A stretch of DNA of 41,466 bases, taken from Microcoleus sp. FACHB-DQ6 (GTDB taxonomy: Bacteria; Cyanobacteriota; Cyanobacteriia; Cyanobacteriales; Microcoleaceae). The position numbers were made by a program, and so were the translations under genes. Under the pieces are notes generated by a model that saw only the letters and a program-made list of their open reading frames with translations, did no database searches and was not told where the DNA came from. Every line of letters begins with the position of its first letter. Within the stretch, counting starts at the first letter, position 1. This document shows positions 1 to 41,466 of this stretch, piece after piece. The stretch is taken from positions 1-41,466 of the forward strand of contig JACJNV010000096.1 of NCBI GenBank assembly GCA_014695175.1, written 5' to 3'.

Positions 1-116
1 GCTAAATCTATGCTTTGAAGTACCATCGCCAGTTCGTGATATCCGTCGGGGCGATCGCCTATGATTTCCAGATACAGATTGATTTTTGCTGAAGCTAGTA
101 GAGAATATGAACGCAT
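1..116 (-). CDS. ispE: 4-diphosphocytidyl-2-C-methyl-D-erythritol kinase, N-terminal part (runs off the window)
   Basis: Only the first 38 codons are present. They read leftward from an ATG at 116-114 and the gene continues beyond base 1. The peptide starts [18 protein letters not shown] and goes on with [10 protein letters not shown], the conserved N-terminus of IspE (GHMP kinase family), where the Ala-Lys-Ile-Asn-Leu stretch contributes to substrate and ATP binding. IspE phosphorylates CDP-methylerythritol in the plastid/bacterial MEP isoprenoid pathway. rsmA lies on the same strand 1.75 kb upstream (1867-2688). From memory, the two genes are close neighbours in many cyanobacteria; here a sensor kinase on the other strand separates them. 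The assignment is firm from the motif although the protein is incomplete. Confidence 0.9.
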
Positions 117-206
117 AGGTGATTAAGCCGCAGGTGAAAGAAACCCCTGGTTGAAATTAATTGACACCAGTCCGAGTCCATTTTCTCACAACTCAAAGGA
201 AATATT

Positions 207-1733
207 ATGCAGGAAATGTGGAAAACTTTTTTTAGTTCCGGGTCATTTATTCCTCACGGTCACTGCTATCTCTGGCAGACCAAGTTAGTCTGGCTTCACG
301 TTGCCTCAGATTCGATCATTGCACTGGCGTATTTTTCTATCCCGATTACACTGATTTATTTTATTTCCAAACGCGAAGATTTGCCCTTTGACTGGATATT
401 TGCCATGTTTGGAGGCTTTATCGTCGCCTGCGGGATCACTCACATATTTGAAGTCTGGACGCTTTGGCATCCTACCTATTGGCTTTCAGGAACAATGAAA
501 GCAATTACTGCCGTTATTTCATTTGCTACAGCCATACTTTTGGTAGACTTAATTCCTCAAGCCCTAGCGCTTCCTAGTCCCGCACAGTTAGAATTCGCCA
601 ACAGACTCCTACAATCTGAAATTGTCGATCGCCAATTAGCAGAAGCTGCACTACAAAAAGCTAAAGAACAATTAGAAATTCGAGTTGAGGAACGCACGGC
701 AGAGTTAAATTGTAAAACTCAACAGTTAGAATTTGCCAACCGACTCCTAGCATCTGAAATTGTCGAGCGCCAATTAGCAGAAGCGGCACTACAAAAAGCT
801 AAAGAAGAATTAGAAATTCGAGTTGAAGAACGCACGGCAGAGTTAAATTCTCAAGCTCAACAGCTCAACCAAGCCTTGTGTGAATTGCAGCAGGCTCAAT
901 CAAAGCTAATTCACAGCGAAAAAATGTCATCTTTGGGGCAATTAGTTGCTGGGGTTGCTCATGAAATCAACAATCCGATTAACTTTATTTACGGCAATCT
1001 TACTCACACCCGCGAGTATGCCCATAGTTTGCTAGAAGTGGTGAATATCTATCAAGAGCAGTATCCGAATCCCCTACCCACAGTTCAAGAAAAAATAAAG
1101 TCTATAGATTTAGACTTTATCATCTCTGACCTGCCAAAAATATTAATTTCTATGAAAAACGGCGCTGAGCGCATTTTTGGTATTGTCAAGTCGCTGCGAA
1201 TTTTTTCTCGCCATGACGAAGCAGAAATGAAATTAGCCGACATTCACGAAGGAATTGACAGCACACTGATGATTTTGCAAAGCAGATTGAATGCTAAGCC
1301 AGGTTTGTGGAGCATTCAAGTTATCAAAGAATATGGCAATTTACCGAAAATAGAGTGCTATCCCGGACAGCTAAATCAAGTATTTATGAATATCATCGCT
1401 AATGCTATTGATGCTTTAGAAGACGACAGCCGCAGCGAGTCGATTGCAGCCAATGAAGCTAATCCCCGCCTCATCAAAATTTCTACCAAACTTTTAGACA
1501 GTGAAGTGGTAGAAATCCGAATTAGCAACAACGGCCCAGAAATAACAGAATCGGTTAGGAAGCAGTTATTTAATCCATTTTTTACCACTAAACCAGTAGG
1601 TAAAGGCACGGGATTGGGTTTATCTATCGGCTATCAAATTATCACAGCAAGACATAAAGGCGAATTGCAGTGTATTTCTGCACCGGGGAAAGGTGCGGAA
1701 TTTATTATTAAAATCCCGATTAACCTGCAATAA
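207..1733 (+). CDS. Ethylene-receptor-like sensor histidine kinase
   Basis: 508 aa. Residues about 28-115 hold three membrane helices that closely follow the plant ETR1 ethylene-binding domain. Cys75 and His79 (in ACGITH) match the copper ligands Cys65/His69 of ETR1, and the AYFSIP segment of helix 1 with its preceding Asp35 is also present. A coiled coil follows, built from two copies of a 46-residue module (127-218). Then come a HisKA region with the phospho-acceptor His252 in the box AGVAHEINNP and a HATPase domain with N, G1 and G2 motifs (GKGTGLGLSI) near the C-terminus. No GAF, PAS or receiver domain is visible, so a separate response regulator is needed; none is adjacent. The start has a good ribosome site (AAAGGA, 7 nt upstream). 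Cyanobacterial ethylene receptors such as SynEtr1 are known and affect light responses; the role here is inferred. Confidence 0.9.
   Translation: MQEMWKTFFSSGSFIPHGHCYLWQTKLVWLHVASDSIIALAYFSIPITLIYFISKREDLPFDWIFAMFGGFIVACGITHIFEVWTLWHPTYWLSGTMKAITAVISFATAILLVDLIPQALALPSPAQLEFANRLLQSEIVDRQLAEAALQKAKEQLEIRVEERTAELNCKTQQLEFANRLLASEIVERQLAEAALQKAKEELEIRVEERTAELNSQAQQLNQALCELQQAQSKLIHSEKMSSLGQLVAGVAHEINNPINFIYGNLTHTREYAHSLLEVVNIYQEQYPNPLPTVQEKIKSIDLDFIISDLPKILISMKNGAERIFGIVKSLRIFSRHDEAEMKLADIHEGIDSTLMILQSRLNAKPGLWSIQVIKEYGNLPKIECYPGQLNQVFMNIIANAIDALEDDSRSESIAANEANPRLIKISTKLLDSEVVEIRISNNGPEITESVRKQLFNPFFTTKPVGKGTGLGLSIGYQIITARHKGELQCISAPGKGAEFIIKIPINLQ
585..860 (+). repeat. Tandem 138-bp duplication inside the histidine kinase gene
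   Basis: Units 585-722 and 723-860 are nearly identical in DNA and protein. Each encodes QLEFANRLL...EIV.RQLAEAALQKAKE.LEIRVEERTAEL. A third, partial start (CAGCTCAACC) follows at 861. The duplication is an exact multiple of codons and lengthens the signalling coiled coil by 46 residues between the membrane domain and the kinase core. Confidence 0.9.
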
Positions 1734-1866
1734 ACCTTTAAAAATCCACAACAAACCTAAATTCAACTATTTGTAGTCACGCCGAAGAGTCCTTATTTAT
1801 AAAAAAACCGAAGATCCAGATTACCGAATTATTAAAGAAGTCTGGTATCTAACAGAAGCGTTAACT

Positions 1867-2688
1867 TCAAACATCGCACATAAGATTATTACTCAAATTT
1901 ACCCATTGCTCCACGCTTAAATCTTCAGCGCGAGATTGAGGATTTATCTGTAACTCTTCTAACAATTGAACGAGTTTATCTAAATCCACAGCCCCTTTCA
2001 AATTATTTCGCAGCATCTTGCGCTTGCTACCAAATCCCAACTTAACTAAAGTCTCCAAATAGCGCGGATTAACCGCCGCAGTTTCTATCTGTCTGGGAAG
2101 CAGCCGCACCACGGCAGAATCGACTTTTGGCGGCGGAAAAAAATCTTTAGACGGCACATCGCAAATTAACTCGCATTCTGCTAAATACTGCACCCGCACC
2201 GACAAAGCGCCAAAAGCTGTCGAACCCGGTTTAGCGTAAAGCCTTTGAGCCACTTCTTTCTGCACTAACAGCACGATCGCATCGAAGGGTTTAGCAGCAG
2301 GCACAGATATCGTTCCCAGCAGTTTTTGCAGGATCGGGCCGGTAATATTATAAGGAATATTGGCAACAACTTTATTGGGATTTTGGAATTTGGGAAAAGC
2401 CGTTAGTTCAGCCTCTAAGTCCATTTCCAGGATGTCGCCTTGCAGCAGTAAAAAATTGTCGGTTTTGCCGAGTTGTTTGGCTAGCTTGAGACACAAATCT
2501 CGATCGATCTCCACAGCAATAACAGACTCAGCCGCACGCAGCAAACGCCGAGTCAAAATCCCCGTACCCGGCCCAATTTCGAGGACGCGATCGCCATCCA
2601 AAGAAGCCGCTTTCACAATCTTATCTAAGGCTTTCTCGCTTTTGAGCCAATGTTGAGCAAACTGTTTCCGGGGTCTGGTCGATCGCAT
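1867..2688 (-). CDS. rsmA: 16S rRNA (adenine1518-N6/adenine1519-N6)-dimethyltransferase
   Basis: 273 aa, the usual length for RsmA/KsgA. The SAM-binding motif I is VLEIGPGTGILTRRLL (about 36-51), an acidic motif II follows (VIAVEIDRDL), and the catalytic motif IV reads NIPYNITGPI (about 110-119; NLPYN in many homologues). The C-terminal small helical domain is complete and ends near QWVNLSNNL. The enzyme dimethylates two adjacent adenosines in helix 45 of 16S rRNA during late 30S assembly. The ATG sits at 2688, and the N-terminus MRSTRPRKQFAQHWL is typical of the cyanobacterial proteins. Its likely historical partner ispE lies downstream on the same strand beyond an intervening opposite-strand kinase gene. 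Confidence 0.96.
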   Translation of the reverse strand: MRSTRPRKQFAQHWLKSEKALDKIVKAASLDGDRVLEIGPGTGILTRRLLRAAESVIAVEIDRDLCLKLAKQLGKTDNFLLLQGDILEMDLEAELTAFPKFQNPNKVVANIPYNITGPILQKLLGTISVPAAKPFDAIVLLVQKEVAQRLYAKPGSTAFGALSVRVQYLAECELICDVPSKDFFPPPKVDSAVVRLLPRQIETAAVNPRYLETLVKLGFGSKRKMLRNNLKGAVDLDKLVQLLEELQINPQSRAEDLSVEQWVNLSNNLMCDV

Positions 2689-2864
2689 TTTTTGAATTCT
2701 TGGAGAAATCTTAGCCTGTCATTCTATCACAGCTCTATATCTTTTCCTAACCTACGGTCATGTTTATTTTTGTTAACATGGTTTGAATTAACCAAAAAAC
2801 TTGGGCACTATAAAAGGATAAACTATAAAAAATAAATTAATTCCCAATTACCAATTCCCCAAAA

Positions 2865-3944
2865 ATGCAATTCCAACGAGTATTTGGTACATTACCCCAA
2901 ACCACAGCCAGCGCCCCCGGAAGAGTAAACCTGCTGGGCGAACACACAGACTACAACGATGGATTTGTACTTCCAACTGCGATTCCCCAGTGCACAACAG
3001 TAGAAATCGGCTTCAGCAGCGACGCTCTACACCATTTTTATTCAGCAGAATATGACGAACTCATAAATTATTCAGACGAGGATACCATACCGCAACAATT
3101 CGTCAGTTATATCTGTGGCTGCCTGAGACTTTTAGAAAAAGAAGGATACAAAGTACCGCCAATAAATCTCTACATTACCTCGAGTGTGCCGATCGGAGCC
3201 GGTTTGTCCAGCAGCGCCGCTTTAGAAATAGCAACCCTCAGAGGACTGCGCGCGCTGCTGGATCTCCCCCTAGATGACGTGCGGCTAGCTCAAATCGGAC
3301 AGCAAGCCGAAATCCAGTATGCCGGCTTGAACTGTGGCATCATGGATCAAATGGCGTCGAGTTTAGCAGATACCAACACCATGCTATTTATCGACACCCG
3401 CAGCCTGGAATGCCGCGCGATACCTTTTCCCCCAAGCACAGAAATTTTAATCATTGACAGTGGGGAAAGCCACAAACTAGCAGCAGGAAGCGGCTACAAC
3501 CAGCGGCGCGCCGAGTGCGAGGAATCCGCGCGGATATTGGGAGTTAAGGCTCTCAGGGATATCGCCGATCCGCAAGCAGTGGAAGTATTGCCCGAACCCC
3601 TCCGGAGGCGAGCGCGCCATGTCGTTACCGAAAACAACCGCGTGCTCGAAGCGGTAAAATCTTTGCCAGCAGAACGTTTTGGCGAGTTAATGAATGCTTC
3701 CCACGCCAGTCAGCGCGACGACTACGAAGTTTCGGTGCCGGCAGTAGACGCGCTGGCGGCAATCTTGCAGTCAATCCCCGGAGTCTTTGGCGCAAGGCTG
3801 ACGGGCGGAGGTTTTGGGGGTGCTTGCGTAGCGCTGGTTGAGGGTGGGAAAGCGGGTGTTATCGCATCAGAGGCGATCGATCGCTACCAGCGCACCGGTT
3901 ATACCGGTCGCGTTTTAGTTCCAGAAGTTAAAGTTAATTCTTAA
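2865..3944 (+). CDS. galK: Galactokinase
   Basis: 359 aa, GHMP superfamily. The galactokinase signature is intact: GRVNLLGEHTDYNDGFVLP near residue 20, the phosphate-binding loop PIGAGLSSSAALE near 110-122, a catalytic Asp161 in CGIMDQMAS, and a C-terminal GGGFGGACVAL. It phosphorylates galactose at C1 for the Leloir pathway. No galT or galE lies nearby, so it is a stand-alone gene here. The region just before the start contains CCCAATTACCAATTCCCCA, a piece of the heptanucleotide repeat family, and no clear ribosome site. The 3' end overlaps the convergent cupin gene by 11 bp. Confidence 0.95.
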   Translation: MQFQRVFGTLPQTTASAPGRVNLLGEHTDYNDGFVLPTAIPQCTTVEIGFSSDALHHFYSAEYDELINYSDEDTIPQQFVSYICGCLRLLEKEGYKVPPINLYITSSVPIGAGLSSSAALEIATLRGLRALLDLPLDDVRLAQIGQQAEIQYAGLNCGIMDQMASSLADTNTMLFIDTRSLECRAIPFPPSTEILIIDSGESHKLAAGSGYNQRRAECEESARILGVKALRDIADPQAVEVLPEPLRRRARHVVTENNRVLEAVKSLPAERFGELMNASHASQRDDYEVSVPAVDALAAILQSIPGVFGARLTGGGFGGACVALVEGGKAGVIASEAIDRYQRTGYTGRVLVPEVKVNS

Positions 3945-4308
3945 TTCCAGAACTATCTCCCGACAGGGAAGGCCACCGCACAGTCACGATTACCGAATCC
4001 TCCTCGGCCGACCAATAATGAGGCACTCCCGGCTGCCAGAGAGCATAATCTCCTTCGCGAGAAAGCAAGATTTCTTGCTCTGGAAATTGCAGGCGAAACC
4101 GTCCTTTTACCAGGATAGAAAGCGTCGTGGCTGCCGCATTTACCGCCCACTGAGTCCTACAATCTCCGGCGGGGTGAGTGCCCCATTTTACCTCTAAAAC
4201 AGAAGTCGATCGCGGGTCATCTTCAGGCGTCATAAAGTGACCCGCAAACCAACCGCCGCGACTTGCACCTTCAGCGCCCGCATTTCCGAAAACCACTTGA
4301 GATGACAT
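3934..4308 (-). CDS. Small cupin-fold protein
   Basis: 124 aa. The sequence shows a single jelly-roll pattern: KWGTHPAGD...W..N..ATTLSILVKGRFRLQFPEQEI followed by GDYALWQPGVPHYWSAEEDS, which corresponds to the two cupin motifs with a His in PHYW. Metal ligands are only partly conserved, so catalysis cannot be assumed. Relatives in cyanobacteria are, as I recall, often mislabelled signal peptidase I; no peptidase Ser/Lys dyad or membrane anchor is present. The ATG at 4308 gives a compact protein. Its last codons overlap the end of galK in convergent orientation. Confidence 0.7.
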   Translation of the reverse strand: MSSQVVFGNAGAEGASRGGWFAGHFMTPEDDPRSTSVLEVKWGTHPAGDCRTQWAVNAAATTLSILVKGRFRLQFPEQEILLSREGDYALWQPGVPHYWSAEEDSVIVTVRWPSLSGDSSGIKN

Positions 4309-4390
4309 CAGCTAATCAGGTAAACAACAAATAGCTTGAGAGCACCAACTCTACGTTTTGTACTCAAGGACATCCCGCTCGATCGCTCGT

Positions 4391-4661
4391 GCCCTAGGGA
4401 CACTCCAAGAGTCCATAGGTGTCAACTTAACGTACAACCGATAGTCCGACAGGGGTTGAAACCCCTGCCTCAAAGCTAAAGTCGTCTGAAGACGACTAAT
4501 GAGTTTTTCAGTTTTCTTTGAGAGGACTTTCGCTATGAGACAGGGAATTCATTTCCTGGCGGACTAACGGGTGGGCGGGAGGACTGGTGGACAAAAAGCT
4601 TAAGTTGAACACCTATGGGCTTGTCCTAAGTCCCTACACTGGCCGTGTCCCTACAAGGGCT
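4391..4661. repeat. MITE-like inverted-repeat element in the 4309-4681 gap
   Basis: The 373-bp gap holds no gene. CCATAGGTGTCAACTTAA (4413-4430) reappears inverted near 4601-4619 with one extra base, and the outer flanks also pair loosely (GCCCT..AGGGACAC at 4391-4403 against 4646-4661). Between the arms lie two perfect small palindromes: CAGGGGTT-GA-AACCCCTG (4450-4467) and AGTCGTCT-GA-AGACGACT (4480-4497). There is no transposase, so this is probably a non-autonomous or composite dispersed repeat. Confidence 0.6.
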
Positions 4662-4681
4662 TACCACCAAAAGTGCGATAC

Positions 4682-5374
4682 TTACTTGCGACCCGAAGGT
4701 TGACCTTCCGTGGTAGCTATTTCCCCAGCTTCCATCAACTGCTTAAAGCGACGCAAATCATTGGCAATTTGCTGTTCGGGAGCTTCGCCAAATAGTTTAG
4801 CAGCACCAGCACCAATTGCACCGCCCGGAGGGTTGTATTCGATGACAACTTTTACCTCTGTACCGCGTCCTGCAGATGCCGGTTGAAAGCGTACAAAACC
4901 TGAATTGTCAACATCAGCCCCTTCAACAGACGCCCAAGCAATTAAGCGATTTTCTTCTTCGCCGACAATCTCTGCATCCCATTCCACACTATTGCCCATC
5001 GGCGCGCTGGCAATCCAGTGAGAACGTTTTTCATCGATGACCGTAACGTGTTTGAGATGCTTCATAAACCGAGGCAAATTTTCAAAATTGCGCCATAAAC
5101 GGTACAATTCATCAGCCGGTTTGTCGATCGTCACCGTCTTTTCAACTTTAATGCTTTGATTCGGATCGGCAGCAGACTGCAAACCCTCCACAACCCCCAG
5201 ACCACGGGCCGCTAAACCACCGCCCGCAACCGCCAGCAAAGTACCTCGCAAAGAACGCTGCGACAAACCAAAAAGCACCAGCGCCCCGCCACCTATTAAA
5301 GATGCCCAGCGTTCGGTATCGCCGCTGCTACTTTGGTTTTGTTTGTCGGAATTTGTCATTGAACTAGATTCCAT
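4682..5374 (-). CDS. SRPBCC/cyclase-dehydrase family protein with N-terminal membrane segment
   Basis: 230 aa. Residues about 22-65 are hydrophobic and glycine-rich (GGGALVLFGLSQRSLRG, LLAVAGGGLAARGLG), probably one or two membrane helices. From about 75 onward it is an SRPBCC (START-like) domain: IKVEKTVTIDKPADELYRLW, FENLPRFMKHLKHV, and a C-terminal helix ending FKQLMEAGEI. Such proteins are usually annotated as cyclase/dehydrase; the ligand is unknown. The ATG at 5374 is supported by GAGGT 8 nt upstream. It begins 18 bp after the stop of the baeRF-like gene on the same strand, so the two are probably cotranscribed. The C-terminal tail is short and polar. Confidence 0.8.
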   Translation of the reverse strand: MESSSMTNSDKQNQSSSGDTERWASLIGGGALVLFGLSQRSLRGTLLAVAGGGLAARGLGVVEGLQSAADPNQSIKVEKTVTIDKPADELYRLWRNFENLPRFMKHLKHVTVIDEKRSHWIASAPMGNSVEWDAEIVGEEENRLIAWASVEGADVDNSGFVRFQPASAGRGTEVKVVIEYNPPGGAIGAGAAKLFGEAPEQQIANDLRRFKQLMEAGEIATTEGQPSGRK

Positions 5375-5392
5375 TGGTTTAAACCTCGTAAA

Positions 5393-6556
5393 TTAATAGC
5401 GAAAAATAGCAGCTAAAGGCGCCTCGTCCGGCACTTTTTCCGGGGGCACCGCGTAAACAGTTCCCCCGTTGAGAATAGTTTGAATTGCTGCCGCATTCAA
5501 CAAATCTTCATCGCCCAATTCTGCATCTGGGTGGATTTGCACCGCGTTCGTATCGGGATTAAAAGTACCCCACTGCTGAACGCCAAGAGCAACAAACAGT
5601 CGATCGACCCGTCCAAAATAAGCAGCCGAAACAGCTTCTTTCAAATCAGCAGAAATTTTATCGCTTCCTGTCAGATCGCGGTATTGTGCGATCGCCTCTG
5701 ACTGAGCCTGCAAAAACAAAGGTTCCACAAGCGGCAAAGCTTCGGCCCGCAACTCTTCCGGCTTGAGAAGTTTCTGATTGCCTGTAATTCCTTCTTCAAC
5801 TAAATGCGGGTAGGTATTGGCTTCTCGGTAAAGCGGGAACAAATACTCAACTCCAGCTAACACTAAAGGAGCTTTTTTATTGTGCAAATATTTGTGCAGC
5901 GCCCCATCAATTATGTGGAAATACTGCAATATTTCCTGCTGGGGCTCATCTCGATCCGGACTTCCTTGGCCGTGAACACTTCCCGGATGCTGAGCAGGAT
6001 TATTAGTGCCTCCTTTTGAAGTAGCAATCCGAAACTGACCATCTTTAGCAGTCGGGTCATATTGCAGAGCCTCCTCAAGGCTTTTCGGCAAGTTTTCAAC
6101 TTCAACTTCCCGAGCACTGTAAGCCGTACACTCAATCAGCCTCACTTCCTTTTTACTGAGAGCTAAAACATAAAATAAATTATCTCCTGTCAGCAGAGGC
6201 ATCAGCGGTTTGACGTGAAAATTGTCGCTTACAACAACTAATTCCTCAAAATTCACCGGACAGCTATAGTAGCGGAAAAATCCCGAACCCACAAAAATCG
6301 CCAGCAGGTTGCTTTGATTTTCCCAAAAGTTTTCCCGGTCAATTTCTGCTCGGACTGGATCTAGCAATTCCCCAGCTTCTTTTTTGTCAAATCCGTACTC
6401 TACTATTTTGTCTTCAGCCTCTCTGATTAAATTTTTGAACCGAACCGGATTTTGTTGAATTTCTGTTCCTTGAGCGACTGGCATATAAATTGATACGCAC
6501 AATCCCGGAGATTGTTGTACCAGTGCTTTGAGTTCCTGTACAGAGATTAAGTTCAC
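5393..6556 (-). CDS. Archaeo-eukaryotic release-factor-like (baeRF) protein
   Basis: 387 aa. The N-terminus (ISVQELKALVQ...LCVSIYMP) and the overall pattern match bacterial baeRF proteins as I remember them, probably family 3. These resemble the eRF1 N and middle domains and are suspected, not proven, to act on ribosomes under stress. There is no GGQ motif. The middle domain contains the typical ending (AYFGRVDRLFVALG...QWGTF) and the protein ends LAAIFRY. It starts with GTG at 6556, supported by AAGGAG 8 nt upstream. The downstream SRPBCC gene follows after 18 bp. Function in this organism is unknown. Confidence 0.65.
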   Translation of the reverse strand: MNLISVQELKALVQQSPGLCVSIYMPVAQGTEIQQNPVRFKNLIREAEDKIVEYGFDKKEAGELLDPVRAEIDRENFWENQSNLLAIFVGSGFFRYYSCPVNFEELVVVSDNFHVKPLMPLLTGDNLFYVLALSKKEVRLIECTAYSAREVEVENLPKSLEEALQYDPTAKDGQFRIATSKGGTNNPAQHPGSVHGQGSPDRDEPQQEILQYFHIIDGALHKYLHNKKAPLVLAGVEYLFPLYREANTYPHLVEEGITGNQKLLKPEELRAEALPLVEPLFLQAQSEAIAQYRDLTGSDKISADLKEAVSAAYFGRVDRLFVALGVQQWGTFNPDTNAVQIHPDAELGDEDLLNAAAIQTILNGGTVYAVPPEKVPDEAPLAAIFRY

Positions 6557-6639
6557 CGCTGAAACTCCTTTTGTAAGAAGGGGTTGTGTAATGAAAACAA
6601 CCGATTCTTTAAAATGTATCTCTCCTGACGCGGCTCCTG

Positions 6640-6770
6640 CGTCTGCCTAAAGTAAGGATCGGCTGCTGTAGAGCCTTTCATCCCCGAACTAAAACGGGGT
6701 TTGCAGCCGCTGTTCCAATCGAACTGCTTATCACCTAAGATAGACGCCGCTAACTCGGCGGCTACTTTAC
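6640..6770. repeat. Small dispersed palindromes upstream of the 225-aa membrane protein
   Basis: The stretch contains CCCCGAACTAAAACGGGG (stem CCCCG/CGGGG) and GCCGCTAACTCGGCGGC (6746-6762, stem GCCGC/GCGGC). Both look like the short interspersed palindromes common in Oscillatoriales intergenic DNA. No ORF with coding character was seen. Confidence 0.45.
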
Positions 6771-6811
6771 CATAATTTAGTTTAGTCGGGTTCCACTACT
6801 GGTTATATCTG

Positions 6812-7489
6812 ATGAAAACAAAAATGTTTCTGGGGTTGCTGTGGGCAACATTTATTGCCTACACCTTGCTGCTAGCTCCTCTCGATCGGCCCGGAACGCT
6901 AACAGTTATTGAAAAAATGCTCAAGTTGCAGCTAGAAGGAATCAACCCCTACCTTGTCACTATATTCGCTCTCATGGGAGTGTGGCCGATGGTCTACGCT
7001 TGCCTCCTATTCATTGATGAGAGAACCCAAAATATATCTGCTTGGCCTGCTTTCCTCGCTTCCAACGGCGCCGGTATCATCGGCTTAATTCCCTACTTAC
7101 TCCTCCGCCAGCCCCAGCCACAATTTTCCGGCCCCAAAGATATGTGGATCAAAATATCAGACTCCCGCTGGACAGGCATTGTACTGTTACTAACTACTAT
7201 CTGGCTGTTAGCTTGGGCTTGGTTAAATGGAGATTGGGGAGATTATGTCAGGCAGTGGCACTCAATTCCTTTTGTGCATTTAATAACTTGGGATTGTTGC
7301 TTGATGGCTGTAATATTTCCCTCACTTTTGGGAGACGACATGGCACGCCGCGGACTCGCGGACGATCGCATTTTTTGGGCAGTGTCTCTAGTTCCGCTGT
7401 TAGGGCCGCTAGTTTATCTTTGTCTGCGCCCCCCTCTGCCAGAATCTGCAACAGAAATCGCCACTTTCCCACTGACAGCCAGAAATTGA
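6812..7489 (+). CDS. Conserved cyanobacterial integral membrane protein (probably DUF2834)
   Basis: 225 aa with about five to six hydrophobic helices: residues 4-22, 48-70, 82-98, 116-137, 150-170 and 185-207. The block INPYLVTIFALMGVWPM.YACLLFIDER and the C-terminal LLGDDMARRGL...RIFWAVSLVPLLGPLVYLCLRPPLP match a family conserved in cyanobacteria and plants that I recall as DUF2834. No catalytic motif is visible and the function is unknown. No ribosome site precedes the ATG. The gene stands alone, with palindromic repeats upstream and WD40 debris downstream. Confidence 0.7.
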   Translation: MKTKMFLGLLWATFIAYTLLLAPLDRPGTLTVIEKMLKLQLEGINPYLVTIFALMGVWPMVYACLLFIDERTQNISAWPAFLASNGAGIIGLIPYLLLRQPQPQFSGPKDMWIKISDSRWTGIVLLLTTIWLLAWAWLNGDWGDYVRQWHSIPFVHLITWDCCLMAVIFPSLLGDDMARRGLADDRIFWAVSLVPLLGPLVYLCLRPPLPESATEIATFPLTARN

Positions 7490-7522
7490 AACATTGAAAA
7501 ATTTGGTAGTGTTCAAGATGTA

Positions 7523-7597
7523 ATGAATATTCAAGCCGCAACGGGATTAACAAACGCTCAAAAAGCGAGATTGAAAGCGTTAGGGGCGATCGCGTAG
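7523..7597 (+). pseudogene. Remnant of a WD40/NTPase protein C-terminus (copy 1)
   Basis: Reads M-N-I-Q-A-ATGLTNAQKARLKALGAIA-stop. This is the characteristic last peptide of large cyanobacterial WD40-repeat NTPase proteins (MNI..TGLT.AQKATLKALGA). Nothing of the WD40 repeats is left before it. A second, longer copy lies at 8273-8425, on the other side of the methyltransferase. Confidence 0.65.
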
Positions 7598-7666
7598 TCT
7601 GGGTGTACCGTGGAGAAAGATTTTAATTGTCCTGAAAATCTCGATCGCCACTTATGAGGTCATTCT

Positions 7667-8266
7667 ATGGAGCCAAATGATACATCGGCCCGCTACGACC
7701 GAATTGCCCAATGGTGGCAAACTGAGCATCGAGATTCAACTTACGGGATTGCCCAATTAGAACGGGCGATCGAATTTACTTCTAAGCAGCACGCAGCACT
7801 TGATGTCGGGTGTGGAAGCAGCGGACGTTTCATTAACAGTTTATCCAGGCATGGATTTCAGCCTGAAGGACTTGATATTTCTAGGGAAATGATCGATTTA
7901 GCCCAGCGGCTACATCCAGAAATCACGTTTTACCGGGAAGACATTTGTGATTGGCTGCCGCCGAAACTTTACAGCCTGATTGCAGCGTGGGATAGCACGT
8001 TTCATCTGCCAATAAACAAGCAAGCGCCTGTGATACAAAAGCTATGCGATGCGCTTGAACCCAATGGAGTGATCCTGTTCACTTGTGGTGGCGGACATAC
8101 AAGCAGCGAGGTTTCGGGAGCATTTCAAGGTCAAGACTTTGATTACAGCACTTTGGGTGTAGATACTTTTCTGCAAATTCTGGTTGAGCATCATTGCACC
8201 TGCCGCCATCTCGAATATGACCAGTATCCTGAAAATCATGTTTATATAATTGCCCAAAAGACCTAA
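7667..8266 (+). CDS. Class I SAM-dependent methyltransferase
   Basis: 199 aa. Motif I is ALDVGCGSSGRFINSL (about 45-60), motif II ends in GLDISREMIDLA, and the post-motif region contains WDSTFHLP and LEPNGVILFTCGGG. This is a standard Rossmann-fold methyltransferase of the methyltransferase-11/25 type with a short C-terminal part. The substrate cannot be told. The ATG is supported by GAGGT 7-8 nt upstream. The gene is bracketed on both sides by fragments of WD40-protein C-termini, suggesting that it sits in a site of past recombination or insertion. Confidence 0.88.
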   Translation: MEPNDTSARYDRIAQWWQTEHRDSTYGIAQLERAIEFTSKQHAALDVGCGSSGRFINSLSRHGFQPEGLDISREMIDLAQRLHPEITFYREDICDWLPPKLYSLIAAWDSTFHLPINKQAPVIQKLCDALEPNGVILFTCGGGHTSSEVSGAFQGQDFDYSTLGVDTFLQILVEHHCTCRHLEYDQYPENHVYIIAQKT

Positions 8267-8272
8267 TTTATC

Positions 8273-8425
8273 ATTCGCACGATTAAGCTGTGGGATGTCG
8301 CCACCGGACGCTGTAACCGAACGCTGATGGGCGATCGGCTGTATGAAGGTATGAATATTCAAGGGGCAACGGGATTGAGGAATGCTCAGAAATCGACATT
8401 GAAAGCGTTAGGGGCGTTGGTGTAA
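8273..8425 (+). pseudogene. Remnant of a WD40/NTPase protein C-terminus (copy 2)
   Basis: In frame over 50 codons without a start: [14 protein letters not shown] (the last blade of a WD40 repeat), then [28 protein letters not shown]-stop. The TIKLWD and TLKALGA pieces identify it as the end of a cyanobacterial NACHT/NB-ARC-type WD40 protein. The 5' part is missing; it begins only 6 bp after the methyltransferase stop codon. Confidence 0.8.
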
Positions 8426-8502
8426 CGTGTGCCGCGATTAGGGCGATCGCGTTAAGCTGTTCTACATTTAAACTGTGTGTCAAAAATCAATAAAACTCTT
8501 GT

Positions 8503-8525
8503 GGGACGGGCTTCTAGCCTGTCCC
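8503..8525. repeat. Dispersed palindrome in the 8426-8778 gap
   Basis: GGGACGGGC-TTCTA-GCCTGTCCC forms a nearly perfect stem with one mismatch. It resembles the GGGACGGGC...GCCCGTCCC element that recurs in Microcoleus-type genomes. The rest of the 353-bp gap shows no coding signal; it is presumably the leader of the YcaC-like gene. Confidence 0.55.
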
Positions 8526-8778
8526 GAATTTCCAATTAAAATGCGTAACAGCTTAACTCAGCGCTTAACTTGCGGATCTTGAGTGGTGAAATTTGGTAAG
8601 ATTTTGCAAACTGAGTTCATGTCGCAACAGCTTACGCCATAATAAGCCATTTAGAGGAAATAGAGGTTTCGCTTTTAATAAGGAAGCACATTTAATTGGT
8701 AAAACTCAAGGCTTTCTGATTCTTGACTCCATTCGGCAATTCATCATTCACCCATAACCCAAATAGGAGAAATACCTC

Positions 8779-9420
8779 ATGTCTACATTCAAATACAACC
8801 GTCTAGACAAGAATAATGCTGCGGTTTTGCTGGTCGATCACCAAACTGGACTGTTTTCACTTGTGCGTGATATTGGTGCCGCCGACTTCAAAAATAATGT
8901 GCTGGCGCTGGCAAGTGCAGCCAAGTTTTTCAACCTGCCTACAATTTTGACAACTAGCTTTGAGCAAGGCCCCAATGGAGTCCTCATCCCTGAACTGAAG
9001 GAGAAATTTCCAGATGCTCCCTTTATTCCGCGTCCCGGACAAATCAACGCTTGGGACAACGAGGACTTTGTTAAAGCAGTAGAAGCAACAGGTAAAAAGC
9101 AATTGATTATTGCCGGAATTGTCACTGATGTATGTGTTACTTTTTGTGCGCTTTCGGCATTAGAGGCAGGTTATGAGGTTTTTGTTGTCACCGATGCCTC
9201 TGGAACCTTTGATGAAGCCTGTCGCTATGCAGCTTGGGATCGAATGTCTCGTGCTGGAGTTCAGTTGGTCAATTGGTTTAGCGTTGTGTGTGAATTGCAC
9301 CGTGACTGGCGCAACGATATTGAAGGATTGGGTAGTCTGTTAGCAGAGTTTATTCCTGACTACAAAAACCTGATGACCAGCTATGCAGCAACGGCTAAGG
9401 CTGGATCTCCCAGTAAGTAG
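8779..9420 (+). CDS. YcaC-like cysteine hydrolase (isochorismatase superfamily)
   Basis: 213 aa, close to E. coli YcaC (208 aa) along its whole length as I remember it. Landmarks are NNAAVLLVDHQTGLFSLVRD with catalytic Asp20, FFNLPTILTTSFEQGPNG, PRPGQINAWDNEDFVKAV, the nucleophile Cys119 in IAGIVTDVCVTF, and AWDRMSRAGVQL...CELHRDWRNDIEGL. YcaC forms oligomeric rings; its physiological substrate is unsettled. The ATG follows AGGAG by 9 nt, a clear start. The next gene on the same strand is an ABM-fold protein 141 bp downstream. YcaC-like hydrolases are often found near small oxygenases, so a shared detoxification role is possible but inferred. Confidence 0.92.
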   Translation: MSTFKYNRLDKNNAAVLLVDHQTGLFSLVRDIGAADFKNNVLALASAAKFFNLPTILTTSFEQGPNGVLIPELKEKFPDAPFIPRPGQINAWDNEDFVKAVEATGKKQLIIAGIVTDVCVTFCALSALEAGYEVFVVTDASGTFDEACRYAAWDRMSRAGVQLVNWFSVVCELHRDWRNDIEGLGSLLAEFIPDYKNLMTSYAATAKAGSPSK

Positions 9421-9561
9421 TGAGAAAGCGCCTACTTTATTTAGCTCGTGTGTAACTGAGTTAATATTGTCATCGCTAGGTTATGAATTTTACGTGGAAC
9501 GTAGCGGTGACAACTACTTGGTTGTAAGTCACGTTGAGGGTGTTTTTAATAACTCTTATCA

Positions 9562-10314
9562 ATGATTGTAAGTCTTTTTATAGTCATTTATTCTCAGACC
9601 AAACCTTGGCGGTCGCATTCGTTAATCTCCCTTCTGTTTCAAGAATTGCTGGCGAAAATTGCCGAGCAATTTGGTGTCTCTAGGGTAGTTGTTCAGAATA
9701 AAAATTTTCTCTTAGTTAATTCTCTAAATTCTATGTTGGAAGAACCGTTGGCGAGCAATACCAGTGAAGAAAACTATCTAGTCACCACTGTGATCTCTCA
9801 TGTAGTGAAACCGGGGCGCGAGCAAGGTTACGAAGCATGGTTTCATGGCATCGCCGCAGATGCACGAAAATTCAAGGGACATCTGGGTGTCAGCACTATT
9901 CGACCCCAGCATCACGCCCATCCTGAGTACGTTGTGATTCTCAAATTCGATTGCTACGACAATCTTAAAGCCTGGCTAGAATCTGATGTTCGGCGAGAGT
10001 GGATTGAGCGATTGCAGCCCTTGATTGAAAGGCCAGAAGATATTCAAACCCTGACCGGATTGGAAACCTGGTTTACGCTGCCCAATAAATCGATGAAGGC
10101 TCCACCCCCTCGCTACAAAATGGCCTTAGTTACATGGTTGGGAGTGTTTTGTACGATTTCTATTCTCAATCGTTTGCTTGTACCGCTACTATCTGGGCTT
10201 CCTGCGTTGCTCACATCTCTCACGATCACAGGTCTGACTGTTATCCTGCTCACCTATTTGATCATGCCGCGCTTAACACAAATATTTCGCAAATGGCTAT
10301 ATCCCATTCCATAA
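9562..10314 (+). CDS. Antibiotic-biosynthesis-monooxygenase (ABM) domain protein with C-terminal membrane helices
   Basis: 250 aa as an open frame. The ABM ferredoxin-like domain occupies about 72-175 (VTTVISHVVKPGREQGYEAW, GHLGVSTIRPQ, PEYVVILKFD, WERLQPL-type end). Two membrane helices follow at about 195-215 and 217-237, then a basic tail. This architecture (ABM plus two helices) is widespread; the substrate is unknown. The start is uncertain. The first 56 codons (MIVSLFIVIYSQ...) look unlike family members, and ATG at 9733, giving MLEEPLAS, is the more plausible start, though neither has a good ribosome site. An IS605-type end begins 2-3 bp after the stop codon. Confidence 0.75.
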   Translation: MIVSLFIVIYSQTKPWRSHSLISLLFQELLAKIAEQFGVSRVVVQNKNFLLVNSLNSMLEEPLASNTSEENYLVTTVISHVVKPGREQGYEAWFHGIAADARKFKGHLGVSTIRPQHHAHPEYVVILKFDCYDNLKAWLESDVRREWIERLQPLIERPEDIQTLTGLETWFTLPNKSMKAPPPRYKMALVTWLGVFCTISILNRLLVPLLSGLPALLTSLTITGLTVILLTYLIMPRLTQIFRKWLYPIP

Positions 10315-10315
10315 A

Positions 10316-10440
10316 TTGACATCCTCACGCCCGCTAAAGCCACGGTGATTCCAAGAATCACTTCTTAGATCTTTCTGCTTCATAGCAACTGCCATCAGAC
10401 TTATGTCTATCCGGTCTTACGTTGGGTCCACAGACTTTCT
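10316..10440 (-). mobile_element. IS200/IS605-family right end with possible omega-RNA scaffold
   Basis: Read on the minus strand, this segment follows the tnpB stop codon and ends GGCTTTAGCGGGCGTGAGG then ATGTCAA. That is the subterminal hairpin and terminus typical of cyanobacterial IS605/IS1341 elements. A perfect small hairpin GTGATTC-CAA-GAATCAC (about 10350-10366) lies inside. In active elements the RNA from the tnpB 3' end through the right end is the guide (omega) RNA. Whether it is still expressed is unknown. Confidence 0.65.
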
Positions 10441-10600
10441 TTAACCGCAAGAGAAAGCGGCGAGAATATTCAAAGCTGCATTCACATCCCGATCGTGGTG
10501 AGTGCCACATTTAGGGCAATCCCATTCCCGAATATTGAGTGGCAGCTTTTCCACGATGTGCCCACATTCCCCACATCGTTTAGAACGAGGACTAGAAAGC
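10441..10600 (-). pseudogene. tnpB: TnpB C-terminal stump (IS605/IS1341 family)
   Basis: The minus-strand frame reads [13 protein letters not shown], then [20 protein letters not shown], and stops with FSCG. This is the C-terminal zinc ribbon (CxxC...CxxC) and the RuvC-III Asp motif (DRDVNAA) of TnpB nucleases. Everything upstream is lost. At about 10590-10660 the sequence changes to a plus-strand fragment ([14 protein letters not shown]) that resembles a transposase helix-turn-helix, so another element may have truncated it. Confidence 0.85.
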
Positions 10601-10689
10601 CTCATTCAGCAAGGAGAATCTGTGAGTGAGATTGCTTGTTTTACCAGCTTCTAGATTGCTCGTTTAGATGCAGTTATTCATCCACTTCT

Positions 10690-10732
10690 ATAAAAAATTA
10701 AAATTAGGGGTGAGTGCTTTTCACTTACCCCT
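10690..10732 (-). terminator. Rho-independent terminator of the psaK-like gene
   Basis: On the minus strand AGGGGTAAGTG pairs with CACTCACCCCT across a 5-base loop (one G-T type mismatch). It is followed by an AATTTTAATTTTTTATAG tract. It lies about 70 bp downstream of the psaK-like stop codon. Confidence 0.75.
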
Positions 10733-10802
10733 GCCATTTTTGGTCTGCCTTTTAACCTACCGATTGTAGCAATCAGTCGCCACAGAAGCGACGCAATTGC
10801 TC

Positions 10803-11081
10803 CTAAAAATACTTGTCGATGTGGAGGGTCAAAATCGCGAATACTCCCAGCAAATGACCGGCGCTCATGCAAGCCAGAAATGCCGGTACGCTAACATTGT
10901 TGAACAAAGACGGGAAGGGCAAAGGCATTTTCGGCCCGACGTGGGGATACCAAATTCGGCGGCTGAGAACTAGCAAGGCTAAGATATTGCAAAGAAACAT
11001 CACCAGAGGCTTTTGCCAATTTCCTGATGCTGTGTCAGTCACAGTCGATGCTACTACTGCCAGTAAATTTGAGTTAATCAT
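10803..11081 (-). CDS. psaK: Photosystem I subunit PsaK-like protein
   Basis: 92 aa. Two membrane helices (about 24-42 and 66-85) flank a loop containing YPHVGPKMPLPFPSLFNN. The second helix carries SVPAFLACMSAGHLLGV, the PsaK/PsaG signature (xxPAxLAxxxxGHxLGVG). PsaK sits at the periphery of photosystem I and helps bind antenna chlorophyll and couple phycobilisome energy transfer. The ATG at 11081 has GGAG 8 nt upstream and a terminator follows. The high-light-inducible gene lies 301 bp upstream on the same strand. The sequence is rather divergent from constitutive PsaK as I recall it, so it may be a PsaK2-type, light-regulated paralogue. Confidence 0.85.
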   Translation of the reverse strand: MINSNLLAVVASTVTDTASGNWQKPLVMFLCNILALLVLSRRIWYPHVGPKMPLPFPSLFNNVSVPAFLACMSAGHLLGVFAILTLHIDKYF

Positions 11082-11325
11082 GGTTGATGCTCCTATTTTT
11101 CATAAACTATCAGAAATGCTCGATGAGATTTCTTTCCACCAATATAATAGCAGGAGCGATCGCCTTTACGTAATAAATATCTGTTGCTGTCAATCTTCAC
11201 CGCGCCAGCGACATCGCCCCCACCCGTAATCATCGAATCACAGCAAGAAGTCTCTTAATGCCATTCAAAAGTAACGAAAGATACAAAGGGACAAAACCAT
11301 ACTCGCTGCCATTTGTAACTTTTAG

Positions 11326-11367
11326 CCTGTCTGGCAGTGGCGGCATTTACTCACGCTGCCAGACAGG
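11326..11367 (-). terminator. Stem-loop downstream of hli
   Basis: CCTGTCTGGCAG and CTGCCAGACAGG form a perfect 12-bp stem with an 18-base loop, starting 15 bp after the hli stop codon. No clear U-tract follows, so it could be a 3' stabiliser or a dispersed palindrome rather than an efficient terminator. The remainder of the 11082-11382 gap holds the psaK leader and no gene. Confidence 0.55.
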
Positions 11368-11382
11368 ACAGACAGCTACTCA

Positions 11383-11595
11383 TTACTGAGCAATGTAGGT
11401 AGGCAGAAAGTGAAGGATGTCACGCAGAACGCTATATCCAGCGGCGTCCCACAGCAAATAAGCTAAGAAACCAATCATCGCTAAGCGACCGTTCCAAAGT
11501 TCTGCTTGCGGGTTGAAGCCAAACAGAAAGGCATTCCGATCTTTACCGTTGTAAGCATTAGCCGTAGGAGGCACGTTAGTAGGACGAGTTTCCAT
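11383..11595 (-). CDS. High-light-inducible protein (Hli/SCP)
   Basis: 70 aa. One chlorophyll-binding helix of the LHC superfamily is present: FGFNPQAELWNGRLAMIGF, where Glu32, Asn35 and Arg37 fit the ExxNxRxAM motif. The N-terminus is Pro/Thr-rich and soluble. Hli proteins are single-helix thylakoid proteins that dissipate energy and protect photosystem II assembly and chlorophyll reuse under stress. The ATG at 11595 follows AAGGAA by 8 nt. The adjacent psaK-like gene suggests a small light-stress neighbourhood, although separate transcription is possible. Confidence 0.93.
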   Translation of the reverse strand: METRPTNVPPTANAYNGKDRNAFLFGFNPQAELWNGRLAMIGFLAYLLWDAAGYSVLRDILHFLPTYIAQ

Positions 11596-11971
11596 GTTTT
11601 TACATTCCTTAACAATGTTCGCTTCTCATGGTAGCGACCTAATTTCTGCTTTGCTATCTGTCTCTAGGCCCAAGATACACACAAGTCTAAAGGAGGATTT
11701 TGAAACAAAAAATAAAGTGTTAAGTTTTGTTGCGCGAAATTTTTCAGCGATCGCCTGTATCTGTAAATACTAAATACAACTGCAAGTTGAGGTGGCCGCT
11801 GTGAAAGGCTCGATCGCAGCCTCGCGACAAACAACGGCGTTGGTGACTCGACAAGGCTGAATCCGCGCTCTGCTAGAGGCAAGAAAATTTAGTAAATTTC
11901 AACTTAAAACCCGAACACGATCGCCCTTGAGTTTACTAAAATAGGAGATAAACAGATCATCGGGAGAAAGA

Positions 11972-13765
11972 GTTATCGAAACCATCTACGGCAATCTTCA
12001 AGGTTTAAAGTCCAGCCAGCTCAAGCAACTCGAAAAGCTTTACCACCAGCGACTACCGGGCGATCGCATCACCACTGCAGAATTCGCCCAGCGCGTCGCC
12101 GCCATCAGCACGGAAATAGACAAACCAATCTGCACCTACATCAACCGCCGCGGACAAGTAATTCGCGTCGGCGTGGGTACACCCCGCCAAACGCAGATTG
12201 CGCCCTTAGAATTGCCCCGCTACGGGGGAGGTCGCCTCAGCGGCATTCGCTGCATCGCCACCCACCTGAAGCCAGAAACCCCAAGCGAAGCAGCCCTCAC
12301 AGCAATGGCAATTCAGCGCCTCGACGCCCTCGTTTGGCTGACACTGAGCGGCGGAGGATTTCAGCGTCGCGGCGGCGGTGCGACTGGTTACATCCAAGAA
12401 ACTTATCTCGCTCACTTGATACCCCAGGGAGACCAGCCAAATTTTGAGTTCTCTGTTTTGAGCGCTCAGTTAGAACCAGATTCAACTGATGAAATAGAAG
12501 AGCCTTCAATTCAAAAGTCACTAATCAAAACTCAACACTTTCCCTGGAAAATATCAGAACCGCTGAATTTGGACGAACTCGCCGACCAAGACTTTCTGGA
12601 TTTGGTGGAAGGACTCGAAGCAGAGTTTGAAGCAGAGTTTGTCGCTAAGCAGGTCGATGCAGACCAAGACAAAGTGCTGTTGGTAGGTGTAATGACTCAG
12701 CACATGACTCAGTTGGAGTTTGAGGACGGGCTCGCAGAAATCACGCGGCTGGTTGAAAGCGCCGGGGGTCAGGTACTGCAAACAGTGCGCCAAAAACGAT
12801 CGCGCCCCAATCCGCAGACAGTCGTCGGCGAAGGCAAAGTTCAGGAAATTTCCCTCGCAGCTCAAACGGTTAGCGCTAACCTCGTGGTATTCGATCGCGA
12901 CCTGACCCCCGCACAAATACGGAACTTGGAAACTCAGATAGGTATCCGCGTAGTCGATCGAACAGAGGTAATTCTCGACATCTTTGCCCAAAGAGCTCGA
13001 ACGAGCGAGGGTAAATTACAAGTCGAACTCGCTCAGCTAGAGTACGCCCTGCCCCGGCTCAGAGGTCGCGGTCAGGCAATGTCGAGACAGGGTGGCGGCA
13101 TCGGTACCAGAGGCCCAGGGGAAACCAAACTAGAAACCGAACGGCGGACGATCGCCAAACGCATTTCTCGATTGCAGCAAGAAGTAAATCAACTGCTGGC
13201 CCACCGCTTCCGGCTGCGGCAGAACCGCCATCATCACGAGGTACCCTCAGTGGCGATCGTCGGCTACACCAACGCTGGTAAATCGACCCTGCTCAACCTG
13301 CTCACGAATTCCGAGGTCTATGCCGCCGACCAGTTATTTGCCACCCTCGATCCCACAACTCGACGGTTAACCATTCCCGGCGTCACCGGGGAACCCCTGT
13401 CGCTCGTCCTCACAGATACAGTGGGCTTTATTCGCGAACTGCCCCCCGCCTTGATCGACGCTTTCCGGGCTACCCTCGAAGAAGTCACTGACGCCGATGC
13501 TTTGCTGCACCTTGTCGATCTCTCCCATCCGGCGTGGCAGAGCCAAATTCGATCCGTCATGAATATTTTGACAGATATGCCCGTCACTCCCGGGCCAGCC
13601 CTTGTAGTTTTTAACAAAATAGATGCCGTAGATGGAGATACTCTCGCCCTCGCCCGGGAAGAATTTCCTCAAGCAGTATTTATTTCTGCCGCCAAAGGTT
13701 TGGGGATGGAAACTCTCCGCGACAGATTAGCTCAGCTCATTCAATACGCCCTCTACCCTCGGTAA
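11972..13765 (+). CDS. hflX: GTPase HflX, with no canonical start codon
   Basis: About 597 aa if counted from 11972. The GTPase core is complete: GGIGTRGPGETKLE before the G domain, G1 GYTNAGKST (about 13262), G3 DTVGF and G4 NKID (about 13615). HflX splits stalled or hibernating ribosomes. The first available GTG/ATG/TTG start is GTG at 12173, but 67 upstream codons clearly belong to the protein (ETIYGNLQGLKSSQLKQLE, RRGQVIRVGVG). The frame is open from 11945, after TAG at 11942-11944, and contains no ATG, GTG or TTG. A ribosome-site-like GGGAGAAAG (11962-11970) sits just before GTT ATC at 11972-11977. So the start is a mutated GTG, a rare ATC, or a sequencing error. An acidic insertion lies between residues about 165 and 220. 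Confidence 0.9.
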   Translation, partial: VIETIYGNLQGLKSSQLKQLEKLYHQRLPGDRITTAEFAQRVAAISTEIDKPICTYINRRGQVIRVGVGTPRQTQIAPLELPRYGGGRLSGIRCIATHLKPETPSEAALTAMAIQRLDALVWLTLSGGGFQRRGGGATGYIQETYLAHLIPQGDQPNFEFSVLSAQLEPDSTDEIEEPSIQKSLIKTQHFPWKISEPLNLDELADQDFLDLVEGLEAEFEAEFVAKQVDADQDKVLLVGVMTQHMTQLEFEDGLAEITRLVESAGGQVLQTVRQKRSRPNPQTVVGEGKVQEISLAAQTVSANLVVFDRDLTPAQIRNLETQIGIRVVDRTEVILDIFAQRARTSEGKLQVELAQLEYALPRLRGRGQAMSRQGGGIGTRGPGETKLETERRTIAKRISRLQQEVNQLLAHRFRLRQNRHHHEVPSVAIVGYTNAGKSTLLNLLTNSEVYAADQLFATLDPTTRRLTIPGVTGEPLSLVLTDTVGFIRELPPALIDAFRATLEEVTDADALLHLVDLSHPAWQSQIRSVMNILTDMPVTPGPALVVFNKIDAVDGDTLALAREEFPQAVFISAAKGLGMETLRDRLAQLIQYALYPR

Positions 13766-13790
13766 ATACTGAAATATTTCTTTTGGGTAG

Positions 13791-13820
13791 TTGACATGGG
13801 GGAATATACGTACATATACT
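13791..13820 (+). promoter_or_regulatory. Near-consensus sigma-70 promoter
   Basis: TTGACA (13791-13796) and TATACT (13815-13820) are separated by 18 bp. The -10 box is preceded by TACA rather than an extended TG. It points toward the PEP-CTERM gene more than 400 bp downstream, so it would make a long leader or an independent small RNA. Confidence 0.6.
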
Positions 13821-14238
13821 GAGGACAGATCTAGTCGAACTATGAGATTATAAAAGAGTAGTCAGATTGTGCATTGCAAAGTACAATACAGCATCTCTAT
13901 TTTGCGATCGGTTAAATAAATAATTTCCGGAGGCCCCGGTCAAGGTAAAAACACTCTTTGTTAATGGCTGTAACGGCTATTGGTTCAGAGGTTGCAAAAA
14001 GATGTTGCTTCACTCTGGCCCAACCACGGTACGCGACGTAAAGGTGAAAGAGAATAATATTATTATTATTAAAGTGTTTGGGCACTCACCTCAAGCGCTA
14101 TACTATCTTTTACAACAGACGTCCGCCAGAGAATACATCCATTTATTGTAAGAACTCTAAAATCCTTGCCCGTCGTACAGCGCTAATCTCTAGGACTATT
14201 TCTATTTTTCGATTTTACCACTGTTTAACTAAATAGTT
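13821..14238 (+). other. Long untranslated stretch between promoter and PEP-CTERM gene
   Basis: No ORF with coding character is found in these 418 bp. They include a GC-rich segment (TTTCCGGAGGCCCCGG near 13923), a simple run of TAT/ATT triplets near 14055-14070, and ACTATCTTTTACAAC-type AT-rich DNA close to the gene. It could be a regulated 5' UTR or a small RNA; no known riboswitch was recognised. Confidence 0.35.
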
Positions 14239-14577
14239 ATGTGTACGCCACTGGCAAAACTAGCAATTGGACTCTCTGCCACAATGGCAACAGCGTTTTA
14301 CTATCTAGCTGCCGCCCCTCCGGCTTCAGCACAAGTAGATGTGTGTGGGCCTGGAAATTATTCTCCTGCCTGTAGCTCCCCGCCGCCATCAACAGCAACG
14401 GCACCCGACCCGCCATTGGCGACCCAGCCGAGCTTGCCCGAAATATACCCAAGCACACCTTCGAGAAACTCAACTTCTATTCCTGAACCGGGTACTGCGA
14501 TCGCAGTCCTACTGACAGGTGCAGGCATGATCTGTTCGTGCAGAAAGCGAAACAAGCAGGTTGGTCCGCAGCGCTAG
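14239..14577 (+). CDS. Small PEP-CTERM surface protein
   Basis: 112 aa. An N-terminal signal peptide (about 1-31, hydrophobic core ending PPASA-Q) is followed by a short Pro/Ser/Thr-rich secreted part. The C-terminal sorting signal consists of the motif IPEPG (about 81-86), a hydrophobic helix AIAVLLTGAGMI, and a basic tail CRKRNK. This is a PEP-CTERM tripartite signal recognised by exosortase in cyanobacteria that export polysaccharide. The mature part is only about 50 residues with two Cys. No exosortase gene is in the window. The ATG at 14239 overlaps no other gene. Confidence 0.8.
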   Translation: MCTPLAKLAIGLSATMATAFYYLAAAPPASAQVDVCGPGNYSPACSSPPPSTATAPDPPLATQPSLPEIYPSTPSRNSTSIPEPGTAIAVLLTGAGMICSCRKRNKQVGPQR

Positions 14578-14849
14578 GCAGGCTGAGGACCAACCTGTTT
14601 GCCTTCCCAATGTCTCCATTTATTTAAGCATGGGTATTTGTTTACTTAATATATAAAATAATAAAAAGTTGTATAAAAAATAACTTCACACCTAGCTTGT
14701 GCGCTGCAAATAGAGCCGGATGTTGAAGGAAGAAAACTATAGCGACTTCAGTCAGGGTAAAAAGAAGAAGCAAGAAGGCCAATTCACTTCCCGGCAAGGG
14801 TTCCAGCAATGAATAACTTCCGGTGCCAAAGATAAGGTTGCTATATATA

Positions 14850-14890
14850 ATAAAAATTAAAAAATAAAAATAAAAATAAAAATAAAAATT
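14850..14890. repeat. AAAAT microsatellite in the 14578-15071 gap
   Basis: About six imperfect TAAAAA units. The 494-bp gap has no supported gene. An 88-codon minus-strand frame across it is mostly driven by this tract. Confidence 0.7.
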
Positions 14891-15071
14891 AAGATTGGTT
14901 AAGATCAATCCTTCCGACAGTTTTTGAGAGTCAACCGTCTAATAAGGGTTTCAAGGCTCCAAGGCAAGTTCGCTACCACAGAAAAATCAAGGGTTTCAGC
15001 CTAGGAACTAAAAACAGTCCGCACTAGGGTTAAGATTACAATTAAAAAATATTGTTATTGCTTGAGCGTCC

Positions 15072-15335
15072 ATGACCCCTAAAGTAGAAATTTACACTTG
15101 GAGAACCTGCCCGTTTTGCGTTCGTGCCAAAGCACTGCTAAAGCGAAAAGGGATTGATTTTACAGAGTACGCGATCGACGGAGATGAAGCAGCACGGGCT
15201 CAAATGAGCGATCGAGCCAACGGAGGCCGTACCCTGCCACAAATTTTCATTAACGACCAACACATAGGTGGCTGCGACGACATCCACAAACTTGATGCTC
15301 TAGGCCAGCTAGACCCGCTGCTAGCAGCAAAATGA
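15072..15335 (+). CDS. grxC: Glutaredoxin 3
   Basis: 87 aa, typical glutaredoxin length. The dithiol active site is Cys13-Pro-Phe-Cys16 (TCPFC), followed by the glutathione-binding TLPQIF cis-Pro loop and GGCDDIHKL. It reduces disulfides and glutathione mixed disulfides using GSH. gshB begins 67 bp downstream on the same strand, so the glutathione user and the last biosynthetic step are probably expressed together, an arrangement common in cyanobacteria. The start has no strong ribosome site. Confidence 0.95.
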   Translation: MTPKVEIYTWRTCPFCVRAKALLKRKGIDFTEYAIDGDEAARAQMSDRANGGRTLPQIFINDQHIGGCDDIHKLDALGQLDPLLAAK

Positions 15336-15402
15336 GGCATTCCTTGTCGAATTTTCAGTTAGCCCTAATTTTCCTGCGACCAATTCTTAATTTTAACTGA
15401 CA

Positions 15403-16389
15403 ATGAAATTTGCATTCATCATCGATCCCCTCGCGCGACTAATTCCAGGACACGATACCAGCGTAGCGCTGATGGAAGCCGCTCAAGAGTTGGGTCACGA
15501 AGTCTGGGCGACTCAAGCCAACGAACTAAGCGTCATCGACGGCAAAACCTGGGCAATGCTGAGTCGGGTAGCCCTCACCCCAGTCAAACTGGTAGATGGA
15601 CGCTGGGAGGCTGCTGAGGCTTGGTATGAGGTGGAACAGCCTACTTTGCAGCCTCTGGAAGCAATGGACGCAGTATTTATGCGGACAGACCCCCCAGTCA
15701 ACATTCCTTACCTCTACGCTACTTACCTTTTAGATGGCATCGATCCCACTAAAACTTTGGTAGTTAACAGTCCCAAAGGATTGCGGGCGGCGAATGAAAA
15801 GATGTATGCTTTGCAATTTGAGGGAGCGATCCCCGAGACAATTGTTTCTCAAAACAAGCAGGTAATTCGGCAATTTGTTGAGAAAAAAGGAGCAGCAGTT
15901 CTTAAACCCTTGGGTGGCAAAGCTGGCGAGGGGATTTTGTTCTTGGAAGCGGACGATCGCAATCTCAACTCCCTGGTCGAAATTAGCACTCAACAAGGGC
16001 AAATTCCAGTGATGGTTCAGACTTATCTGCCGGAAGCCAAAGAGGGAGATAAACGGATTATATTGTTGAACGGCAAGCCCATCGGTGCTATCAACCGCAT
16101 TCCCACCGGCAATGAATTTCGCGGCAACATGGCCGTCGGCGGCCGAGTCGCAAAAACCGAAATTACCGATCGCGAACTGCAAATTTGCGCTCAGTTAGAA
16201 CCCGTGCTGCAACGGGACGGACTGTACTTTGTCGGCATTGATATCATTGGCGGTTATCTCACAGAAGTTAATGTCACCAGCCCTACAGGGATCAGAGAAA
16301 TTGACTTGTTTGACGGGGTTAGTTTGGGCAAACAAGTAATTGAATGGGTGGAGAAGGAAGAAGGAAGAAGGAAGAAGGAAGAAGGATGA
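15403..16389 (+). CDS. gshB: Glutathione synthetase
   Basis: 328 aa. Prokaryotic GshB family: MKFAFIIDPLARLIPGHDTS at the N-terminus, MRTDPPVNIPYLYATYLLD, an ATP-grasp core with VLKPLGGKAGEGI and EAKEGDKRIILLNGKPIGA, and a C-terminal DIIGGYLTEVNVTSPTGIREI. It joins gamma-glutamylcysteine and glycine. The last 12 or so residues (EKEEGRRKKEEG) are encoded by a GAAGGAA heptanucleotide repeat and are not part of the family domain, which ends near VIEWVE. So a spreading tandem repeat has rewritten the C-terminus without harming the core. Confidence 0.96.
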   Translation: MKFAFIIDPLARLIPGHDTSVALMEAAQELGHEVWATQANELSVIDGKTWAMLSRVALTPVKLVDGRWEAAEAWYEVEQPTLQPLEAMDAVFMRTDPPVNIPYLYATYLLDGIDPTKTLVVNSPKGLRAANEKMYALQFEGAIPETIVSQNKQVIRQFVEKKGAAVLKPLGGKAGEGILFLEADDRNLNSLVEISTQQGQIPVMVQTYLPEAKEGDKRIILLNGKPIGAINRIPTGNEFRGNMAVGGRVAKTEITDRELQICAQLEPVLQRDGLYFVGIDIIGGYLTEVNVTSPTGIREIDLFDGVSLGKQVIEWVEKEEGRRKKEEG

Positions 16390-16400
16390 GGGAAGAAGGA
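16353..16400. repeat. GAAGGAA heptanucleotide tandem repeat (STRR-type)
   Basis: About six units of GAAGGAA and variants span the gshB stop codon (16387-16389). The period of 7 moves through all frames, so the coding part reads K/E/R/G-rich. Confidence 0.8.
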
Positions 16401-16490
16401 AAGCACGACACAGATTAGGACACGGATACACGGATTAATTATCGAGCGTCAGGCAGATGTTGCAGTCGTTAGTTATTTGTTAGTTGCTAC

Positions 16491-16565
16491 CAATTCCCAA
16501 TTCCCAATTCCCAATTCCCAATGCCCAATGCCCAATGCCCCATTCCCCATTCCCCATTCCCAATT
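16491..16565. repeat. CCCAATT/CCCAATG heptanucleotide tandem repeat (STRR-type)
   Basis: About ten units change gradually along the array: CAATTCC type, then CCAATGC type, then CCATTCC type. It ends 8 bp before the oxidoreductase start codon. Such STRR arrays are characteristic of filamentous cyanobacteria. Confidence 0.85.
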
Positions 16566-16573
16566 ATTAAATT

Positions 16574-17713
16574 ATGTCAAAAATAGGCGTTGCAGTAGTC
16601 GGTACAGGTTTCGGTCAAAAAGTGCACCTTCCCGGATTCCAGGCACATCACCGGACAGAGGTTGTGGCTGTTTACCACCGAAATTTAGACAAAGCAAAGG
16701 ATCTCGCCTCTACCCACAATATCCCCTACGCTTGCGACTCGATCGCAGATATAGTAGCCATCCCAGAAGTAGCGGGCGCCAGCATTTCCACACCGCCATT
16801 TTTGCATTTTGAAATGGCAAAAACCGTCTTGGAAGCAGGCAAGCATTTATTATTAGAAAAGCCCACCGCCCTGACAGCAAATGAAGCCAGGGAACTTTAC
16901 CGATTGGCAAACAACGACTCTCAAACCGATTTTAAAAATGGTGGTTCAAGAGCAATTGCCACAATGGACTTTGAGTTTCGCTTCATCCCCGCATGGCAAA
17001 TGCTAGCAGAATTATTGGCAGCAGAATATGTGGGAGAAAAGCGTTTAATTAAGATTGATTGGCTGGTGTCGAGCCGCGCTGATGCGAGTCGCCCTTGGAA
17101 TTGGTACGCGCAGAAAGAGCGAGGCGGCGGAGTTTTGGGCGCGACAGGTTCTCACGTTTTTGATTATATTAGCTGGCTGTTCGGCCCGCCGCATAGGCTT
17201 TCTGGGCAATTGATTACAGGAATTTCGGCGCGCCCCGATCCGAATGATTCGGGAAATTTAAAATTAGTTGATGCCGATGATTCTTGCACCTTGATGTTGG
17301 AATTAGCCGGGGGAACTCCTTGTCAAGTTTGTTTGAGTTCTGTTACTTATCAAGGGCGGGGACACTGGGTGGAAATATACGGGAGTAAGGGCACGTTGGT
17401 GTTGGGAAGCGACAACCAGCAAGATTACGTACACGGATTTCGCTTGTGGGGTTCCCAAGGTGGAGAACCTTTAGCTGAAATCAAAATTCCTCAAAGATTG
17501 GAGTTTCCTCAAGTTTATCCAGACGGGAGGATTGCACCGTTTATTCGAGTAGTAGATAGGTGGGTAGAAGCAATAGATGCGGGCCAATCGTTGATACCGT
17601 CGCTCAGAGAAGGGGTTTACTCGCAGTTGTTGATGGATTTGACCCAGGAGTCGAATGCTACGGGAACTTGGGTAGATTTACCAAATTTAGATAAATTTTT
17701 GGGCACTAAGTAA
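16574..17713 (+). CDS. Gfo/Idh/MocA-family oxidoreductase
   Basis: 379 aa. The N-terminal Rossmann fold has VAVVGTGFGQKVHLPGF (GxGxxG-type, residues 5-21), a class-typical EKPTALTANEA near 95-106, and the C-terminal alpha/beta domain with GGGVLGATGSHVFDYISWLFG containing the likely active-site His. These enzymes use NAD(P)(H) to oxidise or reduce sugars or related compounds; the substrate is unknown. The start ATG has no ribosome site because the heptanucleotide repeat array reaches to within 8 bp, which may weaken or alter translation. It stands alone between gshB and the CHAT-FHA gene. Confidence 0.92.
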   Translation: MSKIGVAVVGTGFGQKVHLPGFQAHHRTEVVAVYHRNLDKAKDLASTHNIPYACDSIADIVAIPEVAGASISTPPFLHFEMAKTVLEAGKHLLLEKPTALTANEARELYRLANNDSQTDFKNGGSRAIATMDFEFRFIPAWQMLAELLAAEYVGEKRLIKIDWLVSSRADASRPWNWYAQKERGGGVLGATGSHVFDYISWLFGPPHRLSGQLITGISARPDPNDSGNLKLVDADDSCTLMLELAGGTPCQVCLSSVTYQGRGHWVEIYGSKGTLVLGSDNQQDYVHGFRLWGSQGGEPLAEIKIPQRLEFPQVYPDGRIAPFIRVVDRWVEAIDAGQSLIPSLREGVYSQLLMDLTQESNATGTWVDLPNLDKFLGTK

Positions 17714-17821
17714 AAGTACAAACTCCCAAAGCAATCTCTCGCACTCGATCGCACCCCAAACCCGATAAACTACAAATAGAGAAACTCAATCCAACCCTAT
17801 ATCCAGAGTCGGTAGTTGTGA

Positions 17822-19660
17822 ATGGCGCGCCCTGAAAGTCCTTGCCTCAGTATAGCGATCGCTCGCCTGAGAACCGCTGGGGCAAACCATTTTGCCACTT
17901 GGGTTCTACAAGCTCCCTATCCCAGCGGGTACGTTCACCACGACTGTATGTGGCCCGATACCCTATCCCAATCCTGGAAAGCTTGGCAGGAAATGTTTTC
18001 GCCCTCCGGGACAATTCACGAATTGCCCCTAAATCCTGATGGCAGTTTCGTCTCGCCGGAAAACAACCAGAATATACTGGCAGAAATTGAAAAACGAAGC
18101 CCTCACCCGCTACACCTACCTCCACAGAACCCCTCTGTGCCGCTCCACCTCGTTCAAGGGGGACGGGTGGACAGGGGGGATCAAACTCCGCCATCCCCAC
18201 CCGCCAGCTACAGCAGCCGCCTGATGCAGCAGTTGGGGATTAATCTTTGGCAGTGGCTGTTTGAAGGGCCGATTCAGGGCAGTCTCCAGGAAAGTAAAGG
18301 TATCGCGATCGGGCAAAATCTACCCCTGCGAGTGCGCGTAGACTTGCGCGAACCCTATTTAATTGCTTTGCCTTGGGAAATTATGCAACCCCAAGCCGGT
18401 CAACCGGCAATTTCTCTGTCGCAGCAACTGCTTTTCAGCCGCACTACCAGCAATGTTGAGCCTTTGCCGCCCCTGCGTCCTGCGGAATCGCTCAACATTT
18501 TGCTAGTTTTGGGACAAGCAGAACCTGGCCGCAGTGCTAATGGTGATTTTCCTAGAGCGAATAACCGTCAGTTGCAGTTGGAAGCAGAAGCACTCGCCCT
18601 AGCTGGCGTTCTCGAAAGTGGTTTTCAAACCGACAACAGCGGCAAATATTTGGATGTCAGCGTTCCGACTCGCGTGGATACTCTGATCGAACCTACTCCG
18701 GCGGAACTAATTTCTCGGCTGGAAACCCAAGCTTACAACATTCTGTTCTACGCTGGCCACGGGATACCGGGCCCCGACGGCGGCTTGCTGTTTTTGGGGC
18801 CGGGCATCGCGATTAACGGTACTGAACTGGCTCAGGTGTTAGTTCGCTGCCGCGTGACCCTGGCGGTGTTTAATGCCTGCTGGGGAGCTCAGCCGGCGGT
18901 GGAGAGGCTGCATTCAACTAACGGCTACCAACAGGCGATCGCCCGCAGCAGTTTGGCTGAGGTCCTGATCCATCACGGGGTGCCGGCGGTGTTGGGGATG
19001 CGGGACTCGATCGCCGATGGCGAGGCCCTGAGTTTTATCCAAACTTTTACCCAAGCTTTGGCCGGGCGGATGTCGGTCGATCGGGCCGTCGCCGTCGCCA
19101 GACAGCAGCTACTGACGCTTTACAAGTTCAATCAACCGGCTTGGACGCTGCCTGTGCTGTATATGCACCCGGAGTTTGACGGTCAACTAACTGAGCCGGT
19201 AGATGACCTCAAAACTGACTTGCCTTTAAATTCTTCTACTTGGCTGGGACGCTTACCATCTTGTGCTTACTTGCGGGGGCGCGATCGACCAAATGCCAAA
19301 TCCACCGACTCGACCAATCAGGTTTGGCCGATTCGCGCAGGTATGGTTCGAGTCGGACGCTGGGAAGAAAACGACGTAGTGATTCGAGAACAGTGGGTTT
19401 CTCAAAAACACGCCGAGATTTTCTGCCGAAACACTATCGGAGATAGCCGGGAAGAACCTAGCTACTTCCTGCGGGATTTTTCTCGTTATGGGACTCTAGT
19501 TTTGGGGCCTGAGGGATGGCAGAGAGTTCACCACCAAGAATTGCTGCTGCGATCGGGCACTCAGCTAAAATTTGGCAGTTCTCAAGGTCAGATTTTTGAG
19601 TTCACTATTGAGGTTGCTAAAACTTCGGGCTACAGTGAGACTGATTGCGGAACGAATTAA
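17822..19660 (+). CDS. CHAT protease-like domain fused to an FHA domain
   Basis: 612 aa. The CHAT (caspase-like) domain spans roughly 160-450. Its predicted catalytic pair is His313 in LFYAGHGIPGPDGG and Cys353 in LAVFNACWGAQ. The C-terminal FHA domain (about 505-605) reads VRVGRWEENDVVIREQWVSQKHAEIF, with the phosphothreonine-site Gly-Arg, Ser and His kept, and ends LRSGTQLKFG. The N-terminal 130 residues are a separate conserved region. A Pro-rich stretch at about 98-128 (HPLHLPPQNPSVPLHL, PPSPPAS) may derive from an inserted repeat. It could be a protease whose action is directed by Thr phosphorylation; that is inference. A small conserved partner follows 166 bp downstream. Confidence 0.88.
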   Translation: MARPESPCLSIAIARLRTAGANHFATWVLQAPYPSGYVHHDCMWPDTLSQSWKAWQEMFSPSGTIHELPLNPDGSFVSPENNQNILAEIEKRSPHPLHLPPQNPSVPLHLVQGGRVDRGDQTPPSPPASYSSRLMQQLGINLWQWLFEGPIQGSLQESKGIAIGQNLPLRVRVDLREPYLIALPWEIMQPQAGQPAISLSQQLLFSRTTSNVEPLPPLRPAESLNILLVLGQAEPGRSANGDFPRANNRQLQLEAEALALAGVLESGFQTDNSGKYLDVSVPTRVDTLIEPTPAELISRLETQAYNILFYAGHGIPGPDGGLLFLGPGIAINGTELAQVLVRCRVTLAVFNACWGAQPAVERLHSTNGYQQAIARSSLAEVLIHHGVPAVLGMRDSIADGEALSFIQTFTQALAGRMSVDRAVAVARQQLLTLYKFNQPAWTLPVLYMHPEFDGQLTEPVDDLKTDLPLNSSTWLGRLPSCAYLRGRDRPNAKSTDSTNQVWPIRAGMVRVGRWEENDVVIREQWVSQKHAEIFCRNTIGDSREEPSYFLRDFSRYGTLVLGPEGWQRVHHQELLLRSGTQLKFGSSQGQIFEFTIEVAKTSGYSETDCGTN

Positions 19661-19826
19661 GGTGCGCGTGTAGCTAATGAAGGCAAGCGGCGAGTGGCAC
19701 AGCAAAGTTCTGGGCGTTGAGTCTCCAATCTTAATTTAAAAGAGTTACTTACCACTGATAGCTCCCAACTAGCTCTTGGCACAGTCCCCCTTCTATATTT
19801 TCCTTTTCCCCCTGAGGTATTACATC

Positions 19827-20408
19827 ATGGCTACCCAATCTCCTGATTCTGAATATTTTCGCGACTCACAAACTCAGGCCCAGATGGAACTTCTCGCCAC
19901 AATAGTTCAGACTGATGTTGCTTATCCCTGGAATCCTGCACAGCTTGAATCAGAATCTTATTTGGCTGCCCTAGAGCAGGAATTTGCGCTATCTGATTCC
20001 TTCAGCGACAGCGATATTGCCCTGAAGTCGCAAGTTTTATTCTCGCAATTAGAACAAGTTTGGCTGACGACTGCTCTGCAAAAGTCTTTGCGCGAAAAAT
20101 TTGCTCGCGTTCCTCAAGATTTTCTGGCCAGCATCGCTCAAAGCGTGCAAAACGCAACTGTTAAGTATCAATCTTTAGCTGACCAAATGGTGGAGTGCGT
20201 CTTAGATATTTTGCCTCAGTGGGCTGAGGAAGATTTGCAGGTGTTGGCACGTCCTTTGGCTTATGCCATGCGAGATGTTGATTCGGAAGGGGGGGAATTG
20301 GTCATGGCGACTAAAAGACCTTGGGCCCAATTGTCGGAAATAGAACAAGCCAGGGTTAGTTTGGCTGTCGCCCGCTATGCAATCTCGCAATTAGAAATTG
20401 CTGATTAG
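19827..20408 (+). CDS. Conserved hypothetical protein downstream of CHAT-FHA
   Basis: 193 aa from the ATG at 19827, which has TGAGGT 8-9 nt upstream. A TTG start at 19776 would add 17 unconvincing residues. The protein is acidic, entirely helical in appearance, and has no signal peptide or membrane helix. Recognisable pieces are YLAALEQEFALSDSFSDSD, LEQVWLTTALQKSLREKF and EIEQARVSLAVARYAI near the end. I do not recognise the family. Position right after the CHAT-FHA gene, on the same strand with no terminator seen between, makes it a candidate regulator or substrate of that protein; this is only context. Confidence 0.7.
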   Translation: MATQSPDSEYFRDSQTQAQMELLATIVQTDVAYPWNPAQLESESYLAALEQEFALSDSFSDSDIALKSQVLFSQLEQVWLTTALQKSLREKFARVPQDFLASIAQSVQNATVKYQSLADQMVECVLDILPQWAEEDLQVLARPLAYAMRDVDSEGGELVMATKRPWAQLSEIEQARVSLAVARYAISQLEIAD

Positions 20409-20519
20409 TTTTTTGATGGCTGGGTTTTTGGGCTGCGATAGCGGTAATTTTTTTTTAATTAATATAAAATTAATCTACCTTTAGTTAGATGTCAAATTCG
20501 TCTAATTGTTAAGTCCTAT

Positions 20520-20547
20520 GGATTGCTATAGTTTGATATAGCAATCC
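20520..20547. terminator. Perfect 11-bp palindrome in the 20409-21110 gap
   Basis: GGATTGCTATA-GTTTGA-TATAGCAATCC forms a clean hairpin 110 bp after the small helical protein. No T-run follows directly, so a terminator role is only possible; it may be a dispersed repeat. The remaining 702-bp gap contains a copy of the 41.3-kb repeat (20781-20873), AT-rich DNA before the cellulose-synthase-like gene and no supported ORF. Confidence 0.4.
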
Positions 20548-20780
20548 TATTTGATTTGTAGACAAGATAATTTTTTTTGAACTCTAGCAAGCGCGCCCGA
20601 CGTTTAGGACTCAGATGTGGCAGCATTTTCAATAACCTTTTTAGGGGTGGCGTCCGAGAAACGGCCCACAATAAAAATTTTTTATCCTGGAACAGGCCCG
20701 AAAGCCTTTTGCAGCAATGTCAGCAAAAGGTAAGTTAGGAGGTTCTTAATTGCTGAAATCCTTGCCGAAGATTGCTTCTG

Positions 20781-20873
20781 ACCGAAAGCATCCAGGATAC
20801 AAGCCCCCGAATTTATCCGTGGGGTCAATGCTTCAATCTAAGATCTAAAATCTAAAATCTAAAATCGATTGAC
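20781..20873. repeat. Dispersed repeat with AATCTAA tail, copy 1
   Basis: Contains GAAAGCATCCAGGATACAAG, CCCCCGAATTTATCCGTGGG and GTCAATGCTTCAATCTAA, followed by three to four ATCTAAA heptamers and CGATTGAC. The same order occurs at 41311-41455, where an extra 52 bp is present in the middle. Confidence 0.85.
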
Positions 20874-21110
20874 TTCTCTGGCGACGATAACTAAAGGCTT
20901 TTTCCTTCTTCCTTCTGCTATATTTTGCCAGGTTTGGACTCGCTAAGAAGTTTGGCAACACCAAGCAAGATGAATTATCATACAATGGTCAGAATGTTAA
21001 AAAATGTAAATATAATAATTGGGGTGTATGGGAATTTTCAACTGAATTAAAAAGTGGACAGCAGGAAACCCTTACTGTTGTATGCACGATCGGGACTTTA
21101 AAATTATTTT

Positions 21111-23612
21111 ATGACAACTTCAAGATTTGATCTTCAAGACTTGAAACGCCGCTTTTGGCGGATTTCGCGGGTGCCGACGGCAACGCTAGTCGTGTTGGGG
21201 GCGGTTGCTTTCGCAGGTGCGATCGCCGCAGCCTGGTTTGCCCGCGAAGGTACAGTCAGCGGTATTTTTGCCACAATCAACACTTGGCAGCAAAACCCGC
21301 CTGTGTGGCTGCAAGTGCCTGCTACGAGCAAGATGTATTTGTTAGTGCCGACTATCGCGCTTGTCTCCGTTGCTTTAGCTGCAATTAAAATTTCGCCTCA
21401 ACCGCAGAAATGGTCGCGCGCTGTAGTAGTTGCAATAGTTCTGGCTTTAACAATTCGCTACGTTTTATGGCGATCGCTCGCTACTCTAAATTTAACCGAT
21501 CCCCTCAACGGTATCTTTAGTTTGGGGCTATTTTTCCTAGAAATGCTACTGGTTTTCAACACCAGTATTCAACTGTATTTAATGCTGAGAATGAAAGACC
21601 GGCGTCGAGAAGCCGATCGCATGGCAGTTGCAGTGGAAGCTGGAAACTTCACCCCGTCCGTAGATATTTTTATCCCAACTTACAACGAACCGGCTTTTAT
21701 TTTACGGCGCACTGTAATCGGCTGTCAAGCTTTAGATTATGCCAACAAAAAAGTATATTTGCTCGACGATACCAAGCGGCATGAAATCAAGTTGCTGGCA
21801 AAAGAACTGGGATGCGAGTATATAACCAGACCCGATAATATTCACGCCAAAGCTGGAAACATTAACCATGCCACAGGCTTAACTAATGGAGAACTAATTG
21901 TAGTTTTCGATGCAGATTTTATTCCCACTAAAAACTTTTTAACTCGAACAGTTGGATTTTTTCAAAATCCCGAAATCGCCCTCGTTCAAACACCGCAAAG
22001 TTTTTACAACCACGACCCCATCTCCCGTAATTTAGGTTTAGAAAATGTGCTCGCGCCGGAAGAAGAAATATTTTACCGGCAAATTGAAATCATCAAAGAC
22101 AGCGCCGACAGCGTGGTTTGTTGCGGTACATCTTTTGTAGTTAGGCGGAGTGCTTTAGAAACAGCCGGAGGCTTGGTTACAGATTCAATCTGCGAAGATT
22201 ATTTTACCGGAATTCGGCTGTCAGCAACCGGATATCGCTTAGTTTATTTAGATGAAAAATTGAGTGCTGGTTTGGCGGCTGAAAATATAGAGGCTCATCT
22301 AAATCAAAGGCTACGCTGGGCGCGAGGCACGCTTCAGGCATTTTTTATTGATTCCAATCCTTTAACAATTCGCGGTCTCACATTCGTACAAAGGCTGTCT
22401 CATTTGGAAGGATTGCTGCACTGGTTTACCAGTTTAACCAAGGTTTTCTATCTGTTAATACCTTTAGGTTATTCGTTTTTCCACATAATTCCTTTGCGGG
22501 CAAGTGCGCGGGAATTGCTGTACTTTTTCCTGCCTTACTATTTGGTGCAACTTACTGTGTTTTCTTGGCTGAACCGCAGATCGGGATCGGCTTTGCTTTC
22601 GGATATTTATTCGTTCGTCCAGTGTATTCCTTTAGCGGTGACGGTAGTGAGTTCCATGCTGAATCCCTTTGGGAAAGGGTTTCAGGTGACACCAAAAGGA
22701 ATGGCGAGCGATCGCTTTAGTTTTAACTGGAATTTGGGATGGCCTTTGATTGTCTTGTTCGCAGCTACAGCAGTCAGTTTGTGGCACAATTTAAACATTA
22801 ATTTAGTTAAAAATTTTGGCACCTTACAGTCAATATCAGAAAGTGCACAATTGTCAAAAGGAATGAGTTTGGGATGGATTTGGAGCGCTTACAACCTGCT
22901 GATGCTCGGGATTGCATTACTGATTTTGGTGGATATTCCTAAGCCGGACATTTACGAATGGTTCAATTTACGCAGGGTTGTACAATTGAATATTGGCGGT
23001 AAAAGTTTTTGGGGTATAACCACTGTAATTTCGGAAAGTGGCGCTGAAGTTGCTCTGACTCAGTGGCCAAATTTTGGGGTGAAAGGTAAAGGTAGTAAAG
23101 AGAGTTTGACCCCAGCAGAGATTTTGCCAAAATATGCCGTTCAGACAAGTTTATTGCAGGGTAAAATAAAAGCGCTTTCTCGCAGTGCGGCAGTCAAAGC
23201 AAGGAGATCGGTAGCGCCGTCTGTTGTTGAGTTGGACACTGAGCGTCGTTTGGCCAAAGGTTTGATTGATTGCGATTCGGCCACTCTGGAAATTATGGAA
23301 GAGAACTGTTTTATTCCTGTGGCTAAGATTGAGTTGGTTAGCGATAAATCTCAGTTGGAGTCGAGTTTTCGGGATGGAAAAAACGGCAGTTTTGTGGAAT
23401 TTCCTACTGTGCGAATTGCGTTCGATCGCCTGAACATTAGCCAGCACCGCTGTTTGATCGAAATGCTGTACTGTCGGCCCGGCCAGTGGAAGCGGCAGGA
23501 AACTCCCGGAGAATGGCGATCGCTGTGGCTGTTGTTGAGAATTGCTTTGAAACCGAGGGCTGTTTTTGAGAGGAATAGGTCAGTTAGACCGATCGCCGTT
23601 TCGCAACTTTAG
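21111..23612 (+). CDS. BcsA-like cellulose synthase catalytic subunit (GT2 plus degenerate PilZ)
   Basis: 833 aa. Two to four membrane helices come first (about 18-45, 75-95, 103-122, 135-160). The family-2 glycosyltransferase domain follows with all four processive motifs: Asp219-Asp220 in LLDDTKRHEIK, DAD at 267-269, the catalytic-base Asp363 in SICEDYFTGIRL, and Q399-R-L-R-W403. More helices follow (about 425-620). The last 200 residues contain a PilZ-like domain in which the c-di-GMP arginine motif RxxxR is altered (LRRVVQL) and the D/NxSxxG motif reads VISESG. The likely product is a beta-glucan such as cellulose, made at the plasma membrane. No bcsB-type partner is next to it. No ribosome site is seen before the ATG. 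Confidence 0.9.
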   Translation: MTTSRFDLQDLKRRFWRISRVPTATLVVLGAVAFAGAIAAAWFAREGTVSGIFATINTWQQNPPVWLQVPATSKMYLLVPTIALVSVALAAIKISPQPQKWSRAVVVAIVLALTIRYVLWRSLATLNLTDPLNGIFSLGLFFLEMLLVFNTSIQLYLMLRMKDRRREADRMAVAVEAGNFTPSVDIFIPTYNEPAFILRRTVIGCQALDYANKKVYLLDDTKRHEIKLLAKELGCEYITRPDNIHAKAGNINHATGLTNGELIVVFDADFIPTKNFLTRTVGFFQNPEIALVQTPQSFYNHDPISRNLGLENVLAPEEEIFYRQIEIIKDSADSVVCCGTSFVVRRSALETAGGLVTDSICEDYFTGIRLSATGYRLVYLDEKLSAGLAAENIEAHLNQRLRWARGTLQAFFIDSNPLTIRGLTFVQRLSHLEGLLHWFTSLTKVFYLLIPLGYSFFHIIPLRASARELLYFFLPYYLVQLTVFSWLNRRSGSALLSDIYSFVQCIPLAVTVVSSMLNPFGKGFQVTPKGMASDRFSFNWNLGWPLIVLFAATAVSLWHNLNINLVKNFGTLQSISESAQLSKGMSLGWIWSAYNLLMLGIALLILVDIPKPDIYEWFNLRRVVQLNIGGKSFWGITTVISESGAEVALTQWPNFGVKGKGSKESLTPAEILPKYAVQTSLLQGKIKALSRSAAVKARRSVAPSVVELDTERRLAKGLIDCDSATLEIMEENCFIPVAKIELVSDKSQLESSFRDGKNGSFVEFPTVRIAFDRLNISQHRCLIEMLYCRPGQWKRQETPGEWRSLWLLLRIALKPRAVFERNRSVRPIAVSQL

Positions 23613-23628
23613 AGGGAATTTCTCCTAG

Positions 23629-23967
23629 TTGGGAATTTTTCACCCCAAATATCAGCAGATGAAGGCTGAGGGATTTTTAGAGAATCTTACCTCCTCTCTT
23701 TTAAGTAATGGTGCAAAAATTTTTATACATTTTCAGTTAGCAAATAGAGATAATTTTCAAGATTTGGATAAATTCTTGGGGTGGTTCTACGAACGTCGGT
23801 TTGGGTTTGCAACTTGGAAATCAAATACCAGAATTTTGGGAGTAGCTGTTTGGCATCCTGGTTAGCTGCAAGATCTACTTCCAGCAGTATTTGCTACTCT
23901 CAAAAACCAAACTTTTAGTGTTAGGTTGAGGCGATATCGATCGCTTGTTTTGCCTATCCCAATTTGA
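23629..23967 (+). pseudogene. Interrupted ORF of unknown family (in-frame TAG)
   Basis: A frame starting with TTG at 23629 runs 78 codons to TAG (23863-23865), ending NTRILGVAVWHPG. In the same frame it continues LQDLLPAVFATLKNQTFSVR and on to TGA at 23965. Both halves look protein-like, so a Trp/Gln codon may have become a stop. I do not recognise the family. It could also be a genuine 78-aa protein, but no ribosome site is evident. Confidence 0.35.
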
Positions 23968-24338
23968 CGATCGACTTTTGCGGACTTTTGCGAATTGGGT
24001 CCGAGGAAGGAAAAAATCGGGGAATTGGGCGAAAACTCCGGTTAGTCGTGGTACACTCCACTAAGCTGTATATCCCGCTGAGTGTAAATAAATCGCCGTT
24101 TAATGTGGGGCTACGGCCCTTTAACAGCGACCAAGTGCAGGATTTGGCGCAACGGCAAGGACTGGATTGGCCAGCGAAAGATGCCCAGCCACTGACAGGT
24201 TTTGTAAATAGGAATACATATTTAGTACGGGTAGCTCTTGATCGTATCGGGCGTGGGGATGTCACTCCAGAGCAAGTATTGCAAAACTCTCCCATCTGTG
24301 CCGGAATTTATGGCGATCGCCTACAACGACAACTTTAG
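23964..24338 (+). pseudogene. C-terminal remnant of an AAA-like domain protein
   Basis: From about 24036 the frame encodes LRLVVVHSTKLYIPLSVNKS, SPFNVGL, QVQDLAQRQGLDW, NRNTYLVRVALDRI and VLQNSPICAGIYGDRL. This is the region after the ATPase core of cyanobacterial AAA-like (PF14516-type) proteins as I remember them. The Walker motifs and everything upstream are missing, and the N-terminal part of this frame is unrelated. Two of the segments carry small changes relative to the usual pattern (a deletion around LPxELPEF). It is almost certainly gene debris. Confidence 0.7.
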
Positions 24339-24418
24339 CAGCTTTAATTATATAACTAGCAATTTGCGTTACTACCATAACTGAAACACATTTTGCGATC
24401 GCTTGGAGGAAGTTACAT

Positions 24419-25207
24419 TTGAAAACGGGATCTTTAACTGTTGTCGGGACGGGAATTCAATTAGTTGGTCATCTGACCTTAGCAGCGAAGGCGTCGATCG
24501 AGCAAGCTGACAAAGTTCTGTTCGCCGTAGCCGATCCTGTTACTGCTAAATGGCTACAGACACTCAATCCCACCGCAGAAGCCTTACCTTACAATACTAA
24601 CAATCAGCGGCGTAGAGAAACTTATCGAGAAATGGTCGATCGCATTTTGGCTGAAGTTCGTCAGGGGTTGAATGTCTGTGCGGTTTTTTACGGTCATCCC
24701 GGTGTCTTTGCTTACCCTACCCATGAAGCAATTAAACAGGCGCGTCACGAAGGTTTTAGGGCGCAAATGTTACCAGGAATTTCAGCGGAAGATTGCTTAT
24801 TTGCTGACTTGGGTCTTGACCCAGGACGCAACGGATGTCAAAGTTTTGAAGCCACTGACTTTCTGATTCGGAGGCGGAAATTTGACCCGACCAGTGCTTT
24901 AATTTTGTGGCAAATTGCGACTATCGGCAATCTGGGTTTTTATCAAGAAGGGATTCAATTGCGCGGTCTAACTGTGTTAGCTGAAGTGTTAGAAACATAC
25001 TATGGTTCTGACCACGAAGTAATTGTTTACGAAGCAGCGGTTTATTACCCGGTTTGCGAGCCAGTTGTCCAGCATATTCCTCTGTCAAAACTGGCTGAGA
25101 TTCGTGTTACTCTAGTTTCGACACTTTATGTTCCGCCTCAAGCGCCTGCACCTGTAGACAGTGAAATGATGGCACGGTTGGGTATGTCTTTTGTTAAAGA
25201 AACTTAA
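24419..25207 (+). CDS. Borosin-type peptide alpha-N-methyltransferase (split, SonM-like)
   Basis: 262 aa, tetrapyrrole-methylase fold. The whole sequence parallels the Shewanella borosin enzyme SonM as I recall it: GSLTVVGTGIQLVGHLTL, KWLQTLNP, RRETYREMVDRIL, YGHPGVF, AQMLPGISAEDCLFADLG, FEATDFL, LILWQIATIG, DHEVIVYEA and ISTL-like VSTLYVPP. Arg65, Tyr69 and Tyr91 keep the spacing of the OphMA catalytic residues Arg72, Tyr76 and Tyr98. Such enzymes methylate backbone amides of a precursor peptide. No core peptide is fused to its C-terminus; a matching precursor is encoded at 27710-27988. Translation starts with TTG at 24419, supported by GGAGGA ending 8 nt upstream. Confidence 0.93.
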   Translation: MKTGSLTVVGTGIQLVGHLTLAAKASIEQADKVLFAVADPVTAKWLQTLNPTAEALPYNTNNQRRRETYREMVDRILAEVRQGLNVCAVFYGHPGVFAYPTHEAIKQARHEGFRAQMLPGISAEDCLFADLGLDPGRNGCQSFEATDFLIRRRKFDPTSALILWQIATIGNLGFYQEGIQLRGLTVLAEVLETYYGSDHEVIVYEAAVYYPVCEPVVQHIPLSKLAEIRVTLVSTLYVPPQAPAPVDSEMMARLGMSFVKET

Positions 25208-25238
25208 GGTATTTTGCCAAGAGAATGTAGTAAAAACT

Positions 25239-25267
25239 ACACTTTTTATCCAGCAGATAAAAAGTGT
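25239..25267. promoter_or_regulatory. Perfect 12-bp hairpin between methyltransferase and first TPR gene
   Basis: ACACTTTTTATC-CAGCA-GATAAAAAGTGT. AT-rich and without a T-run after it, it may act as an attenuator or RNA-processing or stabilising site inside the putative operon rather than a full terminator. Confidence 0.5.
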
Positions 25268-25294
25268 ATGTGTTAGAGGAGAAAAAATGTGGTA

Positions 25295-26152
25295 ATGTCG
25301 CTTTATATAGAACAAAACCCTGACGATGCTAAGGCTCTGGCTCATCATGGTGAAAACCATCGGCTGACGGGAAATTTTGAAGCTGCGTTAGATGATTTTA
25401 ACCGATCGCTCGACTTGGAACCTAACAATGCTTGGGCGATCGCACACCGGGGCGAAACTTATTATCTGATGAAACGCTATCAGGAGGCTTTTGCAGATTT
25501 TCACCGAGCAATCGAGTTGCAGCCTGATTATACTTGGGCGATCGCTCACCGAGGCGTAACCTACCGCTTTCTGGGAGAAGCATATTACCCAAAGGCTCTG
25601 GCTGACTTGGATCGAGCAATTGAGCGTCAGCCGGATTACGTTTGGGCGATCGCTTATCGCAGTCGCCTCTATGAGTTGATGAAGTGCTACAAGAAAGCCT
25701 TGATTGACTTCGATCGAGCGATCGCCCTTGACGAAACCATATTTGCGGGGAAAAATTGGCAAATTGAGAAAGGGTTGATCCTTTGCTATGATGGCCAATA
25801 TTCTGAGGCGATCGCCTGTTGCGAACAGAGGTTGCAACAAATTGCTGATGACACGACAGCTTTGTACTGTATCGCAGTATCTAAAGCGCGTTGGCAGGGA
25901 GTGGACAAAGCAGCCACCGAAATCGAGCGATCGCGGACAGCATTACTTGCTCAATGGGAAACGGGCGATCGGGGAGATATTCTCTACCGACTCAGCGGTT
26001 TAGCAATTTTGACAGGTAACTGCGAACAAGCATGGCAATATCTGCGAGAAGCTATTCCGATCAATGATGAAGCCATTGAGTTAGTCGGTCACGATCCAGC
26101 TTGGTTGGATTGGCGGGACGACCCGAGAACTCAGGCATTACTCGCTAGTTAA
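25295..26152 (+). CDS. TPR-repeat protein of the borosin locus (1)
   Basis: 285 aa from ATG 25295; GTG at 25289 in the same frame, 7 nt after AGAGGAG, is an equally possible start. It consists of tetratricopeptide repeats. Successive units at 34-36-residue spacing carry the signature WAIAHRGETYYLM, WAIAHRGVTYRF and WAIAYRSRLYELM, each preceded by DRAIE.QPDY. The C-terminal half has further, weaker helical repeats and ends RTQALLAS. There is no signal peptide or membrane helix, so it should be a cytoplasmic scaffold. Its place between the methyltransferase and the precursor gene suggests a role in precursor handling; this is inference. Three HIP1 octamers fall exactly on the WAIA codons. Confidence 0.85.
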   Translation: MSLYIEQNPDDAKALAHHGENHRLTGNFEAALDDFNRSLDLEPNNAWAIAHRGETYYLMKRYQEAFADFHRAIELQPDYTWAIAHRGVTYRFLGEAYYPKALADLDRAIERQPDYVWAIAYRSRLYELMKCYKKALIDFDRAIALDETIFAGKNWQIEKGLILCYDGQYSEAIACCEQRLQQIADDTTALYCIAVSKARWQGVDKAATEIERSRTALLAQWETGDRGDILYRLSGLAILTGNCEQAWQYLREAIPINDEAIELVGHDPAWLDWRDDPRTQALLAS

Positions 26153-26211
26153 GTGTTTGAGAAAACAAATTTCAAGTAATTAAACATCAAGTGTCTTTTC
26201 AGGATAATTTT

Positions 26212-27612
26212 ATGCAGATGGATATCAGCGATATGATGATGGCTCAACAAGCAGAAACTCTTCGCTTGTCAGGGGCTTACGAACAGGCGATCGAGATCTT
26301 TGAACAACTCCAAATGTATCCTGACAATGCTTGGGTTAATGCTCACTTAGGAGCCACCTATTACCATTTGATGGATTATGGGAAAGCAGAACATTATTTA
26401 AAGAAAGCGATCGACAAAAACGATAAGTATTTCTGGGCTCATGCACAGCTAGGTGAAACCTATCGTCTTCGAGCAATTACGGAAAATAACAAAAGACCAG
26501 AATATGTTGAATTAGCTATCGAGCATTTCCAAAAAGCGCTTGATAAACCACCAGAAGACAGCAACTATGCGTGGGCCTTAGCTCACTTGGGGGCAACCCA
26601 TCGCCTGTATATAACTAAGGGTATCAGCCAATTCCTGAAGGAGCCGATATCTCAGCAACCTAATCCAGAGAATTATTGCGGAAAAGAAAAGATAAAACAC
26701 CACGCAGAAGACGCTTTGAAATGCCTTAACAGAGCGATTGAACTCATGCCTACATACGCTTGGGCATGGGGTATGCGATCGACAGTTTTCAGATTGACTC
26801 AAGACTACGAAAATTCATTTTGGGATGTAGAAGTTGAAGCGGTAATAGCTCCGAATATGGAGATTATGCAACAGTCTTCTTCTCCCGTTCCATTCTTAAA
26901 AACTGGCAGAGTAAATCTTTACGAACACGCTTTCCTGTCTTTTTATTTGACAAAAAAACCATCACGCCCAGAGGATAAAAAAAGACACTACGTTAGGGCG
27001 ATCGCTTTTCTCCAACAAGCTTTGATACTTAGTCCAGGTGACTTGATGGCTAAGCTAATTCTCACCATAATTGAAGCTAACCAAAAGAAGGAAGAAAGGG
27101 GGTCATTAAAACCCAATGACATTAAAAACATTCAAAGAAAATTAGAGCAGTTTTTTGCAGATACAGAAGTGGAGTTTTGCCAAAAATGTAAAAAGCTATT
27201 GCGACATCAAATTAATGTTCCAAAACCGTCAGTTAGTATCGAGCAGTTGAAATGGATAAATAGTCATGCTGAGGAGGGACATAAATTAAAGAAGCTTATT
27301 TTGGAAGAGGTGATAAAGAACCCTACATCAGGTTTTGAAAAAGAGCCTCAATTATGGCTATGGAAAAACTTTGAGCTGACAGAGATGTGGAGTTATATTC
27401 TTTTCTTTCTTTGTGAAGCAAGCCATCTCCTGGGAAACAAAAGTAATATTGGTACAGAAACGGCTTATCTAGAGCTTGCATTCCTTATCAATCCTTACTA
27501 CGTTACAGAAAGGCTTTATCAAACTCCAGTGTTTTCACATGAAGACCGAGCAAAGATATTTAAAAAGTTGCACGATGATGGAATAGTGTTAAAATTTTCT
27601 GAACCCAATTAA
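26212..27612 (+). CDS. TPR-repeat protein of the borosin locus (2)
   Basis: 466 aa from ATG 26212, chosen because AGGA lies about 7 nt upstream; GTG 26191 would add 7 residues. The N-terminal 190 residues are TPR-like with the same wording as the previous protein: NAWVNAHLGATYYHLMDY, FWAHAQLGETYRLRA and WALAHLGATHRLY. A 40-residue insertion lies between repeats. The C-terminal 230 residues are helical and of unknown type, with CQKCKKLLRH near 330 and FELTEMWSYILFFLCEASHL near 395. No signal peptide is seen. The precursor gene begins 97 bp downstream on the same strand. It may be paralogous to the first TPR protein over the N-terminal part. Confidence 0.82.
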   Translation: MQMDISDMMMAQQAETLRLSGAYEQAIEIFEQLQMYPDNAWVNAHLGATYYHLMDYGKAEHYLKKAIDKNDKYFWAHAQLGETYRLRAITENNKRPEYVELAIEHFQKALDKPPEDSNYAWALAHLGATHRLYITKGISQFLKEPISQQPNPENYCGKEKIKHHAEDALKCLNRAIELMPTYAWAWGMRSTVFRLTQDYENSFWDVEVEAVIAPNMEIMQQSSSPVPFLKTGRVNLYEHAFLSFYLTKKPSRPEDKKRHYVRAIAFLQQALILSPGDLMAKLILTIIEANQKKEERGSLKPNDIKNIQRKLEQFFADTEVEFCQKCKKLLRHQINVPKPSVSIEQLKWINSHAEEGHKLKKLILEEVIKNPTSGFEKEPQLWLWKNFELTEMWSYILFFLCEASHLLGNKSNIGTETAYLELAFLINPYYVTERLYQTPVFSHEDRAKIFKKLHDDGIVLKFSEPN

Positions 27613-27709
27613 TGAAACCCTTAATTGCCAGAAAATCAACTGAAAAAATTAATGACGATTAGTTTAGTTCTTCACTGTTCGCGACCTTAGAGATTTAGGA
27701 GAATATCCC

Positions 27710-27988
27710 ATGAGTAACCTATTGGATTTATTAACAGATTTAGCACTTGACACGAAAAAACAAAGTGCTTTCCTCAACAACCCCAGTTCCTTAATGGACG
27801 AAGTGGGTTTAACTGAAGCAGAAAAAACCGCAATGATGAGTGGTGAAAATGCTAAAATTGCCGCAATCTTTGCAGAGGAACGAGTTCCGTTTGCTATTAC
27901 TTTTGTCGATCCCGGCCCCGACCCCTTGCCAGATCCAGACCCTTTTCCTCCTTCTCCACCGCCAGACCCCAAACCTGACTCTGACTAG
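27710..27988 (+). CDS. Split-borosin precursor peptide (SonA-like leader, Pro/Asp-rich core)
   Basis: 92 aa. Residues 1-55 match the borosin-binding leader of SonA as I remember it: DLLTDLALDTKKQSAF, then NNPSSLMDEVGLTEAEKTAM and MSGENAKIAAIF. The rest is a candidate core: a hydrophobic stretch VPFAITFV (59-66) followed by DPGPDPLPDPDPFPPS and PPPDPKPDSD, with 14 Pro and 7 Asp in the last 33 residues. In known borosins the methyltransferase N-methylates hydrophobic core residues, so 59-66 is the likeliest target; Pro cannot be N-methylated. The ATG has AGGAG 8 nt upstream and a strong terminator follows. The partner enzyme lies at 24419-25207. Whether a protease, cyclase or exporter acts later is unknown; none is seen nearby. 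Confidence 0.9.
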   Translation: MSNLLDLLTDLALDTKKQSAFLNNPSSLMDEVGLTEAEKTAMMSGENAKIAAIFAEERVPFAITFVDPGPDPLPDPDPFPPSPPPDPKPDSD

Positions 27989-28059
27989 GATGTGGATTTG
28001 AAGTCAAACCACTAATAATTTTCTACACTTGGGAAAGTAGATTGATATTTCCTCATCTC

Positions 28060-28086
28060 AAACCGCACTTGTGGCGGTTTTTTATC
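28060..28086 (+). terminator. Rho-independent terminator after the precursor gene
   Basis: AAACCGC-ACTTGTG-GCGGTTT followed directly by TTT then ATCC, giving six consecutive T. It closes the borosin locus and shows that a GTG at 28071, inside the stem, is not the start of the following gene. Confidence 0.85.
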
Positions 28087-28100
28087 CTCAAAACCTAACT

Positions 28101-31100
28101 ATGCAAAATTACCAAATTACTGAAAAACTGCATGAGAGCAGTAACTCCTTAGTCTATCGCGGATATCGGCAAACAGACAATCTGCCTGTTATCCTCAAAA
28201 TGCTCAAAGAATCCTATCCTTCACCTGAAAAAATTGCCTGGTTTAAGCGAGAGTATGAAATAACCCAAAACATTAACTTACCAGGCGTAATAGATGTTTA
28301 CAGCTTCCCAAACCTAGAAAATCAGTGGGTAATTGCGTTAGAAGATTTTGGTGGCGAATCCCTCAATTATATAATCGCTAAGAAACAATTTACAATTGCT
28401 GAATTTCTCCATCTGGCAATTGAAATTGTTGACATTCTCGGTCAGGTTCACCAGCAGCACATCATTCATAAAGATATTAACCCATCAAATATTGTTTTAA
28501 ATCAGCAGACAGGTAAGCTGAAGCTAATTGATTTTGGAATTTCTACAACCCTGTCGCGAGAAAACCAAAGTTTTCTTAACCCGAACGTATTAGAAGGAAC
28601 GCTAGCTTATCTCTCGCCAGAACAAACAGGTCGCATGAATCGAACAATCGATTACCGCACTGATTTTTACTCGCTGGGGATAACTTTTTATGAATTACTA
28701 ACGGGACAGTTACCCTTCCCCACGAATGATGTTTTGGAATTAGTGCATTGTCATATTGCCAAACAACCTACCGCACCCCACGAAATTTCACCAGAAGTTC
28801 CACCTATTATTTCAACTATCCTGTTAAAATTAATGGCAAAAAATGCTGAGGAACGCTACTTATCAGCATATAAAATAAAGGCAGATTTACAAGAATGTCT
28901 CAGACAATGGCAGAGCAAAGAGCAAATTGACCCTTTCCCGATTGATCGGCACGAGATTTCCGATCGATTTCAAATTCCGCAAAAACTGTACGGGCGAGAG
29001 CGGGAAATTTCTGCCTTATTAGCTGCTTTCGAGCGAGTCAGCCAAGGAACCAGCGAAATGATGCTGGTTTCAGGATATTGTGGGATTGGAAAAACTGTAT
29101 TAATACAAGAAATATATAAGCCGCTGACTCGCCAACGCGGTTATTTTATTTCTGGTAAGTTTGACCAATTTCAACGAGATACTCCCTACGCATCCTTAAT
29201 TCAGGCATTTCGTTCGTTAGTGCGGCAGTTACTAACAGAAAGCGATGCAGAAATTAGCAAGTGGCGAGAGAAACTCCAAGCAGAATTAGGGGAAGCTGGA
29301 GGGGTAATCGTTGAAGTTATTCCTGAAGTAGAACTAATTATTGGTTCGCAACCACCCCTACCAGATCTCCCGCCAGCAGAACAGAGAAATCGCTTTAATC
29401 TGGTTTTTCAAAAATTTATTAATACATTTACTCAGCCCGAACATCCGCTCGTAATTTTCTTAGACGACTTACAGTGGGCAGATAGAGCCTCGCTGGAATT
29501 AATTCAACTGCTGATGACAGTAGTAGATAAGAAATATCTATTTCTCATGGGCGCATATCGGGATAATGAAGTAACCGAGGCGCATCCGCTAACTCAAATT
29601 CTGGAAAATATTGCTAAAGCAAAAGTAACAACAATTAATAAAATATTTTTGACACCTTTAGCCTTAACCGATATTACGCAACTTTTAGTTGATACGCTTT
29701 TTGCGGAATCAAAAAATGCTAAGCCACTTGCCAAATTGCTCCAGCAAAAAACTGGTGGTAATCCGTTTTTTATCAATGAATTCTTAAAATCCCTGCATTC
29801 TGAAGCATGGTTATATTTTAACTACGAATCTCAGAAATGGCAGTGGGACTTAGAACAAATCAAAGCGCAACCCCTTACAGATAACGTTTTAGATCTGACG
29901 AGCAAAAATGTCAAAAAACTCCCGACAGCAACTCAGGCAGTCTTAAAATTAGCAGCTTGCATAGGAAATCAGTTTGACTTGAAAACACTGGCGATTATAT
30001 ACGAAAAACCTCTCCAAGAAACAGCAACAGATTTACGGTCAGCACTCCAATCCGGTCTAATTATACCCCTCAGCCATGCCTATCAGTTGGCGGAACTTGA
30101 TGTAGCAGGTTTGTCCGAGCGATTGGTTGCAGAATACAAATTTGCTCACGATCGCATTCAACAAGCAGTTTACTCTCTCATCTCCGAAGCAGATAGACAG
30201 TCAGTACATCTGCGCGTGGGCAGGTTGTTACTGGAAAATACACCATCTGAAGAATTGGCACAGAAGCTGTTTGATATTGTCAATCAATTGAACAAAGGCC
30301 GAGCGCTGATCGAGCGACAAATAGAGCGATACGAGTTAGCCCAATTCAACTTACAGGCAGGTAAAAAAGCCAAATCTTCAGCGGCTAGCCAACAAGCTTT
30401 CAATTACCTTCAGATCGGCTTAAATTTGTTAAATAACAAGAGTTGGTCGCAGCAGTACAACCTTACCTTAGATTTATATTTAGAAGTTGCCGAAACAGCT
30501 TATACAATTGCCAACTACGATGAAATGGATCGCTTATCGGGGGTAGTTTTGCAAAAAGCCAAAACGCTGTTAGACAAAGTAAAAGTCTATGAAATCAAAA
30601 TGCAAGCTTATTGCGCTCAAATTAAATTCCTAGAAGCGATCGACATTGGGCTAGAAGTTCTGAAATTATTAGGGGTAGAATTACCGCAACGACCGAACCA
30701 ATCCGATCTGGCACAAGAGATGGAGCAGATAACATCTGCTTTAGCGGGCAGGCAAGCCCAGGATCTAATCGACTTACCGCAAATGACCGACCCGTATAAA
30801 CTGGCCGCTATGCGGGTGATGAACTACTTGTCGAGTCCTGCGTTCATAGCACTTAATCAACTGAGCTTGTTAATGTGGTGCAGACAGGTAAATTTATCAA
30901 TTCAGTATGGTAATTCTGCTGGCTCTGCTTTTCCATACATAGGTTATGGACTGATCCTCTGCGCGTCAGGAGAGCTGGACACTGGATATCAGTTTGGAAA
31001 ACTTGCTTTGAAGCTACTAGAACAATTCAAAGATAGAACATTTAAAGCAAAAATTTATGCAATATATAAGGGATTTATCAAGCATTGGAATGAACCGCTC

Positions 31101-33446
31101 AGAGATACATCTTCTTTGTGCATGGAAGCTTATCATAGTGGCATAGAAACAGGCGATTTTGACTGTGCTGCTAGTATTACCCTTAGCTATGCTTACGCTT
31201 TGTACCTCAGCGGTGTGGAGCTGATCGATGCCAAGAAAGAAATGGCGAAAGCCCTTGAATTTACTTATCAAACTCAACAGGAAGCATACATTCATTGGGG
31301 TCAAATCTTTATGCAGGCGATCCTGAACTTGGGGGAACAAGTAGAAAATCCCTGCTGTTTGATTGGTGAAGTATACGACGAACAAAAGATGATACCCGTT
31401 CATCAAGCAGGTGGCGATCGAACTGGGCTCATGCACGTTTATTCACATAAACTTATCCTCTGTTATCTGTTTGAGGAATTTCAGCAAGCTGTGGAGAATG
31501 CAGACCGCTTTGAAGAATACTCAGCTAATGCAGCTTCCTTGTTTATTCTCCCTGTTGTCTATTTGTATGATATGTTAGCCCGACTAGCGCTATATCCTAA
31601 TTCCTCAGAAACGGAAAGAGAAGAAATCCTGACAAAGGTGGCTACTAAACAAGAAAAAATGGAAACATGGGCAAAGCAGGCTCCCATGAATTACCTGCAC
31701 AAATTCTATCTAGTAGAAGCGGAACGCGATCGCGTATTAGGCAACGATAAAGATGCCCGAGAATATTACGATAAAGCCATCATCTTAGCCCGCGAAAACG
31801 AATATCTCAACGAAGAAGCCCTCGCCTACGAACTAGCAGGCAGGTTTTATTTAGCCAGAAATCAAAATCATGTTGCCCGTCACTACTTGCAAGATGCCCA
31901 CTATGCTTATCAGCGCTGGGGGGCTGTAGCTAAAGTAAAAGATTTAGAAGGGCGATACCCGCAGTTTTTAGCCATTCAGTCGCTTGGTTCAACCCGAACA
32001 GCTACTGAAAATAATACCATCAATCCAGTCACCACAACTGGTAGCAATTCCGGCGAAGCGCTAGATTTTGCCGCAGTAATGAAAGCATCTCAAGCTATCT
32101 CCGGTGAAATCGTTCTCGAACAATTGTTAAACCAGGTGATGAAAACTGTGATTGAAAACGCAGGCGCTCAAAAAGGTTTTCTGATTCTGGATAAAGGCGG
32201 GAATTGGGCGATTGAAGCGGAAGCAGCCGTAGAATGCGAGATCATTACCATTATGCAATCCATTCCCGTAGATTCTGTAGATCCTGCAACTGGAATTCCC
32301 CTGCTGTCAACCGCCATAGTTAACTACGTCGCTCGCAGCCACGAAAATGTAGTATTAAATAACGCCACCGATGAAGGACTATTTACTGGGGATTCTTACA
32401 TTACCGCAACTGGGCCCAAATCGATCCTCTGCACCCCCCTACTCAATCAAGGCAAACTAGGTGGAATTCTCTATTTAGAAAATAATTTGGCGATCGGTGC
32501 ATTTACTTCGGAAAGAGTCGAAACTTTAAAAATCATTGCCGCTCAAGCTGCGATATCGATTGAAAATGCAACTCTCTACGAAAAATTAGAAGATTACAAC
32601 CGAACTTTAGAGCAAAAAGTAGAAGAGCGAACCGCACAATTAGCCCAAGCTAATGCAGAAATATTGGGTTTGAACGAACGGCTCAAAGTAGAAAACCTTC
32701 GCATGAGTGCCGAACTAGACGTAACTCGCCGCCTGCAACAAATGATTTTGCCTCAACAGCAGGAATTAGAGTCAATTGAAGGGCTAGAAATTGCTGCATT
32801 CATGGAACCGGCTGATGAAGTTGGCGGCGACTACTACGACGTACTAAATCACGGCGGTAAAGGCACAATAGGCATCGGCGACGTGACAGGACACGGTTTA
32901 GAAAGCGGCGTGTTAATGATTATGGCGCAAACAGCAATTCGCACTTTGTTGGTTCACAATGAAACCGACCCCGTTAAATTATTGCAGACCGTCAACCACA
33001 CGCTTTTTGACAACGTAGAGCGCATGGATTGCGGTAAAAGTATGAGCCTTTCTTTGCTGGAATATCGGGGCGACAACATCCTGCGTTTGAGCGGACAGCA
33101 CGAAGAGGTGATTGTCGTGCGTTCCAGCGGCGAAGTAGAGCAGATTGATACCATGGAGTTAGGCTTTCCCATCGCATTGGAAGCCGATATTGCCGATTTC
33201 ATTGCTTCTACTGAAATACAGTTGAATTCCGGGGATGTTGTTGTACTCTACACAGATGGAATTACCGAGGCTTTTGATATGAAGAAAGATCAATACGGTA
33301 TCGAACCATTGATTGAAGTTGTTGTCCTTAACAGGGAACAGTCAGCAGCAGAAATCAAGCAAGCTGTTATTGACGACGTGCGGCGATACATCGGGGAGCA
33401 AAAAGTATTTGATGACATTACTTTGGTAGTAATCAAACAGAAGTAA
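28101..33446 (+). CDS. Giant Ser/Thr kinase - AAA ATPase - GAF - SpoIIE/PP2C phosphatase
   Basis: 1781 aa from ATG 28101 (MQNYQITEKL). A Ser/Thr kinase domain covers about 1-265: HKDINPSN with catalytic Asp125, IDFGIS, and TLAYLSPEQTGR. An AAA-type ATPase follows, with Walker A GYCGIGKT near 325 and Walker B VIFLDDLQWAD near 450. Then come about 700 residues of helical repeats, a GAF domain (about 1322-1490), a coiled coil (VEERTAQLAQAN) and a SpoIIE/RsbU-type PP2C phosphatase (about 1556-1780) with GGDYYDVL, GDVTGHGLESG and DGITEAFD. Related cyanobacterial proteins usually end in a histidine kinase; here the output is a phosphatase, which typically acts on anti-sigma-antagonist proteins. It follows the borosin terminator and has no ribosome site, so linkage to that locus is uncertain. 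Confidence 0.93.
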   Translation: MQNYQITEKLHESSNSLVYRGYRQTDNLPVILKMLKESYPSPEKIAWFKREYEITQNINLPGVIDVYSFPNLENQWVIALEDFGGESLNYIIAKKQFTIAEFLHLAIEIVDILGQVHQQHIIHKDINPSNIVLNQQTGKLKLIDFGISTTLSRENQSFLNPNVLEGTLAYLSPEQTGRMNRTIDYRTDFYSLGITFYELLTGQLPFPTNDVLELVHCHIAKQPTAPHEISPEVPPIISTILLKLMAKNAEERYLSAYKIKADLQECLRQWQSKEQIDPFPIDRHEISDRFQIPQKLYGREREISALLAAFERVSQGTSEMMLVSGYCGIGKTVLIQEIYKPLTRQRGYFISGKFDQFQRDTPYASLIQAFRSLVRQLLTESDAEISKWREKLQAELGEAGGVIVEVIPEVELIIGSQPPLPDLPPAEQRNRFNLVFQKFINTFTQPEHPLVIFLDDLQWADRASLELIQLLMTVVDKKYLFLMGAYRDNEVTEAHPLTQILENIAKAKVTTINKIFLTPLALTDITQLLVDTLFAESKNAKPLAKLLQQKTGGNPFFINEFLKSLHSEAWLYFNYESQKWQWDLEQIKAQPLTDNVLDLTSKNVKKLPTATQAVLKLAACIGNQFDLKTLAIIYEKPLQETATDLRSALQSGLIIPLSHAYQLAELDVAGLSERLVAEYKFAHDRIQQAVYSLISEADRQSVHLRVGRLLLENTPSEELAQKLFDIVNQLNKGRALIERQIERYELAQFNLQAGKKAKSSAASQQAFNYLQIGLNLLNNKSWSQQYNLTLDLYLEVAETAYTIANYDEMDRLSGVVLQKAKTLLDKVKVYEIKMQAYCAQIKFLEAIDIGLEVLKLLGVELPQRPNQSDLAQEMEQITSALAGRQAQDLIDLPQMTDPYKLAAMRVMNYLSSPAFIALNQLSLLMWCRQVNLSIQYGNSAGSAFPYIGYGLILCASGELDTGYQFGKLALKLLEQFKDRTFKAKIYAIYKGFIKHWNEPLRDTSSLCMEAYHSGIETGDFDCAASITLSYAYALYLSGVELIDAKKEMAKALEFTYQTQQEAYIHWGQIFMQAILNLGEQVENPCCLIGEVYDEQKMIPVHQAGGDRTGLMHVYSHKLILCYLFEEFQQAVENADRFEEYSANAASLFILPVVYLYDMLARLALYPNSSETEREEILTKVATKQEKMETWAKQAPMNYLHKFYLVEAERDRVLGNDKDAREYYDKAIILARENEYLNEEALAYELAGRFYLARNQNHVARHYLQDAHYAYQRWGAVAKVKDLEGRYPQFLAIQSLGSTRTATENNTINPVTTTGSNSGEALDFAAVMKASQAISGEIVLEQLLNQVMKTVIENAGAQKGFLILDKGGNWAIEAEAAVECEIITIMQSIPVDSVDPATGIPLLSTAIVNYVARSHENVVLNNATDEGLFTGDSYITATGPKSILCTPLLNQGKLGGILYLENNLAIGAFTSERVETLKIIAAQAAISIENATLYEKLEDYNRTLEQKVEERTAQLAQANAEILGLNERLKVENLRMSAELDVTRRLQQMILPQQQELESIEGLEIAAFMEPADEVGGDYYDVLNHGGKGTIGIGDVTGHGLESGVLMIMAQTAIRTLLVHNETDPVKLLQTVNHTLFDNVERMDCGKSMSLSLLEYRGDNILRLSGQHEEVIVVRSSGEVEQIDTMELGFPIALEADIADFIASTEIQLNSGDVVVLYTDGITEAFDMKKDQYGIEPLIEVVVLNREQSAAEIKQAVIDDVRRYIGEQKVFDDITLVVIKQK

Positions 33447-33560
33447 GTATGGGAGAATTTAGTTGAGGCAGTGTCAAATATCTTTCGAGACTTTGGCGAA
33501 AAATATATATTTAATTTGGCCTCGCATAATTGGGGGATGATTTTGATTGTTTTGTGGGAT

Positions 33561-33711
33561 GGGATCATGATCCCAGGGCGGTTTCATTCTCAGGGAAATC
33601 ATCGTTTTGTAGGGGTAGTGCCCCCGTGCCTACCCCCTCCACTGACGATTCGGCGTTTCAAATATCGGGGCAACCACGGGGGGTTTGCCCCTACGGAGAA
33701 TGAAACAGCCC
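33561..33711. repeat. Inverted-repeat element in the 33447-33940 gap
   Basis: GGGCGGTTTCATTCTC (33576-33591) is repeated inverted as GAGAATGAAACAGCCC (33696-33711), with 15 of 16 bases matching. The interior carries GGGGTAGTGCCCCCGTGCC and GGGGCAACCACGGGGGG, which can pair partly with each other. A perfect palindrome GGGATCATGATCCC (33561-33574) abuts it. It looks like a 136-bp MITE-type element. The rest of the 494-bp gap shows no gene; the 113-codon plus-strand frame there is made of repeat sequence. Confidence 0.65.
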
Positions 33712-33940
33712 TGCCCATGAGCCCATCCGATGTATTTTCACCGCAGGCGGGACGCCTAACCCCTACTCCCCACAAGAATCATCCTCAAATTGTGCAACGC
33801 CCCGTGTCCTGATTGTGCGTAATATTAATTCCGATGCAAGCGGATTTGATATAACTACTCATCTTGTAATAATTTCTGCTTGATAAGCTATAGAACTTAT
33901 TACTGAATATTATCACCTACATTTCGCGATCGCCAATAGT

Positions 33941-35374
33941 TTACAAACCGGATATCGGCACAAACTCGTAACCGTAACTGGTGCGATTTCCTGGTTTAAC
34001 AGTTACTAACTGAACGGCTCGATTGCGATCGCCCGAAGGTAAAAACCGAATCGGGCCCGATGCTCCTTTTGCCGAAAAATCTGACGCCGATAAAGCTTGT
34101 TGAATGCCTGTACGAGTCGGATTGCGCCCTAAACCGACACTCAACGCGATCGCCGCGTCGTAGGCTAAAGCTGTGCGCCAACTTACTTCAGCATTCCAAA
34201 GTTGTTTGGATGTTTGGGGAAAGTTTGACTGCGGATCTGCGAGAATGTGCCAAGGAACAGCCAGCACCATATCTGTTGCTCCTGCGCCACCGATTTGCAG
34301 TGTTTTAGCAGTATAAGCATCGTCTCCTGCTAGTAATGGCAGCCGTTTGGCGTTTACTTGCACTACTTGCAAAGCTTGGTCGAGCGTGGCTGAATTGGAT
34401 GCTAACATAATCACTTCTGCTCCTTGGGCGATCGCACTTTTAACGCTCTCGGCGGCATTAAAATTGCCATTAGCAAAGTCAAATTCGCCTACTATTTGTC
34501 CTCCATCTCCGTAAAGAGCGGTAGTGAATTCATCTTTTAAAGATTTGCTGTAACTGCTGGCAGAATAGAAAAATACAGCAGCTTTTTGCTTTTGCAATTT
34601 TTCCACCATATAGCGGGAAAGAGCATTAGCCGCAAACCGATCGCTCGGCACTGTCCGAAATATATTTTTGGCAACTCCAGAAAGCTCCCCAGATGTACTT
34701 GTCGGAGAAATTGCTACTAATTGTTTTTGCTGGTAAATCTTGCTGGCTGCTAAGGTTGTATCTGAAGCAAAATGCCCGATAACTCCTAAAATTTCCGAGT
34801 TATTTGCTAAAGCAGTGGCAATTTGTGCAGCCATTTCTGGGTTGTTGTCATCGTTAGCAATGAGCACTTTTAATGGAGTGCCGCTAATGCCGCGGCTTTG
34901 GTTGATTTCATTTTGAGCTTGAGCTACGCCCCGCATAATTTCTAGAGCAGCATTGAGATCGCCGCCAATGGGAACTGCGGCGGCAATTGTGTAGGATTTT
35001 TGATCGGCGATGCGGGCGTTGTTGAGGTAAATTAGTGCTTCGGGATCGTTGCGATTGGTTTTCAGCGAAGCTTGTAAGTCGGAAATAGCTGCGTTATAGT
35101 TGCCAGATGCGATCGCCTGTACTGCTGCTTGTTTAGTTGTTGTGGCTTGCTGTGGAATTAACAGTTTTTGTCCGGCACTCAGACGCTGCTGTATTGTCTG
35201 CTCTGACTGCGGGGAATTCCCTGTCGCAGACTTGGGAAATGTCTGATTTTGGGGTGATAAACCTCCGAGATTGATGCCGCCTCGGCTTGTCAGCCACCAA
35301 ATACCTGCACCGGCTAGCCCGATCGTAATTAGGAGTGATAAGATGAGAACAGCAGTTTCATTTTTTTGTGACAT
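33941..35374 (-). CDS. Periplasmic-binding-protein-like (Leu/Ile/Val type) receptor with membrane anchor
   Basis: 477 aa. A membrane helix lies at about 8-28, then a low-complexity linker and a short TPR-like segment (AIASGNYNAAISDLQASLK, DPEALIYLNNARI). From about 128 to 470 there is a type I periplasmic-binding fold: IAAAVPIGGDLNAALEIMRG, GTPLKVLIANDDNNPEMAAQ, ILGVIGHFASDTTLAAS, VAISPTSTSGELSG and FRTVPSDRFAANALS. These receptors serve branched-chain amino acid or urea uptake, or act as sensors. No permease or ATPase gene is next to it, and the TPR linker is unusual for a transporter component, so a sensing or scaffold role is possible. The region upstream of the start carries no clear ribosome site. 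Confidence 0.85.
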   Translation of the reverse strand: MSQKNETAVLILSLLITIGLAGAGIWWLTSRGGINLGGLSPQNQTFPKSATGNSPQSEQTIQQRLSAGQKLLIPQQATTTKQAAVQAIASGNYNAAISDLQASLKTNRNDPEALIYLNNARIADQKSYTIAAAVPIGGDLNAALEIMRGVAQAQNEINQSRGISGTPLKVLIANDDNNPEMAAQIATALANNSEILGVIGHFASDTTLAASKIYQQKQLVAISPTSTSGELSGVAKNIFRTVPSDRFAANALSRYMVEKLQKQKAAVFFYSASSYSKSLKDEFTTALYGDGGQIVGEFDFANGNFNAAESVKSAIAQGAEVIMLASNSATLDQALQVVQVNAKRLPLLAGDDAYTAKTLQIGGAGATDMVLAVPWHILADPQSNFPQTSKQLWNAEVSWRTALAYDAAIALSVGLGRNPTRTGIQQALSASDFSAKGASGPIRFLPSGDRNRAVQLVTVKPGNRTSYGYEFVPISGL

Positions 35375-35794
35375 AATTTTACATTTTTAGATTTTTGAAA
35401 TAACGAAGTCATTAGTCATTAGTTATTAGGAGCGAGTAAAAAAAAATTACCAAGGAGAAAAAGTGATTTTAACTTGGCGATCCCGACTTGATGTAGGGTG
35501 CGTCAGATAGAGTGATTTTATCTATCAATTGATGCTCTCGGAGCTGAGGCACCATGCAAGCCTAAAATCCAGCAGTCACTACTCCCTTATTATATGCGAT
35601 CGCCCGGACATGATATAATTCAGTAACATTGGCATAGTAAAAATAGCGCTCGCACTCTTTAGTCTGAATGCTTTCAAGGTGGTTCCACCAGAAAAGTGCA
35701 GGAATTTTTATAAGTTACCGCATCAAAGATTAGTGAACCCTACCCTGCAAGAGCGCCACTTCCTCCATTCCAAATTTAGTTAAGCAGGCAAGAA
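35375..35794. other. Intergenic region without a recognisable gene
   Basis: 420 bp. It holds a short CATTAGTCATTAGTTATTAG heptamer-like tract near 35411, one HIP1 octamer, and AT-rich DNA before the next gene. The divergent orientation of the flanking genes means that both promoters should lie here; no consensus box was convincing. Confidence 0.4.
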
Positions 35795-36982
35795 ATGATA
35801 ACTGGTGGATTAGATAAAACGCTGAGTGTTGGAACTGATGTGGCAGCTTGGTTTCTCTTTCATCCGCACGATCTGGCACATCGTCGGGCAGATCCTCTGA
35901 ATTGGTGGAGCTATGACTTTGCCATTTTTAAAGAATTTGCCGCTGGAACACTTGTTGCCGTCTGCACAGGGGGGGATGGTAATTCTAAAGTTAGGTTCAC
36001 TAACGTCGGATTGACGGAACGAGAAGTTACCTACGCAGTCTCTTCAGCCGATTTTCGGTTGCAGGTAAAACATCAATCTCTCTATCTGGATGGGGGTTAT
36101 GTGTTGCCTGCAGAAGAGTGTGACGAAATTGAGCAATGCGATCCGGAGGGTTATGGATGGATTGAGTTACCCAATGGCAATTATCGAGTGACGGTTCATG
36201 CGATCGCTTGGTACGACGAACCAGGTGCGCTGGACGAGAACAATTATTCAACCGAGTCCGCTTTAGCTGCCTATGTTGTTCACTTTCAGTCTGTGGCAGA
36301 TCTAGATTCGATTACGCCTCCAACAACGCTTCCAGATCTATCTCCAGTGTGTTCAACTTCCGAAGATGTGGTATTTTCTGAAGGCGAAGAGTTATCGATT
36401 GAACACACACCGTTGGAATGGTCTGAGTACCCTGTATTACAGTGGCATGAGGTGATTTTCCCTTACATTCAACACCGATTAGATCTCACGGGATTAGTAG
36501 AACCGTTTGGGCTAAGCGATAAGCAGATGGTTATGGTTTTATCGTTAGACGTTCCTACAATTGGGACACTGGTTAAATACAGATATGGGGGCACAACATA
36601 TAGCGAGGGCCACCATGAATCAGCAATGGGTGTAGTAGCAATCCGGTTGGTTGAGTTGAAGCGGGTCTTTAAACGCAATGAGATTTTTTGGGCAGAGGTT
36701 GAACCTTATAATCCAACTTTTGTGCCTGCCGATCTAGAATCCATTGACGAGTTGAAGCGTCTTTTTGCAGACTATGCAGCAATCAAACTTACCAATTCCA
36801 TCCATGTGGAGTATCCTCACTTTTATGCAGAGCATATTGCATCCCTGACAAAAGCCCGTGAGTTGGGATGGCGGGTTGCTCATGCTCTAGATTTAATAAG
36901 CGATCGCCAACAGGAATTACTAGCCCTCTCAGAAAGAGATTTAATTCACAGGTTGATCTGTCACTTGAGTCAAACAGAGTAA
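35795..36982 (+). CDS. Hypothetical protein, 395 aa (possibly DUF6386-like N-terminus)
   Basis: The N-terminal third reads LSVGTDVAAWFLFHPHDLAH, PLNWWSYDFAIFKEFAAGTL, FTNVGLTEREVTYAV, and YGWIELPNGNYRVTVHAIAW. This faintly recalls DUF6386, but I cannot confirm it. A linker rich in Pro and acidic residues (about 165-205) leads to a second globular part: VLSLDVPTIGTLVKYRYGG, GVVAIRLVELKRVF and a helical C-terminus ending LIHRLICHLSQTE. There is no signal peptide or membrane helix, so the protein should be cytoplasmic. It has no obvious operon partner; the function is unknown. The ATG has only a weak ribosome site (AGGC). Confidence 0.75.
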   Translation: MITGGLDKTLSVGTDVAAWFLFHPHDLAHRRADPLNWWSYDFAIFKEFAAGTLVAVCTGGDGNSKVRFTNVGLTEREVTYAVSSADFRLQVKHQSLYLDGGYVLPAEECDEIEQCDPEGYGWIELPNGNYRVTVHAIAWYDEPGALDENNYSTESALAAYVVHFQSVADLDSITPPTTLPDLSPVCSTSEDVVFSEGEELSIEHTPLEWSEYPVLQWHEVIFPYIQHRLDLTGLVEPFGLSDKQMVMVLSLDVPTIGTLVKYRYGGTTYSEGHHESAMGVVAIRLVELKRVFKRNEIFWAEVEPYNPTFVPADLESIDELKRLFADYAAIKLTNSIHVEYPHFYAEHIASLTKARELGWRVAHALDLISDRQQELLALSERDLIHRLICHLSQTE

Positions 36983-37423
36983 ACCAACATTATACAATCT
37001 GAGGTGAGTAAACCTGAGAACTACCTTGAAAAACACTTAGGGGGTAACTCTTCAGTCCTGTATTTAGTTACAAATTTTTACGTTAAAGTTTGGTTTATAT
37101 CATAAACATTTGAAAAAAAGCTTTTCTTAATTATATCTTTATTTTTCTCCGCGAGGGGGACGGGGGGGAAGCTGTAACAGCAAAGGGTTCGGTAAAATAA
37201 TTAAAGTTTGTTGAAATTTATAAAAATAGCTGCAATACTTTGTAATGTAAAGAGGAAAGTTGAAAAATATCTAAAGACAAACTAATTGGATTGCCATGTC
37301 GCTAAGGTAGTATATATGACGGTTTGTCACAGAAAAAGAGTGTTAAGCTCGGCTAAGCTCAGCAAAAGTAAAAGCTCGCTATTTCATTAAGTTCGATCGA
37401 TAACAAAGGCTAAGGTAAATTTC
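36983..37423 (+). other. Upstream region of ctaA
   Basis: 441 bp without an ORF. It includes an AT-rich stretch (37080-37140), a G-rich run GGGGGACGGGGGGG near 37155, and AGTATATATGACGG near 37308, which may contain a -10 box. AAGGT sits 8 nt before the ctaA start codon. No riboswitch was recognised. Confidence 0.35.
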
Positions 37424-38338
37424 ATGGCAAACTCAATTTTAAATCAGCCAAACGCAGCAGCAGGAGTGCAGTGGCAGCCACAAGATATTATCCGCGGCCT
37501 AGTGTGGAAAATTGCGATCGCAACCTGGCTGTTAATGGCTGTAGGCAGCGCCACGCGGGTGATGAATGCGGGGCTCGCTTGCCCCGACTGGCCGCTGTGC
37601 TACGGTCAATTAATACCCGCAGCGCAAATGAATTTGCAAGTATTTCTGGAATGGTTTCACCGATTGGACGCTGCGGCAATTGGCTTAAGCGCGATCGCAC
37701 TTTTAGGACTATCTTTGTTTTACCGCAGCCGCCTGCCAAAATGGCTGCCTTGGGCGAGCGCTGGGGCAGTATTTTTAATCGTTTTTCAAGGCGTATTGGG
37801 CGGCTTGACAGTAACACAACTGCTCAGATTTGACATCGTTACCGCTCACTTGGGAACAGCTTTACTGTTTTTTGGCGCCCTGCTAGTCATCGGTTTCATG
37901 CTGACTCCCTACGAAGCTACAGGAAATGTCGGCAAATTGGCTTGGGTAAGTTCGATCGCAGCATTGTTAGTTTACCTGCAAAGTTTGCTAGGAGCATTAG
38001 TAGGCTCTAGATGGGCACTGCACCAATGTTTGGACTCCTCAGAATTGTGCTCGGTAATGAACAGCCACATCGCCGGTATCGTACCAGCTACAGCAGCGAC
38101 TTTAGCAGTAGCAGTGATGGCTTGGCGGCAGCCTGCACTGAGTCCCAACTTGCGAAAACTGGCTAACTGGGCGAGTGTTTGCCTAATTGCTCAATTAGTT
38201 CTGGGATTAGCAACTTTCCGGCTGCACCTTCAGGTAGAACCGCTGACAGTCGCCCACCAAGCAGTCGGTGCTGCTTTGCTGGGAACCCTGATAGCTTTTA
38301 GTGTTTTAGCCTGGCGCGATCGAGTTTTATCAGCTTGA
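37424..38338 (+). CDS. ctaA: Heme A synthase
   Basis: 304 aa with eight hydrophobic helices. Family landmarks are GSATRVMNAGLACPDWPLCYGQ in the first periplasmic part (with Cys-Pro-Asp-Trp-Pro), FLEWFHRLDAAAIGL (heme-ligand His), FDIVTAHLGTALLFF, and the second-half ligands MNSHIAG and VAHQAVGAALLG. CtaA oxidises the C8 methyl of heme O to give heme A for aa3-type cytochrome oxidase. ctaB follows 87 bp downstream on the same strand, so both steps of heme A synthesis are probably cotranscribed. Between them lies a palindromic GGCGGGTTT/AAACCCGCC pair. The usual neighbours ctaC, ctaD and ctaE are not in the window. Confidence 0.95.
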   Translation: MANSILNQPNAAAGVQWQPQDIIRGLVWKIAIATWLLMAVGSATRVMNAGLACPDWPLCYGQLIPAAQMNLQVFLEWFHRLDAAAIGLSAIALLGLSLFYRSRLPKWLPWASAGAVFLIVFQGVLGGLTVTQLLRFDIVTAHLGTALLFFGALLVIGFMLTPYEATGNVGKLAWVSSIAALLVYLQSLLGALVGSRWALHQCLDSSELCSVMNSHIAGIVPATAATLAVAVMAWRQPALSPNLRKLANWASVCLIAQLVLGLATFRLHLQVEPLTVAHQAVGAALLGTLIAFSVLAWRDRVLSA

Positions 38339-38425
38339 GAGATAAGACTAAAGTAAGAGGCGGCGGGTTTATAAATCCTTGTAGCTACAGCAAATATTTC
38401 TCGTAAAACCCGCCCCTACAACCTA

Positions 38426-39442
38426 ATGACGAATTCGCAAATAATTACTAACAGCTTACAACCGATGCAAGAAATTCTTACCAACGACAGCCCCCGCCTC
38501 CACGAAAACTTTTCGCAAGTCGTGAAAAGTTACTATCAACTAACAAAACCCAGAATTATTTTACTGCTGCTAATCACTACCTCAGCAGGAATGTGGATGG
38601 CCGCCAAAGGAGAAGTAGACCCGCTATTGCTGGTATCAACTATTACTGGAGGCGCTTTAGCTTCCGCGTCGGCGAATACGATTAATTGTGTCTACGACAG
38701 TGACATCGATTATATTATGGAGCGCACCCGGTGGCGGCCGATTCCTTCGGGGCGTGTCAAGAAGCGGGATGCTTTGATATTTGCGATCGCCCTAGCTACA
38801 ATATCCTTTACATTGCTCACAGTTGTTGCCAACTTATTAGCCGCATTGCTAGCAATGTCAGGCATCCTTTTCTATGTCCTCATTTACACCCACTGGCTGA
38901 AGCGCCACAGCGTGCAAAACATCGTCATCGGCGGTGCAGCAGGGGCGATTCCGCCGCTAGTTGGGTGGGCTGCGGTGACGGGAGATTTGAGTTGGGGTGC
39001 GTGGCTGCTGTTTGGGATTATCTTCCTGTGGACACCGCCGCATTTTTGGGCATTAGCAATGATGATTCGCGATGAATACAAGGAAGTAGGCGTCCCGATG
39101 TTACCCGTAATAGAGGGCGACGAAGAGACAGCCCGCCAAATTTGGATTTACACCCTATTGATGATTCCTGCAACTTTGCTGCTAGTTTATCCCCTGCATT
39201 TAGCGGGCGCGGTGTATGCGGGAACAGCTATTTTCCTGGGTGCTATTTTTGCCCAAAAAGCTTGGTTGCTGTTGCAGACTCCAGAGGATAAGATTGTTGC
39301 GCGATCGCTTTTCAAATACTCTATTCTGTACCTGATGCTATTGTGCGCCGGAATAGTGGTTGACAGTTTGCCTGTGACTCATAATTTGACTACTGCTCTT
39401 GTACAAAATGTGCAAACTTTAATTAGTGCAGTTGTGATGTAG
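38426..39442 (+). CDS. ctaB: Protoheme IX farnesyltransferase (heme O synthase)
   Basis: 338 aa. UbiA-type prenyltransferase with eight to nine membrane helices. The first Asp-rich motif is [18 protein letters not shown] followed by RPIPSGRV; the second conserved region is [20 protein letters not shown]. It attaches farnesyl to protoheme to form heme O, the substrate of CtaA. The N-terminal 35 residues before [14 protein letters not shown] are polar and variable, so an internal ATG at codon 14 (MQEILTN) is an alternative start. A good terminator follows 32 bp after the stop. Confidence 0.95.
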
Positions 39443-39474
39443 TAATCAGTTAAATTGCAATTATTAAAATGAAG

Positions 39475-39501
39475 CCCGCATGGTGCGGGTTTTGTTTTTT
39501 T
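39475..39501 (+). terminator. Rho-independent terminator of ctaA-ctaB
   Basis: CCCGC-ATGGT-GCGGG followed by TTTTGTTTTTTT. Confidence 0.85.
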
Positions 39502-39546
39502 AGATGTGTTTTTAACTGTATAAAATACAGGTAGAGACACGGGGAA

Positions 39547-39801
39547 ATGCCGCTCGATTTCAACTTACTTTCTTGCCGTTTTAAGATTACGCTAATTTGC
39601 CACCTTTGTTGCTGCCGGGATCGCGAATTAGAAGTGCTGCGACTGATTGTAGAAGGTTACACCAACCCTGAAATCGCCAAATCGCTTTACCTGAGCGAAC
39701 ACACCGTCAAGACTTACGTGCGGGGAATCTTCAATAAGTTGCTCGTGAACGATCGGGTGCAAGCTGCTGTTATGGCATTGCGATCAAGTTTGATGTCGTA
39801 A
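39547..39801 (+). pseudogene. Orphan LuxR/NarL-type HTH (response-regulator remnant)
   Basis: 84 aa. From residue 25 it is a full LuxR-type DNA-binding domain: RELEVLRLIVEGYTNPEIAK, SLYLSEHTVKTYVRGIFNKL and DRVQAAVMAL. No receiver domain precedes it. The first 24 residues (MPLDFNLLSCRF...CCCRD) are unlike the normal linker, which would read LTPRE before the EVL. The simplest reading is the tail of a degraded NarL-family response regulator; a free-standing HTH protein is possible because the domain itself is intact. Confidence 0.7.
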
Positions 39802-39804
39802 GCG

Positions 39805-40344
39805 CTATAACAGCTTAAACCCTTCAAATTCGACTGCAAAGCCTTCACCTTGGGGAGCCGCACACATTAACCCAACTTGAACGATTGGTGACTCAGTTAG
39901 ATATGCCAGGCGCATCATTGAATAGTCTTCCCCATTCAACGAGTATTGCACTTCCACGGTTTCAGCTCGGCGCTTTACCCGCAGCCACAGGGAAACAGGC
40001 GGCACTTCAAGCGGCATAACAGACCAATCGGAATAGTCTCGTGTCACAACCGCACTTACGTTTTGCACTCCCTCAACAAACTCAATGCCCCACTTGAGCC
40101 AGATATTTTCGCTCTCTCGAATCATCAATCCTGCTTGATCGTAGAGCGATCGATAGCAACCAGTAATTTTGACTTCGGCTGTAAAGTCGCCTGACACTCG
40201 ACGGTAGTAAAAGTTGCCGTTATCGCGAATGAATCCGTAATGAGTTTGCCGCCAAAAGTCAGTCTTTGCGCCTGCGGTAATGTGGATAACATCGTTATCC
40301 TCATGCCATTGTAAAGGTTCGTTGTACCATTGCATTGTTTGCAT
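39805..40344 (-). CDS. DUF1349-family protein (concanavalin-like fold)
   Basis: 179 aa. The family pattern is clear: WYNEPLQWHEDNDVIHITAG, KTDFWRQTHYGFIRDNGNFY, DFTAEVKITG...YDQAGLMIRES, IWLKWGIEFVEG and VQVGLMCAAPQGEGFAVEF. These proteins are predicted to have a concanavalin A-like beta sandwich and relate to yeast Ree1; their function is poorly known. The ATG at 40344 has AGGAG 9 nt upstream. The upstream CPBP protease gene ends 6 bp before, so the pair is an operon. Confidence 0.88.
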   Translation of the reverse strand: MQTMQWYNEPLQWHEDNDVIHITAGAKTDFWRQTHYGFIRDNGNFYYRRVSGDFTAEVKITGCYRSLYDQAGLMIRESENIWLKWGIEFVEGVQNVSAVVTRDYSDWSVMPLEVPPVSLWLRVKRRAETVEVQYSLNGEDYSMMRLAYLTESPIVQVGLMCAAPQGEGFAVEFEGFKLL

Positions 40345-40350
40345 CTCCTG

Positions 40351-41121
40351 CTAACTTCCTCCAATTCCGTGCAGTACCAAATCGGCCAAAAAATGAGATA
40401 ACATTGCGTATTCTAATCCCCAACGCCAGTAAAGAAAACCAAAGGGAATTCCTAAGACGGCATTGAGTGTAATGGTGCGGAGAATGACGATCGGAGTTAA
40501 TGCCCAGACATTCGCAGCCGCAGGCAAATGACCCACACCAAACAATATTGCAGCCGCCACGATCGCCAGCCAAAAAATCAATGTAGAGGGTTGCGGTTTG
40601 TCTCGCTCAAAAATCTTCCAAAGTAGCCACGCCATCAATGTCATACCGAACAGTCGCAACAAGAGTTCTTCGGTGATGCCTCCGTAGAAGGAAGCTAATA
40701 TGCGTTTCCAGAGATCAATTTCTAGCGTTGTTGGAGTTGCCATTGGCGGCATCCAAGGTTGGAAAGCTAAACTCAATCCAATCAGGACGATTCCACCGAT
40801 GCAGCCTACAATTAGCGCCGTGTTAAGGGCAGATTTAGATATTGGCGCCAAAGGCTGTCGATATACCAAAGCACGAGCTATGGGCGTATCAAGTCCGATC
40901 GAGTTACCGAGGCGAAGTCCAATCCAACAAAAGAGAATTAGAAAAATTCCGGTTTGCAGGGCGGAGGCGATCGCCACAACAGGTAGCGGTGCAGGCAATT
41001 GACTTACTGCCGGATTGAGAGACAGCGCATAAGGGAACACCGCCAAGCTTCCCAAACTACCCAGAAACGCCCAGAACAATGCCAATCGGAAGTAATGATT
41101 TTTTGCAGTGTTAGCAGACAT
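40351..41121 (-). CDS. CPBP-family intramembrane metalloprotease
   Basis: 256 aa with about seven to eight membrane helices. The three CPBP (Abi) motifs are present: ITEELLLRLF (EExxxR), LFGVGHLP (FxxxH) and LSHFLADL (HxxxD). Family members are membrane-embedded glutamate proteases related to eukaryotic Rce1; some act in bacteriocin self-immunity and others in protein sorting. The start codon at 41121 has no strong ribosome site. It leads a two-gene unit with the DUF1349 gene. No obvious substrate gene is adjacent. Confidence 0.88.
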   Translation of the reverse strand: MSANTAKNHYFRLALFWAFLGSLGSLAVFPYALSLNPAVSQLPAPLPVVAIASALQTGIFLILFCWIGLRLGNSIGLDTPIARALVYRQPLAPISKSALNTALIVGCIGGIVLIGLSLAFQPWMPPMATPTTLEIDLWKRILASFYGGITEELLLRLFGMTLMAWLLWKIFERDKPQPSTLIFWLAIVAAAILFGVGHLPAAANVWALTPIVILRTITLNAVLGIPFGFLYWRWGLEYAMLSHFLADLVLHGIGGS

Positions 41122-41156
41122 AATTTTTGAGAAAAAAACGAATCAATTACACTAAA

Positions 41157-41310
41157 TCAGTCTTGAATAGGGAGTGTAAACCAAAACGTTGCCCCCCGAT
41201 CGGGACTGCTGATGACTCCAATTTCGCCGCCGTGCGCCGCGATAATTTGCCTACACATATACAGCCCCAAACCGAGACTGAGCGATATCCGCCCATCGCG
41301 CCCCCGAATG
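41157..41310 (-). pseudogene. Histidine-kinase C-terminal remnant truncated by a repeat
   Basis: The minus-strand frame reads [20 protein letters not shown], then [18 protein letters not shown] and stops at 41157. This is the G2 box and last strand of a HATPase domain. The coding similarity ends near 41310, exactly where the dispersed repeat (41311-41455) begins, so all upstream domains are absent at this site. Confidence 0.8.
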
Positions 41311-41455
41311 ACTGAAAGCATCCAGGATACAAGCCCCCGGATTCATCCGTCCAGAAATAAAAAACCTGTATCCGATGAAACTTGCCCCCCGAATTTATCC
41401 GTGGGGTCAATGCTTCAATCTAAAATCTAAAATCTAAAATCTAAAATCGATTGAC
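41311..41455. repeat. Dispersed repeat with AATCTAA tail, copy 2
   Basis: Same order of blocks as 20781-20873: GAAAGCATCCAGGATACAAG, CCCCCG..., GTGGGGTCAATGCTTCAATC and four TAAAATC heptamers, then CGATTGAC. An extra 52 bp in the middle begins GGATTCATCCGTCC and ends before GAATTTATCCGTGG, so the copy holds an internal imperfect direct repeat that is collapsed in copy 1. Confidence 0.85.
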
Positions 41456-41466
41456 TGTCAATGAAG

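What the first reader, a model, noticed from the sequence alone, without database searches (positions are those of the whole stretch)
24419..27988. Candidate cyanobacterial split-borosin RiPP locus
The methyltransferase at 24419-25207 follows the SonM borosin enzyme along its length, and Arg65, Tyr69 and Tyr91 keep the catalytic spacing known from OphMA. The 92-aa product at 27710-27988 has a leader matching the SonA borosin-binding domain (NNPSSLMDEVGLTEAEKTAM, then MSGENAK). Together they make a backbone N-methylating system in which enzyme and substrate are separate proteins. Unlike the compact sonM/sonA arrangement I know of, two TPR genes lie between them. The split class is known, but I know of no described product from a cyanobacterium with this architecture.
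Basis: partly seen in the sequence, partly recalled or inferred. Interest (0 to 1): 0.95.

Follow-up and report, generated by a model that had tools for sequence, protein, structure and literature searches.

The report
Cyanobacterial split-borosin locus with kinase
A filamentous cyanobacterium carries an enzyme of the kind that puts methyl groups on the backbone of a small partner protein, and in related cyanobacteria the pair usually travels with helper genes and one large signalling kinase, which suggests the modified peptide may be a signal.

Summary
The finding holds. The 24419-25207 protein is a borosin-type backbone N-methyltransferase: all 25 PDB sequences matched at E<=0.001 are borosin enzymes, and a tree splits it from the seven other tetrapyrrole-methylase-family proteins of its genome. 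The 92-aa product is a split-borosin precursor: residues 3-57 are predicted as five helices, and 47 of 48 Foldseek matches are borosin structures, though none reaches E 0.001. Twelve of 14 cyanobacterial loci found with the enzyme carry the same ordered block: methyltransferase, 1-3 TPR genes, precursor, HstK-like kinase (window 28101-33446). Twelve cluster kinases form one clade apart from seven paralogues. Within the genus, enzyme and (near-)full-length kinase occur in the same 5 of 29 genomes. The most constrained part of the precursor is its Asp-Pro core, DPGPDPLPDPDP (pN/pS 0.18; leader 0.43), with Pro at even positions while SonA is methylated at odd ones. I read it as a split-borosin variant tied to a signalling kinase; methylation and signalling are inferred, not shown. 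Two key mining papers were not held, so earlier description cannot be excluded.

The parts
24419..25207 (+). Borosin-type peptide backbone N-methyltransferase (262 aa, TTG start)
   Evidence: 25 of 25 PDB hits at E<=0.001 are borosin enzymes; tree; R65/Y69/Y91 kept in 15 of 15 cyanobacterial rows
25289..26152 (+). TPR protein 1 (287 aa)
   Evidence: Pfam TPR_1 2.6e-22; homologue between enzyme and precursor in the loci
26191..27612 (+). TPR protein 2 (473 aa from the GTG; an ATG at 26209 is where several homologues begin)
   Evidence: Pfam TPR_19 5.4e-12; homologue next to the precursor in most loci
27710..27988 (+). Split-borosin precursor (92 aa): borosin-binding-domain leader, linker, Asp-Pro core, acidic Pro-rich tail
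   Evidence: SonA is the only PDB family matched; five-helix model matching SonA
27710..27880 (+). Leader / borosin-binding domain, residues 1-57
   Evidence: helices 3-13, 15-23, 25-32, 36-44, 47-57; Foldseek TM (by target) about 0.85, rmsd 1.1-1.5 A against SonA chains at the top ranks
27908..27943 (+). Core DPGPDPLPDPDP, residues 67-78
   Evidence: pN 0.095, pN/pS 0.18, the most constrained of four segments of the precursor
28060..28080 (+). Terminator-like hairpin between precursor and kinase gene (7 pairs, then T run)
   Evidence: near-identical hairpin in 6 of 11 loci examined; the scan as a whole finds no more such sites than shuffles (11 against 11.0)
28101..33446 (+). HstK-like protein: Ser/Thr kinase, AAA_16 ATPase, GAF, SpoIIE phosphatase (ORF listed from GTG 28071; homologues start at 28101)
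   Evidence: Pfam Pkinase 1.3e-37, AAA_16 1.2e-47, GAF 9.2e-15, SpoIIE 3.7e-35; homologue downstream of the precursor in 12 of 14 loci; clade apart from paralogues

Best explanation
A split-borosin locus. The free methyltransferase (24419-25207) binds the five-helix leader of the free precursor (27710-27988) and uses SAM to methylate backbone amides of its C-terminal core; enzyme, TPR gene(s), precursor and HstK-like kinase form one inherited functional unit. Shown: identity of the enzyme family, leader fold (predicted model), conserved gene order, joint presence and absence, strong constraint on the core. Inferred from SonM-SonA: binding through the leader, N-to-C methylation starting near residues 63 and 65. 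Further inference (I give it about 0.4): the methylated Asp-Pro peptide is an intracellular or released signal handled by the TPR proteins and read by the kinase-AAA-GAF protein, whose output domain differs between species.
For: Enzyme. Precursor. Gene order M-TPR-A-kinase in 12 of 14 cyanobacterial loci. Precursor only in genomes with the enzyme, 5 of 386. Enzyme and kinase in the same 5 of 29 congeners; cluster kinases one clade, SH-aLRT 100. None of 7 other borosin loci examined has a homologue of the TPR proteins or kinase at E<=1e-8. Block absent as a whole at the same chromosomal site in a complete congener genome. Core pN/pS 0.18, unlike the leader at 0.43: fits a fixed receptor rather than a diversifying toxin.
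Against: No methylation, binding or expression data. Single-sequence match of the leader is modest (E 0.0015) and no Foldseek match of the precursor model has E<=0.001. The model of the enzyme has a poor domain arrangement (best PDB matches are SonM by E-value, but rmsd about 16 A, TM under 0.5). The tyrosine equal to SonM Y58 / OphMA Y66 is not certain: a Tyr is at 58 but the alignment to OphMA puts N59 there. HstK-like kinases are numerous in such genomes (PMC2176072 passages), so the kinase may merely regulate the locus. No protease or exporter is shared by the loci that I listed. L018 has kinase and truncated enzyme without a precursor.
Confidence: 0.85

Rival explanations
1. A split borosin making an ordinary exported natural product (antibiotic or siderophore-like); the kinase and TPR proteins only regulate its production or are needed for assembly.
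For: Accessory, patchy distribution (5 of 29 congeners; 7 of 386 genomes) is typical of natural-product clusters; a P450 gene sits in the cluster in L014 and L015.
Against: No shared exporter or protease gene in the listed neighbourhoods (a subtilase lies near in L017 only among the genes scanned); the core is the most conserved part rather than the most variable.
Confidence: 0.4
2. The enzyme methylates only the hydrophobic stretch just before the core (about residues 61-66, e.g. I63 and F65), and the Asp-Pro block is a recognition or solubility tail that is never modified.
For: The ungapped profile alignment puts window 63 and 65 on SonA L63 and I65, the two methylated residues; a review says borosin enzymes tested methylate primarily hydrophobic cores (PMC11285071 passage).
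Against: Residue 65 is not conserved (F, A, S, M, C, H, V) while the Asp-Pro block is nearly invariant.
Confidence: 0.45
3. The enzyme is a cobalamin/siroheme-type methylase and the small protein an unrelated LigA-like protein.
For: Generic Pfam TP_methylase match and weak NCBIfam matches to such enzymes, all far under cut-off.
Against: 25 of 25 PDB hits are borosin enzymes; tree separates it from 7 of 7 other TP-methylase-family proteins of the genome with 100/100 support.
Confidence: 0.01
4. A decaying, non-functional locus.
For: A congener (G388) keeps only the flanks and the kinase 3' end; L018 has a truncated enzyme.
Against: Window ORFs are intact; enzyme 97% identical between the window and L005; purifying selection on the precursor.
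Confidence: 0.04

Closest known systems
SonM-SonA, type IV split borosin of Shewanella oneidensis (PMC8429565)
   Same: Free enzyme of about 260 aa, free precursor with N-terminal five-helix leader ending near residue 55-57, same-length spacing to residues 63/65, key residues R67/Y71/Y93 present.
   Different: Two TPR genes between enzyme and precursor, a linked kinase, and an Asp-Pro core instead of a hydrophobic one.
OphMA / dbOphMA fused borosins (fungi)
   Same: Homologous methyltransferase domain and BBD-like clasp region.
   Different: Enzyme and substrate are one protein in OphMA, two here.
Fused borosin-like proteins of other cyanobacteria (L059 from G357, L060 from G129)
   Same: Homologous methyltransferase domain, 47% and 40% identical.
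   Different: Longer single proteins (436 and 739 aa), other neighbours, no TPR/kinase block.
HstK-type cyanobacterial kinases, cbSTKII/III (PMC2176072 passages)
   Same: N-terminal Ser/Thr kinase, GAF, variable C-terminal output.
   Different: Cluster members form their own clade and are linked to a borosin pair.
TOMM system kinase/cyclase fusion (NCBIfam TIGR03903)
   Same: A kinase-AAA signalling protein named after a RiPP system; residues 305-741 match, E 2.2e-46.
   Different: 158 bits against a cut-off of 705.75: not a member; different RiPP chemistry.

Membership tests
Split borosin | Borosin-clade alpha-N-methyltransferase, apart from other TP methylases | tested here: met
Split borosin | Active-site residues R67, Y71, Y93 (SonM numbering) | tested here: met
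   R65, Y69, Y91 in 15 of 15 cyanobacterial rows
Split borosin | Second active-site tyrosine (SonM Y58) | tested here: inconclusive
   Tyr58 invariant in 15 of 15 but its alignment to SonM Y58 / OphMA Y66 is off by one
Split borosin | Precursor is a separate protein with N-terminal five-helix BBD | tested here: met
Split borosin | Enzyme binds leader, forms heterocomplex | not testable with these tools
   only single chains could be modelled
Split borosin | Backbone N-methylation of the core | not testable with these tools
   needs mass spectrometry
Type IV to X subdivision (Imani 2022) | Type-specific architecture and core | not tested
   paper not held; fits 'class 3' (BBD and core fused, enzyme separate) as worded in a figure legend of PMC11395268
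HstK-like kinase (cbSTKIII, dual kinase) | Ser/Thr kinase plus GAF plus C-terminal His kinase | tested here: not met
   window protein has SpoIIE instead of HisKA, so not a dual kinase; the L011 homologue has HisKA/HATPase/response regulator
Tetrapyrrole (cobalamin/siroheme) methylase | Groups with those enzymes / passes their cut-offs | tested here: not met

The most novel reading that the evidence does not exclude
The core is methylated at every second residue (63, 65, 67, 69, 71, 73, 75, 77, 79), in phase with the prolines at 68-80, so that a run of about 17 backbone amides carries no N-H at all: a rigid, protease-proof, polyanionic peptide. It serves as a dedicated intracellular or cell-to-cell signal sensed by the kinase-AAA-GAF protein, making this a RiPP-ligand signalling system with exchangeable outputs.
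Probability: 0.15. Interest if true: 0.88.

Novelty: new variant of a known kind. Interest (0 to 1): 0.64.

Why it matters
As far as the passages that I read go, bacterial split borosins have enzymes and precursors but the finished products and their roles are largely open (PMC8429565, passages). Here the enzyme-precursor pair is inherited together with a specific sensor kinase, and the product part of the precursor is nearly invariant across families of cyanobacteria. That gives a concrete, testable candidate role (signal) and a candidate receptor, and an unusual Asp-Pro substrate for a class whose tested cores are mostly hydrophobic.

Tried and rejected
Tetrapyrrole methylase reading: rejected. 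A first tree was discarded because three of the seven own-genome control rows (tp049, tp050, tp053) had been cut from the wrong strand; the repeat with correct rows is. In that repeat the cyanobacterial enzymes are one side of a branch with only 82/97 support, and many inner branches are unresolved.

Viral contigs: 31 stretches matched a pattern, none encodes a relative. Plasmid records: 13 with a relative, none over 55% identity. Promoter- and terminator-like sites in 23500-34000 are no more frequent than in shuffles (22 against 19.7; 11 against 11.0), so I rest nothing on them except the hairpin's recurrence in relatives. The enzyme model was not good enough to use for geometry. Whole-genome paralogue census of the kinase was not possible; nine stretches holding paralogues were taken instead, one of which (C32, L078) gave a protein that did not align with residues 1-1540 and was dropped from the tree, as was the fragment of L015.
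Full report
Observation. The methyltransferase hits 25 PDB sequences at E<=0.001 and all are borosin enzymes: dbOphMA 1e-63, OphMA 3.5e-61, SonM 3.5e-60, MroMA 8e-59. Pfam sees only the general TP_methylase domain (3.4e-23), and NCBIfam models of cobalamin, siroheme and rRNA methylases match weakly, far under cut-off. In a tree of 32 rows the seven other TP-methylase-family proteins of the window's own genome (found) fall together, split from 25 borosin-type rows with 100/100 support. Key residues R65, Y69 and Y91 are present in 15 of 15 cyanobacterial rows; across the 25 borosin rows R65 and Y69 are in 25 and Y91 in 24 (an alignment that also held three mis-cut control rows). The four correctly cut control rows of that call have no Tyr at 69 or 91.

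Precursor. The 92-aa protein matches only SonA in the PDB (seven sequences, E 0.0015-0.0082). A 13-row profile of the family raises this to 6.6e-6, without gaps through residue 69, so that window I63 and F65 fall on SonA L63 and I65, the residues that SonM methylates (PMC8429565, passages). AlphaFold2 with 13 sequences predicts five helices over residues 3-57 (mean pLDDT 82-90 per ten residues up to 50, 66 for 51-60) and no structure after that; the paper describes a five-helix bundle. Foldseek returns 48 PDB matches, 47 of them SonM-SonA, OphMA or MroMA structures and one LigAB; none has E<=0.001, the best being 0.067 with probability 1.00.

The block. A scan of one genome per species with the enzyme gave 17 loci: 14 cyanobacterial, two Luteimonas, one Candidatus Parabeggiatoa fragment. 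In 12 of the 14 cyanobacterial loci (L005-L013, L015-L017) the order is enzyme, TPR gene(s), precursor, kinase, all on one strand. The number of TPR genes is two in L005-L010, L012 and L017, three in L013, one in L011, L015 and L016. The exceptions are L014, whose contig ends in the TPR gene, and L018, with a truncated enzyme, no TPR gene, no precursor found, and a kinase of another clade. Gene overlaps (-4, -1 and -25 bases between enzyme and TPR1 in L008, L010, L012; -4 between TPR2 and precursor in L017) suggest an operon. Upstream and downstream neighbours differ between loci, which marks enzyme-to-kinase as the unit. As a control, seven other borosin loci (L019, L020, L059, L060, L063, L064, L066) have no homologue of the TPR proteins or the kinase at E<=1e-8.

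Co-inheritance. Among 386 cyanobacterial genomes 7 have an enzyme at E<=1e-25; two of these (G357, G129) are long fused-type proteins. The precursor profile hits 5, the other five. In the genus the enzyme is in 5 of 29 genomes and the kinase DNA matches over 4,442 bases or more of 5,201 in the same five; in the other 24 the matches listed are partial (the list was cut, ten candidates scored per genome). Two of the five (G354, G402) match only to 4,442, in line with a different output domain. Twelve cluster kinases form one side of a branch (SH-aLRT 100; quick tree) against seven paralogues from the window's genome plus L018. Output domains seen in five cluster kinases scanned: SpoIIE in the window; AAA_35 in L006, L016, L017; HisKA-HATPase-receiver in L011.

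Empty site. The genes flanking the block (21111-23612 and 33941-35374) are 10,328 bases apart in the window, 10,331 in G396 and 10,761 in G099. In 18 of 29 genomes they are 131 to 2,297 bases apart; in the remaining 8 they are not found on one contig (my subtraction). In the one-contig genome G407 the alignment jumps from window 23622 to 33954 with 121 bases between. In G388 both flanks and the last 588 aligned bases of the kinase region (94% identical) remain, with enzyme, TPR, precursor and most of the kinase missing: a deletion scar. G354 has the short site and carries its block elsewhere. The block is thus an accessory unit gained or lost as a whole.

The core. Across 13 precursors, invariant residues in the second half are P68, D71, P72, P74, D75, P76, D77, P78. 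Over all 78 pairs pN/pS is 0.43 in the leader (1-53), 0.68 in the linker (54-66), 0.18 in the core (67-78) and 0.72 in the tail; pairs are not independent and synonymous changes are near saturation (pS 0.52-0.64). In 12 of 13 precursors every proline of the D-P-x-P block is at an even position counted from the aligned start (in L011 and L015 an internal start that I chose; in L017 after an eight-residue deletion); L013 is shifted by one inserted residue. SonA is methylated at 63 and 65, so alternate methylation would fall on the non-proline residues. The chance that the phase agrees is one half, so this is a prediction, not evidence.

Mechanism. By homology with SonM-SonA the leader docks on the enzyme and the core is threaded past SAM, N to C. 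The co-inherited kinase, the nearly fixed core and the lack of a shared exporter or protease in the loci listed make a signalling role the reading I prefer (about 0.4), with an exported natural product as near rival. A terminator-like hairpin just after the precursor gene, before the kinase, recurs in near-identical form in 6 of 11 loci examined (window, L005-L008, L010), as might let the precursor be made in excess over the kinase; it may also be simple common descent.

Literature. Held papers: PMC8429565 (passages), PMC11395268 (passages, introduction, figure legends), PMC11285071 (passages), PMC2176072 (passages), PMC8222398, PMC9505594 and PMC13097080 (borosin passages). Searches of borosin with cyanobacteria (8 papers), tetratricopeptide (0), kinase and precursor (9), Microcoleus or N-methyltransferase (22 holding two terms), signaling (7) gave no cyanobacterial split borosin in the listings. 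The two papers most likely to list one, Imani et al. 2022 and Lee et al. 2024, are not held; from memory the former counted over 1,600 bacterial split-borosin clusters, so the enzyme group may already be catalogued. Hence 'new variant of a known kind'.

Noticed in passing
23964-24335 (+): Remnant of an AAA_35 protein (profile 147-272 of 331, E 3.9e-33) just upstream of the enzyme; in L006 an intact 459-aa AAA_35 protein stands there, and similar-looking ORFs do in L007 and L009 (by eye).
   Followed up: partly
28060-28080 (+): Terminator-like hairpin between precursor and kinase, near-identical in 6 of 11 loci.
   Followed up: partly
L014:1647-2852; L015:10959-12014: Cytochrome P450 genes between enzyme and TPR gene in two loci: possible extra tailoring.
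   Followed up: partly
L059:2772-4082; L060:7278-9497: Fused-type borosin proteins in two other cyanobacterial genomes (G357, G129).
   Followed up: partly
L063:7629-7928; L064:9906-10169: Split precursors with the same leader type beside enzymes on a Streptomyces and a Bradyrhizobium plasmid record, with quite different cores; the Bradyrhizobium region has two enzymes, a TauD-type dioxygenase and a prolyl oligopeptidase-type gene.
   Followed up: partly
L021; genome G408: A Candidatus Parabeggiatoa genome has pieces of a close enzyme relative on two contigs, two of them in different frames, and a TPR relative.
   Followed up: no
L067: Deletion scar of the block in G388: flanks and kinase 3' end kept.
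   Followed up: yes
L017:9086-9862 and 9995-10777: Two enzyme genes in tandem in one block.
   Followed up: no
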